A stretch of DNA of 64,000 bases, taken from Phycisphaerae bacterium. GTDB lineage: Bacteria; Planctomycetota; Phycisphaerae; Sedimentisphaerales; Anaerohalosphaeraceae. Positions 1 to 64,000 of the stretch are shown in pieces. The notes under the pieces were generated by a model that saw nothing but the letters and a program-made list of their open reading frames with translations, did not search any database and had not been told where the DNA came from. The stretch's first letter is position 1. Each line of letters starts with the position of its first letter. The DNA lies in NCBI GenBank assembly GCA_014859965.1, contig JACZKQ010000047.1, forward strand, positions 1-64,000, read 5' to 3'. The position numbers and the translations under genes are program-made.

Positions 1-364
1 AGTAAGCCCCCTCATCCGCCCGGCAAACCTCCGCAAACGGCCCCTCCCGCTGCGACGACACCCCGATGACGATCTGCTCACACGTCCCCCCCGTCCCGAT
101 CTGCACACGATCAAACACCCGCTCCGCCCCCAGATCAACCAGAAACACCCGCCGCTGCTCCACCGCCGCAAACGAAAACCCACCCTTGCTGAGCGCATCA
201 TCACTCAACAGCGCCTCCAACTTGGCCCCCTCCGCTAACTTCCCCTCACAAACCACCTCCGCCCCAAACCGCGACCCTAAATAATTCTCCGGATACGCCC
301 CCCACGTACCCGCGCACAAACAAACCACAGCCGCCGTGCAAGCCAAGCTCAAAAGATTACGCAT
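1..364 (-). CDS. Secreted discoidin-like protein, C-terminus cut by window edge
   Basis: An open frame starts at ATG 364 on the minus strand and runs off the left edge without a stop, giving about 121 visible residues. It begins with a signal peptide (MRNLLSLACTAAVVCLCAG, then a small-residue cleavage region). The mature part contains VFLVDLGAERVFDRVQI, which resembles the F5/8 type C (discoidin, galactose-binding-like) fold, where a VDLG..FDRVQI strand pattern is typical. The start overlaps the stop of the upstream DUF2750 gene by 8 nt, so the two are probably translated together downstream of the GH16 gene. Function is inferred only as extracellular carbohydrate or surface binding; further domains may lie outside the window. 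Confidence 0.6.
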   Translation of the reverse strand, partial: MRNLLSLACTAAVVCLCAGTWGAYPENYLGSRFGAEVVCEGKLAEGAKLEALLSDDALSKGGFSFAAVEQRRVFLVDLGAERVFDRVQIGTGGTCEQIVIGVSSQREGPFAEVCRADEGAY

Positions 365-746
365 AATTCTGCAGTTCCTGCTCAATGTCTTTTCGGATAT
401 CCTCAGGCTTTCGGACAATGCCTTTCAATTCACCCATTGGGAAGACAGCCACAGAGCGATGATCTGCAATTAGCCCGGGTATCCACTTGTTGACAAAGTC
501 CTGCACAGAGATCGCCTCCGGAATACAGTCTTCCCAATCGCCGACACAAGCTTCCGCCGCATAGCGTCTCGCAGGCCACACTGGAATGCACTCGTGCTGT
601 TCCGCATCACCCATCAGACGCCAGTTCTGCGAATCCTTGACGCTCCAGACTTCTTCCCAGTCACAGCACTTCAAGTATTCGTACCGCTTCGGTGGAGCCA
701 GTCGAACTACATTCGCATACTCGGCATCGTTTACATCATAACTCAT
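357..746 (-). CDS. DUF2750 family protein
   Basis: 129 aa, cytoplasmic, with no signal peptide. The features RYEYLKCCDWEEVWSVKD near the N-terminus, PVWPARRYAAEAC in the middle and VAVFPMGELKGIV near the C-terminus fit the DUF2750 pattern (RYxxFxxxVxxWxxVW..., PVWPxxxYA, VxVFP). The family has no known function. It lies 26 nt downstream of the GH16 gene and overlaps the next gene by 8 nt, so the three are probably one transcript. An intracellular DUF2750 protein between two secreted glycan-related genes is unexpected. Confidence 0.75.
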   Translation of the reverse strand: MSYDVNDAEYANVVRLAPPKRYEYLKCCDWEEVWSVKDSQNWRLMGDAEQHECIPVWPARRYAAEACVGDWEDCIPEAISVQDFVNKWIPGLIADHRSVAVFPMGELKGIVRKPEDIRKDIEQELQNYA

Positions 747-772
747 TTGTCTTGTCCTTCAGGTTCACGCCC

Positions 773-1645
773 TCAATACTCCTGCTTTCTTTCGCTTGCC
801 ACCTGCTTCTGGTAGACGCGGACATAATCGACCTCGAAGCGGGAGGGGAACTCTGTTTTGGACGGGTCGCCGCCGTTTGTGCCTCCGATGGCGAGGTTGA
901 GGAGGATGTAGTGGGGCTCGTGGAAGGGGTTGGCCTTCTGTCGGTCGTTGTTGATCGTCTTGCTCAGGTCGACCTCGTTGAGCAGTTCATCGTCTACGTA
1001 GATTCTGATGTAGTCCTTGTCCCAGTCCATCCGCCACACATGAAACGCCTTCGCCCAGTCCGGCCCGAAGTCCTTCACCGGCTTGCGCGAGTCGTCCCAG
1101 ACCGCCCGCCACCGCTCGCCGCTGGCCCAGCAGGCGTTGGCCAGGAGCATGCCGCGGTAATACTCCATGATGTCGATCTCGCCGCAGCCGGGCCAGCCGC
1201 GGGCCGAGCCCAGTGTCCAGAACGCCGGCCAGAGTCCGGGGCGCACGTCGATGCGTGCCCGCATTTCGAAGCGGCCGAACGTCCACTGGTGCCTGCCGCG
1301 CGTCAGCAGGCACGCCGATGTGTACTCGGCATATTCCCGGCTTCGCTGCCAGCGCGTGCTCTCTGGGTCATAATTCGGATTGGCCAGACGCTCCCGCCGC
1401 CCCTCAATGATCAGCATCCCCCCCTCGCACCACGCATTCTCGGGGCGGTACCATTGAAGCTCTTCATTGCGGACAAAGCCATTTTCATAAGTCCAGTTGG
1501 CCGGGTCCGGGCGGGCTGCTGTATCGAATTCATCCGACCATACCAGCGCATAGCCGTCATCCGTTCCTCCGCCCGCCCAAACAACACCGGCACAGAACAA
1601 AATCACCAAACAGACCCGCGACACCGAATTAGCACTGATACACAT
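773..1645 (-). CDS. Secreted glycoside hydrolase family 16 (beta-glucanase/laminarinase-like)
   Basis: 290 aa with an N-terminal signal peptide (VSRVCLVILFCAGVVWA). The mature enzyme shows the GH16 landmarks: VWSDEFD near the start, ELQWY, and the catalytic motif GEIDIMEY (ExDxxE; first Glu nucleophile, last Glu acid/base). The sheet-forming YIRIYVDDEL region and the C-terminal FEVDYVRVYQ are also typical. GH16 enzymes hydrolyse beta-1,3- or beta-1,3/1,4-glucans, agar or carrageenan; I cannot fix the substrate from sequence alone. It is the first gene of a minus-strand operon and has a good promoter at 1714-1742. Confidence 0.9.
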   Translation of the reverse strand: MCISANSVSRVCLVILFCAGVVWAGGGTDDGYALVWSDEFDTAARPDPANWTYENGFVRNEELQWYRPENAWCEGGMLIIEGRRERLANPNYDPESTRWQRSREYAEYTSACLLTRGRHQWTFGRFEMRARIDVRPGLWPAFWTLGSARGWPGCGEIDIMEYYRGMLLANACWASGERWRAVWDDSRKPVKDFGPDWAKAFHVWRMDWDKDYIRIYVDDELLNEVDLSKTINNDRQKANPFHEPHYILLNLAIGGTNGGDPSKTEFPSRFEVDYVRVYQKQVASERKQEY

Positions 1646-2085
1646 GATGTTTCCCCGTCAAAAAAGTCCGGTATTTGAATGCTTCCGCCCGGTTAAAAGC
1701 TATCAGCTATTCTACTATACCCGTTTCCTGTAAAATCATCAAACAAAGCTGAAAAAACCACGCTATGCCGCACGGCCGAGCCTTCGCCCTGAAAACGCCA
1801 ATTGACAAAAACATATCGGCCGCAAGATAGGTATATAAAGACGCAGTGCAAACGTCGATATAGCAGGATATGCGTCGGCATGCCGGTCGGGCCTTTAGGT
1901 CCGCCAGGAGCGTGACGCCTCGACGGCGAAAGTGATGGAAAGTTGGTAATCGTGCGTTCGGAACCCGGACGTGCAGCAAAACGGGTCGCGGTCAGGATGC
2001 ATGGGCCAGGTGTGAATTTGCGGTTTTTACTGGCCCCTGCCCAAAAGCTGTGTTATACTATGGCATAAATTTGGGAGGTTTTAAT
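1646..2085. other. Intergenic region between divergent genes
   Basis: 440 nt between the divergent GH16 and ClpP-like genes. It holds the GH16 promoter and, close to the plus-strand gene, a -10-like TATACT at 2054-2059 without a convincing -35. Short frames here show no recognisable protein. Confidence 0.5.
1714..1742 (-). promoter_or_regulatory. Sigma-70-type promoter of the GH16 operon
   Basis: On the minus strand TTGATG (1742-1737) is followed after exactly 17 nt by TATAGT (1719-1714). Transcription would start near 1707, about 60 nt before the GH16 start codon. Confidence 0.55.
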
Positions 2086-3564
2086 ATGAGCAGACACATT
2101 ACCCTATCCATCCTGATATTGGCCGTATGCGCAGCCGTAAGCGGCGCCGACACGTTCAAGCACCGCCAGACGGGCGAGACCTTCACGGGCTTCGTGACGC
2201 AGAAAGAAAACCAGGGCCGGACCCTTGTCTACAGTGAAAAGGACAAGAATTTTTCGCCGCTGCCGCTGGCCGAATACGAGGTAACTCGCGATAACCACGG
2301 CCGCCGCAACAGCGTGGTGTTCATCCCTATCCGCAACGAAGAGGCGATCATCTCGCAAGACGTCGCCCAGACCATCGCCGACACTATTGTCGACGCATCC
2401 AACAAGGGCCCGCGGTACATCGTCCTGGAGATCGACAGCCCCGGCGGCCGGGGCGACTTCATGAAGATCATCACCACTGCTATCGCGGCCACGGACAACT
2501 GCCCCGTGATCGCCTATATCTCGGGCGGACCTTTCGGGGGCGCCTACGCGGCGGCGGGGCCGGTGGCGCTGGCGTGTGAAAAAATCTACATCGCCGGCGA
2601 CGCCGTGATGGGATCTGCGGCTCCGGTGGTCGGCCGCAATGCGACCGCAGAAAACGTCGCCGAATATCAGGAACTGTACAATTCGGACACGCTGGCCGGA
2701 TTCGCCAGCTATACCGCCAGTCTGGCGGCCAAACGCAATCGCCCCCTTCCGCTGGCTATGGCCCTGTTGGACAAGAGCATCGAAATCATCGAAGTCGACG
2801 GCCCGGACGGCAACCGCGTCTTCATACCGAGGCCCGACCTCAAGCCCCAGCAGACCATTGTCCGCACCGTTTCAAAGATCGAAACCAAGACGCTGACGGA
2901 GCGCGACGCCGGCGGCGCGACGACTGTCCGTGAAATCACGCAGATGGTCCTGACTCTGAGGGCTCAGCAGGCGGTCGCGGCCAAGCTCGCCGACAAGCTC
3001 GTCGGCTCGCGCGATGAACTGCTCGCCGACCTCGGGGCCGCCGACGCCCAGATCACCTATACCCGCGGTGTCGAAAACGCCGTGCGTAAGTATGTGGCCG
3101 CCAAGCGAAACGTGCAGAGCGAACTGGTTCAGGTCGACTACCTGCAGCAGCGCACCGAGCAATTGCAGGCTCAGCTCAACCGGCTCGACGAGCAGGTGCG
3201 AACCAATCCGACCACCATCGAACAGCGCCGGTACGACACGGGCCTTGGCGGTGAGACCTTCTACCGCGGGACCGAGCGCAGCCTCCGCCGGGTGAGGGAG
3301 ACCCGTGTTCCCACGGCCAGCCGCAGGAGCGGACTGGGCCGCACCGACTCGGTCGTCATCCAAGAACCCTCCGCCGCGGCCGGCCAGCTCGTCAACGAAC
3401 TTGCCATGACGCTTGCCGATCTCGTGCGGTCCTACCGCCGGGTCATAGGGCTTGTTCGGCGCGACCCCGGCGTACTGCCAACCACCGTCACCATTGACAG
3501 CCTGCAGAGGAATCTCGACGCCGCCATCGCCATGCAGAATGCCCTCATGATCCGTTTCCGGTAA
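2086..3564 (+). CDS. Exported ClpP/NfeD-class protease-like protein, probably catalytically inactive
   Basis: 492 aa from ATG 2086, chosen because GGGAGG lies 8 nt upstream and a signal peptide follows directly (MSRHITLSILILAVCAAVSG). The core at residues about 75-240 has the ClpP/SppA/NfeD protease fold: VLEIDSPGG at 113-121, PVIAYISGG, then GGAYAAAGPVALA, and GDAVMGSAAPVVG. In active NfeD-type proteases the nucleophile sits in an (A)SAG motif; here the aligned triplet is A156-A157-G158. The Lys expected about 40 residues later is not visible either (EYQELYNSD). The C-terminal third is rich in Gln, Glu and Leu and probably a coiled coil (residues about 340-385). It may act as a binding scaffold rather than a protease. 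No NfeD partner lies beside it. Confidence 0.7.
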   Translation: MSRHITLSILILAVCAAVSGADTFKHRQTGETFTGFVTQKENQGRTLVYSEKDKNFSPLPLAEYEVTRDNHGRRNSVVFIPIRNEEAIISQDVAQTIADTIVDASNKGPRYIVLEIDSPGGRGDFMKIITTAIAATDNCPVIAYISGGPFGGAYAAAGPVALACEKIYIAGDAVMGSAAPVVGRNATAENVAEYQELYNSDTLAGFASYTASLAAKRNRPLPLAMALLDKSIEIIEVDGPDGNRVFIPRPDLKPQQTIVRTVSKIETKTLTERDAGGATTVREITQMVLTLRAQQAVAAKLADKLVGSRDELLADLGAADAQITYTRGVENAVRKYVAAKRNVQSELVQVDYLQQRTEQLQAQLNRLDEQVRTNPTTIEQRRYDTGLGGETFYRGTERSLRRVRETRVPTASRRSGLGRTDSVVIQEPSAAAGQLVNELAMTLADLVRSYRRVIGLVRRDPGVLPTTVTIDSLQRNLDAAIAMQNALMIRFR

Positions 3565-3885
3565 GAGCGAGTCGCATTAATAACTCGCCGGGCAGGCGGC
3601 AACAGGAGGACCGAGCAGAACCGTTCGGATTTCCCCCCGGCGAAAAGATGCTCTAATTTGGCCTCTGCCCAAACGGTTGTGCTCGTTAGGGTCGCCGCAG
3701 GTGCGGGTTTGGGATGTGGACGTCCGGAGATGCGACAGCCCTGATTCTCTGCTCCAATTGCTTGCCTTTTGCCCGGCTTCCTGTACAATGGCACACAGAT
3801 CGGCATCCTGGTGCGCGGGGCTTGCGGGGGTTTGCAGGCTCGGGGAATGCCGGCGGCTAATGGCACAGTCGGACAAGGAGAAAGC
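3565..3885. other. Intergenic region without recognised feature
   Basis: About 320 nt between two plus-strand genes. Apart from the AAGGAG ribosome-binding site at 3875-3880 I see no gene, strong hairpin or clear promoter; frames on both strands look random. Confidence 0.4.
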
Positions 3886-5373
3886 ATGAACGCGAAAACA
3901 CACAGCGGCAACACGAGCGACCTCAATGCTAACCTGCAGCCGGCTCGGCGATCGCGCGGCGGCATGACCCGCCGCCAGTGGCTTGGCAGTGCAGCGGTGG
4001 TCGCCCTGCCGACGCTCATCCCGTCAGGTTTGTTTGCTTCTTCGGGACCGCCCGCCCCGAGTAACCGCATCACGGTGGGCCTCATCGGTAATGGGTGCAT
4101 GGGCCGCGGCCATCTCAACCGGCTTATGGGCGACCGCGACTTTCAGGTGCTCGGCGTCTGCGATCCCGACAGAATCCGCCGCGACGAAGGCAAGGGCCGC
4201 GTCGAAGCCGCCTACGCCGCCGACCGGGACAAGCCCGGGTACCAGGCCTGCACCGCGTACAACGACTACCGTGAACTGCTCGCGCGGACCGATCTCGACG
4301 CGGTGGTCATCGCCACGCCCGACCACTGGCACACAATGCAATCCGTGGACGCCGTCAAGGCCGGCAAAGATGTCTACTGCGAAAAGCCGATTTCGCTGAC
4401 GGTCGACGAGGGCCGCCGGCTGGTTCAGGCCGTCCGCCGCTACGGCCGCATCTTTCAAACCGGCACCCAATACCGGTCGATCCCCGCCATCCGCCAGGTC
4501 TGCAACTTCGTCCGCGACGGCGGCCTCGGCAAAGTCAAACACGTCTTCGCCCTCTGGAGCACCCTCGCCGGCGGCCTCTCCGCCCCGCGATTCGCCCCCT
4601 ATGCCGCCGCCATCGACATCGCCAAGAACGGCGCCTCGATGGTCCCGCTCGCCTTTGACCTCCCCGGCGAACCGACGCCGGAAGGCCTCGACTGGGACAT
4701 CTGGACCGGCCCGGCCCCGGCGCGGCCATACAACCCCGTCTACCATGTCAATCCCATCCCCGGCGTCGTCCCCTGGTGCTTCCACGAAGACTTCGGCGCC
4801 GCCTCCGTCACCTGGCACCACTCGCATTCGGCGGACGTGATCCAGTATGCATTAGGCTATGAAACCAGCGGCCCCGTGGAATTCATCCACCCTTCCGACG
4901 GCACCTACCCGACTCTCACCTGCCGGTACGAAAACGGCACGCTGCTACATCTCGTGGAGCACTGGGGCCAGGTGAAGAGCCTTTACCACGCCGTCCCGGA
5001 AGACGCCCGACTCGACGGCAACTTCGGCGGCGTCTTCGTGGGCGAGCGCGGCTGGCTGACCTCGATGTCCGCCGGCGGCCCGGTAACCGGCGGCCCGGAA
5101 GAAATCTTCAACGAAATGAAAATGAGCAGCCGGGCGGTGAACATAGGCGAAAACGACCACCACGCAAACTGGCTCAACTGCATCAAGACGCGCCAGCAAC
5201 CGTCATGCAGTGAAGAATTAGGCCACCGCGGCGCGTCCTTAGGCCACCTGACCATTATCGCTTACAGGCGCGCCAAAACGCTGACCTGGGACCCGCAATC
5301 AGAAAAATTCGCCGGCGACGAGGCGGCAAATCGCCTGCTGACTCGGCCCAAGAGACCCCCTTGGCGCCTTTAA
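3886..5373 (+). CDS. Tat-exported Gfo/Idh/MocA family oxidoreductase
   Basis: 495 aa from ATG 3886, which has AAGGAG 6 nt upstream; an in-frame upstream extension has no signal. Residues about 25-55 form a twin-arginine signal (MTRRQWLGSAAVVALPTLIP). Then comes a Rossmann NAD(P) fold (VGLIGNGCMGRGH), the ATPDHWH segment and the family hallmark CEKPIS, with the usual C-terminal alpha/beta domain. These enzymes oxidise or reduce sugars and inositols with NAD(P). Tat export of a cofactor-loaded, folded oxidoreductase is common in planctomycetes. A second, unlinked Tat-type member is at 56754-58070. Substrate unknown. Confidence 0.88.
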   Translation: MNAKTHSGNTSDLNANLQPARRSRGGMTRRQWLGSAAVVALPTLIPSGLFASSGPPAPSNRITVGLIGNGCMGRGHLNRLMGDRDFQVLGVCDPDRIRRDEGKGRVEAAYAADRDKPGYQACTAYNDYRELLARTDLDAVVIATPDHWHTMQSVDAVKAGKDVYCEKPISLTVDEGRRLVQAVRRYGRIFQTGTQYRSIPAIRQVCNFVRDGGLGKVKHVFALWSTLAGGLSAPRFAPYAAAIDIAKNGASMVPLAFDLPGEPTPEGLDWDIWTGPAPARPYNPVYHVNPIPGVVPWCFHEDFGAASVTWHHSHSADVIQYALGYETSGPVEFIHPSDGTYPTLTCRYENGTLLHLVEHWGQVKSLYHAVPEDARLDGNFGGVFVGERGWLTSMSAGGPVTGGPEEIFNEMKMSSRAVNIGENDHHANWLNCIKTRQQPSCSEELGHRGASLGHLTIIAYRRAKTLTWDPQSEKFAGDEAANRLLTRPKRPPWRL

Positions 5374-5476
5374 CCGGGCGCGCTTCATGACATAGCGGAA
5401 ATTCGAGGAACAGATCAGGCAGCCGCCCCCCGGCAAGCCGGAATTCAGCCTTCGTATCGGCTCGTGCAGGCCTGTC

Positions 5477-6574
5477 TTAATAATCGTCGCGAGGTGTCGA
5501 CGGCGATTCTTCGTGCATCCGCTGCTTCAACTGATTTGGATCGTTCGAATTTGTGAGCGCCGCTTCATACGTGATTTCGCCTGCCTGATACAGATCGAAC
5601 AGGCAGTCGTCCATCAGGTGCATGCCTTGTCGCCGCCCGACCTGGATCACGTTGACCAACTGGTGGAATTCGTTTTCGCGAACGTGCCGCCGCGCAGGCG
5701 CATTCATTAACAGCATCTCCGTCGCCAGAACGCGGCGTTTTTTATCCGCGGACGGCACCAGGCGCTGGGCCATCACCCCCTTGAGGGAATTGGCCAGTTG
5801 GGTAACGATCTGAGGCTGCTGTGAATCGGGGAAAATAGATACAATCCGTTCGATCGTCTGAAACGTGTTGGGCGTGTGACATGTCGCGATCACGAGGTGT
5901 CCCGTCTCGGCCGCCATCAGTGCTGTCGCGGTCGTGTCCAGGTCGCGCATCTCGCCTATGCAGATAACGTCCGGGTCCTGCCGCAGAACATGTATCAGCG
6001 CCGCGGCGAAGCTCCTGACGTCGGTGTACAGCTCCTGCTGTATGATCACCGCCTTCTTCTGGGCGTGCACGAATTCCACGGGATCTTCGATGGTAATGAT
6101 CTTGCACCGGCGTTCGCTGTTGATCAGATCGATCATGTAATTCATGGTGGTCGTCTTGCCGCTGCCCGTCGGCCCCGTCACCAGGACCAGCCCGCCGGCC
6201 AGACGCGTGAGGTCTTCGATCTGCGGCGGCAGGTGCAGCTCCTGACGCGTCTTGATTTGATCGGTCACGGGGCGAAGCGCCATTTCGGGATTGTTCGTTC
6301 GGTAATAAATCGAAACGCGAAATCGCCCGAATTTATCGTCATAGACGCTGCAGCATATCTGCCAGTCCCTTTCAAACACCTTCTGCTGTTCCTCGTTGAG
6401 CAGATCGTAGCACAGGCGTTTGGTGTCCTCCCGGTTCAGCGGGGGTGAATCGGCAAGAATGATCTCGCCGTTGATGCGAAAAAGCGGGGGCAGCCCGGCC
6501 ACGATGTGGATATCCGAGGCGTCCGAACGCCTTGCCAGGGACAGAATGCGCTGCACTTCAGCCGTTGTCGCCAT
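5477..6574 (-). CDS. pilT: PilT-type twitching-motility / type IV pilus retraction ATPase
   Basis: 365 aa from ATG 6574 (GGAAGG just upstream); a longer in-frame extension runs through the preceding TPR gene and is rejected. The order is that of PilT: N-terminal PAS-like domain (SDASDIHIVAGLPPLFRING), Walker A GPTGSGKTTTMN, Asp box with IITIEDPVEFVH, Walker B DPDVICIGEMRDL and the His box HLVIATCHTPN. It ends with the MHLMDDCLFDLYQAGEIT segment. PilT hexamers drive pilus retraction. No pilin, PilB, PilC or secretin gene lies in the window. The gene is instead the last of the Ycf46-type operon, directly after the TPR gene. Confidence 0.92.
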   Translation of the reverse strand: MATTAEVQRILSLARRSDASDIHIVAGLPPLFRINGEIILADSPPLNREDTKRLCYDLLNEEQQKVFERDWQICCSVYDDKFGRFRVSIYYRTNNPEMALRPVTDQIKTRQELHLPPQIEDLTRLAGGLVLVTGPTGSGKTTTMNYMIDLINSERRCKIITIEDPVEFVHAQKKAVIIQQELYTDVRSFAAALIHVLRQDPDVICIGEMRDLDTTATALMAAETGHLVIATCHTPNTFQTIERIVSIFPDSQQPQIVTQLANSLKGVMAQRLVPSADKKRRVLATEMLLMNAPARRHVRENEFHQLVNVIQVGRRQGMHLMDDCLFDLYQAGEITYEAALTNSNDPNQLKQRMHEESPSTPRDDY

Positions 6575-6576
6575 AC

Positions 6577-7347
6577 TTACCTTCCCAACAATCGTCTCCA
6601 AACACGGATCAGCAGCCCGGCCTTCAGGGTCCTGTCCATCTGGCGCACCGCACAAGGCCAGTCCGGCCGCAGGTACAGCGCCTGCTGCAGGCTCGCCGCG
6701 GCCTGGGACAAACCTAACTGGGACTGACACCGACCCAATTCGTACCACGCCAGAGGCGATTTCGGAAAATCCTTCACTGCACGCTCGAGATATTCGAGCG
6801 CCGCGGCGTATCGTCCGTGCATGCTGAGCACACGCCCCGCCTCCAGCCTGGTGACGTTCACCGAGCCGCCGCCCAGCGTGACGGCCTTGTGCACGCACTC
6901 CTCCGCCAGGCGGCCCTTGCGCCGCATCACAACCTCCGCCCGGCTAAGCCATACTCGCCAGGTGAGGCGGTCTTTGGACACTGCGTTATCAGAGTAGGCC
7001 ATCGCCTTGGTCAGCTTCTCGTCACGCACACAGGCAATCGCCTTTTCGGCCAACAGTTCGGGGTGTTCCGGAAACAGCTCCAGCGCCTTGTCCGCCCAGA
7101 CCTGGGCCTCCGGGTATTCGCCCAGTTCGATCAGCATCATCACCTGGCCCGACCATGCCTCGAACAGGGCATGATTGCGCTCCAGCGCCCGCGAATAGTT
7201 CCGCAACCCAAGCTCCCAGTCGCCGCCGAGCCACGCCAGCATTGCCTGGCGATAGAAAAACGGCGCGTCACGAACGGGTTCACCGGGGCTCTCCCTTTTG
7301 GAAGGCGGATCGGCGTCGTCAAACTCAAGACTCGCAAAGCGGTTCAT
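6577..7347 (-). CDS. TPR-repeat protein
   Basis: 256 aa, soluble, no signal peptide. Several tetratricopeptide repeats are visible from residue about 35 to 245, for example AWLGGDWELGLRNYSRALER, GEYPEAQVWADKALELFPEH and GRYAAALEYLERAVKDFPKS. A basic tail (IRVWRRLLGR) ends the protein. It overlaps the upstream signal-peptidase-like gene by 4 nt and is 2 nt from pilT, so translation is probably coupled. TPR proteins are protein-interaction scaffolds; here the partner could be the neighbouring membrane protein or PilT, but this is inference. Confidence 0.8.
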   Translation of the reverse strand: MNRFASLEFDDADPPSKRESPGEPVRDAPFFYRQAMLAWLGGDWELGLRNYSRALERNHALFEAWSGQVMMLIELGEYPEAQVWADKALELFPEHPELLAEKAIACVRDEKLTKAMAYSDNAVSKDRLTWRVWLSRAEVVMRRKGRLAEECVHKAVTLGGGSVNVTRLEAGRVLSMHGRYAAALEYLERAVKDFPKSPLAWYELGRCQSQLGLSQAAASLQQALYLRPDWPCAVRQMDRTLKAGLLIRVWRRLLGR

Positions 7348-8366
7348 TCAACTTCCCTGACAAATCCTCTCCGCCACACCGGCAACCACCTCATAAAAGC
7401 CTTTGCTTCGATGCCGGCCGCCGGAACCACACACGCCCTGGCAACATCGGCCGCGCCGTAGGCGCCCCGCGTCCGGAAGGCCGTGCTCAGGAAGAAATGG
7501 TCTTTCGGCACTGTAACCGATAGCCCCTTCATGGTCAACCATTCCGGTACCGGGTACCTGTCGATTTCGAGCCTTTCGCCGCCGATTGCAAAACATGCGC
7601 CGCCGCCGGGCACCTCTTCCACCGTCAGCGTCTCGCCGGGCAGTGCGACAATCTGGGCTATCACACCCCGGGCGCCCCTTGAATACTGACCATACACAGC
7701 GGCCATCGGCGCAAGTACAAGCGAACCTCGGGTGAGATGCCCTTCGCACGCAAGGCTCCGTCGCACCAGCACAAAATCGCCCTCTCGGACCCGGTGAAAT
7801 GCGACGGGATGCGTTACATGCCCTCCGGTAATATCCTGCAGAACCCACCGGCCAACCTCACGATAAAGGACGGCAAGGACCACCGCAATCAAAGCCAGGG
7901 CCAACAAACGGTATCGCAGGGCGGAGACCTCTTCCAGCAACCCCGCGTGGACGGCGATCCATGCGTGCATAGCGACCGCGAGGCCGAGAAAGACCATGCC
8001 CCAAAACCCTCCGTAGAAGAAAAACAGGCCGAAAACGAAGGCGCCCCATAACGCCAGGTAAAGACCCACGGACCGAAAACGCTTCCTGACGACGTGAGCC
8101 AACCCGGGAACGACCGACAGGAGGACGCCAAGCAGTCCAATGCCGAACGCATGGCACCATCCGGGCACTCGCCAGCCCGCTTTCGGGTGCGGAATGATTC
8201 GCGTCGCCCGCACCTGCCGCATGAACCACCGCCAAGGCTTCTTCCACAGGGCCATTCTCGGCGGCTCCACCTTTATGTCCATCGACTCGGCGCTCAGGAG
8301 CGACCCGCACTGAAAGCACGCGGTCTGGCCCGGCATGTTCTCGAATTCACATCGTCGGCACTGCAT
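7344..8366 (-). CDS. Zinc-ribbon membrane protein with degenerate signal peptidase I (S26) domain
   Basis: 340 aa. It opens with a zinc ribbon (C3xxC6...C17xxC20). Four hydrophobic segments follow (about 71-94, 98-118, 120-142, 152-168), then a domain of about 150 residues laid out like signal peptidase I: VREGDFVLVRRS (195-204), a second strand, VIAQIVALPGETL (235-247) and VPKDHFFLS. In active enzymes the SM.P....GD motif supplies the catalytic Ser; here position 188 is Val. The catalytic Lys of the KR.(I/V)G.PGD motif aligns with Ala237, and the GDN signature is absent (STA). I read it as a pseudo-peptidase. It sits between DUF2997 and the TPR gene in a co-oriented operon. Confidence 0.65.
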   Translation of the reverse strand: MQCRRCEFENMPGQTACFQCGSLLSAESMDIKVEPPRMALWKKPWRWFMRQVRATRIIPHPKAGWRVPGWCHAFGIGLLGVLLSVVPGLAHVVRKRFRSVGLYLALWGAFVFGLFFFYGGFWGMVFLGLAVAMHAWIAVHAGLLEEVSALRYRLLALALIAVVLAVLYREVGRWVLQDITGGHVTHPVAFHRVREGDFVLVRRSLACEGHLTRGSLVLAPMAAVYGQYSRGARGVIAQIVALPGETLTVEEVPGGGACFAIGGERLEIDRYPVPEWLTMKGLSVTVPKDHFFLSTAFRTRGAYGAADVARACVVPAAGIEAKAFMRWLPVWRRGFVREVE

Positions 8367-8371
8367 GCTGA

Positions 8372-8584
8372 TTAGCCGTCCAGCTTCAATTCCTGCTTCA
8401 GGTCAATGCGCGTCTTCTGCTCGGGCTCATAGTACTCGCTGGTCAGCTTCTGGTCTTTTACGGTGCCGATCGCCTCGGCGAGCCATTGTGCGTATTCCAG
8501 GCAAGCCTTGCCTTTGGCGCCCTTGACGTGCACCTTCACTTCTCCCGTTTTGCTGATCACGATTTCCACTTCATGCTGCGCCAT
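8372..8584 (-). CDS. DUF2997 family small protein
   Basis: 70 aa. The sequence matches the DUF2997 layout: a beta strand IVISKTGEVKVHVKGAKGKAC, then WLAEAIGTVKDQKLTSEYY near the C-terminal half. The family has no known function but is often encoded beside DUF1257 and Ycf46-like AAA genes, as here; the gene starts 3 nt after the DUF1257 stop. Both strand pattern and length (usually 60-75 aa) fit well. Confidence 0.8.
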   Translation of the reverse strand: MAQHEVEIVISKTGEVKVHVKGAKGKACLEYAQWLAEAIGTVKDQKLTSEYYEPEQKTRIDLKQELKLDG

Positions 8585-8587
8585 CTT

Positions 8588-9058
8588 TCAATCCACCCAG
8601 CGTCTGACGTTGATTCTCACGCTCTGATCGTCCATCACTTCTTCGTTGACCACCTGAAAGCTCTTAGCCTTCAGCTCGGTCATCACGCGGTTGTATGTAT
8701 AGCACTGCGTCAGCTTGGTCGTAAACTCATCGGCGATCTGCTTCAACTCCACTTTGCTGTAGCCCTTGCCCTTGACGCACACCACGCACCGCCCGCGCTC
8801 GTCGCGGCTGACGCGAAGCTCCAGATTGTCCCGCGTCAGGACGATTTCTTTGCCGGTGACCATGCTTTGGGCCAGCACCTGGCTTTCAGCAAGCTGGACC
8901 TCCACCTCCTGCTCGACCTCGGCAGCGCTTTCGACCATCGACTCCTTGACCGATTCCGTTACCGCCAGCCCGAGGGCCGCGGCGGCCCCCATTACCGCCG
9001 CCGTAATTGTGGGCCAACTGCCGATAATGATCGGCGTCAAAATCAATACTGTGCTCAT
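8588..9058 (-). CDS. DUF1257 (Ycf35-like) family protein
   Basis: 156 aa. The C-terminal half carries the DUF1257 signature: LTQCYTYNRVMTELKAKSF followed by QVVNEEVMDDQSVRINVRRW, close to the family pattern QxYxYxxVxxExxxxGFxVVxEExxxDxSIRxxVRRW. The N-terminal 40 residues are unusually hydrophobic (ILTPIIIGSW..., AAVMGAAAALGLAV) and could be a membrane-associated segment, which is not standard for the family. The gene lies between the Ycf46-like ATPase and DUF2997, the same trio found in cyanobacteria, where Ycf35 function is also unclear. Confidence 0.72.
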   Translation of the reverse strand: MSTVLILTPIIIGSWPTITAAVMGAAAALGLAVTESVKESMVESAAEVEQEVEVQLAESQVLAQSMVTGKEIVLTRDNLELRVSRDERGRCVVCVKGKGYSKVELKQIADEFTTKLTQCYTYNRVMTELKAKSFQVVNEEVMDDQSVRINVRRWVD

Positions 9059-9086
9059 GGCATTCCCCTTTCAAACATGCACACGT

Positions 9087-10703
9087 TTACAGTTCCAGCT
9101 TCCGGCTTGTCATCCCGCCATCCGTGGCTAACTCAGGGCTCGTAGCCGGCCGGGCCCTGCCGCGGGCCCATTCCCGCAGGCTTTCCATGTCCTCGCTCAT
9201 CGTCTTGGACAGGGGTACCGTCTGGCCGATACCCCGCACGAGCGACTCCGTCGTCATTTCCTGTTTCTCATAAAACATGTCGAACAGCGAACTGACCACC
9301 GCCTCCTCGATTTCCGCCCCGCTGTAACCGGACGACTTGGCGGCCAGGACGTCCAGGTCGAATCGGCTCGCGTCGAGCTTGCGCCTGCCGAGGTGCACGC
9401 GAAAGATATCCTTGCGTTCAGCGGTTGACGGCAGGTCCACAAAAAATATCTCGTCGAACCGGCCCTTGCGGAGCAACTCCGGCGGCAGCGCACTAACGTC
9501 ATTGGCCGTCGAGACAACGAACACCGGCTTGGTCTTCTCGGACAGCCATGTCAGAAACGTTCCGAATACCCGCGCCGACGTTCCGCCATCGGTATTGCCC
9601 CCGCTGCTGCGCGAACCTCGGAAGGCCTTGTCGATTTCATCCAGCCACAGGACCACGGGCGCAACCGATTCGGCGACCTGGATCGCCCGCCGGATGTTGT
9701 GTTCCGACGACCCCACCAGCGAGCCGAACACCCGCCCCACATCGAACCGCAGCAGCGGCAACTGCCAGGCCATACTGATCGCCTTGGCCATGAGGCTCTT
9801 GCCGCACCCCTGAACGCCCAGCAGCAGCACACCCTTCGGGGCCGGCAGACCAAAGGCCCGGGCTTCATCGGTAAACGCAACCGCACGCCGCAGAAGCCAG
9901 TTTTTCAGCGCGTCCAGCCCGCCCACCGCGTCAATATTCTCCTGGGCGTCGTAGTATTCCAACAGGCCGCTCTTGCGGATGATCTGTTTCTTTTCACCGT
10001 GGATCACCTCCACACTGTCCGGGCCCAGACTCCGATTGCGAACCAGCGTCTTGGCGAGCACGTTCTCCGCCTCGGCCAACGTCAGGCCCAGAAGCGCATG
10101 AATAATCTGTTCCCGCGTCCGCGCGTCTGTCTGCACGTCCAGCTTCGGATTGTCCTTGACCTCGTCGATTACCCGGCCCAGGAGCACCGCCAGTTCCTTC
10201 TCACGCGGCAGGTCAAAATCCAGCACCGTCAGGTCCTTCTCCATCTCGGGCGGCATCTCGAACATGGGGCTGACCATAACGATCGTCTTGTACGTGTTCT
10301 TCATCGACGCCGCGATCTCCCGCAGGCGCCGCACCACCGACATGTTCTGCCCGCGGAGGAACGGATGAAAATCCTTAAATACGTACAGCGCCGGCTCAAC
10401 GCTCTCGATCACGCTGTCGAGCGCCACTAACGGGTCCTGGGTAGCCGAGTCCCGCTGCTTCTGCGACTGGATCGACGTGCCCCCGGCAACCAGCCCAGTG
10501 GTAATCGACCACTCGAAGAGCTTCTTGTCGAGCCGCGTCGCAATGTCGGCCACCTGCCTCAGCAGCCGCTGCTCTTCCCACGTCACCACGTAGATCAGCG
10601 GATACCGCGCCCGTACCAGGACTTCCAGTTCGCTCTGTTTGCGGACGGCGGCTTTGGCGGCCTCACTCGCCGCCCGGCCCGTCGGCATTTGATGTTCTGA
10701 CAT
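9087..10703 (-). CDS. Ycf46-like AAA family ATPase
   Basis: 538 aa from ATG 10703, preceded by AAGGGA. The N-terminal half (about 30-260) is the Ycf46-type domain. The C-terminal half is an AAA module with Walker A GVQGCGKSLMAKA, Walker B VVLWLDEIDKAF, sensor STANDVSALP and the arginine-finger segment LLRKGRFDEIFFVDLP. The stretch before Walker A (YDAQENIDAVGGLDALKNWL) is typical of Ycf46. The family's exact role is unknown; it has been linked to photosynthesis regulation in cyanobacteria, but here there is no photosynthesis. The start overlaps the preceding 66-aa gene by 41 nt. Confidence 0.87.
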   Translation of the reverse strand: MSEHQMPTGRAASEAAKAAVRKQSELEVLVRARYPLIYVVTWEEQRLLRQVADIATRLDKKLFEWSITTGLVAGGTSIQSQKQRDSATQDPLVALDSVIESVEPALYVFKDFHPFLRGQNMSVVRRLREIAASMKNTYKTIVMVSPMFEMPPEMEKDLTVLDFDLPREKELAVLLGRVIDEVKDNPKLDVQTDARTREQIIHALLGLTLAEAENVLAKTLVRNRSLGPDSVEVIHGEKKQIIRKSGLLEYYDAQENIDAVGGLDALKNWLLRRAVAFTDEARAFGLPAPKGVLLLGVQGCGKSLMAKAISMAWQLPLLRFDVGRVFGSLVGSSEHNIRRAIQVAESVAPVVLWLDEIDKAFRGSRSSGGNTDGGTSARVFGTFLTWLSEKTKPVFVVSTANDVSALPPELLRKGRFDEIFFVDLPSTAERKDIFRVHLGRRKLDASRFDLDVLAAKSSGYSGAEIEEAVVSSLFDMFYEKQEMTTESLVRGIGQTVPLSKTMSEDMESLREWARGRARPATSPELATDGGMTSRKLEL

Positions 10704-10863
10704 CTGTTCCCTTCTCTGATTCTCCGGTCTGCGTTTGCTGATTCTCCACCGCCCGCGCAATATCCATAAGTGTCTCGTCCGGCGCGAGCATGACCACTCG
10801 CCCGTCCGGGAGGATGCGAATCTCGAATTCGCCTGTCTTGCGCTTGTATGCTTTGCGGCTCAT
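10663..10863 (-). CDS. Small hypothetical protein of the Ycf46 operon
   Basis: 66 aa from ATG 10863, chosen because it forms an ATGA overlap with the stop of the radical SAM gene. The N-terminus is basic (MSRKAYKRK), followed by two predicted strands, FEIRILPDGRVVMLAPDET, a short helix (LMDIARAVENQQ) and an acidic, polar tail. The strand-turn-strand around ILPDGRV is reminiscent of DUF2997, but the family is not recognised. Its last 41 nt overlap the AAA gene in another frame, so close translational coupling is likely. Confidence 0.6.
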   Translation of the reverse strand: MSRKAYKRKTGEFEIRILPDGRVVMLAPDETLMDIARAVENQQTQTGESEKGTDVRTSNADGPGGE

Positions 10864-11690
10864 GTCACCACGTTCAATCCCCAGTCGGCGGCCATGCGCC
10901 GCACCGTATCCATTTCCCCGCGCTCCACGTATTCCTTGGGCGCATACACACACTCCGCCGGGGGCATGTAATCGCCCCGCAGACTCACTTTCACACCGTC
11001 CATCTTCTCGGCGAGCCACCGCATCGTCGGGTCCACACAGCAGTCCAGATGCCCCGGCAGCACAATAACCCGCACAATAACGTCCGCGTGTTCGGCGGCG
11101 CTTAGAATATTACGCCGAACCGTCTCCACGTAATCGCCCACGCCCAGTAACTGCCGGCAGCATTGACGCCCGTAACATTTTACGTCCGCAAGAAAGACGT
11201 CCACCAACCCTCGCAAAGCAGCATCCACGACCGCATTGTAATACATGTTCGAGTTCCAGACGACCGAAATTTTGCAGTCCAGCAATGCCAGGAGCTGCAA
11301 GATACCCGCCACGCTCACGGCCGGCTCGCCGCCCAGCAGGTTCAGCGTTCGGGCACCGGCCCTGCGACGCCGCCCAATCGCCTCCAACACCCCCTCCATC
11401 GGGATTACATCGCCGTCCATCGGCGACTCGTTCCACTCGGCCACCGTACAGTGCTCGCATCTCAGGTTGCATCCGGCAAAGTACACCTGGTGCGACGGCA
11501 CCAGTTGGCGCTCCTCACCGTAGTGCAGCACCTCGCGGAAGCACCTTGCCGTGGCATCCAGGCCACAGAAACCCTTTTCGCCCGCCACACGGTCGGCGCC
11601 GCACTCGCGCGGACAAAGGCGGCAGGATCGCAATGCCTCCCGCATCCGCTCGGCTCGTTCCTGTGCTTTTCGATGTGCCTGGGGCTTCAT
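10860..11690 (-). CDS. Radical SAM protein, PflA/PflX-like
   Basis: 276 aa. An N-terminal Cys motif (CRLCPRECGADR...GFCG) resembles that of COG1313-type pyruvate formate-lyase activating enzyme homologues. The radical SAM cluster motif is CNLRCEHC (CxxxCxxC, residues about 74-81), and LNLLGGEPAVS is the GGEP SAM-binding motif. A core of the usual partial TIM barrel follows, but no auxiliary cluster domain is evident. Such proteins make glycyl radicals or modify peptides and cofactors; the target here is unknown. It lies between the degenerate rhomboid gene (1 nt overlap) and the 66-aa gene (ATGA overlap), so a joint function with the Ycf46-like ATPase is plausible. Confidence 0.85.
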   Translation of the reverse strand: MKPQAHRKAQERAERMREALRSCRLCPRECGADRVAGEKGFCGLDATARCFREVLHYGEERQLVPSHQVYFAGCNLRCEHCTVAEWNESPMDGDVIPMEGVLEAIGRRRRAGARTLNLLGGEPAVSVAGILQLLALLDCKISVVWNSNMYYNAVVDAALRGLVDVFLADVKCYGRQCCRQLLGVGDYVETVRRNILSAAEHADVIVRVIVLPGHLDCCVDPTMRWLAEKMDGVKVSLRGDYMPPAECVYAPKEYVERGEMDTVRRMAADWGLNVVT

Positions 11691-12349
11691 CAGTCAATGT
11701 CCACAAATCCGCCGCCGCCCTTCGGTTCGCGGAACGCCCGGGGGCGGCTGCCGAGCCGCCATCTGGCATGAACGTATAAATAGGCCACGAGCGCCCCCCC
11801 TACCCACACGAGGGTGACCGGCTGAGCGATGCTGAGCACGATCCCCATGCCGATCATGATCATCGCGAGATACTGCCCCTCGACTGTGCAGAACAGGGCA
11901 TAGAAACGCACCCTTCGATAGAGCATCCCAAAGGCCGCGATCAGGCCGTAGCTGCACGCGCTGACTCCGCCTCCCACGTACGGCCGCCACAGTGCCGAAA
12001 CCAGCAGCCACGCCAGACCGCACACGATACTCACCACCAGCCAGAGGGCGACATACCCCCGCGTTCGCCACTGCCGCTCGACTGCACTGCCGGCGAACAG
12101 AAGCACCCAGAAGCCGAAGATGAGGTTCCACGTGCACCCTTCGACAAACGGATACGTGACCAGTTGCCATACCTTGCCCGAAAACACGCCCTGTGTGCTG
12201 AGAGCAAGATTGTTTGTGGTGAATTGCGGTGCATAATGCAGGAGCGCAAACCCGATGATAAGAAAGGCCAGGGAGAAAACAACCGCACAGGTGAAAAGCT
12301 TGGAAGGAGCGGGCAACTCCACCTGCAAACGCTGCTGAAAATCTGACAT
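11690..12349 (-). CDS. Rhomboid-family membrane protein, probably non-proteolytic
   Basis: 219 aa with about six transmembrane segments. It keeps rhomboid landmarks: WQLVTYPFVE, the TWNLIFGFWVLLFAGSAVE segment and GGVSACSYGL (Ser130 at the GxS position). In active rhomboids the catalytic His lies in an AHLGG motif of TM6; here the aligned segment is LVWVGGALVAYLY, giving Trp182 in place of His. It is therefore probably a pseudo-rhomboid, like iRhoms or derlins, that binds rather than cuts. It is the first gene of the nine-gene operon behind the 12404-12432 promoter and overlaps the radical SAM gene by 1 nt. Confidence 0.75.
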   Translation of the reverse strand: MSDFQQRLQVELPAPSKLFTCAVVFSLAFLIIGFALLHYAPQFTTNNLALSTQGVFSGKVWQLVTYPFVEGCTWNLIFGFWVLLFAGSAVERQWRTRGYVALWLVVSIVCGLAWLLVSALWRPYVGGGVSACSYGLIAAFGMLYRRVRFYALFCTVEGQYLAMIMIGMGIVLSIAQPVTLVWVGGALVAYLYVHARWRLGSRPRAFREPKGGGGFVDID

Positions 12350-12403
12350 GGTCCAGACTCCTTACCGCAGACCCAAAATCCATTCCGGCCGATCCAGCAC
12401 TTA

Positions 12404-12432
12404 AGTATAGCTTTCCTGATCGGATAGGTCAA
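12404..12432 (-). promoter_or_regulatory. Sigma-70-type promoter of the Ycf46 operon
   Basis: On the minus strand TTGACC (12432-12427), a spacer of exactly 17 nt and TATACT (12409-12404). Transcription would start near 12397, about 48 nt upstream of the rhomboid-like start. It is the only clear promoter found for the nine genes down to pilT. Confidence 0.7.
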
Positions 12433-12573
12433 CAAGTATTTTCCGTTAGTGCCTGTCCACCGCCCCCAGACGTCCTGCATTGAGGAGCGGCAGGATTTTT
12501 ACGGGGAATTTGCTTTTTTTGTCAACCAAGGCCCGTCTATAGTTGTCGATATGTACAGGACGCAGAAAGGTTG

Positions 12574-13164
12574 ATGGAGAGTTCCGATAAAAGCCTTGTT
12601 GAGGCCCATTTAATGGGCGAACAGGCGGCGTTTGCCGAACTGGTAGGCCGCCACGGAGACGGTTTGTTAGGATATCTTTGCAGGACGACGGGTAACCGGC
12701 AGGCGGCCGAGGACCTGTTTCAGGAGACGTTCAGGCGGGTTCACGAGAAGGCGGCCACGTTCAGGGGTAATAACTTCCGGTCCTGGCTGTATGCGATTGC
12801 TACGAACCTGACGATCAACGAATGGCGCAGACGGAAACGTCGGCCGGAAATGTCATTGGACCAGATAACGGATTGCCAGGACGGGGGATGTTCACCGTTG
12901 GATACGATTGTGGCGACAGACGAAACCACTGAGCCGGGATACGCCGCCGAGCGCGAGGAGTTGAAGTCGCGGGTGCGGTCGGCGGTCGAAGCATTACCGG
13001 CCAAGCAGAGATTGACGCTGATCATGGCTTACTATCAGCAGATGAATTATACGGAAATTGCGGCCGCATTGGGCTGCAGCACGGGGGCGGTCAAGACCCA
13101 CATGTTCCGGGCGCTGAAGCGCCTGGGGCGGCTGCTGCCGGATGTGCCTGGAGGTGTTTTATGA
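12574..13164 (+). CDS. ECF-type RNA polymerase sigma factor
   Basis: 196 aa from ATG 12574; a TTG immediately before it is an alternative. Sigma region 2 is visible (FAELVGRHGDGLLGYLCRTT, then AAEDLFQETFRRVH and FRSWLYAIATNLTINEWRRR), followed by region 4 (ALPAKQRLTLIMAYYQQMNY, then TEIAAALGCSTGAVKTHMFR). No sigma-3 domain is present, as is usual for ECF factors. The stop overlaps the start of the anti-sigma gene (ATGA at 13161-13164), which strongly suggests coupled production of sigma and anti-sigma. It probably directs transcription of envelope genes, perhaps including the downstream DUF4139-type array. Confidence 0.93.
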   Translation: MESSDKSLVEAHLMGEQAAFAELVGRHGDGLLGYLCRTTGNRQAAEDLFQETFRRVHEKAATFRGNNFRSWLYAIATNLTINEWRRRKRRPEMSLDQITDCQDGGCSPLDTIVATDETTEPGYAAEREELKSRVRSAVEALPAKQRLTLIMAYYQQMNYTEIAAALGCSTGAVKTHMFRALKRLGRLLPDVPGGVL

Positions 13165-15017
13165 GCATGAGTAATCACCTCATCGAAGACATGCTGATTA
13201 AGTATGCTTTTGACCTCGCCGGCGAACAGGAGAAGGCGGCGGCGGAGGCACACCTTGCGGGGTGCGAGCAGTGTCAGAGTGAATTGGAGCGGGTGCGTGG
13301 GAGGTTCCGTGCGCTTGATTTGCTGGCAGGCGATATCACCGTTTCGGAACAGCTTGCCGCGCAGGTAATCAAGCAGGCGGGCGGTAATCGCCAGGTCAAG
13401 TCGCGTGTATGGATGCCGAGGGCGTGGATGGGTCTGGCGGCAGGTGTGCTTGTGGTTGCTTCGATGCTCGTGGTCAACCGGGGGTGGAGGGATGAGGAAG
13501 CGATTGACAAAGCTGTAAGCCTCGGCATACCGGCAGCGGCGAAGGAGCATTTTGCGGCGGCGGATCTGCATCCCGCACCGGCACGGCCGGGGGTGTACGG
13601 TTTGGCGGGAGCCGGGGCTATGGCGAGGGCGGCTGACGTGACGGCGGGAATCGATGAACGGCCGCCGTTTGCGCCGGCGAGTGCTATTGAGCTGGTGGTG
13701 CTGCCCCGGCGGGAGAATGTGCAGCTTACGATCTACAACTCGGCGGATCTGACGCTGGTTCGCGAACGTCGGAATTTGACGATGAAGAAGGGGTGGAACT
13801 GGCTACAGTTTATGTGGGCCAACACGCTGATCGATCCGACGTCGCTGAGTCTGGAGCCGATGGCGCATAACGGCAAAATCGACGTGCAGCAGCTTGTATA
13901 CCCGGCTCGGCTCAAGGACATCGGGCGGTGGCTGATCCGGTCGGAGGTGGAGGGGCAGGTTCCGTTTGAGATTACCTACTTCACGAGTGGGCTTTCGTGG
14001 CGGGCGTTTTACATGGGGACATTGTCCGCGGACGAATCGACGATGCACTTGGAGGGATACGTGCGGGTTGACAACCGCAGCGGCGAGGAGTACGAGGATG
14101 CGCAGACGCGGCTGATCGTGGGGCGGGTGAATCTGCTGGAGCAGATCGCGGAACTTGCGCAGCGGCAGCATCCGTACGGGTCGCCTGTGGTTATAAGCCG
14201 AGGGTACGGCGGCGGGATGATGGGCGGCATGGGCGGGATGAGGATGGAGAAGAACCGGCAGTACATGTGGTTTGACAACAGGGACAAGGCGGGCGATCTG
14301 TACGATTTTGACGGGGATGCTTTGGAGGCAATCAGGAAGGTGGAAAAGGAGGGACTGAGCGAGTACTTCCTGTACATGATCGAGGGGAGGGATACGATTC
14401 CGAACGAGTGGGGCAAGCTGCTGCCTTCGTTCGAGGCCGCGGACATCCCGGTTGAGAACCTTTACAAATATGACGAGACGCGCTGGGGGACGGAGACGGT
14501 GAGATTCCTGTCGTTTGCCAATGATACGGAGCACAAGTTAGGCGAAACCCCCCTGCCGGACGGGAGTGTAAAGATTTACCGCCAGGCGGGAGATGATGGC
14601 TCCTTGGCTTACACAGGCGGCACGGACGTGAAATACATTCCCGTGAACGAGAAGGTGGAGCTTGTTTTAGGCGCGTCGCAGCAGGTTAAGGTTGAGCCGG
14701 TGCTGATGGATTTTGGCGCCGCGTCGCACCAGTTTGACGGCAAGGGGAACATCGACGGCTGGGACGAGATCCACACATGGAAGCTCAGCGTGACGAACAC
14801 GCGGGAGATTCCGGTAAAGGTCGAAGTGTTCCGCGATTTCGCCACGACGTACTGGAATATGGAACGGAGCGGCCAGTTGGATGCCTTCGAGGCGGAAGAT
14901 ATGGATACGGTCAAGTTCACCGTGCTTGTGCCGGCGCGGACGAAACGGGAGTTTGCTTACAAGCTGCGGACGTATCACGGAACGCGCGAGGAAACTTGGA
15001 CAAAGGACAGACAATAG
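13161..15017 (+). CDS. Anti-sigma factor fused to an extracytoplasmic DUF4139-type domain
   Basis: 618 aa. Residues 1-50 form a zinc-binding anti-sigma domain with H31xxxC35xxC38. One membrane helix lies at 88-105 (AWMGLAAGVLVVASMLVV). After a linker of about 65 residues the outer part (about 174-618) is a DUF4140/DUF4139-like domain: VQLTIYNSADLTLVRERRN, EITYFTSGLSWRAFYMGTL, GEEYEDAQTRLIVG. This region is closely similar to the secreted proteins at 16290-17630 and 18906-20249. A Gly/Met-rich loop (GYGGGMMGGMGGMRME) and a divergent insert occupy residues about 350-395. I infer that the outer domain senses an envelope signal, possibly by exchange with the free paralogues. Confidence 0.85.
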   Translation: MSMSNHLIEDMLIKYAFDLAGEQEKAAAEAHLAGCEQCQSELERVRGRFRALDLLAGDITVSEQLAAQVIKQAGGNRQVKSRVWMPRAWMGLAAGVLVVASMLVVNRGWRDEEAIDKAVSLGIPAAAKEHFAAADLHPAPARPGVYGLAGAGAMARAADVTAGIDERPPFAPASAIELVVLPRRENVQLTIYNSADLTLVRERRNLTMKKGWNWLQFMWANTLIDPTSLSLEPMAHNGKIDVQQLVYPARLKDIGRWLIRSEVEGQVPFEITYFTSGLSWRAFYMGTLSADESTMHLEGYVRVDNRSGEEYEDAQTRLIVGRVNLLEQIAELAQRQHPYGSPVVISRGYGGGMMGGMGGMRMEKNRQYMWFDNRDKAGDLYDFDGDALEAIRKVEKEGLSEYFLYMIEGRDTIPNEWGKLLPSFEAADIPVENLYKYDETRWGTETVRFLSFANDTEHKLGETPLPDGSVKIYRQAGDDGSLAYTGGTDVKYIPVNEKVELVLGASQQVKVEPVLMDFGAASHQFDGKGNIDGWDEIHTWKLSVTNTREIPVKVEVFRDFATTYWNMERSGQLDAFEAEDMDTVKFTVLVPARTKREFAYKLRTYHGTREETWTKDRQ

Positions 15018-15025
15018 GAAAGACA

Positions 15026-16285
15026 ATGATGACGGGAATTCACAGCCTGGAAGGAAACGCAGTGAAGATAGCTTTGCTCGCCGGCATTTTGCTTGCGGTT
15101 CTTGCGGGCGGTGAAGTCCTCGGTTGGGGCACGGAGGAGGTCGGGCCCGATCGGGCAGATCGACCGACCGTTTCACAACCAGATTGGCCGAAGGGGATTG
15201 TTGACCTTCCGCGGCACCCTTCGCGGGTGTATTCCATGGGGGTTAATGGTAATGAGATCTTCTACTTCGACGCGAGTGTTGAGCAGACGAACGAATTGCT
15301 GGCCGCTTTCGGCAGGGCTCGGATGCGGGATCATGTGATCAGAATAGTAAGCGGCGGCAGTCCGGCACGTTCGTTTGGCGAAAAGGAATACAAATACAAT
15401 GTGTCGCTCCAGGTCGTGTCGGGGATCGCGATGTCGGTGGCCCGCGAGGAGAAGGAGTCCAAGCTGCCGCTGGAGCCGCAGTTGACCATTCTGGCGGGCG
15501 ATAATCCTTGTGCACTGGAGCAACTTGCGTGGCCGGAGCATGCCATTGTGGAATGCAGCATTCCAGGCCTTCCACTTGCGTCAAAGCGGGCCAGGCCGGA
15601 GAGGATAGCTTTTTATGGACGACTTGCATTCGACGATGGACGCCCTGCGGTCGATTTTGTGCGGAACGTTTCTACCCGTATCACCTTATGGGAAGAGGGA
15701 AACAATAACGGCATCACAGTGGCAAAGGTAAATCACGAGGGTTTTTTTCTCGTGCAGCTATCGGCAGACGAATTGACGCCTCTTGCGGAAGGCAAGATGT
15801 GGCTGACTGTAACCTGCGGCAATCATTTGGCCGAGGCTCGGCCGAAGGATACGGAGTATCCGGTGGTGAGGCTATCCGTCGAGAAGAATAATGCAAGGGT
15901 GCTTACCGTGAAGAGTCCCACTTCCTTCTGGGGGCGTATTCTGTTCGAAGACGGATCGGCGCCCGTGCTGAGACCTGAGCCATGGTCAGGGGCGAAGATC
16001 ATGGTGGATTTTCCATACGCCGGTTCGGTCTGTCCGGATGAGCAAGGCTATTTTAAGGTTGTGCTTACACAGGAACAGGTGGAGACCATCACCAAGCAGG
16101 AGGTGCGGAAGAATATCTATATTCCACAGGAAAGACCCGGAGCCTCGACGGCAATGCTGGCATATCCTGCAAGCATGCTGTCGCAGAAGAAGAGCGAGGC
16201 AGGTGTCGTGAAGATACCGCTGCTGTACGTTATGCCCAGGGATTGCAGACCAGAATACGAATCCAGCGTGCAAATCAAGGAGTGA
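15026..16285 (+). CDS. Secreted protein of unknown family within the DUF4139 array
   Basis: 419 aa from ATG 15026; a GTG at 15062 with AAGGAAA upstream is an alternative that gives a neater signal peptide (KIALLAGILLAVLAGGEVLG). I do not recognise the family. Two segments look like beta-sandwich modules of the carboxypeptidase-regulatory type: IAFYGRLAFDDGRPAVDFV (about residues 190-210) and FWGRILFEDGSAPVL (about 300-315). Each is followed by polar loops and GFFLVQL or GYFKVVL strands. It lies 8 nt after the anti-sigma fusion and 4 nt before the next DUF4139 gene, so it probably belongs to the same regulon. Confidence 0.65.
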   Translation: MMTGIHSLEGNAVKIALLAGILLAVLAGGEVLGWGTEEVGPDRADRPTVSQPDWPKGIVDLPRHPSRVYSMGVNGNEIFYFDASVEQTNELLAAFGRARMRDHVIRIVSGGSPARSFGEKEYKYNVSLQVVSGIAMSVAREEKESKLPLEPQLTILAGDNPCALEQLAWPEHAIVECSIPGLPLASKRARPERIAFYGRLAFDDGRPAVDFVRNVSTRITLWEEGNNNGITVAKVNHEGFFLVQLSADELTPLAEGKMWLTVTCGNHLAEARPKDTEYPVVRLSVEKNNARVLTVKSPTSFWGRILFEDGSAPVLRPEPWSGAKIMVDFPYAGSVCPDEQGYFKVVLTQEQVETITKQEVRKNIYIPQERPGASTAMLAYPASMLSQKKSEAGVVKIPLLYVMPRDCRPEYESSVQIKE

Positions 16286-16289
16286 AACA

Positions 16290-17630
16290 ATGAAACAGTG
16301 CTTGTGTATAGCGGCGATTGCGGCGGCGGCTTGCGGGGCGTGGGCAAAGGTGGATTTGACCACGCTGCCGGAGCGGGAGACGGTGCAGTTGACGATTTAC
16401 AACTCGGCGGATTTGACGTTAGTGCGGGAGAGCCGGCCGCTGACCTTGAAGGAAGGCGAAAACAGCTTGCAGTTTTCGTGGGAGAATACGCTGATCGATC
16501 CTACGAGCCTGGAGATGGTTCCGAAGGCGCGCGCGGGCCAGATCGAGATTTCGGAACTGGTGTACCCAGCGCGGGTGCGGAATTTGGGGCTGTGGAAGGT
16601 CCACAGCGAGGTGTCAGGCAAGGTTCCGGTGGAGATTACGTACCTGACAAGCGGGCTGTCGTGGCGGGCGTTTTACATGGGGACGCTGACGGCGGATGAG
16701 AAGGCGATGCGCTTGCAGGGGTATGTGGTGGTGACGAACAACAGCGGCGAGGATTACGCCAATGCGCAGACGCGGCTGATCGTGGGCAAGGTGCACATGA
16801 TCGATGAGATCGCGGCGCTGGCGCGGCGGCAGTATCCGTACGGGTCGCCGACGGAGGCTGTTGTGCTTGAGCGCTTACGTGACCGGCGGGATCAAGTTGA
16901 CACAAAGCTGTACTTCGGGCGTGCGGCGGGCGTCCTGGAAGAACTTTCGAAGAGGAAGGAGATTGTCAAGGAAGGCTTGAGCGAGTACTTTCTGTATACG
17001 ATCGAGGGAACGGAGACGATTCCTACCGGGTGGTCGAAGCGGCTGCCGAGCTTTGAGGCAGATGAGGTGGGGGTGGTAAACCTTTACAAGTTCGAGGAGG
17101 AACGGTATGGGGGACAGGTGGTACGATTTCTGAGCTTCAAGAACGATGCAGAGCACAAGCTTGGCGAGACGCCGATTCCGGGGGGCGTTCTGAAGGTGTA
17201 TCGGGATGTTGGCGCAGGCGGGCATCTTTCGTACGAGGGGCAGTCGGCGTTCAAGTATATCCCGGTGGACGAGGACGTAGAGCTTAATCTTGGGGCGGCT
17301 GCGGATGTGATGGTCGAGCCGAAGCTGATGAACGTTGCGATGGAGAACTATCGGTTCGATTCGCGGGGGAATATTGCGGGGTGGGACGACGTGCAGACTT
17401 ACCGGATCGAGGCGAGGAATGGTCGGGCGGTTCCAGTTAAGATAGAGATCAAGCGTAACTTTGCGACTTCGTACTGGAAGCTTACGAATGCCAGGGAGTA
17501 TGGGGAGTATGAAGTGGAGGACCTGGACACGGTGAAGTATACGCTGGCGCTGGGGGCGCAGAGCAAGCAGGCGTTCGAGTATACGGTTCGCATGTACCAG
17601 GGGAGCCGGCAGGAGGACTGGCGGGAGTGA
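16290..17630 (+). CDS. Secreted DUF4139-type protein, paralogue 1
   Basis: 446 aa with a signal peptide (MKQCLCIAAIAAAACGAWA) and an AAGGAG site a few bases upstream. The mature protein starts with VDLTTLPERETVQLTIYNSA, shared almost identically with the gene at 18906. EITYLTSGLSWRAFYMGTL and NNSGEDYANAQTRLIVGKV are the DUF4139 core. Between the conserved blocks QYPYGSP and EIVKEGLSEYFLYTIEG lies a variable charged segment (LERLRDRRDQVDTK...). No transmembrane anchor follows, so it is probably periplasmic or surface-bound. Function unknown; the E. coli relative MuiA/YfaA is also poorly understood. Confidence 0.85.
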   Translation: MKQCLCIAAIAAAACGAWAKVDLTTLPERETVQLTIYNSADLTLVRESRPLTLKEGENSLQFSWENTLIDPTSLEMVPKARAGQIEISELVYPARVRNLGLWKVHSEVSGKVPVEITYLTSGLSWRAFYMGTLTADEKAMRLQGYVVVTNNSGEDYANAQTRLIVGKVHMIDEIAALARRQYPYGSPTEAVVLERLRDRRDQVDTKLYFGRAAGVLEELSKRKEIVKEGLSEYFLYTIEGTETIPTGWSKRLPSFEADEVGVVNLYKFEEERYGGQVVRFLSFKNDAEHKLGETPIPGGVLKVYRDVGAGGHLSYEGQSAFKYIPVDEDVELNLGAAADVMVEPKLMNVAMENYRFDSRGNIAGWDDVQTYRIEARNGRAVPVKIEIKRNFATSYWKLTNAREYGEYEVEDLDTVKYTLALGAQSKQAFEYTVRMYQGSRQEDWRE

Positions 17631-17721
17631 TAGCTGCGGCGGGGTGAACCAGGGTGCGATGAAGACAGAAATTGAGTGACGAACAGCGAATTTTGAATGA
17701 TGAAGCTTTAAGGAGAGAATC

Positions 17722-18870
17722 ATGAAGGTTCGAATGAGCGTATTGACGGCGGTGGTTGCGGTACTGATCGTTATTGGGGCGGCGGAGGCGCGGATCAAGC
17801 TGGTTGCGCTTCCTGAGCGGGCGGCTACGGTTATACGGCTGGATAATCCGGCGGCGACCTTGATCGAGGAAGAGCGGGTGCTGACGCTGCAGAAGGGTCT
17901 CAATAAGGTGGACTTTTCGTGGAAGGCGGTGAGCATCGATTCGGATTCCATCCGGCTTACGGTGTTAGACCATCCGGAGGACGTGACGCTTCTGAACGTG
18001 AGCTATCCTCCGAACGAGGCGGCACTGGTGTGGGAGATCGCCAGCAGCGGCGATTATGCAGAGACGGTGCGGATCAGCTATCTTCTGAGCAATATCGACC
18101 GCCTGGTGACGTACAAGGCGATCGCCGACAAGGCGGAGACGAAGGTCGACCTGAAGAGTTACCTGGTGCTTCGGAACTTTTCCGGCGAGGACTTCGCCAA
18201 TGCGCGGGTGCTGCTGGATTACGGGGACTCGTTCGAGCAGGGCATCGCGCACGAGGAGACCAAGCAGATGCTGTTCCTGAAAGCTGACGGCGTGCCGATC
18301 ACGAAGGTGTGGAAGTGGGATTCGGCGACGCTGCCGTGGGATGCGGAGAAGCTTAACAACGAGAACGTGGGGATTCCGGTCAGTTATCGGATCGTCAACG
18401 ACAAGAAGAGCGGCCTGGGCGAGTTTTCGCTGTGGGGCGGCAAGGCGCGGCTGTTCCAGGACGACGGGCGAGAAAGCACGATTTTCCTGGGCGAAGACGG
18501 CAGTGCGGTGGTGCCGGTGGGCGAAAAGATGGAGCTGTATATCGGCGACAGCAGGGATATCGTCGTGACGCAGCGCAAGATGCAGGACAGCCGCATCAAC
18601 GTGCGAAAGAACAATCGCGGCGACGTGATTCTGTTCGACACCGACGAGGTGATTACGGCGAAGATCGAGAACTTCAAGGATTCCCCGGCCGTCCTGACGA
18701 TGATCCAGCATATCGACGGGCAGTGGGATATGGCCAAGTGCAACATGAAGTACGAGCGCAAGGATGCGTTTACGCTGGAGTTCGAGATCGAGCTGCCGGC
18801 GCGCGGCGCGGACGGCCCGGCGGTGAAGGAACTGGAGATGCACTATCATCGGCGGAACGTGCGGCAATAA
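17722..18870 (+). CDS. Secreted DUF4139-type protein, divergent paralogue
   Basis: 382 aa with signal peptide (SVLTAVVAVLIVIGAAEA) and AAGGAGAG upstream. It shares the architecture of its neighbours (LPERAATVIRLDNPAATLIE at the start, a central VDLKSYLVLRNFSGEDFANA segment, KMELYIGDSRDIVV, and a C-terminal EMHYHRRNV). Sequence identity is clearly lower and the variable loop is shorter. It lies between two near-identical paralogues, which points to an old duplication followed by a recent one. Role unknown. Confidence 0.75.
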   Translation: MKVRMSVLTAVVAVLIVIGAAEARIKLVALPERAATVIRLDNPAATLIEEERVLTLQKGLNKVDFSWKAVSIDSDSIRLTVLDHPEDVTLLNVSYPPNEAALVWEIASSGDYAETVRISYLLSNIDRLVTYKAIADKAETKVDLKSYLVLRNFSGEDFANARVLLDYGDSFEQGIAHEETKQMLFLKADGVPITKVWKWDSATLPWDAEKLNNENVGIPVSYRIVNDKKSGLGEFSLWGGKARLFQDDGRESTIFLGEDGSAVVPVGEKMELYIGDSRDIVVTQRKMQDSRINVRKNNRGDVILFDTDEVITAKIENFKDSPAVLTMIQHIDGQWDMAKCNMKYERKDAFTLEFEIELPARGADGPAVKELEMHYHRRNVRQ

Positions 18871-18905
18871 CGGCAGGCTCAACCTGATCCATAAGGAGTG
18901 ACGCA

Positions 18906-20249
18906 ATGAAACTGGGCACATACATTATCATCATCGCGACGGTGACGTGCGGAGCATGGGCGAAGGTGGACCTGACCACGCTGCCGGAGCGGGAGACGGT
19001 GCAATTAACGATTTACAACTCCGCCGATCTGACCCTGGTTCGCGAGAGCCGGCCGCTGACACTGAAGGAAGGGGCCAACAGCCTTCAATTCTCGTGGGAG
19101 AACACGCTGATCGATCCGACCAGTCTGGATATGCTGCCCAAGGCTTATGCCGGGCAGATTGAGATCAGCGAACTTGTTTATCCAGCTCGGGTCCGCAACC
19201 TGGGCCTGTGGAAGATCGACAGTGAGGTTTCCGGCAAGGTGCCTGTAGAGATCTCTTATCTGACCAGCGGTCTGACATGGCGGGCATTTTACATGGGTAC
19301 GCTGACGGCGGACGAAAAAGCGATGCGCCTGCAGGGCTACGTTGTGGTGACGAACAACAGCGGCGAGGATTATGAGAACGCGCAGACGCGGCTGATTGTG
19401 GGAAAGGTACACATGATCGACGAGATCGCGGCGCTTGCACGGCGGCAGTATCCGTACGGCTCGCCGATCGCTGTGCCTCGTGCACCCGCCGCTATGGCAG
19501 CGGCGCCTGCGCGGACTTTGGCGAGGGGGGCGGTCATGGAGATGGCTGTGATGGACACGGCGGCCGCCAAGCCGAAGGAGATTGTGAAGGAAGGACTCAG
19601 TGAGTACTTCCTGTATACTATCGAGGGTAACGAGACGATCCCAACGGGATGGTCGAAGCGCCTGCCGAGCTTCGAGGCGGACGAGGTGCCCGTGGTAAAT
19701 CTATACAAATATGAGGAAGAACGTTACGGGCCGCAGGTGATTCGCTTCTTGAGCTTCAAGAACAACGCCGAGCACAAGCTGGGCGAGACGCCGATTCCCG
19801 GAGGCGTCCTGAAGGTGTACCGCAATGCCGGCGGCGCGCAGCATCTTTCGTACACGGGGCAGTCGGCGTTTAAGTATATCCCGGTGGATGAGGACGTTGA
19901 GTTGAGCCTCGGCGCTGCTGCGGACATCGTTGTGGAGCCGCGGCTGATGGATCACGCCACGGAGAACTATCGCTTCGATTCGAAGGGCAATGTGGCGGGC
20001 TGGGATGACGTCCAGACGTATCGCATCAAAGTCAGCAATACGCGAGACATCCCCGTGAAGATCGAGATCAAACGCAACTTCCATACATCATACTGGAAGC
20101 TGACGAATAAGGGCGACTGCGGCGCCTATGAAGCCGAAGACCTCGATACCGCCAAATACACCCTCGTATTGGAACCGCAAACCAGGCGAACTTTCGAATA
20201 CGTGGTCCGTCTTTATCAGGGCACGCGGCAGGAGGACTGGCGCAAATAG
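18906..20249 (+). CDS. Secreted DUF4139-type protein, paralogue 2
   Basis: 447 aa with signal peptide (KLGTYIIIIATVTCGAWA) and AAGGAG upstream. It is the closest relative of the protein at 16290: long blocks such as VDLTTLPERETVQLTIYNSA and TTLPERETVQ...SLQFSWENTLIDP recur with few changes. The variable segment after QYPYGSP is completely different, here Ala/Pro/Met-rich (AVPRAPAAMAAAPARTLARG). It is the last gene of the array and ends 63 nt before the convergent gene. Confidence 0.85.
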   Translation: MKLGTYIIIIATVTCGAWAKVDLTTLPERETVQLTIYNSADLTLVRESRPLTLKEGANSLQFSWENTLIDPTSLDMLPKAYAGQIEISELVYPARVRNLGLWKIDSEVSGKVPVEISYLTSGLTWRAFYMGTLTADEKAMRLQGYVVVTNNSGEDYENAQTRLIVGKVHMIDEIAALARRQYPYGSPIAVPRAPAAMAAAPARTLARGAVMEMAVMDTAAAKPKEIVKEGLSEYFLYTIEGNETIPTGWSKRLPSFEADEVPVVNLYKYEEERYGPQVIRFLSFKNNAEHKLGETPIPGGVLKVYRNAGGAQHLSYTGQSAFKYIPVDEDVELSLGAAADIVVEPRLMDHATENYRFDSKGNVAGWDDVQTYRIKVSNTRDIPVKIEIKRNFHTSYWKLTNKGDCGAYEAEDLDTAKYTLVLEPQTRRTFEYVVRLYQGTRQEDWRK

Positions 20250-20278
20250 TCGGTCTCTGCGGTTGGAGTGATTGGATA

Positions 20279-20303
20279 CCGCCGGCTTAACAAGGCCCGG
20301 CGG
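20279..20303. terminator. Possible bidirectional terminator hairpin
   Basis: Inverted repeat CCGCCGG / CCGGCGG with an 11-nt loop between two convergent genes. It is not followed by a T-tract on either strand, so it would be a weak or factor-dependent terminator. Confidence 0.25.
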
Positions 20304-20312
20304 AAGGTCGGC

Positions 20313-20801
20313 TCAGTAACTCTCCGGCCCGCCGTCCACTGCCGCCGCCGCATGGATGTATTCATCGGCATCGGACGTCTGCTCGACAGGGTCATTGAAA
20401 ACCAGGCTGGTGTCGTGTGCCTGCTGCTCGTACATATGCAGGGTGGGCGACGTTTTTCCGATACGGGTAATCTGCTCCTGCAGACGTACGATCCCGTCGC
20501 GGTCGAGCCTGTCAAAGAGCACGGGCGGATAGTAGGGTTTTCGGGAGCGTGCGGACCGCTTGAGCGATTTGGCCACAACGCCGAGCACCATGAGGCCGCC
20601 GACGGCTACCAGGATGATGCCGAGCAGCGACCCAAGGCCGTAATGATTGCTCGCGGGAAGTACGGAACTGATGTGCTCAGATTCCGTAGCGGTTCCCGCT
20701 GCGTCCTGCCCATTGATCGTCGCGGGCCAAACGAGCAGGAGCATTGCGGCGGTCGTAATCACACCAGCGAGAGAACATTTGCCTGATAATTCGAGCTTCA
20801 T
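20313..20801 (-). CDS. Hypothetical single-pass or double-pass membrane protein
   Basis: 162 aa, family not recognised. An N-terminal signal or anchor segment (SLAGVITTAAMLLLVWPATI, residues about 10-29) is followed by a short extracytoplasmic stretch. A strong transmembrane helix (LGSLLGIILVAVGGLMVLGV) is at about 56-76. A basic stop-transfer region (KSLKRSARSRK) leads into a cytoplasmic tail of about 80 residues with HMYEQQAHDTS and an Ala-rich end. AAGGAG precedes the start. Its leader forms a long-range hairpin that reaches the ribosome-binding site (20808-20880). Confidence 0.65.
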   Translation of the reverse strand: MKLELSGKCSLAGVITTAAMLLLVWPATINGQDAAGTATESEHISSVLPASNHYGLGSLLGIILVAVGGLMVLGVVAKSLKRSARSRKPYYPPVLFDRLDRDGIVRLQEQITRIGKTSPTLHMYEQQAHDTSLVFNDPVEQTSDADEYIHAAAAVDGGPESY

Positions 20802-20807
20802 GATTTA

Positions 20808-20880
20808 CTCCTTTCCTGATCTTTCCTTTGCGTTCTGCACTGACGCAGAAACACAAACGTTTCGACACGATCAGGAAGGG
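20808..20880 (-). promoter_or_regulatory. Structured 5' leader overlapping the ribosome-binding site
   Basis: TTCCTGATC (20813-20821) and GATCAGGAA (20869-20877) are perfect 9-bp inverted repeats; with one mismatch the pairing extends to 20810 and 20880. Inside lies a hairpin TTCTGC / GCAGAA (20833-20838 and 20845-20850). The outer stem includes part of the AGGAG site (20812-20808) of the membrane-protein gene, so folding could hide it. A -10-like TATAAT (20934-20929, minus) lies just upstream. Confidence 0.5.
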
Positions 20881-21069
20881 AGTTAACGTAAATGCAGCAA
20901 AGGCTGTGTGGCGGACGTGCCCGAAGAAATTATAGGACGGTCATGTGAATGCTCGACGTGTCTTGGGAAGCGCTAAGCGGTAGAGACAGAACCTGCCCCT
21001 TAAGGCTCACCCTTGCACTTCCAGACTCTACGGCGTCGCTGCCCACACTTCAGCACGATGCGTGTGACA

Positions 21070-22692
21070 TTATTTCTTGCCGAAAAATGCAGATTTCTTT
21101 AACCGCATTTCGGGAGCGTAAATTTTTATGTTGTCGATGCGGCCGGAATCATCGAAGGTGCCGAATCCGATGTAACCGCAGCCGAAGGTCTTGTCTACGG
21201 CCGTCATTATGGGTTCGCTCATGTCGTCGTAGAACACCTTGATCGAACCGTCCGCCAGCTTGCGTTCGATACGCACCTTGTGCCAGATGCCGTCGCCCCA
21301 CTCGACGCCTTTGGTGGTCCTGGTGGCGATGGCGGTGCGCGGCTGACCATTGACGATGAAAATGTTGTGGGCATGCGGGTCGGCGGCGGAGGCGATATGA
21401 GTGTAGTAGAAGTGGGAGGGGTCCTGAAAGTTGTAGAAAATGCACATGTCGCGGTGGCCGTATTCCTTGCCCGTCTGTAATAGGTCGACTTCGAGGATGA
21501 AGTCGCCGAACATGCGGTCGGAGATGAGACCAATGACGATCGGCGAACGAACCTTAGGCGAATAGTCGCCGGGGCCGAGAAATTCCAGCGCGCCCCCGCC
21601 GTTGCCTTTGTCGCTCCAAAGCCACTTAGCCGGGGTGGTGAACTCAAAGTCTTTGATGGAGTCCGGATTATCGAAGTCCTGCGAGTAGACGACCTTGCAG
21701 CCCTCGGCCGTATAGTCGGCGAACTCCGCGTCGAGTTGTTCGGGTGTTCGGGCGCCTTCGTAGAAAACGATACGATGACGAAAAGAGGCGCTCTGGCCCG
21801 GCGCCAGCGTCAGGTCAAGATTCCTGGCATCCGCTTCTTTATGGCTCTTCTGGAAGGGGCCCTGCCCGAGGGGATTCGCAGTGAAGCAACCGTACCCCCG
21901 GGCGTGCCAGTACGTCGGATAGTTGATACTTTCGGGATGGTTAAGGATGGCGATGCCGTGTGTCTTGCTGTCATGCTGGCCCTGCAGGCGCATCCAGCGG
22001 GCCCGCTTGCCCCACACGCCCTTCTCGGCTTCCTGCCCTTCGCTGCTTAAGTAGCGGCCTGTGCCCCCCTGCTCTTTGAGCCACGGGGCCACCCGAACCG
22101 CCATCATGCCCTCCTTGGTGTCGCCGACGGTCACTTCCCGGTCAACCGCGGTCAGCGTAATGTCAAAGTCGATAGCGTACGCGTCGCCTTTGTGGGCGAT
22201 GAACGTCATTCGACGTTTTTCTTCAAATGTGACCTTGCCGTCCTTGCCAATCCAGTGCGCAACCGTCGCCAGAACGCCGCGGCCGGCCCCGGAAGTCATC
22301 TCCGTGATTTCTTTATGCTCGATCTTCGGCAGCGCTTGTTTGCTGTTGCCCCAGAAGTGATCGTCGTTCACGTCGACGGTGAAATAGACACCCATGTGGT
22401 GCGGGTGGTCCTTGGCCTCACCGGGGACGTCGATGAGCGGGTAGCCGCGAGTCATCATCGTGCCGGACGGCGAGTAGACGGGGAACAGTATGGGTTTCGT
22501 GAGGAGGATGCCCCGGGCCGCCATCGGTTCGACTGGGTCGATCTCGTACAGGTAGCTGGTGAATAACCTGCCGTCAACCGTCACATCGATCCGGTTGGCA
22601 TGCTTTACAAAAGCGACTTCACCGCCAAAAACCAATGTGCCGGCACAAAACACGATCAATGCGCCAATTCTGAGGAGCCTGCAAGCAACCAT
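21070..22692 (-). CDS. Secreted PmoA-family protein with C-terminal sugar-binding-like sandwich domain
   Basis: 540 aa from ATG 22692 (GGAGG upstream, signal peptide LRIGALIVFCAGTLVFGG). Residues about 25-330 match the PmoA-family (DUF6807) pattern, with DHPHHMGVYFTVDVNDDHFW as its signature and GMMAVRVAPWL. Residues about 345-540 look like a 3-keto-disaccharide hydrolase/LamG-like beta-sandwich (DFILEVDLLQTG, IWHKVRIERKLADGSIKVFY, GYIGFGTFDDSGRIDNIKIY). Despite the family name, there is no link to methane oxidation. A sugar-related role is inferred from the fold and neighbours. Its promoter is at 22730-22758. Confidence 0.78.
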   Translation of the reverse strand: MVACRLLRIGALIVFCAGTLVFGGEVAFVKHANRIDVTVDGRLFTSYLYEIDPVEPMAARGILLTKPILFPVYSPSGTMMTRGYPLIDVPGEAKDHPHHMGVYFTVDVNDDHFWGNSKQALPKIEHKEITEMTSGAGRGVLATVAHWIGKDGKVTFEEKRRMTFIAHKGDAYAIDFDITLTAVDREVTVGDTKEGMMAVRVAPWLKEQGGTGRYLSSEGQEAEKGVWGKRARWMRLQGQHDSKTHGIAILNHPESINYPTYWHARGYGCFTANPLGQGPFQKSHKEADARNLDLTLAPGQSASFRHRIVFYEGARTPEQLDAEFADYTAEGCKVVYSQDFDNPDSIKDFEFTTPAKWLWSDKGNGGGALEFLGPGDYSPKVRSPIVIGLISDRMFGDFILEVDLLQTGKEYGHRDMCIFYNFQDPSHFYYTHIASAADPHAHNIFIVNGQPRTAIATRTTKGVEWGDGIWHKVRIERKLADGSIKVFYDDMSEPIMTAVDKTFGCGYIGFGTFDDSGRIDNIKIYAPEMRLKKSAFFGKK

Positions 22693-22729
22693 AATGCCTC
22701 CTTTTACTTGGTTGATAGATATGCTTTCC

Positions 22730-22758
22730 ATCATACACCAAGACAGGCTGCAATTCAA
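22730..22758 (-). promoter_or_regulatory. Sigma-70-type promoter of the PmoA-family gene
   Basis: On the minus strand TTGAAT (22758-22753), 17 nt, TATGAT (22735-22730); the start codon is 38 nt downstream of the -10. Confidence 0.5.
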
Positions 22759-22811
22759 TACTGCAAAATACGGCCTGTTCAGGAGCATTACAGGTGCGGC
22801 GCCCGCCGATC

Positions 22812-23726
22812 TTAGACGCGACTTACGCCGTGTGCGACTTCTTCGAGTCTGCGTTTTACCTCACGGTAGACATCCTGAAACAGAGGTCCTTCCTCCACGG
22901 CCTTCAGGTCTTCAGCCAAATGGTCGGGATTCAGTGTCCCGACGAGCAGGGTATGAATGTCAGGGTGGGCCAGGGCAAACCTGAGAAGAAATTGCGTCGG
23001 CGTCTCGTTCGGGCTTCGCAGTTCGTCCAGGTTAGCCTTGTGCCACGGCAGCCAGCGCTGGCGCTGGCCGCGATAACTGATGCCCGGCTGTCCCTGGGCC
23101 AGGGCTCCCCGTATAAGCGTGCCGCATCCGGCGTGTGCCGCCTTGGAAATAGCCTCGTCGTGTTCCATCTGAAAAGCCGAATAGGGAATCTGGAACACGT
23201 CAAAACAATCCCATGTGAGGAAGGTCTCGATCTCCGGCAGGGTTGTGGAGATGCCTAACCACCGCACTTTGCCTTGCGACCGGGCGCGGTCCATAACCTC
23301 AAGAAGATTATTGTGCTCCACGTCGTCGACCGTCGGATTGTGTAGCTGCCAAATATCGATGCAATCAGTCTTGAGCCGTTTGAGACTGGTCTCCAGATTG
23401 TGAAGCAGATTCGATTTCGTCCAGATATGCGGAGTTTCGTCGTGGGCACCCCGGTAAACCACCGTGCAGCCGCACTTTGTGGCCAGATAATATTCCCGCC
23501 TTCGAGAAGCAATAAACATCCCGATGGCCTCTTCGCTTTCGCCGTAATCGTACGACGTGTCGATCACATCAATTCCGCTGTCGAGAACAGCGTTGAGAAT
23601 TGTCTCGGCCTGCCGGTTTGTAACAGGGCGGCCGTTCCAGATACGCCGGCCCCGCAACTCCATCGCCCCGAATCCCAAGCGCGCCACTTCGGCTCCCGTG
23701 CGTCCAAGTATTCTCGTTTGCATCAT
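22812..23726 (-). CDS. Aldo/keto reductase
   Basis: 304 aa, soluble. The start is MMQTRILGRTGAEVARLGFG (GGGAGG upstream). The family's Asp-Tyr pair appears in VIDTSYDYGESEE, followed by the Lys (ATKCG) and the His/Gln region WQLHNP. NADPH-dependent reductases of this kind act on aldehydes, ketones or sugars; specificity cannot be read from sequence. It is the last of a run of co-oriented minus-strand genes; spacing to the neighbours suggests it may be transcribed alone. Confidence 0.87.
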   Translation of the reverse strand: MMQTRILGRTGAEVARLGFGAMELRGRRIWNGRPVTNRQAETILNAVLDSGIDVIDTSYDYGESEEAIGMFIASRRREYYLATKCGCTVVYRGAHDETPHIWTKSNLLHNLETSLKRLKTDCIDIWQLHNPTVDDVEHNNLLEVMDRARSQGKVRWLGISTTLPEIETFLTWDCFDVFQIPYSAFQMEHDEAISKAAHAGCGTLIRGALAQGQPGISYRGQRQRWLPWHKANLDELRSPNETPTQFLLRFALAHPDIHTLLVGTLNPDHLAEDLKAVEEGPLFQDVYREVKRRLEEVAHGVSRV

Positions 23727-23775
23727 AGCCTCCCGTACTTTTAAATAATTGACGGCTTTTGCCGCACGCTTGCTT

Positions 23776-24120
23776 CTAACAGGTCAGGTGAAACGCACCG
23801 ACCACCCGACGCCCCTCCTGCTCCAGCCGATTGTACACCTGCCATGCCTCCTCAGTGCGGGCCGCCATGAGTTCGATATGGTTGTCCGCAAGGGTCTTCC
23901 GGGTCAGATCGGGCACTTTCATCATGCTCGATTCACCCTGACCGACAACCAGAACCTCAGGATCGCTTTCGAGAATGTCGCCTAAATCGTCCGGTTCGAG
24001 TCGATGCCCCACGCGCCGCCACCACTTGTCCTTGACATAACCCGGAAAGACAATGACGTCATCCTTGTACTCGGTTCCTTCAACCGTCATGACGCCGAAT
24101 TCGTATGCATTGATCTTCAT
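23776..24120 (-). CDS. Mth938-like domain protein (DUF498 family)
   Basis: 114 aa from ATG 24120, which overlaps the hydrolase stop (ATGA); a longer reading into the upstream gene is rejected. The sequence MKINAYEFGVMTVEG, then DDVIVFPGYVKDKWWRRVGH and EVLVVGQGESSMMKV follow the Mth938-like pattern, a small alpha/beta fold of unknown biochemical role (NDUFAF3 is a eukaryotic member). Coupling to an alpha/beta hydrolase gives the only hint of context. Confidence 0.75.
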   Translation of the reverse strand: MKINAYEFGVMTVEGTEYKDDVIVFPGYVKDKWWRRVGHRLEPDDLGDILESDPEVLVVGQGESSMMKVPDLTRKTLADNHIELMAARTEEAWQVYNRLEQEGRRVVGAFHLTC

Positions 24121-24815
24121 TTTTGATGCCCTCCGACGGGTTGGCGAACCAAATACCTGGCGAACCATCCCGCGGCCAGATCTGCAACGCGTTCCATTTT
24201 TCCAGGTTCCTCGAAGAGGTGGCCTGCGCCGGAAACCACCGCCATCTGTTTTTCGCAGGTGAGCTGCTCCATGGCCTGACGGTTCAGGTCAATGACAATG
24301 GCGTCGTCCCCTCCGACAATAAGGAACGTGGGCGCCTTCACCTGGGCCAGGGCCTTCCCCGCCAGGTCAGGCCGACCGCCGCGCGAGACCACAGCCGAAA
24401 CCTCGTCAGGCATCCGGGCCGCCGCCGCCAGCGCAGCCGCAGCGCCGGTACTTGCGCCGAAGCAGCCGATCTTCATTGACCCGATCTCTTCCTGGTCTCT
24501 CAGCCAGCGGATCGCCGCAACAACCCGTTCACTAAGGAGTTTGATATCGAAACGCAAATTGCGAGAGACAGCGTCGATCGATTCTTCGGTAGGAGTGAGC
24601 AGATCGATAAGGATCGTCGCCAAAAACTTCTCTTGCATGATTTGGGCCACATAGCGATTTCGCGGGCTGAATCGGCTGCTTCCGCTGCCGTGAGCAAACA
24701 ACACTAAGCCCTCGGCGTCCTGAGGGACGGTCATGTCTGCAGAAATGGTCCTCCAGCCTTTAATCGGAATGTGAACCTCCCGCTCGTTGCTGCCAAGTTC
24801 TGTGTTTTCTCTCAT
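24117..24815 (-). CDS. Alpha/beta hydrolase (dienelactone-hydrolase-like)
   Basis: 232 aa, no signal peptide. VLFAHGSGSSRFSPRN carries the oxyanion loop, CFGASTGAAAAL the nucleophile elbow (GxSxG, Ser in GASTG), LIVGGDDAIV the acid and SGAGHLFEEP the His. This variant is often found fused or adjacent to phosphoribosyltransferase domains; an unlinked phosphoribosyltransferase gene is at 52670. It is translationally coupled to the Mth938-like gene. Substrate unknown. Confidence 0.83.
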   Translation of the reverse strand: MRENTELGSNEREVHIPIKGWRTISADMTVPQDAEGLVLFAHGSGSSRFSPRNRYVAQIMQEKFLATILIDLLTPTEESIDAVSRNLRFDIKLLSERVVAAIRWLRDQEEIGSMKIGCFGASTGAAAALAAAARMPDEVSAVVSRGGRPDLAGKALAQVKAPTFLIVGGDDAIVIDLNRQAMEQLTCEKQMAVVSGAGHLFEEPGKMERVADLAAGWFARYLVRQPVGGHQK

Positions 24816-25013
24816 GTTGCCCCCCTGTTACATGCTGGTTTTCAATCTTTCTGTTTATACGCCCGCACACTTTTGACTGTGCGCCAATATATGCGCAACT
24901 CGCAAGATTGAGTGCAGCCCGTCGAACCACAGACGCCGCGGACAGTTTTATCAGACACACGTTCTGAATGCCTTGCACCGGTTCACTCCGCCCAAAGCAA
25001 AATAAGAATTCGC

Positions 25014-25042
25014 TTGACCTTATGGTTTATTGACCATATAGT
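25014..25042 (+). promoter_or_regulatory. lexA promoter with palindromic operator candidate
   Basis: TTGACC (25014-25019) and TATAGT (25037-25042) are separated by exactly 17 nt. Between and partly over them lies the inverted repeat TATGGT-N6-ACCATA (25021-25038). A repressor bound there would block polymerase. The half-sites differ from the E. coli CTGT-N8-ACAG and the Bacillus GAAC-N4-GTTC boxes, so this may be a lineage-specific LexA box controlling lexA, DUF72 and dnaE2-like genes. Confidence 0.65.
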
Positions 25043-25069
25043 GTCAAAGTGCTTATGGAGCGATGCGAA

Positions 25070-25690
25070 ATGGATACATTGACAGAAAAACAGGCCTGTG
25101 TACTGGGTTATATTCAGACCCGACTGACTCGGCATGATCCGCCAAGCCAGCGTGAAATTGCGGATTATTTCGGCATGGCCCAAAATTCGGTTTACCAGAT
25201 CATTGGGTATCTCGAAAAAAAGGGTTACGTACTGCGTTCGGACGCCCATCGCGGCATTCGCCTTTCGCCGGAGTACGCCGCCGAAGTCAACGCTTCGAGA
25301 GGCGTGCCGTTAGTGGGGCAGGTCGCGGCGGGCGAGCCGATTCTGGCGGCGGAACACATTGAGCAATATATCGATATTCGGACGCTTCTGGGTCTGTCGG
25401 ATGATGTGTTTTTCTTACGGGTGCGAGGCGACAGCATGATTGACGAAGGGATTATGGATGGCGATCTCGTCTCGGTTCGGCCGCAGAAACAGGCTGTCGA
25501 TGGCGACCTGGTAGTGGTGCTGCTGGATGATGAGGCGACAGTGAAGCGGGTGTATTTTCACGCAGACCGCATCGCCCTGAAACCCGCCAACCGCCGCGGC
25601 GGATACAAGACGCGTTATATCAAACGCACGGAGAGGGAGATTCGTATAGTTGGTAAGGTTACGGGGTGTCTGAGATCTCTCGAAAGGTGA
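25070..25690 (+). CDS. lexA: LexA repressor
   Basis: 206 aa from ATG 25070, where GGAG lies 9 nt upstream and the family start LTEKQACVLGYIQ follows. The N-terminal winged helix has its recognition region in SQREIADYFGMAQNSVYQII. The self-cleavage site is the Ala87-Gly88 bond (VAAGEP), and the catalytic dyad is Ser122 (RGDSMIDEG) and Lys159 (ATVKRVY). It is therefore expected to undergo RecA-stimulated autocleavage and to control an SOS regulon. It is followed closely by DUF72 and dnaE2-like genes, and an operator candidate sits in its promoter. Confidence 0.93.
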   Translation: MDTLTEKQACVLGYIQTRLTRHDPPSQREIADYFGMAQNSVYQIIGYLEKKGYVLRSDAHRGIRLSPEYAAEVNASRGVPLVGQVAAGEPILAAEHIEQYIDIRTLLGLSDDVFFLRVRGDSMIDEGIMDGDLVSVRPQKQAVDGDLVVVLLDDEATVKRVYFHADRIALKPANRRGGYKTRYIKRTEREIRIVGKVTGCLRSLER

Positions 25691-25695
25691 CGACG

Positions 25696-26547
25696 ATGGT
25701 CTGCCCTGTACATATCGGCATCGCAGGATGGTCTTACGCGGACTGGAATGGGATCGTATATCCGCATGTGAAGATGGATCAGCTCAGCTATGTGAGCCGC
25801 TATGTCGATTGTATCGAGATAAACAGCACATTTTACCGCCCGCCCTCGGAGAAGATGGCGGCCTCTTGGGCCGAGCGGACCACCGACAAAAAGGGGTTCT
25901 TCTTCACGGCCAAGCTGAATCAGGAGTTTACGCACAAAGGGCATATCGACACCGAGATGGTGAAACAGTTCCACGAAGGGTTTGGCCCGCTTCTGGAGGC
26001 AAAAAAGCTCAATGGTCTGCTGGCCCAGTTTCGTTACGATTTCGACGATACGATCGCCAATCGTCATCTGGTCGCCGAGATCGTCAAGCGTTTCGGCGAT
26101 ACGTTCGAGATGGTGGTGGAGGTACGGCATAAATCATGGCAGCAAATCGATGCCCTGAAGTTCATGGAGGAACTCGGTGTGGCCGTCTGCAACCTGGATT
26201 ATCCGGTGAGTTCCAATTCGTTCGATCTGCGGGCGTGCACCGTGGGCACCAACGGCTATTTCCGGATGCACGGACGCAATTATGAAACGTGGTACAGCAA
26301 GACGGGACGCGATGAAACGTATGATTACTATTACAGCCACGATGAATTGGGACAGATCAAGTCGCGGATCGACGAGTTATCGCATGCCTTCCGGTCGCTG
26401 ACGGTCATCGCGAACAATCATTACCGGGGGGCGGAACTGGCCAACGCGCTGGAGTTGAAATTCTTGTTGACGGGCAAAAAACCGCCCGCGCCGGAAAGCC
26501 TTATTGAGGTTTATCCGAATCTGGCAGGGATCGCCGCGAATGTATAG
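25696..26547 (+). CDS. DUF72 family protein in the SOS operon
   Basis: 283 aa from ATG 25696 (AAGGTGA upstream); it begins 5 nt after lexA. The DUF72 hallmarks are GIAGWSYADWNGIVYP at the start, YVDCIEINSTFYRPP, FFFTAKLN, VEVRHKSW and YFRMHGRNYETWYS. The fold is a TIM barrel; the biochemical role is unsettled, although structural similarity to endonuclease IV-like and xylose-isomerase-like barrels has been noted for such proteins. Placement between lexA and a translesion-type polymerase suggests a DNA-damage role. Confidence 0.88.
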   Translation: MVCPVHIGIAGWSYADWNGIVYPHVKMDQLSYVSRYVDCIEINSTFYRPPSEKMAASWAERTTDKKGFFFTAKLNQEFTHKGHIDTEMVKQFHEGFGPLLEAKKLNGLLAQFRYDFDDTIANRHLVAEIVKRFGDTFEMVVEVRHKSWQQIDALKFMEELGVAVCNLDYPVSSNSFDLRACTVGTNGYFRMHGRNYETWYSKTGRDETYDYYYSHDELGQIKSRIDELSHAFRSLTVIANNHYRGAELANALELKFLLTGKKPPAPESLIEVYPNLAGIAANV

Positions 26548-26561
26548 TAACTTGTATTCAT

Positions 26562-29435
26562 ATGTGGGGTATCCATATGCGCTGCGCCGCGCTGACATGC
26601 AGAAGTTATTACAGCCTTTTGCGAGGTGCGGTGTCGGTGCAGCGTCTTGTCCAGCAGGCAAAAGAACACGGCTATGCCGCAGTGGCTGTGGCGGATGTCA
26701 ATGCGATGTACGGCGCGGTCGACCTGTTCGAATGGTCGCGAAAACTCGACATACAGCCGATCTTGGGGGTGGAGATTGTTACCGATGCACAGCAGGCCGT
26801 GTTATTGGCCGAAAACCGCCAGGGGTACCAGAATCTTTGCCGGATCACCACGGCACGCAATCTTGATGCACGTTTCGATTTGATCCGCGAGCTGCAAGTA
26901 CACCACGAGGGGGTCATTTGTATCGCCTCCTGCGCCCCGCTGCTCGAAGCGATTTCGCAGATCATGCCGCGCGGCAACCTTTTTGCCCCCTGCGTCGATG
27001 GATCCGGAGGTCGGGGCGTTCGGCCGGTGGCATGGGGCGATTTCAACGTAATCAACGACGATGATACTGCGGTTGCAAAGCTTCTGTCGCGGATCCGTAA
27101 CTTGAGCGTTGCCGGGGCTGGGCCGCCGGATCGCGGCGGCTTTCTAAAGCTGCCGGCGAGCGAGGCGTTCCAGGCGTCATTCCGCGATGATCCGCAGGCA
27201 CTGGCGGCCAATGAAGAGATCATGCACCGCTGTACGTTTAACCTTCTGGACGGACGGCTGTTTCTGCCGAAAGCGGATCTGCCGGGCGGCACGTCCGCGG
27301 ATAAGGCGTTGGCAAAGCTCTGTCATCTGGGTATGGCCCGCCGATACGGCGTCCTGAAGCGGGACGTGGTCAAACGGCTGGAGCACGAGCTTTCGGTGAT
27401 CCGGCAAAATCGCTTCAGCGACTATTTTCTCGTCGTAAATCAGATCGTCAATTTCACCAAAAGCAACGGCATCCCCGTGGACGTGCGAGGTTCCGCGGCG
27501 GGCGCGATGGTGTCGTATGTGCTGGGGTTCACGCGGGTGTGCCCCATTGAAAACAACCTTTATTTCGAGCGGTTCATGAATCCGGGGCGGCGCGATTGCC
27601 CGGACATCGACGTGGATTTGTGTTGGCGGCGGCGCGATGAGGTAATCCAATTCTGTTACGAGCATTGGGGATATGACCGGGTGGCGATGATTTCGACGCT
27701 GAATCGGTATCGCCCCCGCAGCGCCATTCGGGACGTCGGCCGGGCCCTCGGGCTGGGTCCGGTGCAGATCAATGAGTTGGTTCGGCGCCGTCACGACGAT
27801 CCCGGCCGGAGCATTTACAAGCTTGCTGAAAAGCTCCTCGATATCCCCCGGCACGTAGGGGTCCATTGCGGCGGCATTGTGATCGCACCCGAGCCGGTTG
27901 CGGCGCTTTGCCCGCTTCAGATGGCGGCCAAAGGCGTGATCGTAACGCAGTACGACAAGGATGCGGCGGAGGCGGCCGGGTTGATCAAGATCGACCTTCT
28001 GGGCAACAGATCGCTTTCGACGGTCCATGAGACGGTTACGATCATCGGCCGGGACACTCTGGACATCGACGGAATCGGCGGTAACGACGAAAAGACCGCC
28101 GAGATGCTCAGCCGGGGAGACAGCTTCGGGGTGTTCCAGTGCGAATCACCGGGCATGCGGCAGCTCTTGCGGGGACTGAAGGTGCGGAACCGTCATGACG
28201 TGGCGATTGCGCTGTCGCTGATACGGCCCGGACCGGCCGCCGGCGGCATGAAGACCGAGTACATCGACCGCCACGTTTACAAGAAACCTTTCACGTATCT
28301 CCATCCGAAACTCAAGGAGGTTTTCGGCGACACGTACGGCGTGCTGCTCTATCAGGAGGACGTGATGCGGCTGGCGGTTGAGGCAGCCGGCTACAGCGTC
28401 GCCGAGGCGGACCGCTTCCGCTCGGAGGTTTCCAAAAAGGTGTCGCCGGCGCGATTACAGGAGCAGTACATCGAGTTTGTGTATTCGCGCGCCCAGGCGG
28501 CCGGCATCGACCGGCAAACAGCGGAAACGATCTGGGATAATATTCTGCGTTTTGCAGCGTACAGCTATTGCAAGGCCCACGCGACGGTGTACGCGAATAT
28601 CGCATGGCAGACGGCGTACCTGAAGGCGCATTTTCCGCAGGCGTTTTATGCGTCGCTCTTCAACAATCACCACGGCATGTATCCGATGCGAATATACGTC
28701 TGGGACGCAATTCGCCACGGCATTAGGGTGCTGGGACCGCATGTCAACCGCAGCGGGGCTGAATGGGCAACCGAGGGCAAGGCGATTCGCGCAGGGCTGG
28801 GCGTCGTTAAGGGGCTGAGCGGCTCGACCATGGAAGGGATCACTCAGCAGCGGCATATCCGGCCGTTTGCCGATCTGAACGATCTGCGCGAGCGCGTGCG
28901 GCCGACCGCACCGGAGATTGCGAACCTGATTCACATCGGGGCGTGCGACGGCCTCGGCGGCAGCCGCCCTGCCATGCTGATGCAATTGCAATACCTACCC
29001 CCTGTGCGGGGGCAGTTGACCTTGTTTGACCTGCTGCCGAATCCGACCATCGAGCAGTTGCCCGATTATGACCGTGTCGCCAGGGTCAAGGCGGAGGTCG
29101 ACGTCAGCGGCATTCCCTTCTGCATGCACCCGGCGATCCTGCTGCACACGCGTCACGTGCCCGCCAACCGCCTGGGACGGTTTATTAACCGCGAGGTCAC
29201 GGTGGCGGGTTTCATCGCCACGGCGCGAAAAGCCCGGACCAGCGACGGCCGAACGATGGGGTTTGTCACCCTGGAAGACGCTTCGGGCTTGGCGGAAGTC
29301 ACCTTTTTCCCAGATGAAATGGAGCAGTATCACCGGATCGTCATGGAATCGGGGCCCATCTGGGTGCGAGGCAGAGTCACGGAGCATTTGTCTTCGATCA
29401 GCGTCGAGGGACGTCACTGGGGCGCCGCCGCCTAA
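26562..29435 (+). CDS. dnaE2: DNA polymerase III alpha-type, DnaE2-like (error-prone)
   Basis: 957 aa, short for DnaE2 (usually about 1,030-1,100). An alternative start is ATG 26577. The N-terminal PHP region (CRSYYSLLRGA..., AVADVNAMYGAV) lacks the expected metal-binding His residues. The polymerase core keeps the catalytic acidic motif CPDIDVDL and the third Asp in IKIDLLGNRSL. Helix-hairpin-helix regions and a C-terminal OB-fold (VTVAGFIATARKARTSDG, WVRGRVTEH) follow. DnaE2 carries out damage-induced mutagenic synthesis, usually with ImuA/ImuB, which are absent here. It follows lexA and DUF72 with 14 nt spacing, so SOS control is likely. Confidence 0.88.
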   Translation: MWGIHMRCAALTCRSYYSLLRGAVSVQRLVQQAKEHGYAAVAVADVNAMYGAVDLFEWSRKLDIQPILGVEIVTDAQQAVLLAENRQGYQNLCRITTARNLDARFDLIRELQVHHEGVICIASCAPLLEAISQIMPRGNLFAPCVDGSGGRGVRPVAWGDFNVINDDDTAVAKLLSRIRNLSVAGAGPPDRGGFLKLPASEAFQASFRDDPQALAANEEIMHRCTFNLLDGRLFLPKADLPGGTSADKALAKLCHLGMARRYGVLKRDVVKRLEHELSVIRQNRFSDYFLVVNQIVNFTKSNGIPVDVRGSAAGAMVSYVLGFTRVCPIENNLYFERFMNPGRRDCPDIDVDLCWRRRDEVIQFCYEHWGYDRVAMISTLNRYRPRSAIRDVGRALGLGPVQINELVRRRHDDPGRSIYKLAEKLLDIPRHVGVHCGGIVIAPEPVAALCPLQMAAKGVIVTQYDKDAAEAAGLIKIDLLGNRSLSTVHETVTIIGRDTLDIDGIGGNDEKTAEMLSRGDSFGVFQCESPGMRQLLRGLKVRNRHDVAIALSLIRPGPAAGGMKTEYIDRHVYKKPFTYLHPKLKEVFGDTYGVLLYQEDVMRLAVEAAGYSVAEADRFRSEVSKKVSPARLQEQYIEFVYSRAQAAGIDRQTAETIWDNILRFAAYSYCKAHATVYANIAWQTAYLKAHFPQAFYASLFNNHHGMYPMRIYVWDAIRHGIRVLGPHVNRSGAEWATEGKAIRAGLGVVKGLSGSTMEGITQQRHIRPFADLNDLRERVRPTAPEIANLIHIGACDGLGGSRPAMLMQLQYLPPVRGQLTLFDLLPNPTIEQLPDYDRVARVKAEVDVSGIPFCMHPAILLHTRHVPANRLGRFINREVTVAGFIATARKARTSDGRTMGFVTLEDASGLAEVTFFPDEMEQYHRIVMESGPIWVRGRVTEHLSSISVEGRHWGAAA

Positions 29436-29442
29436 TTAATAG

Positions 29443-29473
29443 AAAAAGGGCCCGCGAGTGGTGTCACGGGCCC
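29443..29473 (-). terminator. Rho-independent terminator of surface-protein unit 1
   Basis: Stem GGGCCCG (29448-29454) / CGGGCCC (29467-29473) with a 12-nt loop, followed on the minus strand by five T (29447-29443). It ends the 29530-34636 operon and may also serve the converging dnaE2-like operon. Confidence 0.75.
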
Positions 29474-29529
29474 CAGGGTGTTTCCATTCAGGTTAAGCCA
29501 TTGCGGCGACCTGAATGTGTAGCGCTAAT

Positions 29530-32500
29530 TTACCACCGATCACACGGAACGAGATTGCACTCCAGCCAGTTACCGGCCATGATGGCGAAGTCCTGCAGGT
29601 CCGTCTTGCAGTCACCGTTCAGATCGGTCGCCGGCCGCTCCACACAGACCGACTCGCCGGAATCGGCGGCGGCGAGTTCGGCGATATCCACCGCGCTCAA
29701 CGCGTAGTTGTAGATCCGCGCCTCATCCACGATGCCCGGCCAGTAACCGCCGGCATCATGGCCGCGACGACCCATCTGGACATTGTCCTGCGTGAGCAGA
29801 CCCACGTCGGCGGTGCCGACAAGTATGCCGTCGAAGTACCGGCGAACGGTGGTTCCGTCATAGGTGGCCGCCAGGAAGTGCCAGTCCATGTCCATCGTTC
29901 CCACGCCCATTCCCTGCTCTGAGCAGTACATATGGATGCCGTACTCGCTACCGAACATCTTGTCGAGGTCGAAGCTGAGATAGCACCCGCCGCCCGGCGT
30001 GCTGGTGAAGCCGAAGATATTCGTCCAGTCCGGAATCGCAGCCGCTTCCACATTGGCCTTGGCCCAGCAAGTAATCGTCCTCGGTAAGCTGCCGTCGACG
30101 CCCACGGAACCAATGAGGGCGTGCTGACTGATGCCGTCGAACTGGATTGCACTGCCGACCATACCCGGCACGATTGTCGCGCCGTTGATGACCGTACCAT
30201 CATGTCCCTCACCGGACATGTCCGCGATCACGTCGTCGCCCTCGATCTCTTCCAGCGGATACCAGGCGATGAGCCTTTCGAGTATGAGCCGCGCGGTGTT
30301 CGAGGGCACGGATCCGGCGCCATTGGTCGCCACACAGTAGTAGGCGGCATCGGGCTCGGAGATCACTACGTCCAGGGTGTCCGTCGTGCCGAGCACCGTC
30401 ACATCGTCACCGACCTTGTACCACGCATACTCCACATCCGTGATGGAGTCGACGACGATAGAAAAGCTTCGCATGTCGCCCATCTTGCCGACCTGACTCA
30501 CCGGCTGGCTGGTGATGCTCAGAACCGTCTGAATCGACTGCACATACCATACGTCGCCTATCTCAGACTCACCGTCGTAATTGACGTCGACACGCCAGTA
30601 GTATTCGCTGTCGTAGTCGATCAAGGCCGCCGGGATGAGCGCCTGTGTGTCCGTCAGGCCTTCTGCCAAAGGTATGGCATTGGGATCGCCGGCTTCCGCA
30701 GCAGTGCCGGCCACGATGAGATCATAGGTGACCCCTTCGCCGCACGGACCGAGTTCAGCCTTTTCCCAGCTTACCAACAGATCCTGTTCGGGATTGACCC
30801 ACGAACTGCCGTCGGGCATCGGATTGCGGGGCTTCCACGTGGTGCTCAGGCCCTTGATGTCATCAAAGACGGCCGTCACCAGGATACCGCTGTCGTGCGA
30901 CGTAACCGCCAGGCCGATGTAAACCGGATCGGTCATCGCCACGGATTGCGGGTTGGCAATTTCGCCGCTGCCCGCTGCCGCCGTCCAGTTCACGCCGTCA
31001 TCGGACGTGTAGCCGGTGAAGTTGTTACCTTGACGCACGACCTTGACCCAGCGCGGGGTGGGATTGCCGCCGCCGTTCTGACCGCTGGAATTGCCGTTGG
31101 TGCCCGCACTGATGCGGCCCTGCCATGCGCCGCCGTTACCGGTGGTCATAGCCATCGTAGTATGTAACGAATTGTCATCGAGGCTGTCGCGGATCATGAC
31201 ACCGGCCTTTACCCAACCCTGACCGGAATTGCTCGGGTTGGCAATGCTGACCACGCGGGCGGATATCTCACAGTCGCCCTCTACGGGGAGATAGACATAG
31301 TAAAAATCATCGTTGCCGTCCCAAATGTCGTGGCCGGCGCCGCCGATGGTGACCGTGCCGTTGACGTGGGTAAAGCCTTCGCCGATAACCGGCGCTTCAT
31401 CGCCGATTGTCCTGCCGCTTGCGCCAAAACCATGACTGGCGATCGTCATGGCGGCAACCGCCGAATCAAGACTTCCCTGGACATTGCTTACGGTGCAATA
31501 GTAACTGTCTTGCACACCGATAACCAGTGTGTCGGCAGTCTCGCCGGGCAGCGGCGTGCCGTCGGCCTTCTTCCACTGGTACGTCAACGTGCCGCCGTCG
31601 TCGTAGAAACCGCTGATCGCAGCCACCGTAAAGACGCCTGCGCAGCCCGGGCCAACCTGCATGTTCACAGGCTGCTCGGTGATGATCGGCTCCTGCCCCA
31701 CGGTCGTAAACGACCACAGATCGCCCTGCTTGACGGTCACAAGGCCGCTGTTAGGATCGATGACGTTGGTGGTGTCAATCCGCCAGTAGTAGGTCGTGCT
31801 GTAGTCATACGTAACGGGGACATCGTAACTCGTCACGGCCTCACCGTCGTCGATGACCAGCGCCATCGCCTCCGGGTCCGTGCCGAAGTACACATCCAGC
31901 ACCGGGTCCACCACCTGCGAAGCCGCCGGCAGCGCCCACGACAACGCCGTGGCGTCCAGCGGCACCAGAGACGAACCGTTGGGCACGGGTGCCGAACAGA
32001 CTCTGGGGTCATTGCTCCAAAGGATCGTCTGGTCGAACTCGCCAAGGACCTGCCGCGTCGCCACGGCGCCGTCTTTGGCCCTTGCCACGGAACAGTTGTC
32101 GCCACCGCCGCCTTCCTTCTGGATGGCCTTCATGTAGTAGGCCTTACCCTCTACAAGCGGGATAAGGACCGACATCTGCTGGCCGCCGGGTGCGCCGGTG
32201 GTCCCGTCGAAATCGCGGCTGCCGCACCAGCCGTCGACCCAGGCGACGCGCACCACGTTTTCCTTCTCGATGTCGGTGCTGATCCACAGTTCGCTGGCAT
32301 CGTCCGAGGCGATCCAGAAGGCGTAGTTGCCGGTTTGCTTCGGGATGAGCCAGCAGCTCAACTCGGCGCCGAAGTTGTCGCCGTTGTTGAGAGGCGCTTC
32401 AAACCAGTCCCGCAACTGCATGGACGTCGGGTTATCCGGATAAGGGGCCGGATCGTTCGGATCTGGCGCCACAGCGTTAACGAGGTCGCTTACCAGCGTG

Positions 32501-32607
32501 CCATTAATATTAGCCCAGTATTTGTACAACACCTTGCCCTGGTCCGCCGACGTTACGCCGGCCAGTCCCAGACACAAAACCATAACTAACAGTAATACTT
32601 TTTTCAT
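29530..32607 (-). CDS. Secreted PA14/Ig-like/LamG surface protein, long member of unit 1
   Basis: 1025 aa from ATG 32607 (MKKVLLLVMVLCLGLAGVTS signal peptide, GGAGG 8 nt upstream). Order of domains: PA14-like (about 20-185: VLYKYWANINGTLVSDL, AELSCWLIPKQTGNYAFWIA), Fn3-like segment with YYWRVDT, Ig-like (FTVAAIS...LTYQWKKADG), a DUF1349-like sandwich (EISARVVSIANPSNSGQGWV), a second YYWRVD segment, a second Ig-like domain, LamG (AWYPLEEIEGDDVIADMSG) and a dockerin-like end, DLNGDCKTDLQDFAIMAGNW then LECN. No catalytic domain is seen, so binding or adhesion is likely. Same order as the protein at 35368. Confidence 0.8.
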   Translation of the reverse strand: MKKVLLLVMVLCLGLAGVTSADQGKVLYKYWANINGTLVSDLVNAVAPDPNDPAPYPDNPTSMQLRDWFEAPLNNGDNFGAELSCWLIPKQTGNYAFWIASDDASELWISTDIEKENVVRVAWVDGWCGSRDFDGTTGAPGGQQMSVLIPLVEGKAYYMKAIQKEGGGGDNCSVARAKDGAVATRQVLGEFDQTILWSNDPRVCSAPVPNGSSLVPLDATALSWALPAASQVVDPVLDVYFGTDPEAMALVIDDGEAVTSYDVPVTYDYSTTYYWRIDTTNVIDPNSGLVTVKQGDLWSFTTVGQEPIITEQPVNMQVGPGCAGVFTVAAISGFYDDGGTLTYQWKKADGTPLPGETADTLVIGVQDSYYCTVSNVQGSLDSAVAAMTIASHGFGASGRTIGDEAPVIGEGFTHVNGTVTIGGAGHDIWDGNDDFYYVYLPVEGDCEISARVVSIANPSNSGQGWVKAGVMIRDSLDDNSLHTTMAMTTGNGGAWQGRISAGTNGNSSGQNGGGNPTPRWVKVVRQGNNFTGYTSDDGVNWTAAAGSGEIANPQSVAMTDPVYIGLAVTSHDSGILVTAVFDDIKGLSTTWKPRNPMPDGSSWVNPEQDLLVSWEKAELGPCGEGVTYDLIVAGTAAEAGDPNAIPLAEGLTDTQALIPAALIDYDSEYYWRVDVNYDGESEIGDVWYVQSIQTVLSITSQPVSQVGKMGDMRSFSIVVDSITDVEYAWYKVGDDVTVLGTTDTLDVVISEPDAAYYCVATNGAGSVPSNTARLILERLIAWYPLEEIEGDDVIADMSGEGHDGTVINGATIVPGMVGSAIQFDGISQHALIGSVGVDGSLPRTITCWAKANVEAAAIPDWTNIFGFTSTPGGGCYLSFDLDKMFGSEYGIHMYCSEQGMGVGTMDMDWHFLAATYDGTTVRRYFDGILVGTADVGLLTQDNVQMGRRGHDAGGYWPGIVDEARIYNYALSAVDIAELAAADSGESVCVERPATDLNGDCKTDLQDFAIMAGNWLECNLVPCDRW

Positions 32608-32671
32608 TTTTAGGTCCTCCATTGCTTTCATTAGATCATATCAACAAAACCTCACGAATGTTTTCGTGTCG

Positions 32672-34636
32672 TTATGGTAAGCAGTCCGGAACCAAGTTGC
32701 ATTCCAGCCACGCCGAGGCCATGATCACCAGATCCGGCAGGTCCACGCGGCAGTTGCCGCTCAGGTCGCCCACAGGATTGCCGCCCACGCAGACCATCGC
32801 CTCGGTGTCGATCTCCGTATACATAACAGCAACTTCTGTGTCGCTCAACGGGTAGTTGTACACACGGGCGTCATCAACCCACCCGCGCCACACCACGGTG
32901 TTGGCGCTTTGGGCGCCGCGTTTGCCAAGGTGCAGCAGCGGCTGCGTCTGCAGATTCGTGGTCGCCTGGCCGCCGTAAGCCCCGTCGAAGTACCACTTCA
33001 CAACGCCGTCGACGAAGGTCGCAGCGAGGAAGTGCCACTGGCCGTCGATCTGGCCCATGCTCCATTCGGCGCCGTACCGGTGGATACAATACTGGGTCGT
33101 GCCGCCCTGCTTGTTGAAGTCGAAGCTCATCTCGGCCGTGCCCGCATCACTGGTGAAACCGAAGATGTTGCACCAGTCGGTAATCTCTGCCACCGGCACG
33201 GCGTTCTTCGCCCAGCAGGTAATACTGCGGGCCATGTTGCCCGTAATCCCGACGTCACCGAAGACAACATACTCACCTCTTAAGGCGCTGATGTTGACGC
33301 CAATGCACTGGTCAAGACCCGGCAGGCTCTCGCTGAACATCTGATTCGGATCCTCCGCACCGACTCCCCAGACCGTTCCGTCAGGCCCCATGCCGGAGTA
33401 ATCCAGCACGTCGCCATCCAAGGGATACCAAGCGACCAGGGCCTTGATAATCAGCGGGACCGTCGCCGAGTTAGTGGGACCGGCGTCGTTTTTTACCTCG
33501 CAGTAGTAATTGCCTTCATCGTCGCTGTCAACGCCCACAATCTCGAGCGTCGTGCCCGTCTCGCCGGGGATCGCCGCGCCATTATGGTACCATTGGTACC
33601 TGAGGCCCCCCCCAGCCGGATGGCCACCGGCCGCCACGGTAAAGGTCGCAGTATCGCCGGCGTCCACATACTGCGCGCCGGGCTGTGAATCGATGACGGG
33701 GTAGGTGAGGAGCGTCTGGAACTGCCACAGGTTGCCGGCGGCATTGTTGGGATCTCTTGCGTCCGTTGTGGTTTTGACAATTGTGTCGACCCGCCAGTAG
33801 TATGTCGTATTGTAGTCCATCATACTTGCCGGAATCGTGATCGTCAGCGGATCACCGGCATTGACACTCGCAATCAGCGGCTGGCCCGTGTTGGGGTCCT
33901 TGATACCTATGCTGGTGTCCGCGTAGACATCGTAGCGCACAATCGGCCCCGGAGCCTCGATTGTGGGCGTTTCCCATGAAACGACCATGTCCATAGTCGG
34001 ATCGACCCCCGTTGTGCCGCTGGCCGGCGTGGGGTTGATCGCCTTGTGGCGTCCCCACGGATCACTGGCAATCCAGGCACTTGTAATGGGGTTCGGGCCA
34101 CCGTTGATACCCGGGCCGGTCCATCCTACCGACAGGTTGTCGCCGCCGCCGCCTTCTTTGTTGCGGGCCCTGATCCAGTACTTCTGGTTCGCTACAAGCG
34201 AAATCGGCATCGACTTCTGGTTGGCCAGTTCGTCGGTCCCGCCGGCGCCGGTCCCGCCAGTGAAGTTGTTGCGTGCGACCCAGCCGCCAATGAACGCAAT
34301 CTGCGTGGCGTTGGCCGGATTCGTGTCTGTACTCAGCCACAGGTCCGCACCATCGTCGGCGGCAATGTAGAATGTGTAGCTGCCGGTTTCGGGGGCAACG
34401 ACATAGCCGGTGATCTGGGCGCCGTAATCGTCGGCCCAGTCCCACGGCGCCTCAAAGCTCGTAAGGTACTGAGAGCCCGAGGGGTTGTTCGGATAGTTGG
34501 CGTTGGCAGTCAGGTCGGCTATCGCCGTACCGCCAATACCGCTCCAGTACTCGTACAGGAGTTCGCCATTATTGGCGACGGCCGTGCCGGCCATCGCCAG
34601 ACACAAGGCCAAAATCACAATAAATACTTTTTTCAT
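32672..34636 (-). CDS. Secreted PA14/Ig-like/LamG surface protein, short member of unit 1
   Basis: 654 aa from ATG 34636 (MKKVFIVILALCLAMAGTAV signal peptide, GGAGG upstream); the longer reading has no signal. Domains: PA14-like (about 20-190: ELLYEYWSGIGGTAIADL, GAQITGYVVAPETGSYTFYI), a Fn3-like region with YYWRVDT (about 200-320), one Ig-like domain (LRYQWYHNGAAIPGETG), LamG (LVAWYPLDGDVLDYSG, WHFLAATFVDGVVKWYFDG) and a C-terminal DLSGNCRVDLPDLVIMASAW-LECN tail. It lies 64 nt upstream of the long gene in the same operon. The counterpart at 38610 has exactly the same length. Confidence 0.82.
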   Translation of the reverse strand: MKKVFIVILALCLAMAGTAVANNGELLYEYWSGIGGTAIADLTANANYPNNPSGSQYLTSFEAPWDWADDYGAQITGYVVAPETGSYTFYIAADDGADLWLSTDTNPANATQIAFIGGWVARNNFTGGTGAGGTDELANQKSMPISLVANQKYWIRARNKEGGGGDNLSVGWTGPGINGGPNPITSAWIASDPWGRHKAINPTPASGTTGVDPTMDMVVSWETPTIEAPGPIVRYDVYADTSIGIKDPNTGQPLIASVNAGDPLTITIPASMMDYNTTYYWRVDTIVKTTTDARDPNNAAGNLWQFQTLLTYPVIDSQPGAQYVDAGDTATFTVAAGGHPAGGGLRYQWYHNGAAIPGETGTTLEIVGVDSDDEGNYYCEVKNDAGPTNSATVPLIIKALVAWYPLDGDVLDYSGMGPDGTVWGVGAEDPNQMFSESLPGLDQCIGVNISALRGEYVVFGDVGITGNMARSITCWAKNAVPVAEITDWCNIFGFTSDAGTAEMSFDFNKQGGTTQYCIHRYGAEWSMGQIDGQWHFLAATFVDGVVKWYFDGAYGGQATTNLQTQPLLHLGKRGAQSANTVVWRGWVDDARVYNYPLSDTEVAVMYTEIDTEAMVCVGGNPVGDLSGNCRVDLPDLVIMASAWLECNLVPDCLP

Positions 34637-35367
34637 TTCTGTGTCCTCCGTCTTATTGATAACAATTACACCTAAACCACACAAAACCCGCTCAACACCC
34701 CCCATCTACCCAAAACGAAAAGTCCGCCATCTCACGTCACGTCCAACCTCCTTTCCTACTGCCACACATTGAAAACACCTCGCGCGTAATTTATCTAACA
34801 GCCGGCAAAAGATGATACCTAATGCCGTCTATATACAGCGCAACGCGACTAAGGGAGATGGGCGCCGCATGGGCGCAGAAATGCCGCAAAAAAAATGCGG
34901 ACCGGGAGAAATGTGGGTTTGGGGTTATGGATAGATCGAAACAGACTGGAGCAGACACACTCTCCTCGTCCCCGTCCTCCGTCACCAAATATTGTACGCC
35001 CTCGCACCCGCACGGACCTCACTCCCAAATAGAAAATCCCGTGTCGCACGCAAGAGGACGCCAAAGAGACCGATGCTTCTTGGCACCTCAATAAGGTTCG
35101 ATTGTAGGAAGCCGCAGCACCAAAAACAAGAAAAAAATTTGCTTGGACCGATATTTTTGTTGTTATACGGCCAAAAACCGCCTTGGCGACGCCAAAAATG
35201 CGGGCCCAAAATCCAAACCACCCCCGCCTGCCAAAGAATATCTCTGCTCATAGTTGACAATCAAGCCTGCCACCAAAAAAAAAGGCCCGTGAGAAGACTC
35301 ACGGGCCCTTTTCTAAATTGCTGTCATTCAGGCCGCCGTTACCGGCATTCCTGAGGACTTGAACCGG
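34637..35367. other. Intergenic region between the two surface-protein units
   Basis: About 730 nt. It contains the terminator of unit 2 (35275-35307) and the leader of unit 1. In that leader (minus strand) are a hairpin CCGCA/TGCGG (34884-34900) with an A/T loop and a hairpin GCGCC-5 nt-GGCGC (34862-34876). A clear -35/-10 pair was not found. No protein-coding frame looks real. Confidence 0.45.
35275..35307 (-). terminator. Rho-independent terminator of surface-protein unit 2
   Basis: Perfect 10-bp stem GGCCCGTGAG / CTCACGGGCC (35284-35293, 35298-35307), loop AAGA, and nine T on the minus strand (35283-35275). The stem sequence resembles the unit 1 terminator at 29443, as expected for duplicated units. 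Confidence 0.9.
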
Positions 35368-38300
35368 TTACCACCTGTCGCATGGAATCATGTTGCACTC
35401 AAGCCAGTCGGCCGCCAGAATCGCGAAGTCCTTCAGGTCGACCTTGCAGTCGCCATTCAGATCCCACGTCGGCCACTCGGCACAGACTGTCTCTCCGGTG
35501 GCATTAGCATAAATGCTGGAAGCCTCAACCGGCGTCAACGCGTAGTTGTAGATGTAGACGTCGTCGATCATGCCCTTCCACGGGTTGCCGCCGTCGACCT
35601 GGCAGGCGCCGATGGTCAGCATGCTGGCCGGGTCATGGTTGCCGAAGAACGAAAATGCGCCCGTACCAATTGGCTCGCCGTTGATGTACATTGTGGCGGT
35701 CGATCCATTGAACGTCACAATCATGTGCACCCAGGAGAGGTCCTGCGGCATTGTGTATTTGGCGGACAGAGTGTCCGTGCCGCCGCCTGCGCGCTTGAAC
35801 TCAGTCAAGCCGAACGTGGCTGCGTTCTTGTTCAACTCAATCTGCCACTTCATCTGCGACTCGTTCCAGTTGTCGCGCTTGCCGATGGTGCCCTGCCAGT
35901 TCGATCCGCCTTCGGGATTCCAGGCGATCCAGTGAGCAACCGACAGTTGACCGGTGCCTTCGGACGGGTCCCATCTCCCCAGCTCGATATGATCGCCGGG
36001 AATGAAGACTTCTTCAACCGTACGGGGACCCTGGCCGGCGAATGAGAAGGCATTGCCGACCATGCCGGGCACGACCGTCACATCACCCTTCTTGATACCG
36101 TGGCGCATCTCGCCGGAGATATCTTCGATGAGTTCAGCATCACCGGTCACGCCGATAGCATCCAGAGGATAGTGTGCGACCAGCCTGTGGATTGTGACCC
36201 TCGCCGTATTCGAAAACTTCGGATCCGGGTTGCCAACCACACAGTAATAGGTGCCCTTGGTGGCTTCGCTGACCGTCAGTTCGAGCGTCGTCAGAGACGG
36301 GCCGCTGGCGACAAGCTGATCCGCATCAACTCCCACCTTGTACCAGGAATAATCGCTGATCGGCTTGGCCGGCAGCGATGTTGCCGCGATCGACAACGAA
36401 ACGGCGTCGCCGATATGGCCGCTTGCATCCACCGGCTGCCGGGTGATAACCGGAACCAGCTTGACAGTTTCGAACGACCACACGTCACCGATCTCGCGCT
36501 CGCCGCCGTAGTAGACGTCCACGCGCCAGTAGATGACCTGCTCGTAATCGATGTCCGCGGCGGGAATTGTCGCCGTGGTGTCGGTTACGACATAGTTGGG
36601 CGCAACATTCGGGTCGGCAAGATCAGCGGCATCCAAACTCCAGGCCACATTGTACGTTGCGCCGCACGGACCATACTTGGCCGCGTCCCAACTCAAAACC
36701 ACGTCCGCATCCGGATTGACCCAGTCCTCGGGGGTCCATGTCTCAAGATTTTGGGGAGCAGGATTACTGATCTTCCACGATATTCCAAAGCAGTTGACAT
36801 TGTCAAACACGCCGGTCGCCAGATTGCTGCCGTTGTGCGAAGTAACCGCAAGCCCGATGTACACGGGACCAGCCATTGCAAACGTCTGCGGATTGCTGAT
36901 TTCGGCGTTACCGGCTATGAGATTCCAGTTTGTGCCATCGGCTGATGTATAGCCGTAGAACTGGTTGCCTTGGCGTACAACTTTGACCCATCTGGGGGTA
37001 GGCTGCCCGCCGCCATCGTGGCCGCTGGAGTTGCCGCAGTTGTCGCCGAGAAGTTTGCGGCCCTGCCAGGCGCTTCCGTTGCCGGTCGTAACGGCCATGA
37101 ACCCATGGAGTGAATTGCCGACCAGTTCGTCGCGAATCATGACGCCGGCCTTAACCCAGCCGTCGCCGGTGCCGCTTGGGTTCTCGATGTTTACCACTCG
37201 GGCCGAAATTTCGCAGTCGCCTTCCACCGGAGTGTACACAAAGTGGAAGTTGTCCGAACCGCCCCAGATGTCATTACCGTTGCCAGTCACACGATACACG
37301 CCATCATCATTAACCGTGAAGGATCCGGCGACGGGTGTACCAATGTCCCGATTCAGCGCCGCCGCACCACGTGTGGCGATTACCAAAGCAGCAGCATCCG
37401 AATCGGCGCCGCCCTGTGCGTTGCTGACGGTGCAATAATAGCTGCCTGCTTCGCCGATAATGAGCGTGTCGCTCGTTTCACCGGCAAGCGCTGTGCCATC
37501 CGCTTTTTTCCATTGGTAGCTCAGCGGTCCGCCGTCCTCATTGACACCGCTGATCGCGGCCACAGTGAAGATGCCCGCGCAGCCTTCGCCCACCTTCGCA
37601 TTTTGCGGCTGCATCGTGATGACCGCCTTCTGGGTCTCAGTAGCGAACGACCAAAGGGTGCCCTGAAGCGGGACGAGTGCGCCGCTGTTGGGGTCCGGGG
37701 CGTTGAGCGTGTCTACACGCCAGTAATACGTCGTGTCGTAGGTGAGGGGGCCGGGATCATAACTCGTCGGGGCCGCTGCACCAGCGATGACCTTGGTCAT
37801 GGCCTCAGGACTCGTGCCCCAATACACGTCAAGAACGGGCGCCGGGACATAAGACGCCATCGGCAGAAGCCATGACAGCGTGCTGTCCAGCGCGGCCGGC
37901 GTCAATCCGTCAGGAGTCGGGTTCGATGACAGGCGAGGATCATTGCTCCGAATGACGGCCGGATCATTTTCGCCGATCACTTGCCAAGCCGCCATGCCGG
38001 GGCCCTGCCAGGCTACGGCACAATTATCGCCACCGCCGCCTTCTTTGTAGCGGGCCATAATGTAATAAGCCTTGCCTGCTTCAAGCGATACGGTCGCGGG
38101 CCCCTGTGCGGGCTCTGCCCGTGTCCCATCGTCATTAAGGCGCTCAAACGCACGCGAACCGGTCCAGCCATTCACCCAGGCGATACGCGTCGCATTGGCC
38201 GGCTCCAAATTGGTGCTGAGCCAAAGTTCGCCGGCATCATCAGAGGCAATCCAAAACTTGTAGCTGCCCGTCTGCGCAGGAATGATCCAGCCGCTCAATT

Positions 38301-38544
38301 CGGCGCCGAAGTCGGCGGCGTGGTCCAGAGGCGCCTCAAACAGATCCAGCAGTCGTGTCCAGTCCGGATGATCCGGGTAACGGACGATGTTGGGGTCCGT
38401 CGCGTCGACCGCACCTTCCAGGTCCGCAATCGCGGTGCCGGGGATATTCCCCCAGTACCTGTACAGCACCTTGCCCTGGTCTGCCGACGCAATGCCGGCA
38501 AAACCCAGACACAAAACCATAACTGACAGTAATACTTTTTTCAT
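35368..38544 (-). CDS. Secreted PA14/Ig-like/LamG surface protein, long member of unit 2
   Basis: 1058 aa from ATG 38544 (MKKVLLSVMVLCLGFAGIAS signal peptide, GGAGG upstream). Domain order is the same as in the protein at 29530: PA14-like (VLYRYWGNIPGTAIADL), YYWRVDT segment, Ig-like (LSYQWKKADGTALAGETS), DUF1349-like (EISARVVNIENPSGTGDGWV), YWRVDV segment, Ig-like, LamG (LVAHYPLDAIGVTGDAELIE), then DLNGDCKVDLKDFAILAADW and LECN. Leader and signal peptide are nearly identical to its paralogue (GGTCCTCC followed by GTTGCTTTCAT against ATTGCTTTCAT). Function inferred as polysaccharide or cell-surface binding. Confidence 0.82.
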   Translation of the reverse strand: MKKVLLSVMVLCLGFAGIASADQGKVLYRYWGNIPGTAIADLEGAVDATDPNIVRYPDHPDWTRLLDLFEAPLDHAADFGAELSGWIIPAQTGSYKFWIASDDAGELWLSTNLEPANATRIAWVNGWTGSRAFERLNDDGTRAEPAQGPATVSLEAGKAYYIMARYKEGGGGDNCAVAWQGPGMAAWQVIGENDPAVIRSNDPRLSSNPTPDGLTPAALDSTLSWLLPMASYVPAPVLDVYWGTSPEAMTKVIAGAAAPTSYDPGPLTYDTTYYWRVDTLNAPDPNSGALVPLQGTLWSFATETQKAVITMQPQNAKVGEGCAGIFTVAAISGVNEDGGPLSYQWKKADGTALAGETSDTLIIGEAGSYYCTVSNAQGGADSDAAALVIATRGAAALNRDIGTPVAGSFTVNDDGVYRVTGNGNDIWGGSDNFHFVYTPVEGDCEISARVVNIENPSGTGDGWVKAGVMIRDELVGNSLHGFMAVTTGNGSAWQGRKLLGDNCGNSSGHDGGGQPTPRWVKVVRQGNQFYGYTSADGTNWNLIAGNAEISNPQTFAMAGPVYIGLAVTSHNGSNLATGVFDNVNCFGISWKISNPAPQNLETWTPEDWVNPDADVVLSWDAAKYGPCGATYNVAWSLDAADLADPNVAPNYVVTDTTATIPAADIDYEQVIYWRVDVYYGGEREIGDVWSFETVKLVPVITRQPVDASGHIGDAVSLSIAATSLPAKPISDYSWYKVGVDADQLVASGPSLTTLELTVSEATKGTYYCVVGNPDPKFSNTARVTIHRLVAHYPLDAIGVTGDAELIEDISGEMRHGIKKGDVTVVPGMVGNAFSFAGQGPRTVEEVFIPGDHIELGRWDPSEGTGQLSVAHWIAWNPEGGSNWQGTIGKRDNWNESQMKWQIELNKNAATFGLTEFKRAGGGTDTLSAKYTMPQDLSWVHMIVTFNGSTATMYINGEPIGTGAFSFFGNHDPASMLTIGACQVDGGNPWKGMIDDVYIYNYALTPVEASSIYANATGETVCAEWPTWDLNGDCKVDLKDFAILAADWLECNMIPCDRW

Positions 38545-38609
38545 TTTTAGGTCCTCCGTTGCTTTCATTGGATCATATATAACGAATCTTGCACGTTTTT
38601 GCTTTTCAG

Positions 38610-40574
38610 TTATGGTTTGCAGTCCGGAACCAGATTGCACTCCAGCCACTGCGATGCCAGGAGCATCAGATCCCCAAGATCGACGCGGCAGTTGCCGTTG
38701 AGATCCCACTGAGGATTGCCGCCGACGCAGACCATCTCATTGAGCATGATATCCGTGTACATCAGGGCCACTTCAGTCTCGTCCATGGGATAGTTATAGA
38801 TCTGGACGTCGTCGATCGTGCCCACAAAATTGCTGCCTGTATCATCGGGGCCGTAGCGGCCGATCCTGAAGGTGAAGTTGCTGCCGGTGTCAATGACTCT
38901 GGCCCAGTTCACAATAAGACGCCCATTCAAGTAGATCTTGGTATGAGTGCCGTCGTGCGTATGGGCAAAATGAGCCCATGTGTTGAGCGTAAGGGCTTCA
39001 TAACTGCCGACGTTCTTGCCGTTGCCGGCGCCCGACGTTGTGAAATCATAGTCACCACCCCAGTATTGTACGCGCCACCGGTTGGCCACGTTGTCCAAGG
39101 TGCGAAGGCTGAAATTCTGACCATCGCCGCGGTTGCCCACGTCGTAAATACCGCCGTTGCCGAAGCCTCGCGTGTTGATCCATGCGGTCACTGTTCGCGG
39201 CTTGTTGCCGTCGAGATTCATGTCCGCAGCCAGGAAAGGCGTTCTCGCATATCCGCCGTCGAAATTCAGGGCTTTGCCGACCCTGCCTTCGGCACTGGTC
39301 ACGTTGCCGATAATCTGCCCGTGACGATTGTTGCCGGAAGAATCCACAAGATTGGGATCCTCGGTCGTGGCGGCATCATCCAGCTTGTACCAGGCCAGGA
39401 GTTCTTTGATGCCCAACGAGACCGTCGCCGATGGGACGCTGCCGGCATTGTTGCTGACCGCGCAATGATAGTTACCCGCGTCGGCCGCATCAACGCCTGT
39501 AAGGATGAGCGTCGTGCCGGTTTCGCCGGGAATCGCGTTGCCGTTGAAGTGCCATTGATAGTTGATGGCGCCGCCGAGGGGGTCGCCCGTTGCGGCGACC
39601 GCGAAGGTAACTGTCTCGCCCGGCCAGGCCCATTTCCCCGAAGGCTGGCTGGTGATCACCGGCGCGGTGCGTTTTGTCTGCACCCGCCACACGTCGCCTA
39701 AGGCATTGTTGGGGTCGCCGATGTTCGTATTGATCATCGCGTCGACACGCCAGGCATAATTCGTATTGAAGTCCAGTTGTGCCGCCGGGATCGTCCACTG
39801 CAGCGGCTGATCAGGCGTCACCGAGCCAAGCCGCGCAAGGCCCGAATTGGGGTCGCCGACCTGAATATCGTTGGCGCTGAAGTACACGTCGTAACGGATA
39901 ATCGGCGAGGGGCTTGCATTGACCGGAGCCGACCAGCTCAGGAGGAGGTCGGTATCGGGGCTTACCTCAATTGTGTTGTTGGCTGGGTCAGGGCTGGTGG
40001 TGACGAAATTTGCCACCGGCCCGATCGTCGTAACATGCGACCCCCCAATAATGGCACGCGGGTCAATGCCCGGACCGCGCCATGCAGCCGAAATATGATC
40101 GCCGCCGGTGCCTTCCTTAAAGATGCCCATGATATAATACTTTCGGTTGGCGTACAGACGCTGCGGGGCCGAGGCCCGCTCGGCATCGCCATCAAAAGCC
40201 CGGTAATCAGACCAGCCGCTTTCCTGCGCAATCAGGACAGCCGCGGCGGGGTCGCCGTTAGGACTCAGCCACAACTGGGTCTGATCGTCGCCAGCCACCC
40301 AGAAGTTCCAGTCTCCGGATTGCGGCGGCATGATATAGCCGGTGATACGTGCACCATAATCGTTGTGCGCATCGCCGCCGTTGGGCCGGTCCAACTCGGT
40401 CACCATGAGCGTAATGTCCGGATTGTCCGGGTAATTGGCATTGCCCGTGAGGTCGGTAACCACTGTGCCGCCAATACCCGTCCACTCCTCGTACAGGAGC
40501 TGGCCGTCTCCCGCCCAGACAACGGGCGCAAATCCCAGACACAAGGCCATAATCACAACTAACACTCTTTTCAT
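38610..40574 (-). CDS. Secreted PA14/Ig-like/LamG surface protein, short member of unit 2
   Basis: 654 aa from ATG 40574 (MKRVLVVIMALCLGFAPVVW signal peptide, GGAGGACCC upstream). PA14-like (LLYEEWTGIGGTVVTDL, GARITGYIMPPQSGDWNFWV), Fn3-like (YDVYFSANDIQVGDPNSGL, YAWRVDAM), Ig-like (INYQWHFNGNAIPGETG), LamG (LLAWYKLDDAATTEDPN, HTKIYLNGRLIV) and a C-terminal DLNGNCRVDLGDLMLLASQW-LECN tail. Length equals that of the protein at 32672. It is first in the operon behind the 40788-40816 promoter and 65 nt upstream of the long gene. Confidence 0.82.
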   Translation of the reverse strand: MKRVLVVIMALCLGFAPVVWAGDGQLLYEEWTGIGGTVVTDLTGNANYPDNPDITLMVTELDRPNGGDAHNDYGARITGYIMPPQSGDWNFWVAGDDQTQLWLSPNGDPAAAVLIAQESGWSDYRAFDGDAERASAPQRLYANRKYYIMGIFKEGTGGDHISAAWRGPGIDPRAIIGGSHVTTIGPVANFVTTSPDPANNTIEVSPDTDLLLSWSAPVNASPSPIIRYDVYFSANDIQVGDPNSGLARLGSVTPDQPLQWTIPAAQLDFNTNYAWRVDAMINTNIGDPNNALGDVWRVQTKRTAPVITSQPSGKWAWPGETVTFAVAATGDPLGGAINYQWHFNGNAIPGETGTTLILTGVDAADAGNYHCAVSNNAGSVPSATVSLGIKELLAWYKLDDAATTEDPNLVDSSGNNRHGQIIGNVTSAEGRVGKALNFDGGYARTPFLAADMNLDGNKPRTVTAWINTRGFGNGGIYDVGNRGDGQNFSLRTLDNVANRWRVQYWGGDYDFTTSGAGNGKNVGSYEALTLNTWAHFAHTHDGTHTKIYLNGRLIVNWARVIDTGSNFTFRIGRYGPDDTGSNFVGTIDDVQIYNYPMDETEVALMYTDIMLNEMVCVGGNPQWDLNGNCRVDLGDLMLLASQWLECNLVPDCKP

Positions 40575-40787
40575 TTTTGGGTCCTCCACAAAAAAGATTA
40601 GGATTATTTACGGACAGATAGTTGCTGCTGATTTATAGGGCGCGCCAAATGGGCGCAAAGACAATGTGTCGGGAAAAAATCCGAATTGACTCCTGATGAG
40701 TTTTTGCCTCATCACCACTCCACCACTTCCACCACTAAAACACCCTTCCCCCCGCGCAACAACTCATCGCGCCGCGTGTATTCCCAT

Positions 40788-40816
40788 ATAATATGATCTT
40801 GCGACGAAACTGTCAA
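40788..40816 (-). promoter_or_regulatory. Sigma-70-type promoter of surface-protein unit 2
   Basis: On the minus strand TTGACA (40816-40811), 17 nt, TATTAT (40793-40788). The start site near 40781 would give a leader of about 207 nt before ATG 40574, containing hairpins at 40670-40683 and 40642-40656. Confidence 0.72.
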
Positions 40817-41173
40817 GGATATTACCACTCGAAAGGGAAAAAACCAAGATGTTTACACATTGTTATGCCTATTAAGCCTGAACAGAAGGATACCAGCGGC
40901 ATTGGTTCCAACGGGCCAAGGGCCGTAACGTCAGCCCGGCCCAGATGCGTTTGGTGTTCCTTGATAAAGGGTTAACCCTTTTCTTTGCCGGATGTTATAA
41001 CTTCGACAAACCTCTTGGCAGGTATAACGTGTTATTGCCGGCCGGCACATTCTATTGCAGCCGCGGCCGACTGGCGGGTTCGCCAACCTTTCCGGCTTGC
41101 AGGAGTCCTATAATGAGGTTGAGCGTGCCCTCAAAAATCCTGGCGGATTGCACCAACCATTCTGTCCTCCATG

Positions 41174-41207
41174 AAAAAGAGAAAGCCTTCGCTGTGAAGG
41201 CTTTCTC
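41174..41207 (-). terminator. Rho-independent terminator of the 1147-aa LamG gene
   Basis: Perfect 12-bp stem GAGAAAGCCTTC / GAAGGCTTTCTC (41179-41190, 41196-41207), loop GCTGT, then five T on the minus strand (41178-41174). Confidence 0.9.
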
Positions 41208-41256
41208 CTTGTTTGCGGTCGGCCGGTCAGTCAACCGGCCGCATCTGCTTAAGGCG

Positions 41257-44200
41257 TTAGTACGGCCAGGTCTGATCTTGCAGCCAGTAACTTGCCAGGA
41301 CGGCAAAGTCCTTGAGATTGATAACCTTCTGTCCGGCCGGTTCGTCGCTGCTCAGATCGGCATGCGAGGCGATCGGGACGACCAGTTGACCATCGCCGGG
41401 CGTCAGGTCGGCCAGATAGGCCACTTCCAGCGCCGACAAAGCGCGATTGTAAATCTGGACCTCATCAATGTCGCCACTGAACACCTCGCTGGTGTTGCCG
41501 CCATGTGTCGCGCCGATGCCCATAAGGGCGTCGGCCTTGTCGGCCAGGGCGAACGGCCCGGAGGCAATCTGTGCACCATTGAGATAAATCACGGCCGTGG
41601 TTGCGTCAAACGTAACGGCGACATGCGCCCACTTGCCGACAAACGGATCCAACACACCGTTAGCGGAATAGAGGTCGACGCCCGCTGACGAATGCTGACG
41701 AAGGGCGATTCGCCCGAGCGGGTCCGTTTCAACGAACCATCTCATGGCATTGGTAGCGTCCCAGCCGCTGCGCTTGCCGATGATGCCCTGGTGATCGTTG
41801 GACCTGTTGCCCGCCCACCTGATCCAAAGTGACAATGTAAGCTGCCCGGTGCCCTGCGAGGGATCCCATGTGCCAATCTCTATGCGGCTGTTGGCAGTCC
41901 CGTCAATACGGACAGCATGGCCGGTTCCATCGTGGCCGGGTGATATCCAGGTGACACCGTTGTATAAGGTTCCCTGGGGCGTAGGATCGTTGGCGTCGGC
42001 CACCGCAAGGCTGCCTTGGCCGATATCGAGCATGTAGTGCGCCACTCTGCCTCCCGCGTCATTGGGATCAGTGGTGCCGGCGGGCAGAATCGCATCGCGT
42101 TTCAGCCAATCGGCCGCCATGTGCATCAGTTCGGCAGTGTTAATCTTGCAATCTCCGGCAGTAAGGCCAAGCGGTGCAAAGTCTATCCTCGCAAAATCTG
42201 CCGTCCTCAAGTTGAGGAGGCACTCGCCCTGATAGAGCCGAATATCGTCAAAATAGACCGTGCCATCGAAGCCGCCGGGCGCCGGATTCAGCGGATCACC
42301 AAAGCCGAAGGCGATCCTGACGACATCCTTTCGATTGACATTGGAAAACCAGGCTAAACCGATGTCCCAAAGCTGCCATTCTTCCTTGCTGAGATTAGCC
42401 AGGTCGCCGTCGTAGAAGACGACATCGCTGCGGCCTTGTCCATCCTCAAGCAGGGCATACATATCTTCCGCCGGGGTGTTCGGGTCGCCGTGGAAATACA
42501 CCGTCATCCGCCTGACGTCACCCTGCGTCAGGTCGCTGAGTTCGGCAGGCACTGCATAACTGATCTCGGTGTAGTACGGCGCAACCCTGTTATCGAAAAT
42601 AATCTTCATCGCCTGGCTGCCGCCATGGACGGGGTCGGTCACCAGGTCATTGGCATCCGACCACACGGCGGCAAGGTCCACCCAGTCGAGGTAGGATTCG
42701 AAGTCTTCAACCAGAATGTTGTTCGATACCGTGAAGCTCCAGATATCGCCTTTTGTAATGGTCACCTCATTGGCGTCGGAGATAGCGATCTCGTCGACGC
42801 GCCAATAATACGGCGTGCTCAGATCCAGGTCGCCCGGAGTAAATGTGGTTTCCGTCGTATCGTGATAAATGACCTGGGGATAGTTCGCCAGGTTGTCGCG
42901 GCTGACGCTGTTCAGAGCAGCGGCATCGTCGCTTATGAAGACGTCATGCGACACCGCGCCGACTCCGGCTCTCCAGTTCAGAGCCGTTTGGCGATCTACG
43001 CCGGTGGCATTGCGGCCCGGTACGGGGTCATGGGCCTTGAACATGATCGGGAAGTTGAAGTTGTCAAAGTAGAAGGCTTTGTTGCCCGTGTAGTTGCGGC
43101 TAATCTGCGCGACAATCTCGATTTCAAACCACCAAAAGCCCAAGTCACTTCTGATCATCGGAATGATGTTGGAGTAGTCCCACTCGATGGTCATGGTGCG
43201 GTCACCCATGCCTGGATTCCAAGCGCCGCGTCCGCCGGATTGCTGCCATACACTCCATTCCGGTCCGCCGCAGTTGATGATCAGGGAGAACTGATTGTGG
43301 GTCTCCGTGCCGGGGATCCAGTCAGCGGCCAGACGGGTAACATCGATCTTCATGCTTCGACTATTCAGGAACGCCTGCTCCATGCCAGCTTGATCCCTGA
43401 CGTAGATCAGCATCACGCGCTGCCACCAGGTGTTGCTCTGGTAAATCTCATTGGGCATAGTGACTTTGAGGCTGCTCTCGTTCATGGTCGCGCCGATCGC
43501 GCTGTACTCAAATACCGGCGTGTATCCGACTTCGGCTATTGTGGTCGTAATCGGCTGCCATCCATCGTCCTGGTTTTCCCAGTCGCCGAACACGTTGGCC
43601 GCCCCCTGCTGGGGCGCAGGTCCGATTCGAACGTTGTCCACATAAAACTTGGTTGCCGGGGAGTCGGTATTCGAAACAAAGAGGATTTCGAACCAGCCGA
43701 TGCTGTCGTCGGTCATCGCAATTTTTGCAATCAGGTCCGCGGACAGTTCCCAGACGACGGTATGCGGCTGTCCGTCGCGCGCCACGTCCCGACCGCCCAG
43801 ATCGACCCAGCCTATGTTGTTGTGCGGGCCGTTATCGTCATTATTCTGCGCATTGATAACCATTCCAACATTGAACCACGACCCGGTCATGTCCGCGGCG
43901 AAGGCGGTGACATCCATTGCGACCAACGCGCCGGGCGTGCCGAACATGCTGCGGTACGGTTTGACATTGTAGATGGCGCCGGGGTGCCAGTCGCCGGCCG
44001 CATGTTCCACCTGCAATGCATGTGAACCCTTGGTGGCGCCGGTGGTCGACTGTGTAAGCGTTGCGGCGTCCCAATTCACGGGCGCCCACGTATCCAGGCC
44101 GCTTTCAAAATTGCCGATCACCATGGTCGGGGTGGGCTCGTTGATCTGAACATTGTCAATGTTGACAGTCAGCGAGTTGGCGTCACCCACGTCGTTGTTG

Positions 44201-44700
44201 ATGACGAGGACGATTTCGAACCACGCGATCGAGCCATCGGCCTGCGCAATATCGCCGGCCAGGTCGGCATCCAATTTCCACTTGTAGGTATGGGCAGCTC
44301 CGTCACGCACCAGATCCTGGGCGGCAAGCCCTCTCCAGCCGATGTTATTGTTCGGGCCATTGTTATCATTATTCTGTGCGTTGATGACAATCTGGCCGTT
44401 CATCCATGTTCCGCCCTCGATGTACGACACAGTAATATCCGCACTGATCGTTGTGCCTTCGACACCCAGGGACGCCATGTAAGGCTTGCCATCCAGTTTG
44501 GCGGCCTGTTTCCAGCCGCCGGACAGATCCGCCTGCATGGCAGAGGCGCCGACGGTTGCCCCGGTGGCGCTCTGCGACAGGGCGGCGTTCTCGGACCACC
44601 AGCCGTCGAGGCCGGTTTCGAAGTCGCCTACGACAATGCCCAAGGCCGCCGGCACTATGGCGAACAACAGTACGATGAAGTACAAGGCTTGCTTACACAT
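41257..44700 (-). CDS. Large secreted multi-domain protein with repeated CBM-like modules and LamG
   Basis: 1147 aa from ATG 44700 (AAGGAG upstream; signal peptide ALYFIVLLFAIVPAALG). The N-terminal half contains three related modules of about 170 residues, starting IVVGDFETGLDGW, MVIGNFESGLDTW and NVFGDWENQDDGW; the first two share NNDNNGPNNNIGW-type loops. A YYWRVDEIAI Fn3-like segment, another CBM-like module (ILVEDFESYLDWVDLAAVW), a degenerate dockerin-like internal motif (AGDCKINTAELMHMAADW), LamG (AVTFDATTAVIYLNGAQI) and a final NLKDFAVLASYWL tail follow. No catalytic residues recognised. Probably a glycan-binding surface protein transcribed alone from the 44917-44946 promoter. Confidence 0.8.
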   Translation of the reverse strand: MCKQALYFIVLLFAIVPAALGIVVGDFETGLDGWWSENAALSQSATGATVGASAMQADLSGGWKQAAKLDGKPYMASLGVEGTTISADITVSYIEGGTWMNGQIVINAQNNDNNGPNNNIGWRGLAAQDLVRDGAAHTYKWKLDADLAGDIAQADGSIAWFEIVLVINNDVGDANSLTVNIDNVQINEPTPTMVIGNFESGLDTWAPVNWDAATLTQSTTGATKGSHALQVEHAAGDWHPGAIYNVKPYRSMFGTPGALVAMDVTAFAADMTGSWFNVGMVINAQNNDDNGPHNNIGWVDLGGRDVARDGQPHTVVWELSADLIAKIAMTDDSIGWFEILFVSNTDSPATKFYVDNVRIGPAPQQGAANVFGDWENQDDGWQPITTTIAEVGYTPVFEYSAIGATMNESSLKVTMPNEIYQSNTWWQRVMLIYVRDQAGMEQAFLNSRSMKIDVTRLAADWIPGTETHNQFSLIINCGGPEWSVWQQSGGRGAWNPGMGDRTMTIEWDYSNIIPMIRSDLGFWWFEIEIVAQISRNYTGNKAFYFDNFNFPIMFKAHDPVPGRNATGVDRQTALNWRAGVGAVSHDVFISDDAAALNSVSRDNLANYPQVIYHDTTETTFTPGDLDLSTPYYWRVDEIAISDANEVTITKGDIWSFTVSNNILVEDFESYLDWVDLAAVWSDANDLVTDPVHGGSQAMKIIFDNRVAPYYTEISYAVPAELSDLTQGDVRRMTVYFHGDPNTPAEDMYALLEDGQGRSDVVFYDGDLANLSKEEWQLWDIGLAWFSNVNRKDVVRIAFGFGDPLNPAPGGFDGTVYFDDIRLYQGECLLNLRTADFARIDFAPLGLTAGDCKINTAELMHMAADWLKRDAILPAGTTDPNDAGGRVAHYMLDIGQGSLAVADANDPTPQGTLYNGVTWISPGHDGTGHAVRIDGTANSRIEIGTWDPSQGTGQLTLSLWIRWAGNRSNDHQGIIGKRSGWDATNAMRWFVETDPLGRIALRQHSSAGVDLYSANGVLDPFVGKWAHVAVTFDATTAVIYLNGAQIASGPFALADKADALMGIGATHGGNTSEVFSGDIDEVQIYNRALSALEVAYLADLTPGDGQLVVPIASHADLSSDEPAGQKVINLKDFAVLASYWLQDQTWPY

Positions 44701-45190
44701 ACAAATCTCCTTTCAACGAACCTGACTTACGCTTCTTTCACTAAATTATTTATATTTGCAAGTGTGAAACTCCATATGCTTTGCGCAAGATCCTCCAAAG
44801 ACCGGTGACTATAGGAAAAGGGGTTGAGGATTCTGCACGGCGCAATGAACGCGCCAATCCCCGAGCCAGTCGCCACACCTCCGATTATCACCCTTCTTGT
44901 ACCTCCCAATTTCCAAATTGTACTCATTCGGCAAGGTCTGTGTCAAACGAAAATAATCGAGCGCCGCATGGCCGCTTCAAGCAGCGATATACACGACCCG
45001 ACGAATCTTTATCCTGACAATGGGCGAAGGTGGTGACTGAAAACCAGCTTTGCGCCTGTGAGCACCGGACGCAGGCCGGTCTTGACGAGGACCAGTATTC
45101 TTCTTGCAGAGTTTGGACATGGGCGGTATCCTTTTGGTACCATAGGACTGACAAGTTGAACATAAGGCATAATCTCAGGAGGCTGAATCG
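44701..45190. other. Intergenic region between divergent LamG and GH116 genes
   Basis: 490 nt. It holds the minus-strand promoter and leader described at 44917, and the ribosome-binding site AGGAGG of the GH116 gene. No convincing plus-strand promoter or gene was found. Confidence 0.45.
44917..44946 (-). promoter_or_regulatory. Sigma-70-type promoter of the 1147-aa LamG gene
   Basis: On the minus strand TTGACA (44946-44941), 18 nt, TACAAT (44922-44917). The start near 44910 leaves a leader of about 210 nt, similar in length to that of unit 2. A GGCGC / GCGCC hairpin lies in it at 44839-44855. Confidence 0.6.
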
Positions 45191-48100
45191 ATGAAACGGC
45201 GTGAGTTCCTCAAAATGACGGCGTTGGGGTCGGCGGGGCTGGTTGCCGGCGGCCTGCGGGGTGTAAGCCGATATGGCTGTGTTCAGGCCGCAATCGTGCA
45301 AGCACCGGATCATTTCGTACCCGTTGAGAAGAAACTGCCGCAGAACTGGGTTAAGGGCCTGTTCGCCAAGGGGGGCAAGACCGTTTACAGCGGAAAGAGC
45401 CTTGACACCATCGGCATGCCGTGCGGGGGCATCTGCTCGGGGCAGCTCTATCTGACCGGGGAGGGTCGATTCGGGTACTGGGATATCTTCAACGTGGGAA
45501 AGTTCACGGGTTACGGTGCGACCAATTACGAGTTGGGCCGCGTCCCGGCACAGCCGGTGGACAACGGTTTTGCAGTCCGGGTGCGTTCGGGCGATAAAGA
45601 CCTCGTGCGTTCGCTGGACCGGAAGGGGTTTTCCAGTGTGCAGTTCTGCGGCGAGTACCCCGTGGCCTACGTGGATTATGCGTCGCAGGACGTTCCGGTG
45701 AAGGTTTCGCTGGAGTGCTTTTCGCCGTTTATCCCGCTCAATGCACCCGATTCAGGGCTTCCGTCCACAATTCTCCAGTTCACTATCAAGAATCTTTCTT
45801 CGGCAAACGCAGAGGTGACGCTGGCCGGCTGGCTGCAGAATGCCGTCTGCATGCACACGGGCGGCAGCTTTAACGGACAGATCAGCAACCAACTGCTGAA
45901 ACACGGCGAGATGACGATGGTTCAAGGCAGTGCACAGGCGGCGGAAACGCCGACAGGCGACAGGCCAGCCATCGTTTTTGCAGACTTCGAAGGCGCCGAT
46001 TACGGCGAGTGGACGGCTCAGGGCGAGGCCTTCGGCAAGGGGCCGGCCCGCGGAACACTGGCAAATCAGCAGGAAGTCAGCGGCTTTGCGGGCAAGGGGC
46101 TGGTTAATACTTTTCTCGGCGGCGACGACAAATTGCAGGGCAAGCTCACCAGCCCGCTGTTTGCCGTGGAACGCATGTTCGTCAGCTTCCTGATCGGCGG
46201 GGGCAGCCACGACAAGACCTGTATGAATCTCATTGTCGACGGCAAGGTCGTGCGTACGGCCAAAGGCAAGAACAATGAGAGGCTGGAGTGGCAAAGCTGG
46301 AACGTCAAGGAATTCGAAGGCAAGCAGGCCCGCATCGAAATCGTTGATGCCGAAAGCGGCGGCTGGGGGCACATCAATGTGGACCAGATCGAGTTCGGCG
46401 ACAAGCCTCGCTCGGGCCCGAGCGGCAAACTTAGTGAACAGCACGACTTCGGCACAATGGGTTTGGCGGTGTTCGGAAACGGGGTGCTCGTCAGCAGCCT
46501 GTCCCTGCCTGAAGGCGAGCTGCAGGGCGCCTTCATTGACGGCGGCCTGGCCGATGACGGCAAAGCGACCAAGGCCCTGGGCCAACTCCTGAGGGGCGCC
46601 GTCGGAAAGAAGATGACGCTCAAGGCGGGTGAAAAACAGCAGGTCACGTTTGTGCTGAGCTGGTGTTTTCCTCACCGCCGGACGCGCAACCAACTCGTCG
46701 GCAATGCGTATGCGCGACGATTCAAGCAGGCAAACGAGGTGGCCGAGTATATCGTCGACAATTTTGACCGCCTGGCCGGACAGACACGTTTGTGGCATGA
46801 CACTTACTACGATTCGACGCTGCCGCACTGGCTTCTGGACCGGCTGCACTCGACGGCGTCCACTCTGGCCAGCGAAACCTGCCAGTGGTGGGGCAACGGC
46901 CGATTCTGGGCATGGGAAGGGGTTGGCTGCTGCCACGGCACGTGCACGCACGTTTGGAATTATGAGCATACGATGGCCAGGCTGTTCCCGGAATTGGAGC
47001 GGTCGGTTCGTGAAATGCAGGACTATGAGCCGGCGGCCGGATTCGATGAAGCGACCGGTTTGGTACGTTTTCGCGGCGAGGACTGGAACATGTGGGCCGC
47101 CGACGGTCAGGCGGGCACCGTCCTCAAGGCTTACCGCGAACACCAGGTGTCGACCGATGACGCGTTCCTCAAGCGGAACTGGCCCCGGATCCGCAAGTCG
47201 CTGGAATTTCTCATCAAGGAGGACGGCAACAGCGACGGCATACTCGAAGGCAAGCAGCACAATACATACGATATCGACTTCTACGGCGCCAATCCGATGA
47301 TCGGCTCACTGTACCTGGGGGCCCTGAGGGCGGGTGAAGAAATGGCGCTCGAACTCGGCGACAAGGCGTTCGCCGAGCAGTGCCGCACCATCTTTGCCGC
47401 CGGCATGAAGTACACCGAAGAGAAGCTCTTCAACGGCGAGTACTTCGTGCAGCTCGTGGACCACATACGCCATCCGGATGCGCAATACGGCGACGGCTGC
47501 CTGTCGGATCAGGTGTTCGGTCAGGGCTGGGCGTTCCAGACGGGCCTGGGACACGTCTATCCGAAGGAGCAGACGCGAGCAACCCTTGAGGCGATATGGA
47601 AGTACAACTGGGCGCCGGACGTGGGCCCGCAAAATCAGGTACACGCGCCGGAGCGGTGGTTCGCCCGCCCGGGCGAGGCGGGGCTGTTTACATGCACATG
47701 GCCCAGGAGCAAGCACATGGGCGCAAAGTCCGTGCGATATCGTGACGAAATCTGGACCGGCATCGAATACCAGGTCGCCGGGCACATGGCGTGGGAAGGG
47801 ATGGTCACCGAAGCGCTGGCCATATGCCGAGGCATCCATGAGCGGTATCACCCTTCCAAGCACAACCCGTGGAATGAGATCGAATGCGGCGATCATTATG
47901 CCCGGGGGATGGCCAGTTGGGGGGTGTTGCTCGGCTTGTGCGGTTTTGAATATCACGGCCCCAAAGGGCGCATTGCATTTGGCCCGCGCGTAACGCCGGA
48001 GGATTTCAAAGCTCCCTTTACGGCCGCCGAAGGCTGGGGCTCCATTGCTCAAAAGCGCACCGGGCGTACGCAAGTGAACCGCATCGACGTAAGTTGGGGC

Positions 48101-48289
48101 AGGTTGCGACTCAACGAGATTGAAGTCACCCTTCCCGAACGAACCACGCCGAAGACCGTAAAGGCCAAGGCAGGCGACAGAGAGTTGAGCGTGAAGACGA
48201 GGAAACAGGGTGACGGTCTGGTCGTTTCGCTTCCCCCGAGTACGGCTGTAGAGGCGGGCCGGTCGGTCGTTTTGGAAATCGAGATATAG
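45191..48289 (+). CDS. Tat-exported GH116-type glycosidase (GBA2/glucosylceramidase-like) with inserted domain
   Basis: 1032 aa. A twin-arginine signal (MKRREFLKMTALGSAGLVAG) precedes the GH116 N-terminal beta-domain (IGMPCGGICSGQLYLTGEG, VSLECFSPFIPLNAPDSGLP). Residues about 258-410 form an inserted sandwich (FADFEGADYGEWTAQGEAFG, MNLIVDGKVVRTAKG, HINVDQIEFGDKP) like modules seen in some GH32-type proteins. The catalytic (alpha/alpha)6 domain follows: WWGNGRFWAWEGVGCCHGTC, HNTYDIDFYG (Asp region of the acid/base) and GQGWAFQTGLGHVY. GH116 members are beta-glucosidases, beta-xylosidases or glucosylceramidases; specificity is not decided. A ceramidase-like gene lies 1.5 kb downstream. Confidence 0.87.
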   Translation: MKRREFLKMTALGSAGLVAGGLRGVSRYGCVQAAIVQAPDHFVPVEKKLPQNWVKGLFAKGGKTVYSGKSLDTIGMPCGGICSGQLYLTGEGRFGYWDIFNVGKFTGYGATNYELGRVPAQPVDNGFAVRVRSGDKDLVRSLDRKGFSSVQFCGEYPVAYVDYASQDVPVKVSLECFSPFIPLNAPDSGLPSTILQFTIKNLSSANAEVTLAGWLQNAVCMHTGGSFNGQISNQLLKHGEMTMVQGSAQAAETPTGDRPAIVFADFEGADYGEWTAQGEAFGKGPARGTLANQQEVSGFAGKGLVNTFLGGDDKLQGKLTSPLFAVERMFVSFLIGGGSHDKTCMNLIVDGKVVRTAKGKNNERLEWQSWNVKEFEGKQARIEIVDAESGGWGHINVDQIEFGDKPRSGPSGKLSEQHDFGTMGLAVFGNGVLVSSLSLPEGELQGAFIDGGLADDGKATKALGQLLRGAVGKKMTLKAGEKQQVTFVLSWCFPHRRTRNQLVGNAYARRFKQANEVAEYIVDNFDRLAGQTRLWHDTYYDSTLPHWLLDRLHSTASTLASETCQWWGNGRFWAWEGVGCCHGTCTHVWNYEHTMARLFPELERSVREMQDYEPAAGFDEATGLVRFRGEDWNMWAADGQAGTVLKAYREHQVSTDDAFLKRNWPRIRKSLEFLIKEDGNSDGILEGKQHNTYDIDFYGANPMIGSLYLGALRAGEEMALELGDKAFAEQCRTIFAAGMKYTEEKLFNGEYFVQLVDHIRHPDAQYGDGCLSDQVFGQGWAFQTGLGHVYPKEQTRATLEAIWKYNWAPDVGPQNQVHAPERWFARPGEAGLFTCTWPRSKHMGAKSVRYRDEIWTGIEYQVAGHMAWEGMVTEALAICRGIHERYHPSKHNPWNEIECGDHYARGMASWGVLLGLCGFEYHGPKGRIAFGPRVTPEDFKAPFTAAEGWGSIAQKRTGRTQVNRIDVSWGRLRLNEIEVTLPERTTPKTVKAKAGDRELSVKTRKQGDGLVVSLPPSTAVEAGRSVVLEIEI

Positions 48290-48328
48290 CACAGGATACC
48301 GGCGTGCAGGCAATGATATGAGGACGCG

Positions 48329-48463
48329 ATGATTGAGACGTGCATGGGCAAATTGACGCCGGCGGTGATGTTCGGTTCACAGGAAGTACTGGTTATCGTT
48401 ATTGTGACGGCGATTGTGGTGTTCATGGTTGCCCGCGGCCGGCGAAAGAGCAAGAAGGATTAA
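48329..48463 (+). CDS. TatA-like microprotein
   Basis: 44 aa from ATG 48329 with GAGGAC upstream. One membrane helix (VLVIVIVTAIVVFMVA, residues about 20-36) is preceded by MFGSQE and followed by a basic tail (RGRRKSKKD). FGxxE before a hydrophobic helix is the start signature of TatA/TatE, but the amphipathic helix that normally follows is missing. It stands 40 nt after a Tat-dependent enzyme gene, so it could be a small Tat accessory subunit or simply a short membrane protein. Too short for firm assignment. Confidence 0.45.
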   Translation: MIETCMGKLTPAVMFGSQEVLVIVIVTAIVVFMVARGRRKSKKD

Positions 48464-48563
48464 GGAAGGCTCCGATCCGCGTGCCGCTGCCCGGGAAATT
48501 GGAACAAAACGGTCCTGACCCTCGCGATCGTGCCGAGTTGACGTGAGATTTTGTGAAAAGCAT

Positions 48564-48592
48564 TTGACACGGAGGGTGTTTTAACTTATACT
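48564..48592 (+). promoter_or_regulatory. Sigma-70-type promoter of the structured small RNA
   Basis: TTGACA (48564-48569), exactly 17 nt, TATACT (48587-48592). It is close to consensus and has no protein-coding gene directly downstream on this strand. Confidence 0.8.
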
Positions 48593-48598
48593 CTATTC

Positions 48599-48724
48599 TG
48601 TTGCGAGTGCAAATCGGCGGTTTCGCTGTGGCGCTACCCGCGGTAGGGCGCCTGATGGCACATCGCACCAGGGAGACCGGCTCACAACCCGATCGATAGA
48701 TAGATCGCCCGTCTCCCTTTTTTT
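48599..48724 (+). ncRNA. Free-standing structured small RNA with intrinsic terminator
   Basis: About 125 nt between a near-consensus promoter and a T7 terminator. The RNA folds into a three-way junction. P1 pairs TGCGAGTGC (48602-48610) with GCAC-A-TCGCA (48658-48667, one bulged A). P2 is CGGCG/CGCTG (48615-48619, 48624-48628). P3 is GGCGC-TACC / GGTA-GG-GCGCC (48630-48652, with a GG bulge). The terminator stem GGGAGAC / GTCTCCC (48671-48677, 48711-48717) contains an inner CGATC/GATCG hairpin. I do not recognise the class: it lacks the motifs of SRP RNA, tmRNA, 6S or the common riboswitches I checked. No sense gene follows it, so it looks like a trans-acting RNA. Confidence 0.7.
48671..48724 (+). 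terminator. Terminator of the small RNA
   Basis: Stem GGGAGAC (48671-48677) / GTCTCCC (48711-48717) with an internal CGATC/GATCG stem, followed by seven T (48718-48724). Confidence 0.8.
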
Positions 48725-48761
48725 ATGCGCACACCGAGGCCAATGCGCAGCACGGCACACT

Positions 48762-49580
48762 TCAGGACCCTTGGCCGGGGAGCCATGACATCACTATCCA
48801 TACGAGCCATGACACTACCATCCACAGGGCGGCGGCGGCGGCAAGGATAGTCACGGCGGCGTTAAACAATTTTTGCAGTATGTGCCTCACCAGAAATATA
48901 CCGCCGACGGCCCCGATGACCACAAAGGGAAAGAGAAACAAATCAATCTTCAGCGATTCGGGGGTGATCATCTGCAAGTTCGACTGGAACGGGACCTTGA
49001 GCCAGTTCATGATGAAGAAGAACCATGCGGTGGTGCCGACAAATTCCAATTTGGGCAGGCCGACCGCCAGCAGGTAAACGATCATGATCGGGCCGGCGGC
49101 ATTGGCCATCATCGTGGTATAGCCTGCCAGAAACCCGAAAACAATCGCGAACATCCATCGGTTCAGCGCACTGGTATGGTCGTATTGCAGCGCGGCCGAC
49201 TTGCGGCTGTTGTTCCACGTGCTTACCGCCAGGAGGACCAGAACGATCAGGCCGATGATGGGCTTGAGCTGGCGATCGTTGATTCGCCCTAACGTGTCGT
49301 GGGCCGCGACAATTCCGACAATTGCAAAACCGATAAGCCGCGCGATATGATTCCAGTGGGCCTTGCGATGATAATACGCAGCGGCAAATAAATCGGCGAA
49401 GATCAGGAGCGGCAGCACAAGCCCCACCGAGGCCTTGGGCGGCATGACCATCGCCGCAATCAAAACGACGAGGATGCCTACACCCGGCATGCCCGTCTTG
49501 GACAACCCGACCATAAACGCACAAAGGCCCAGCAGCACCCACTGCCAGATACCAAGTTCAAGCGTACCGAAATCAAACAT
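48762..49580 (-). CDS. TauE/SafE (TSUP) family membrane permease
   Basis: 272 aa, hydrophobic throughout with about eight membrane segments. WVLLGLCAFMVGLSKTGMPG at the N-terminus is the TSUP hallmark G(L/I)(S/G)K.G.PG, and FGFLAGYTTMMANAAGPIMI in the second half is its repeat. The family exports or imports sulfite, sulfoacetate and related organosulfur anions. The nearby sulfatase (53766) would release sulfate or sulfonated sugars, but a functional link is speculative. It converges with the small RNA gene. Confidence 0.87.
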   Translation of the reverse strand: MFDFGTLELGIWQWVLLGLCAFMVGLSKTGMPGVGILVVLIAAMVMPPKASVGLVLPLLIFADLFAAAYYHRKAHWNHIARLIGFAIVGIVAAHDTLGRINDRQLKPIIGLIVLVLLAVSTWNNSRKSAALQYDHTSALNRWMFAIVFGFLAGYTTMMANAAGPIMIVYLLAVGLPKLEFVGTTAWFFFIMNWLKVPFQSNLQMITPESLKIDLFLFPFVVIGAVGGIFLVRHILQKLFNAAVTILAAAAALWMVVSWLVWIVMSWLPGQGS

Positions 49581-49770
49581 GCAACCTGCTTTCCCGCAAA
49601 AGACGTAAAGGTTCGGCCAAACCGCCGGTCCGAAGACGGTATCCTACAGCAATGCCCGCAAAAGACAAAGACTCTTTCTCCGCGTTTTGGCCCGAGTATC
49701 TCAAACCGAGGCTCAGTCGAGTCGTATTGGCGGCATATCACCGGCCCCCTGCTTTTCTCTCGGCAACGGC

Positions 49771-49799
49771 TTGAATCCGGCGACCGGCGAGAGTATAAT
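49771..49799 (+). promoter_or_regulatory. Sigma-70-type promoter of the ceramidase-like gene
   Basis: TTGAAT (49771-49776), 17 nt, TATAAT (49794-49799); the start codon at 49825 is about 20 nt after the expected start site. Confidence 0.65.
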
Positions 49800-49824
49800 A
49801 GCCGGTATATTGAGGAGATTTGAA

Positions 49825-51132
49825 ATGGAACATCGCATCTGCAAACTCTGTCTCGTGCTGACCGTCCTGATGATCATGTTATTCGCCGCCGGCAACGCCT
49901 CCGCCACCTTGCGGGCGGGTGCGGCCCGGGTGGATATTACACCCCCGGTGGGAGTCTGGCTTTCGGGCTACGGGGCACGCAAGCAGCCAAGCACCAAGAT
50001 CGCCGATCCGCTGTACGCCAAGGCGCTCGTGTTGGACGATGGCGCCAGCCAGATCGCCATCGTCAGTACGGATCTGCTTTGGCTGCCGCTGGAGATCACC
50101 AATGAGATTCGGCGGCGGGTGCACAAGGAAACGGGGATCGCCCGGGACCACATCATGATCTGCGGGACGCATACGCACTGGGGCCCTAAGATAGACCGAC
50201 CCGCGGCGACGTGGCCGGACGCGGCGGAATCCCGGATCAGTGACGACTTTGTCGACGTCCTGACGAGCAAGACGGCGCTTTGCATCGTCGACGCCTTCCG
50301 CAAAGCGGCCGATGCGGCTCCGGCGGCGGTCGGCATGGCCCGGGGCCATATCGATGAGATCACTTACAACCGGCGCACGCTGCGGCCGGACGGCACGGTC
50401 GTCAATACGTTCCGACTGCCCGCCGCCAGCCCGGACCTGAAGTTCGGACCGACCGACCCGACCGTTTCCATCCTGAAAGTGCAGGATGCCGGCGGCCGAC
50501 TCATAGCCGCGATGGTCAACTATGCCTGCCATCCGGTGGCAGGCGACGCCGATCCTGAGTTGTTCTATCACTTGTCCGCGGATTATCCCGGCGTCATGGA
50601 GTCGATTGTCGAGAAGATCGAAGGCGGCACCTGCCTGTTCCTGTTGGGCGCCGCGGGCAACATCAATCCCGTGCGATTCCAGCGTACGCGCTTTCGCCAT
50701 GAAATCGGCGCTGCGCTGGCCGGCGAGGTCCTGCGGCGTTTGCAGACGGTGACGGCGACGGAGGACGCAAAGCTGAGAGGGATGACACGGCCTATCACCT
50801 TCGATCTCAAACCCGTCGAAGGCGACAAGCCCGAAGACGCGCCGCGCACGCTCACTACGCAGATACAACTTCTTGCGGTGGGCGATATGTATATCCTCGG
50901 ACTGCCCAGCGAGGTGCTGGTGGAGATCGGCTTTGCGATCAGAGCCAAAGCGGGCATCGAGAAACTGTTTATCGTTTCCATCGCAAACGACACCTGCGGC
51001 TACATCTGCCCTAAGGAGGCGTACGAACAAGGGGGCTACGAATCCACCAGCGCAACACGCCTGGCCCAGCGAGCGGGTGAACACCTCGCGGCCGAGGCGC
51101 TGGACCTTATGGCGGCGATGAAGGGTCAGTAA
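49825..51132 (+). CDS. Secreted neutral/alkaline ceramidase-like protein
   Basis: 435 aa from ATG 49825 (GAGGAG upstream, signal peptide LCLVLTVLMIMLFAAGNAS). LRAGAARVDITPPVGVWLSG is the classic start of the neutral ceramidase N-terminal domain. Zn-site residues are plausible in ICGTHTHWGP and NYACHPVAGD, the latter followed by the DYPG segment. It is shorter than true ceramidases (about 650-750 aa) because the C-terminal Ig-like domain is missing. Planctomycetes carry many such paralogues, so the substrate need not be ceramide. It has its own promoter and converges, 3 nt apart, with the DegT-type gene. Confidence 0.82.
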   Translation: MEHRICKLCLVLTVLMIMLFAAGNASATLRAGAARVDITPPVGVWLSGYGARKQPSTKIADPLYAKALVLDDGASQIAIVSTDLLWLPLEITNEIRRRVHKETGIARDHIMICGTHTHWGPKIDRPAATWPDAAESRISDDFVDVLTSKTALCIVDAFRKAADAAPAAVGMARGHIDEITYNRRTLRPDGTVVNTFRLPAASPDLKFGPTDPTVSILKVQDAGGRLIAAMVNYACHPVAGDADPELFYHLSADYPGVMESIVEKIEGGTCLFLLGAAGNINPVRFQRTRFRHEIGAALAGEVLRRLQTVTATEDAKLRGMTRPITFDLKPVEGDKPEDAPRTLTTQIQLLAVGDMYILGLPSEVLVEIGFAIRAKAGIEKLFIVSIANDTCGYICPKEAYEQGGYESTSATRLAQRAGEHLAAEALDLMAAMKGQ

Positions 51133-51135
51133 TAT

Positions 51136-52476
51136 CTACGCGAGTTTGTCGCGGTTTTCGTAGACTTTCGTGACCGCGTTGGCGATGTCGTCCATATCCT
51201 GCTTTGTGCCCAACAACAGGTTCTGCGTGAACCACACCGCCTCGGTGCAGAGCCTGTCGTTCTCCGGGTAAACGAGTTCCTCCCGATAGCTCTTGAGCCG
51301 TTCGGCGGGGAAGCTGCGCTTAAAGTTTTTCGAATTGAGAGCATCCTCGATGAGACCATCTTTGTACTGGGGGCCATAGCCGCCGGAGCAGGGTATGCCC
51401 TCGGCTCGCAGGGCTTCCATAAATCGGCCGCGCGAAAGGCCGAGTGCCTGGGGCTTGACGCGAAAGGCATAGAGATGGTAAGCGCCGCGGCCGCCTTCGT
51501 AAATCTTCTGCGGCAGTATGCCCGGGATGTCCTTCAGCCGCGCGTCCAGGTAAGCGGCGTTCTCCCGCCGTCTGGCGGTGTCGGCCACCAGCCGCTTCAT
51601 CTGCGACAGGAGTATCGCCGCCTGGTACTCGGTCATGCGGCGATTGGTGCCGACGATCGGATAGCCGCTGGTCGCCTTCATGCCGCCGTAAGCCCTGCCG
51701 CAATTGTGGAAAGCATGCGCCCGGTCCATGAGATCGTCGTCGTTTCCGACGACCGCCCCGCCTTCGCCGCAGGGCAGGTGCTTCGAATTCTGGAAGCTGA
51801 AGCAGCCGAGATCGCCGACCGTGCCGAGTTTACGGCCCCGCCACTCGCCGAGCCACGCCTGACAGGCATCCTCGATCACGACGAGGTTGTGCTTTTTGGC
51901 GATAGCCAGTATCCTGTCCAGGTTGGCCGGTTGGCCCAGGATGTGCACCGGCAAGATGGCTCGGGTGCGCTCCGTAATACGTGCTTCGATCTTGTTGGGA
52001 TCGATCTGCATGGTCGCCGGATCGGTATCGGCGAAGACGGGCAGAGCACAGGATTGCAGGACAACATTGTAGGTGGCGATAAACGTGTAAGGCGAAACAA
52101 TGACCTCGTCGCCGACGCCCACATCCAGCATGTGCAGGGCCGTCAGGAGGGCATTAGTGCCATTGACGACGCACAATGCGCGTTTCGCTCCCAGCAGTTC
52201 AGCATAGGCCTTCTCAAACTGAGTCACGGTGTTGCCGCTGCCGCGAAACCAGTTGCCGCTTCGCAGGATGGAAAGGACATGTTCCTCCGCCTCGGGGTCC
52301 CAGACGGGCCATCCGGGAAAAGGTCTGGTGCGTATGCGAGGACCGCCGAGGAGCGCCGGCCTGGCTGTGCCGGCGACAGTTGCAGAAAAAGCTGTCCCGG
52401 CAGGACAGGCCATCCCCATGGCCCCCACTGATGCCGCAGCCATAAACGTCCGTCGTGAAATAGCCTCACCAGACAT
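51136..52476 (-). CDS. Tat-exported DegT/DnrJ/EryC1/StrS-type PLP aminotransferase
   Basis: 446 aa. A twin-arginine signal (AISRRTFMAAASVGAMGMAC) precedes a complete sugar-aminotransferase fold. Substrate/PLP motifs are GSGNTVTQFEKAYAELLGAK, NGTNALLTALHML, VIEDACQAWLGEWRG, and the PLP lysine in FSFQNSKHLPCGEGGAV (Lys about residue 229). The C-terminal half includes GTNRRMTEYQAAILLSQM. DegT enzymes normally act on nucleotide sugars in the cytoplasm, so a signal peptide is unusual; the protein may be exported folded with PLP. A promoter candidate is at 52533-52561. Confidence 0.85.
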   Translation of the reverse strand: MSGEAISRRTFMAAASVGAMGMACPAGTAFSATVAGTARPALLGGPRIRTRPFPGWPVWDPEAEEHVLSILRSGNWFRGSGNTVTQFEKAYAELLGAKRALCVVNGTNALLTALHMLDVGVGDEVIVSPYTFIATYNVVLQSCALPVFADTDPATMQIDPNKIEARITERTRAILPVHILGQPANLDRILAIAKKHNLVVIEDACQAWLGEWRGRKLGTVGDLGCFSFQNSKHLPCGEGGAVVGNDDDLMDRAHAFHNCGRAYGGMKATSGYPIVGTNRRMTEYQAAILLSQMKRLVADTARRRENAAYLDARLKDIPGILPQKIYEGGRGAYHLYAFRVKPQALGLSRGRFMEALRAEGIPCSGGYGPQYKDGLIEDALNSKNFKRSFPAERLKSYREELVYPENDRLCTEAVWFTQNLLLGTKQDMDDIANAVTKVYENRDKLA

Positions 52477-52532
52477 ATCGGTCTCCTCTGTTAGTGCCTC
52501 GATTTCGATGCAATGCCGCAGAACCTACTGCT

Positions 52533-52561
52533 TTCATACCAGAAAAAGGGCTGATATGCAA
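52533..52561 (-). promoter_or_regulatory. Promoter candidate of the DegT-type gene
   Basis: On the minus strand TTGCAT (52561-52556), 17 nt, TATGAA (52538-52533). Moderate match to sigma-70 consensus. Confidence 0.35.
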
Positions 52562-52669
52562 GCGCGGCATTTTGCCGCAAAAACATGCCGACGGAGCTTC
52601 TCATGTAAACTCGAATGGGCAGGACCCGTATAAACAACTAAGCTGGCATTTTTTCGAAAGGGTTGAAAA

Positions 52670-53353
52670 ATGGGGGCCAAACACGTCATTTCGAGGAACA
52701 GCGAGATATTCACCGACAGGGCCGACGCGGCCGAGCGCCTTGCTGAAGTATTGCAGGAATTCAAAAGTGAGCACCCCGTGATACTTGGCATACCCCGCGG
52801 CGGAGTGGTTGTCGCCGACCACCTGGCCCGGTCGCTCGACGGCGATCTGGACATCGTGCTTGCCCACAAACTGGGAGCACCTGCAAACCGGGAGTTGGCG
52901 ATCGGCGCCGTATGCGAGGACGGCACAGCTTTTGTCGACGAGCGGATAGCGCGCGCAGTGGCGGCGAGCGAGCAGTACATCGAACGCGAAAAGCACGCGC
53001 AGCTCCAGTTGATGCAGCAGCGGGTCGCGCGATATCGCGAGATTCTCTGCAAGACGGATCTGCGAGACCGGGTGGTTATCGTCACCGACGATGGTGTAGC
53101 GACGGGCGCTACCATGAAGGCGGCGCTGTGGGCAGTTCGCCAGGAAGAGCCGCAGCGAACAGTCGCGGCCTTGCCGGTGGGTCCGTCGAATACCATAGAG
53201 GAACTGGCCGAGACCGCCGATGAGGTGATCTGCCTGGAGACACCGCCTTATTTTGCCGCGATTGGACAGTTCTATCGCCGGTTCGAACAGGTGGACGACT
53301 CGGAACTGCTGGCCATTCTGCAGCACGAACATGAAAGGAGATGCAGAGTATGA
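52670..53353 (+). CDS. Phosphoribosyltransferase domain protein
   Basis: 227 aa. GIPRGGVVVADHLARSL supplies the phosphate-binding beginning of the fold, and RVVIVTDDGVATGATMKAAL is the PRPP-binding loop. The central hood region (LAIGAVCEDGTAFVDE) is typical of this COG1926-like group, which is often fused to alpha/beta hydrolases like the one at 24117. Substrate base is unknown. Its stop overlaps the start of the PPOX gene (ATGA), so the two are translated together. Confidence 0.85.
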   Translation: MGAKHVISRNSEIFTDRADAAERLAEVLQEFKSEHPVILGIPRGGVVVADHLARSLDGDLDIVLAHKLGAPANRELAIGAVCEDGTAFVDERIARAVAASEQYIEREKHAQLQLMQQRVARYREILCKTDLRDRVVIVTDDGVATGATMKAALWAVRQEEPQRTVAALPVGPSNTIEELAETADEVICLETPPYFAAIGQFYRRFEQVDDSELLAILQHEHERRCRV

Positions 53354-53769
53354 CGCGGGAATTGCTGGGTGAGGTCGTTGCACTGGCGCATCAGGCGGGG
53401 TTCATCTGTCTGGCCACCGCGAACGCAGAAGGCATGCCGCACATCACGGCCGCGGGGTCTCTGGAACGAGGCGCCCAGGGCGAGCTGCTCATCAAGGAGT
53501 GGTTCTGCCCGGGCACAGTGGCCAACCTTCAAACGAACAGCGCGGTCGCAGTCGCGGTATGGGATCTGCGCCGCGATGTGGGGTACCAGTTGTTAGGGCA
53601 CGTGGATCGCATCGAGGATTTGGCTGTGACCGATGGCTATGCGCCGCAGGTTGAAAGCAAACACGTGCTGCCCCAGGTTGAAAAACAACTGGTAATCCAT
53701 GTTGAAAAGATACTTGATTTTACCTTAGCGCCGCACTGCGATGTGCCGGCCGAGGCGGCTGCGGATTAG
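53350..53769 (+). CDS. Pyridoxamine 5'-phosphate oxidase-like flavin-binding protein
   Basis: 139 aa from ATG 53350, in ATGA overlap with the phosphoribosyltransferase and 9 nt after AAGGAG. The split-barrel pattern is seen in GFICLATANAEGMPHITAAG, NSAVAVAVWDLRRDVGYQLLGHV and the C-terminal HVEKILDFTLAPH. Such proteins bind FMN, F420 or heme; the cofactor is not decided. Its stop overlaps that of the convergent sulfatase gene by a few bases. Confidence 0.75.
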   Translation: MTRELLGEVVALAHQAGFICLATANAEGMPHITAAGSLERGAQGELLIKEWFCPGTVANLQTNSAVAVAVWDLRRDVGYQLLGHVDRIEDLAVTDGYAPQVESKHVLPQVEKQLVIHVEKILDFTLAPHCDVPAEAAAD

Positions 53770-55655
53770 CGGCCCAGGTCCGTCCTCGCTTTCTCAAGCA
53801 GCCGGACAACGTACCCGCCCATACGCGGCGGTGTCTGCTTTCCTTCCGCCGGCAGCGAGGCGACTTGTTGCCGTGACGATGCGGCCCGGATGCCCATGTC
53901 GTCGATGGCATTGAGCGCAAGAAGCGAAACAAAGACGCTGTTGCGGCTGACGTCCGCCAGATCAACAAGCACAGCCAGGGCTTTTTCTGCATCGGCATCT
54001 GCGCCGAAGCAGCCCAGGGCCTGGGCGGCAACCGCTCGAACGTTCGGTGAAGCGTCGGACAACCCGGCAAGCAGCAGGTCGCGGTTTTTCTCGACCGCAT
54101 CGGTACCGCGGATGAGCATGCCAATAGCGGCCCAGTATCGCACGGCGCTGTCGGCATCCTTCAGCCCCTTGACGAGCGCAGCCGACCCGTTCGTCTGAGG
54201 CGATGACGCGACCTCCGCCATCTTGATGATCCTCTGCAGCGGATATTTCTTCGGATTGTGTCCCATTTCGTAAGGCGTCGAACCCTGTGAGCGGGTATGT
54301 ATCTCGTCTTCCGGAAGAAATCCGATGTCGCGGATTTGAACCGCCCAGTCCTGCTGGGCCCTCCGCAGCCGCTTGAGGACATCCTGATGCGCAGCGGAGG
54401 CGGCAAGATTATTCACTTCGTCCGCGTCGCTTTCCAGATCGTACAGTTCCTCCGCGGGTTTACTTTCCCAGAAGCGTTTCTGGACGGCGTTAAGTTCACC
54501 GGCATCGTAAAGTGCTTTCCACTTCTGCGTTGTCGGCGTCTGGAACATGTAAGAGATATACTGGCCGTAAATCTTGTGCGGCATGTAGTGGCGGAGATAA
54601 ACATAGCGGCCGTCCGTTACGCTGCGCACCATGTCGTAGCGCTCGTCCATGCGCCCGCGGAACCCATACAGAAATGCCTGCGGTTCGGCGTTATGCCGGC
54701 CGGCGAATGCATGGCCCTGCATCCACTCCGGCGGCCTGATGCCGACCAGGCTCAGCAGCGTCGGAGCCAGATCGATAAAGCCGACGAGACGTTTCGTCTT
54801 GCCCCCTGCCGCGTAGTCCGGCGGGCGGAGATGCTTGAATTTTTCGGGGATGTGCAGAATGAGGGGCACACGCAGACCGGAGTTGTAAGGCCAGCGTTTG
54901 CTGCGCGGCATTCCGGGGCCATGGTCGCCATAATAGAAAACGATCGTATCGTCGGCGAGGCCGTCGTCCTTCAACTGGGCTAAAACCTTGCCCGCCTGAG
55001 CGTCCATCTCTGTCATCTTGTCGTGGTACTGGGCCCAGTCCTGCCGCACCTCGGGCGTGTCGGGGTGATAGGCGGGCACACGGACCTTGGCCGAGTCGTG
55101 CACGGCCTTGTGCGGCCGGCGGCGAATCTGGCTCTCGTGCGTCGTCGTAAAGTTGAAGATCGCAAAGAATGGCTGGCCCGCCGCACGGTTGCGCCAATGC
55201 CCCTTGCCGCTGCTCTCGTCCCAGACCCCGGCTGGCCTGGGGAGGTTGTAGTCCTCCTTGGAATTGTTGGTGCAGTAATACCCCGCCTCCCGGAGGAACT
55301 GCGGGTACATCTTCATGAACGGCGGCATGTTCACCTGGCTTCGCATGTGCTCAGCGCCGAGCGCAGGCGGGTAGACACCGGAGATGATCGTCGTTCGCGC
55401 CGGGGCGCATACGGGGGCGTTGGACCAGGCCCGCTCATAGATCATGCCCGCCGCGGCGAGCCCGTCGAGGTTGGGCGTATCCGCGTACGCGTCGCCATAG
55501 CAGCCCAAATGCGGACCGTTGTCTTCGCTGGTGATCCACAGGATGTTGGGCTTGTCCGGCCCGCCCGCCAAGGCCTGCACACCACCGGCCGCACAGGCCG
55601 AGACGCCCGCGGCGAACTGCACAAATTCCCTTCGCGTCAACCCTGCATGTCTCAT
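53766..55655 (-). CDS. Tat-exported sulfatase with C-terminal HEAT-like repeats
   Basis: 629 aa from ATG 55655 (AAAGGAG upstream); an upstream in-frame extension translates an intergenic repeat and is rejected. A twin-arginine signal (LTRREFVQFAAGVSACAAGG) precedes the sulfatase core: NILWITSEDNGPHLGCYGD supplies the metal-binding Asp residues, and APVCAPARTTIISG holds Cys83 in the C-x-P-x-R motif needed for formylglycine. VFYYGDHGPGMPRSKRWPY is the C-terminal metal site. The last about 130 residues (LVKGLKDADSAVRYWAAIGM, LSDASPNVRAVAAQALGCFG) are HEAT-like repeats. It probably desulfates a carbohydrate outside the cytoplasm. Confidence 0.88.
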   Translation of the reverse strand: MRHAGLTRREFVQFAAGVSACAAGGVQALAGGPDKPNILWITSEDNGPHLGCYGDAYADTPNLDGLAAAGMIYERAWSNAPVCAPARTTIISGVYPPALGAEHMRSQVNMPPFMKMYPQFLREAGYYCTNNSKEDYNLPRPAGVWDESSGKGHWRNRAAGQPFFAIFNFTTTHESQIRRRPHKAVHDSAKVRVPAYHPDTPEVRQDWAQYHDKMTEMDAQAGKVLAQLKDDGLADDTIVFYYGDHGPGMPRSKRWPYNSGLRVPLILHIPEKFKHLRPPDYAAGGKTKRLVGFIDLAPTLLSLVGIRPPEWMQGHAFAGRHNAEPQAFLYGFRGRMDERYDMVRSVTDGRYVYLRHYMPHKIYGQYISYMFQTPTTQKWKALYDAGELNAVQKRFWESKPAEELYDLESDADEVNNLAASAAHQDVLKRLRRAQQDWAVQIRDIGFLPEDEIHTRSQGSTPYEMGHNPKKYPLQRIIKMAEVASSPQTNGSAALVKGLKDADSAVRYWAAIGMLIRGTDAVEKNRDLLLAGLSDASPNVRAVAAQALGCFGADADAEKALAVLVDLADVSRNSVFVSLLALNAIDDMGIRAASSRQQVASLPAEGKQTPPRMGGYVVRLLEKARTDLGR

Positions 55656-55692
55656 CACCAAAGCTCCTTTCAAAAACTGCTTGCTCTCTTCT

Positions 55693-55720
55693 GTCACTGC
55701 GAACGCAGCGAAGCAATCTC
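55693..55720. repeat. REP-like intergenic palindromic element
   Basis: The stretch GTCACTGCGAACGCAGCG followed by AAGCAATCTC resembles a palindromic element (GTCATTGCGAGCGAAGCGAAGCAATCTC-type) that is widely dispersed between genes in environmental bacteria. Only one copy was noticed in this window. Confidence 0.35.
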
Positions 55721-55845
55721 GCAATCTGGCAATGCCCTTTGCATCTCGCATCCAGGCATTCCTTTTCGATGTCTCTATTTGACAGCCCATGTATTATACC
55801 CCCGGCCGCATCCCCTTGCAACCAGCCGCCGAAGCGGTAAACACG

Positions 55846-56643
55846 TCATTTCATGGGCCGAATGCGGATATCAATATTATCGTTTTTCAGGCGTTCGATA
55901 AGTTCGCTCGTGTCCGTCTCGCCGTAATGATACGGATAGAGAATCCTTGGTTTGAACGCCCGCGCCCCGTCGGCGACCATCTCCGGCGTCATCGTATACG
56001 GCAGGTTCATTGGCAAAAAGGCGACATCGATGTCCTGCAGGGCCTTCATCTCGGGCGTGTTCTCGGTGTCCCCCGCAACGTACACCCGCGTCTTGCCGAA
56101 CGTGATGACGTATCCGTTGCCACTGCCCTTCGGATGATAAGGCTGCCCTGCCGCTCGCATGTGAACCACGTTATACGCAGGCGCAGCCTCGACCGTCAGC
56201 CCCAGCAGCCGCCGCGTCTCGCCGTTCTTCATCACAATGCCGCCGGCGACTTTTCCCGCGCAGGCCTCCGTCAGAATGATCTGCGTGTCGTCCTCACGGA
56301 CCGCGGCAACGGCCGCCGGGTCGAGGTGGTCGCGATGCTCATGCGTGATGAGAATCAGGTCCGCCTTGGGCAAAAGCAAATAATCGGCCAACTGCATCCA
56401 TGGGTCCACATGGATGACCTTGCCGCCGCACGCAAACATAAGCGTCCCGTGCCCGACAAACGTGATCACCAGATCGCCCATCGACGTCCCGATCACATCC
56501 TGAGGCAATCCCGTCGCCGACTCCACCTGCTGCCGCATCGGCTCAACCCGCGGTCCCCGCTTCGGCACACATCCGCCCACACAAGCCGCTGCCGCTGCAA
56601 TGACCACAGCCCTCAATAACCAACGCAGTCTCAAATAACCCAT
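55846..56643 (-). CDS. Lipoprotein of the metallo-beta-lactamase fold (UPF0173-like hydrolase)
   Basis: 265 aa. A lipobox (ACVGGC, residues about 19-24) follows a short hydrophobic signal (AVVIAAAAACVGG). The mature protein has VITFVGHGTLMFACGGKVIH, the metal motif ILITHEHRDHLDP (HxHxDH), and later metal ligands in GNGYVITFGKTRVYVAGDTE and ILYPYHYGETD. It belongs to the same group as UlaG/UPF0173 hydrolases, which open lactone rings or hydrolyse phosphate esters. Membrane anchoring outside the cytoplasm is unusual for the group. Substrate unknown. Confidence 0.85.
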   Translation of the reverse strand: MGYLRLRWLLRAVVIAAAAACVGGCVPKRGPRVEPMRQQVESATGLPQDVIGTSMGDLVITFVGHGTLMFACGGKVIHVDPWMQLADYLLLPKADLILITHEHRDHLDPAAVAAVREDDTQIILTEACAGKVAGGIVMKNGETRRLLGLTVEAAPAYNVVHMRAAGQPYHPKGSGNGYVITFGKTRVYVAGDTENTPEMKALQDIDVAFLPMNLPYTMTPEMVADGARAFKPRILYPYHYGETDTSELIERLKNDNIDIRIRPMK

Positions 56644-56753
56644 GTCTTTAATCCTTTCTCGAACATCAAAACCGCCGCATCACTGTCCCGGCCCCGCGTC
56701 CTTCGCCTCTGCTCAGCACCCGGTTCTTCACAATAATTGCAGCGGATCGCCGA

Positions 56754-58070
56754 TCACAGCGTCCAGCCGTCCCGGTACGGCGCATGAAGGAGTTCGTTGG
56801 CTTCGTCATCGTTGGTGAATCGCATATGCTCGCCGTCCCAGAGCAGATTATGCTGACGCCGAATAGCAATATTGCCCAGCAGGACGACCTGTGTGAGCAG
56901 GCCGCCGAACTCGAAGCTGCACCCGGCCGCCGGGCCGCCTTTGCAGGCCTGGCACCATTCTTTGTAGTGCCCGATGGAACGCGCAAGGCTCTTCGGCGGC
57001 GGTGAAAAATCCTTCATGCGTCTCTCCGGGATCAGACGCGACCCGCCGCCGGTGAACCCGCCGACAATCGCGCCTTCACCCCCAATCCATATCAGGCCTT
57101 CGCTGCCGAGTTGACGATTGTCTTCCAGTCCCGCGGGACGCTCCGGTCTCAGGCCCCCGTCGTACCAGTTGACTCTCACCGCCGGCATATCGCCGCGCGC
57201 CGGGAAGTCCCAATGCACGATTGACGCGGCCGGGGCCGTTTCCTTGAACAGTTTCGAACTGCTCGCATGCACGGCCGTGGGGTGCCCCAGTTTGAGCACT
57301 TTGGCGATGTGTGCAAACGCGTGGCAGCCCATATCGCCAAGCGCGCCCGTACCGAAGTCCCACCATCCGCGCCATTTGAAGGGCACGTAGATCGGATGAT
57401 ACGGCCGATGCGGCGCCGGCCCCAGCCAGAGGTCCCAGTCCAGGCCCTTGGGGACGGCCGGCGTATCTTTGGGCCGGTCCAAACCCTGTGGCCAGATCGG
57501 CCGGTCGGACCAGACATGGACCTCACGAACCTTGCCGATAGCCCCACCCCAGATCCACTCGCAGAGCATGCGCTGACTCTCGTTGGCATCGCTCTGCACG
57601 CTCATCTGAGTGGCGACACCGGTCTCTCTGGCGGTCTCCCTGAGCAGATGCGATTCATAAACCGTCCGCGTCAGCGGCTTGGCGCAGTAAACGTGCTTGC
57701 CCATCTTCATGGCCTGCAAGGCAATCACCGCGTGAGTATGGTCCGGCGTGCCGATCACAACCCCGTCGATCCCCGGCTCCGCGTCCAGCATCCTGCGATA
57801 ATCGGTATAAATTTTCGCCTTTGGATACTGCTTGAATGTCCCTGCCGCGTAATTCGCGTCGACATCACAGAGCGCAATGACGTTTTCGCTCGAACACCCC
57901 TCCAGGTACCCCCGGCCCATACCTCCCACGCCGACCCCGGCCAGGTTCACCTTATTGCTCGGCGCATCTGCCCCCAGCACATGGCTCGGTACAATACTGA
58001 ATGCAAAAGCCGATGCCGAAGCGGCGAGGAAGTTACGGCGGGAAAGACTTGTGCGGGTTCGTTCGTTCAT
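56754..58070 (-). CDS. Tat-exported Gfo/Idh/MocA family oxidoreductase
   Basis: 438 aa from ATG 58070 (GGGAGA upstream); a longer frame upstream has no signal. Twin-arginine signal SLSRRNFLAASASAFAFSIV, Rossmann fold VNLAGVGVGGMGRGYLEG, GTPDHTHAVIALQAMKMGK and CAKPLT (the EKP-like motif). C-terminal signature segments are WDLWLGPAPHRPYHPIYVPF, then WRGWWDFGTGALGDMGCH. The latter pattern is typical of the large planctomycete group of secreted Gfo/Idh/MocA proteins. Activity on a sugar or inositol is likely but unproven. Its promoter is at 58119-58148. Confidence 0.9.
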   Translation of the reverse strand: MNERTRTSLSRRNFLAASASAFAFSIVPSHVLGADAPSNKVNLAGVGVGGMGRGYLEGCSSENVIALCDVDANYAAGTFKQYPKAKIYTDYRRMLDAEPGIDGVVIGTPDHTHAVIALQAMKMGKHVYCAKPLTRTVYESHLLRETARETGVATQMSVQSDANESQRMLCEWIWGGAIGKVREVHVWSDRPIWPQGLDRPKDTPAVPKGLDWDLWLGPAPHRPYHPIYVPFKWRGWWDFGTGALGDMGCHAFAHIAKVLKLGHPTAVHASSSKLFKETAPAASIVHWDFPARGDMPAVRVNWYDGGLRPERPAGLEDNRQLGSEGLIWIGGEGAIVGGFTGGGSRLIPERRMKDFSPPPKSLARSIGHYKEWCQACKGGPAAGCSFEFGGLLTQVVLLGNIAIRRQHNLLWDGEHMRFTNDDEANELLHAPYRDGWTL

Positions 58071-58118
58071 GAAAATATCTCCCAATAGAAACGGACGGCA
58101 GTTTTCAGCCACGACTTT

Positions 58119-58148
58119 AATATACCACACGCCAAACTGCGATGTCAA
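58119..58148 (-). promoter_or_regulatory. Sigma-70-type promoter of the oxidoreductase gene
   Basis: On the minus strand TTGACA (58148-58143), 18 nt, TATATT (58124-58119); the start codon is 49 nt downstream of the -10. Confidence 0.65.
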
Positions 58149-58298
58149 CGCGCCTGACCATAACGAATTGAAGCCCCCCGCGAGAGTGTGTGTGTCAGCA
58201 ACAGGCTGGAGAACGCTTTCTAATGCCCCCTTCACCGCCTCCGCCGCACCCGCAAGCCGTCCCCGACACCACCGCTGTGCCCGCAGTCGTCTCCCATG

Positions 58299-58327
58299 TT
58301 GCCGCATGTTCACCAAGTTGTTATACT
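58299..58327 (+). promoter_or_regulatory. Promoter of the DUF6714 gene
   Basis: TTGCCG (58299-58304), 17 nt, TATACT (58322-58327); start site near 58334, about 70 nt before ATG 58405. Confidence 0.5.
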
Positions 58328-58404
58328 AACCGCCATGAACTGCCGAATCAGAAACAAAAAACGCCGCATTTCATAAAAAAATCTAATTATTGCTGGACTT
58401 TGAG

Positions 58405-58920
58405 ATGAAAGCGGAATACGAAGGCACAGCACGGTTGATCCGCGAGGCGTTCGCAGGTGTAACCCTCGGTGGAGGAATCGGCCTTTGGCAAGGGCAAGCG
58501 TTGGATGATTATGCCGATGACGCCACCATCGCACTGCACAGATCACGTGACGAGAAGAATGACTGGTCGCGCCTCACGGTGGATAATCTTAACCACTGCT
58601 ATAGCAGTCTTTTCTTTTTCGACGCGGACGGCATGCGATTCCATCTTCCGGCGTTCCTTCTCGCTGAGCTCGAAGGAACGCTGCGGAATGGGATCTTGTT
58701 TACCCTGACTGACCTTAATAGCTACGGCAGAAGTCAATTTACAACGCTGAACAGATGTCAACGAGCCGCCGTTCGCCAGTTCCTCTTGCTTTTCAAGGAC
58801 GATCCCGACTTCAGCTTGGAACGTCGACAGATTGTGCGGGCACTCAATGAGTACTGGACGGAGGTAGCGCAACCAGAAAGTAGAGCCGTATTTAAGAAAG
58901 GCCGCAGACGCCGTTCCTGA
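58405..58920 (+). CDS. DUF6714 family protein
   Basis: 171 aa from ATG 58405 (MKAEYEGTARLIREAF). GVTLGGGIGLWQGQALDDYA and the segment FFFDADGMRFHLPAFLLAEL match the DUF6714 pattern, with AVRQFLLLF near the C-terminus and a basic tail (FKKGRRRRS). The family has no known function and often occurs near toxin-immunity style genes, but no toxin is visible here. It is transcribed alone, between two minus-strand operons. Confidence 0.65.
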   Translation: MKAEYEGTARLIREAFAGVTLGGGIGLWQGQALDDYADDATIALHRSRDEKNDWSRLTVDNLNHCYSSLFFFDADGMRFHLPAFLLAELEGTLRNGILFTLTDLNSYGRSQFTTLNRCQRAAVRQFLLLFKDDPDFSLERRQIVRALNEYWTEVAQPESRAVFKKGRRRRS

Positions 58921-59059
58921 GAATGCTCATTCTTGTGTTGGCATTGCAAGGTAGTATAACCTATGGGACACGGTCCCAAGTCCAGCATTTGCATTATCCG
59001 GAAGAACTAAGGTTCTCAGAACTTTTACCGTCCGCCAGCCGCGCAGGTGACTGCCGGCT

Positions 59060-61612
59060 TCAAACAACAATATTCACCAGCCGCGACTTGATTACGATGA
59101 CCTTCTTTGGTGTCTTGCCGCCCATTGCCGCCTGGACCTTTTCGCTGGCGAGAGCCGTTTCTTTGATCTCGTCCTCGCCGGCGTCCGCGGCGACGACGAT
59201 CTTATCCTTGATCTTGCCGAGAACCTGCACGGCCAGTTCGATTTCCTTTTCCTTGACGAGCTCCGGGTCGTACTGCGGCCACGGCTCGTAGGCCAGCGTT
59301 TCATCGTGGCCGAGCCGCTGCCAGAGTTCCTCGGCTACGTGCGGGGCGAACGGCGCCAGCACCAGCACGAATTTCTCCAGCGCATCTTTCGGCCGGGCGT
59401 CCAGACGCATCATGTGGTTCACAAAGATCATCATCTGACTGATCGCCGTGTTGAAGCCAAAGCTCTCGACATCGCCGCCCACCTTCTTGATCGTCTGGTG
59501 CAGCAGCCGCGTCGTCGCCTCGTCGGCCGGCACATCCTGCACCGCGGCCGCAAGCTCCCCCGTCTCTTCGTCGACCATAAGACGCCACGCCTTGTTGAGG
59601 AACCTATGGACGCCCTCGACGCCCTGCATGTTCCACGGCTTGGTCGCCTCTAACGGCCCCATGAACATCTCATACAGCCGCATCGAGTCGGCCCCGTACT
59701 GGGTGATGACATTGTCCGGGTTGATCACGTTGCCGCGCGACTTGCTCATCTTCTGCCCGTCTTCGCCAAGGATCATGCCCTGGTTGATGAGCTTCTTAAA
59801 AGGCTCCGGCATACTCACGTAACCCAGATCATACAGCAGCTTGTGCCAGAACCGCGAATACAGCAGGTGCAGCACCGCATGCTCCGCCCCGCCGATGTAC
59901 AGATCGACCGGCATCCAGTACTCTTCCTTCGCTTTGGCGAACGCCGCCTCGGCGTTGTCCGGATCCATGTACCGCAGATAATACCAGCAGCTCCCCGCCC
60001 ACTGCGGCATCGTATTCGTCTCGCGCGTACCTTTTCGCCCGTCGGGCAGCGTAACGTTCAGCCAGTCGGCCGACTTGGCCAGCGGCGGTTCACCGGTGCC
60101 CATAGGCTTGTAATCCTCCACCTCCGGCAGCGTCAGCGGCAAATCGCCTTCGCTCAACGGAACCACCTCACCATCCTGAGCGTGAATAATCGGGAACGGC
60201 TCGCCCCAGTACCTCTGCCGACTGAACAGCCAGTCGCGAAGTTTGTAATTCACCGCCCGCGTGCCCAGGCCCTCTTCTTCCAGCCAGTCGGTGATCTTCA
60301 GCTTGAACTCGGCAGTTGACAAGCCGGTGAAGTCACCCGAGTTGACAGCGACGCCCTCGCCGGCAAAGCACCCTTCCACGGGTTCGCGCGGCGCGACGAC
60401 CTGTATAATCGGCAGGTTGAATTTTGTCGCAAACTCCCAGTCGCGCTCGTCATGCGCAGGCACCGCCATGATCGCCCCCGTGCCGTAGCTGATCAGCACA
60501 TAATCGCTGATCCAGATGGGAATTCTCTCACCATTGACGGGATTAAGCGCATAGGCCCCGGTCGGCTCGCCGGTCTTTTCTTTCGCCAGATCGGTCCGGT
60601 CAAGATCGCTCTTGCGGGAAGCCCCTTCCCGGTATTGCTGAACAGCGGCCTTGCGGTCAGCCGTCGTGATCACATCCACAAGCGGGTGCTCCGGCGCCAG
60701 CACCATGTACGTCGCCCCAAACAGCGTGTCCGGCCGCGTGGTAAAGACGCGGATCACATCCTCCCGCCCGTCCACCTTGAAATCCACCTCCGCGCCGATG
60801 CTCTTTCCGATCCAGTCGAACTGCAGTTTCTTGATGCTTTCCGGCCAGTCGACCTCATCCAGCCCTTCCAGCAGGCGTTCACAGTACTTCGTAATGCGCA
60901 GCATCCACTGCCGCATCGGCTTGCGAATCACCGGATGCCCGCCCCGCTCGCTCAAGCCCCCCACCACCTCCTCGTTCGCTAACACCGTCCCCAGTGCCGG
61001 GCACCAGTTGACCGGCGCCTCGGACTCATAAGCCAGACGATGTTCGTCGATGTACTTGCGCCGCTCCTCTCCGCTGAGCGCCTCCGGGATGGGCAGTTCA
61101 TCGATGGGCCTGGCCTTCTGCTCCGCCTCGTCAAAATAGCTGTTGAAGAACTTCAGGAAAATCCACTGCGTCCACTTGTAGTAGTTAGGATCGGTAGTGT
61201 CGACCTCGCGGTCGTAATCATAGGAGAAACCCAGCGACTTGATCTGCCGCCGCATGTTGTCGATATTCCTCTGCGTCGTCTGGGCCGGATGCGTGCCGGT
61301 CTGAATGGCGTACTGCTCGGCGGGTAAACCGAAGGCGTCCCAGCCGATGGGGTGCAGAACATTGAAGCCCTTCATCCGCTTATAACGGGCAACGATATCG
61401 CTGGCGGTGTATCCTTCCGGGTGGCCGACGTGCAGGCCCTGACCGCTGGGATACGGAAACATGTCGAGGACATAGTACTTGGGCTTCGAGCCGTCGCAAG
61501 GGCTCTCAGGATCGATACATGCCGGATCCCACGTCTTGAAGGTCTTGTTCGCCTCCCAATGTTCTTGCCACTTCTTCTCGATCGCGTTGACGTCGTAGGC
61601 GCCTTTTTCCAT
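59060..61612 (-). CDS. leuS: Leucyl-tRNA synthetase
   Basis: 850 aa from ATG 61612 (AGGAAG upstream), typical length for bacterial LeuRS. The HIGH motif appears as [17 protein letters not shown] and the KMSKS motif as [12 protein letters not shown]. The CP1 editing domain is present ([15 protein letters not shown] and [20 protein letters not shown]). The C-terminal anticodon-binding and Leu-specific domains end in [14 protein letters not shown]. It charges tRNA-Leu in the cytoplasm. The FmdB-like gene upstream is co-oriented, 131 nt away. Confidence 0.97.
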
Positions 61613-61743
61613 TCGTATCTTCCTGATAATGCGTGAGCTATTGCACGACGAATGCGGTGTGCGTCCCGGTTTCATCGTCCCTGCAAGGGGAAAACATCAA
61701 CTCTTGCGGCCCTTCTGGTTTTCTCGTGCGGTTTCTGCCGCCT

Positions 61744-61956
61744 CTAATCCATACCGCCGGCATGCGGACAGCCGCGGTCGGTGCACGAGATGCACTTGCT
61801 GCTGCCGGCCTGGCCGACGCCTACGGCGAAGCTCGAAAAGAGCTTGTCCATCGGCTTTTTGCAGTCAGGGCAGGTCTGCTTAACAACCTTGGCGGTCTTC
61901 TGGAGAACCTCCTCGACCCGCCCGCACTGGGAACACTTATATTCAAACATCGGCAT
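61744..61956 (-). CDS. FmdB-like small zinc-ribbon protein
   Basis: 70 aa from ATG 61956 (AGGAG upstream). MPMFEYKCSQCGRVEEVLQK and KQTCPDCKKPMDKLFSSFAV give the CxxC...CxxC zinc ribbon of the FmdB family. A short extra Cys-rich tail (CISCTDRGCPH) follows. Such proteins are thought to be regulatory, but experimental evidence is thin. It may share transcription with leuS. Confidence 0.85.
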   Translation of the reverse strand: MPMFEYKCSQCGRVEEVLQKTAKVVKQTCPDCKKPMDKLFSSFAVGVGQAGSSKCISCTDRGCPHAGGMD

Positions 61957-62106
61957 AAACAACTCCTGGGCCACATAACACATGGATTTCTACATCCGCA
62001 CCCCGGCAATCCGAATACCAGGGCCAAGGATCAAGGCTCCTATAATACAGATTCATGGGCCGGGTTCAACAGGAAATCCCTGGAACGACCCTTTCATCCG
62101 GGGATG

Positions 62107-63114
62107 TCATGCAAAGCGCCGCAAGGCGATCTTGATGATGCGTTCGATGAACTGCTCGTACTCGATCCCGGCCCGATCCGCCGATTCGGCGACCTCCTCG
62201 CCGTAAGCGAGTCCCGGGTTGGGGTTCGCCTCCAGAACCACGAGTCTGTCGTCCGGCGTCAGCCGCACGTCGATGCGGCCGTAATCCTGCAGGTGAAGAA
62301 GCCGGTACACCTTCTTGCAGACACGGGCAAGGTGCGCGTGCACTTTCGGATCAAGCTCGGCAAAACCGAATTCGATGCCCCACTTTTTGCGGTAGCCCTC
62401 GTTCCACTTCACACGGTACGTCGCCATATAGGGCCCGCCCTCCGGATGGTCGTGCAGAAAGCACTCGCGGACCGGCAGCACGGTGAGACGTTTATTCCCG
62501 AGAATGCTGACATAGAATTCGCGGCCGTCGATATATTCCTCCGCGATCGCGTCCTGGTGCCAGCGGTCGTGAACGAATCGTGCCCGTTCGGCCAGAGCGT
62601 TTTCGTCCCAGACGAGGGACGCGTTGCTAATGCCTTCCGAGCCGTCCTCGAGCGCAGGCTTAACCACAAGCGGAAAGCGAATGGCCCGGGGAACACGAAC
62701 CCTGCGGCCCATGGGAATATTGACAAAACCCGGCACGCGGATCAAATGGCGGGCGAGCAACTGCTTGCACAGGCGTTTGTCGCGGCACAGCATCAGGCCC
62801 ATCGTGCCGGCGCCGGTGAAAGGTATGTGAAGCATCTCCAGAACGGCCGCGATGTTCTTGTCCATCAGCCGCTGACAGGCGAACTGCTCGGTGAGATTAA
62901 AGATGAGGTCGGGATCGGACTTCTTGATCTGTTCGACCATGTCGCCGATGTCGTCATGTACGTCCACGACATAAGCGGCGTGGCCCAGCTCACGAATGGT
63001 CTCGATGACATGATATTCGGTAATCGGCTCCTCGGGCGAGTTTTCGAACTGCCGGTCCGCGGCGGGCACGCTGGCGGCATCGACAAGGACCGTAATCTTA
63101 AGGGGTTCCATCAT
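62107..63114 (-). CDS. ATP-grasp ligase, D-alanine--D-alanine ligase-like
   Basis: 335 aa from ATG 63114, overlapping the metallopeptidase stop (ATGA). The N-terminal domain has DPDLIFNLTEQFACQRLMDK; the ATP-grasp part has RFPLVVKPALEDGSEGISN (ATP-binding Lys), AIAEEYIDGREFYVSILGNK, and YGRIDVRLTPDDRLVVLEAN with PNPGL, the Mg2+ site DVR...EANPNP. It is not a true Ddl: the canonical Ddl Ser/Tyr substrate loop is not apparent. It probably couples an amino acid or peptide to another carboxylate using ATP. Confidence 0.85.
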   Translation of the reverse strand: MMEPLKITVLVDAASVPAADRQFENSPEEPITEYHVIETIRELGHAAYVVDVHDDIGDMVEQIKKSDPDLIFNLTEQFACQRLMDKNIAAVLEMLHIPFTGAGTMGLMLCRDKRLCKQLLARHLIRVPGFVNIPMGRRVRVPRAIRFPLVVKPALEDGSEGISNASLVWDENALAERARFVHDRWHQDAIAEEYIDGREFYVSILGNKRLTVLPVRECFLHDHPEGGPYMATYRVKWNEGYRKKWGIEFGFAELDPKVHAHLARVCKKVYRLLHLQDYGRIDVRLTPDDRLVVLEANPNPGLAYGEEVAESADRAGIEYEQFIERIIKIALRRFA

Positions 63115-64000
63115 ACGTGTTTCCTCGCGGCGGGCCGATGGGTTCCTCCGGCAATGGCCGCCAGGAGCGCCGCGGCGCTGATGGCGTCCTGGGTATCGTC
63201 CTCGGCGTACAGGCGCAGGGCGTCGCTGCGCGCGATAAATCGGTCCATCAACTGATGAAGGTCGTACTTGCGATGACCGGTCCAACGCGCGACATCATCG
63301 ATGATCGCACGGCGATAATGGCGGAGCAGTTTGGAAGCCTTTTCCGCCGACTGAACACGCGGATTGTCGGTGAAAAGGTTCTTAAGACTGTCGTCGTAAT
63401 AGCCTCGAAAATCACTTCCCAGATCCTTCCGCTTGCGATTGTAATAGGCGTGCAGCGTGCTGGTCATGCGCGACGCGGACCACGGCGGATGACCCGGAGA
63501 AGTAACCAGCGGCCGCGTATCCCCTGCTTTCTTCATAACCGTGTCGACATAATTAAGTTTCTTAATGGCCGGCCAGTGTTCATACTTGTGCCGCCAGTCG
63601 TTGCCGGGATCAAGCCAGACAGCGAACGTCTCGGCGAAGTCCTCGTCGGGATGCGCCTGAGCATAATGATCGCCGAGATGAACGACGAATCTGCGAGAGT
63701 ACGGCTGATAATCGTAGGTCTGCGAATAAGGGACTGAGAACGAACCGAACAGTTCCCGCCACCGGGTCCGCGTGTGAAGACGGTAAGCATAGTTAAGAGC
63801 ATGCCCGCACTCGTGCCGCAGAAGTTTCATGCAGCTCTGTTCGGTATCGCCCTCAACTTCATACATCATCCGCAGTTCGATCCGCTTGAGCCTCGGATGC
63901 GCCAGGCAGAACGGGATGCCGATTATAGGTTCACCCTCGGGGCAGAGCCACTCGTCGGCGAGATAACACGCCGGTGGAAACCGGACGCCGCGATCCTCCA
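63111..64000 (-). CDS. Putative zinc-binding metallopeptidase, N-terminus beyond window
   Basis: The frame is open at the right edge, giving about 296 visible residues. The zinc motif HECGHALNYAYRL (HExxH) lies in the visible part, followed by FGSFSVPYSQTYDYQPYSRR and the conserved YAQAHPDEDFAETFAVWLDP. This pattern is that of the Peptidase_Mx / putative zinc-binding metallopeptidase family. The segment before it (PPACYLADEWLCPEGEPIIG) is also family-like. A long basic C-terminal tail follows. It overlaps the ATP-grasp gene by 4 nt, so the two probably act together. Confidence 0.78.
   Translation of the reverse strand, partial: EDRGVRFPPACYLADEWLCPEGEPIIGIPFCLAHPRLKRIELRMMYEVEGDTEQSCMKLLRHECGHALNYAYRLHTRTRWRELFGSFSVPYSQTYDYQPYSRRFVVHLGDHYAQAHPDEDFAETFAVWLDPGNDWRHKYEHWPAIKKLNYVDTVMKKAGDTRPLVTSPGHPPWSASRMTSTLHAYYNRKRKDLGSDFRGYYDDSLKNLFTDNPRVQSAEKASKLLRHYRRAIIDDVARWTGHRKYDLHQLMDRFIARSDALRLYAEDDTQDAISAAALLAAIAGGTHRPAARKHV

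Follow-up and report, generated by a model that had tools for sequence, protein, structure and literature searches.

The window analysed here, a stretch of 64,000 nucleotides from a Phycisphaerae bacterium, contains a real, conserved structured RNA at 48600-48724, as judged from the changes seen among its homologues. It belongs to an undescribed family that, across the genomes searched, is almost limited to the order Sedimentisphaerales. The reading we favour, and consider rather probable, is that of a stand-alone, Hfq-independent small RNA that would act as a kissing-loop homodimer together with a partner. It adds a widespread and well-delimited RNA family to a group of bacteria that lack Hfq and whose RNA regulation has hardly been explored.

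The RNA gene and its conserved fold

The RNA is preceded by a promoter of the sigma70 type, TTGACA-17-TATACT, already recognised in an earlier, sequence-only reading of this DNA. It matches the consensus at 11 of 12 positions and shares the top rank among the 10 promoter-like sites of 44000-53000, against 3.2 expected by chance. The predicted +1 at 48599/48600 falls on the first bases of P1, and the RNA end falls in the T7 run, in keeping with the earlier claim of a product of about 125 nt with a T7 terminator. Two covariance models, R1 and R2, match 48598-48730 with 111 bits. The promoter is kept in the family: a site with at least 9 of 12 consensus bases lies at a fixed spacing from the RNA in 107 of 117 homologues, versus 1.2% of shuffled upstream sequences. 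Transcription would probably be constitutive, starting at the P1 5' strand and ending at the P4 terminator. A small ORF inside the RNA was considered and rejected: inspection by eye showed neither a start nor a frame that is conserved, and the compensatory changes are those expected of an RNA. A separate ORF of 44 amino acids lies at 48329-48463 on the plus strand; it has one hydrophobic segment and a basic C-terminus (MIETCMGKLTPAVMFGSQEVLVIVIVTAIVVFMVARGRRKSKKD) and possibly encodes a small membrane protein.

Table 1 Features of the RNA gene and its flanks in the window
Feature	Position	Strand	Basis or detail
Sigma70-type promoter TTGACA-17-TATACT	48564..48592	+	-35 at 48564-48569, -10 at 48587-48592, 17-nt spacer
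Structured RNA, about 125 nt	48600..48724	+	covariance-model match and promoter position
P1 5' strand UGCGA-GUGC	48602..48610	+	pairs with 48658-48667; covariation
P2 hairpin CGGCG-GUUU-CGCUG	48615..48628	+	covariation, constrained fold
P3 hairpin GGCGCU-[11-nt loop]-GGCGCC	48630..48652	+	covariation, constrained fold
Self-complementary P3 loop hexamer CCGCGG, proposed kissing-loop dimerisation site	48638..48643	+	homologue loops
P1 3' strand GCAC-A-UCGCA, one bulged A	48658..48667	+	covariation
P4 terminator hairpin (AGGGAGAC...GUCUCCCU), GGAG/CUCC nearly invariant	48670..48718	+	fold, covariation
Conserved P4 bulge CUCACAA (type I consensus CYACAA)	48681..48687	+	homologue comparison
Intrinsic terminator T7 run	48718..48724	+	kept in homologues
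TGCGC directly 3' of the T run	48726..48730	+	kept in most copies

The RNA region folds with a minimum free energy of -56.1 kcal/mol (z = -4.0), and none of 200 shuffles was as stable. Covarying pairs in homologues, which had been named as a test of the RNA, are abundant. In an alignment of 99 copies, which was fitted to a covariance model and hence leans towards it, 28 of the 29 pairs changed on both sides (P1 10/11, P2 4/4, P3 5/5 and P4 9/9). The same alignment contains 367 double-changed cells, compared to 115 when shuffled, and 89.5% of its cells are paired; the leaning notwithstanding, slid registers still drop to 34-60%. A smaller first alignment, made with MAFFT and using no structure, gave 13 pairs changed on both sides versus 7.8 in shuffles; 81.7% of its cells are paired, versus 37-52% in slid registers.

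The closed three-way junction that had been proposed stands as the consensus of the family, where covariation is strong, and not as the minimum-energy fold of the window's own sequence. The lowest-energy fold of 48600-48724 is more rod-like, with the P3 loop paired to a P2 strand. Support for the junction comes from the family rather than from the energy of the window sequence, because the latter prefers this alternative by 7.0 kcal/mol over the three-way form with an open CCGCGG loop. The window's copy is the extreme case: the cost of the open-loop form is 2 kcal/mol or less in 34 of 67 copies and exceeds 4 kcal/mol in 8.

Distribution, neighbouring genes and known RNA classes

A plain DNA search of 39 genomes from the window's family revealed clear homologues in many, with the promoter, P1, P2, P3, P4, the T run and then TGCGC in common. 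A covariance model built from 18 homologues found the RNA in 105 of 161 Sedimentisphaerales genomes. Where it matched in the window's family there was nearly always one copy per genome; genomes of a sister family have up to three. In 397 genomes drawn from the class, just a single strong match (92.6 bits) fell outside the order, and a later model, built from 99 copies, left this picture unchanged. For the phylum, with 392 genomes, the matches outside the order were just two, both weak and shortened. A pattern scan of named genomes gave one true homologue among the 80 loci listed, in a Sedimentisphaerales bacterium (L145, 87.6 bits, confirmed by the model). The covariance search over planctomycetes proposed earlier thus does find homologues, in a narrower range than the phylum: almost only Sedimentisphaerales. 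The single strong match outside the order (L059 in genome G174, another family of the class) may reflect horizontal transfer, a misplaced genome or contamination.

The genes that flank the homologues differ between genera, and none is common to them; downstream genes lie on either strand. By eye, the neighbours resemble a 3D-domain protein, a radical SAM protein, RibD, riboflavin synthase, a sodium symporter, SahH, a peptidyl-prolyl isomerase and ribonucleotide reductase. A junction followed by a terminator is also the layout of a terminating riboswitch, and one could take the RNA for a riboswitch or attenuator that acts in cis as the leader of a gene downstream. We consider this very improbable. 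The sole feature between the RNA and the next plus-strand gene in the window is a convergent ORF (48762-49580, minus strand). That gene, with its ATG at 49825, lies 1.1 kb on and has its own promoter, TTGAAT-17-TATAAT (49771-49799), which agrees with the earlier claim that no sense gene follows before it. No conserved association with a downstream gene, as a cis-acting riboswitch would have, was found for the window or the homologues, and a cis role is not indicated because the neighbours are unrelated genes in different genera. The RNA is a stand-alone one, and with no neighbour shared among the genera it is most naturally read as trans-acting, which we consider probable. Riboflavin genes adjoin the RNA in some genera (L057, L063, L068; L006, L015), probably by chance; with RibD upstream in g44 and g56 and riboflavin synthase upstream in g11, the link is not general.

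The sequence-only reading could assign the RNA to no known class, and the searches bear this out. The Rfam 15 families gave no match for the window, and none up to E = 10 for 48500-48760; at 20 divergent homologue loci nothing scored above the gathering score. A literature search limited to open-access sources found no description of the family. The window's genome does have another stand-alone bacterial RNA gene, 6S RNA (RF00013), whose sole match in the genome lies elsewhere as a separate gene (contig C159, 39675-39859). OLE, ROOL and GOLLD are orphan bacterial structured RNAs that form homo-oligomers (PMC12286853); they are far larger than the window RNA, which has no Rfam match to them.

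Self-complementarity of the P3 loop

The P3 loop is 11 nt long and contains the hexamer CCGCGG in 68 of the 74 copies that have such a loop. The other six carry CCUAGG (L060, L091), CCAUGG (L087, L088), UCGCGA (L096) or CCUGGG (L064). In each of these, two symmetric positions are substituted relative to CCGCGG and the capacity to self-pair is kept, in CCUGGG through U-G wobbles. All 74 loops are therefore self-complementary, one of them by wobble, and no hexamer with a single substitution was seen among them. The compensatory evidence comes from six copies in about five lineages or events, two of the six being from one genus (g3), while most copies carry the identical hexamer. Two random substitutions would give a strict palindrome with a probability of 1/15; if, as the most conservative null has it, variation is free at the two central bases only, all four central variants would be self-complementary with a probability of about 0.02. 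For the variant loops, self-pairing is predicted at -9 to -12 kcal/mol. The earlier reading of the RNA is supported; it overlooked both this self-complementary loop and the conserved bulge in P4.

These symmetric changes point to a kissing-loop homodimer. Pairing between molecules is the simplest explanation, because a two-base loop cannot close CC/GG inside one hairpin. Kissing-loop dimers through six-base loop palindromes occur in HIV-1 and in oskar mRNA, and the HIV-1 DIS presents its GC-rich palindrome in a hairpin loop with flanking unpaired bases, where it can self-pair (PMC7357161). The P3 loop has in common with the DIS a six-base, GC-rich, self-pairing palindrome in a hairpin loop; the DIS, though, is an element of a viral genomic RNA, whereas the window RNA is stand-alone and bacterial and its dimer is predicted from sequence. 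In the mechanism we propose, the P1-P2-P3 junction would present the P3 loop, and two RNAs would pair through CCGCGG. Counting against a dimer, the minimum-energy fold of the window sequence buries the palindrome (by 7.0 kcal/mol). The symmetric changes of the palindrome predict an RNA homodimer in an unusually direct and testable way.

We weighed two other uses of the loop. The RNA might be a monomeric antisense regulator, with the P3 loop or the P4 bulge as an mRNA seed and the palindrome either incidental or matched to a palindrome in the target. Stand-alone small RNAs with terminators are commonly antisense regulators, and the P3 loop and the CYACAA bulge are the only strongly conserved unpaired stretches of the family. 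Against this, the 5' end is locked in P1, the order lacks Hfq, the structure is conserved throughout, unlike in typical antisense small RNAs, and the loop changes in symmetric pairs, which an antisense seed would not need. We therefore hold antisense action to be unlikely. The second use is mimicry of the 530 loop of 16S rRNA (GCCGCGGUAA), by which the RNA would titrate a ribosome-binding factor. The common P3 loop AUCCGCGGUAA and the 530 loop both contain CCGCGGUAA. Such mimicry is scarcely credible, given that CCUAGG, CCAUGG and UCGCGA retain the palindrome and lose the match to rRNA.

Two subfamilies and candidate partners

The copies fall into two types, a division made by eye and with simple patterns, in which L088 and L127 mix features of both. 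Type I combines the P4 bulge CYACAA with the P3 palindrome; the window RNA, with its bulge CUCACAA, belongs here. In type II, P4 carries GUGACGAA and P3 is short or absent; its members are mostly additional copies, or the sole ones that parts of the sister family have. Self-complementarity is mostly missing from divergent copies whose loop is shorter, and predicted self-pairing is only +0.1 to -2.7 kcal/mol for five of six loops in divergent copies. Dimerisation is not the function of the whole family, because P3 or the palindrome is mostly absent from type II. The two subfamilies offer a natural comparison between dimerising and non-dimerising forms. Near one type II copy (L097, 251-376, plus strand), a sub-threshold match to PrrB/RsmZ was seen at 64-194 on the minus strand (26.6 bits, E 0.0083, gathering score 44).

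A dimer of type I RNAs would display two P4 regions, each with the bulge CYACAA and the flank A(A/G)GGAG, to a partner. Our guess is that a protein is likelier in this role than a group of target mRNAs. Hfq is no candidate: none of 159 genomes of the order encodes it, with controls positive, and the RNA of this Hfq-less order is Hfq-independent. More tentatively, and with some doubt, we suggest a housekeeping-type RNA that would work only as a kissing-loop homodimer and offer two symmetric sites to a (perhaps dimeric) protein, in an order without Hfq and alongside a paralogous subfamily in which dimerisation was lost and the recognition bulge exchanged.

We also considered CsrA, whose consensus has the core ACARGGA. 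In this reading, ACARGGA at the P1/P4 junction would be a CsrA site, and the RNA would either titrate CsrA or have CsrA binding compete with the terminator hairpin. GGA is present in 115 of 119 copies and A(A/G)GGA at the P1/P4 junction in 100 of 119. Conservation of the GGAG strand of P4 reaches 96-98%, in contrast to the variation seen in other helices. Of 157 genomes of the order, 134 have a CsrA gene, and so does the window's genome. CsrA, however, is found also in families without the RNA, so co-occurrence gives no support. Like CsrB/RsmZ, the window RNA is stand-alone and contains GGA in a host with CsrA. Unlike them, it has few GGA motifs, and Rfam gives no CsrB/RsmZ match at the RNA. 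Across the 119 copies, 61 have one GGA and 49 have two, and the several loop GGA motifs typical of CsrB/RsmZ were not found; the conserved GGA is base-paired in the P4 helix, whereas CsrA prefers GGA in loops. We hold a CsrA-binding RNA to be quite unlikely, with CsrA as one candidate for the partner.

A motif behind the terminator

TGCGC at 48726-48730 is probably a feature of the terminator rather than part of the RNA. Genome-wide, the pattern TTTTTNTGCGC occurs 43 times, compared to 14 for the reversed pattern, and about half of the 20 sites inspected (L250-L269) lie behind strong hairpins. Since TGCGC also trails other hairpin-T runs in the genome, a part specific to this RNA is unlikely. 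It follows 4 of 38 hairpin and T-run sites versus 17 of 644 T runs, and at 4 of 38 it is no universal terminator element. The T run and TGCGC together are possibly a terminator-strengthening element of the lineage. A pairing of GUGCA in P1 with the post-terminator UGCGC, suggested by RNAalifold, was rejected, as lineages without TGCGC still keep GUGCA. One of the inspected TTTTTNTGCGC sites follows an apparent tRNA 3' end.
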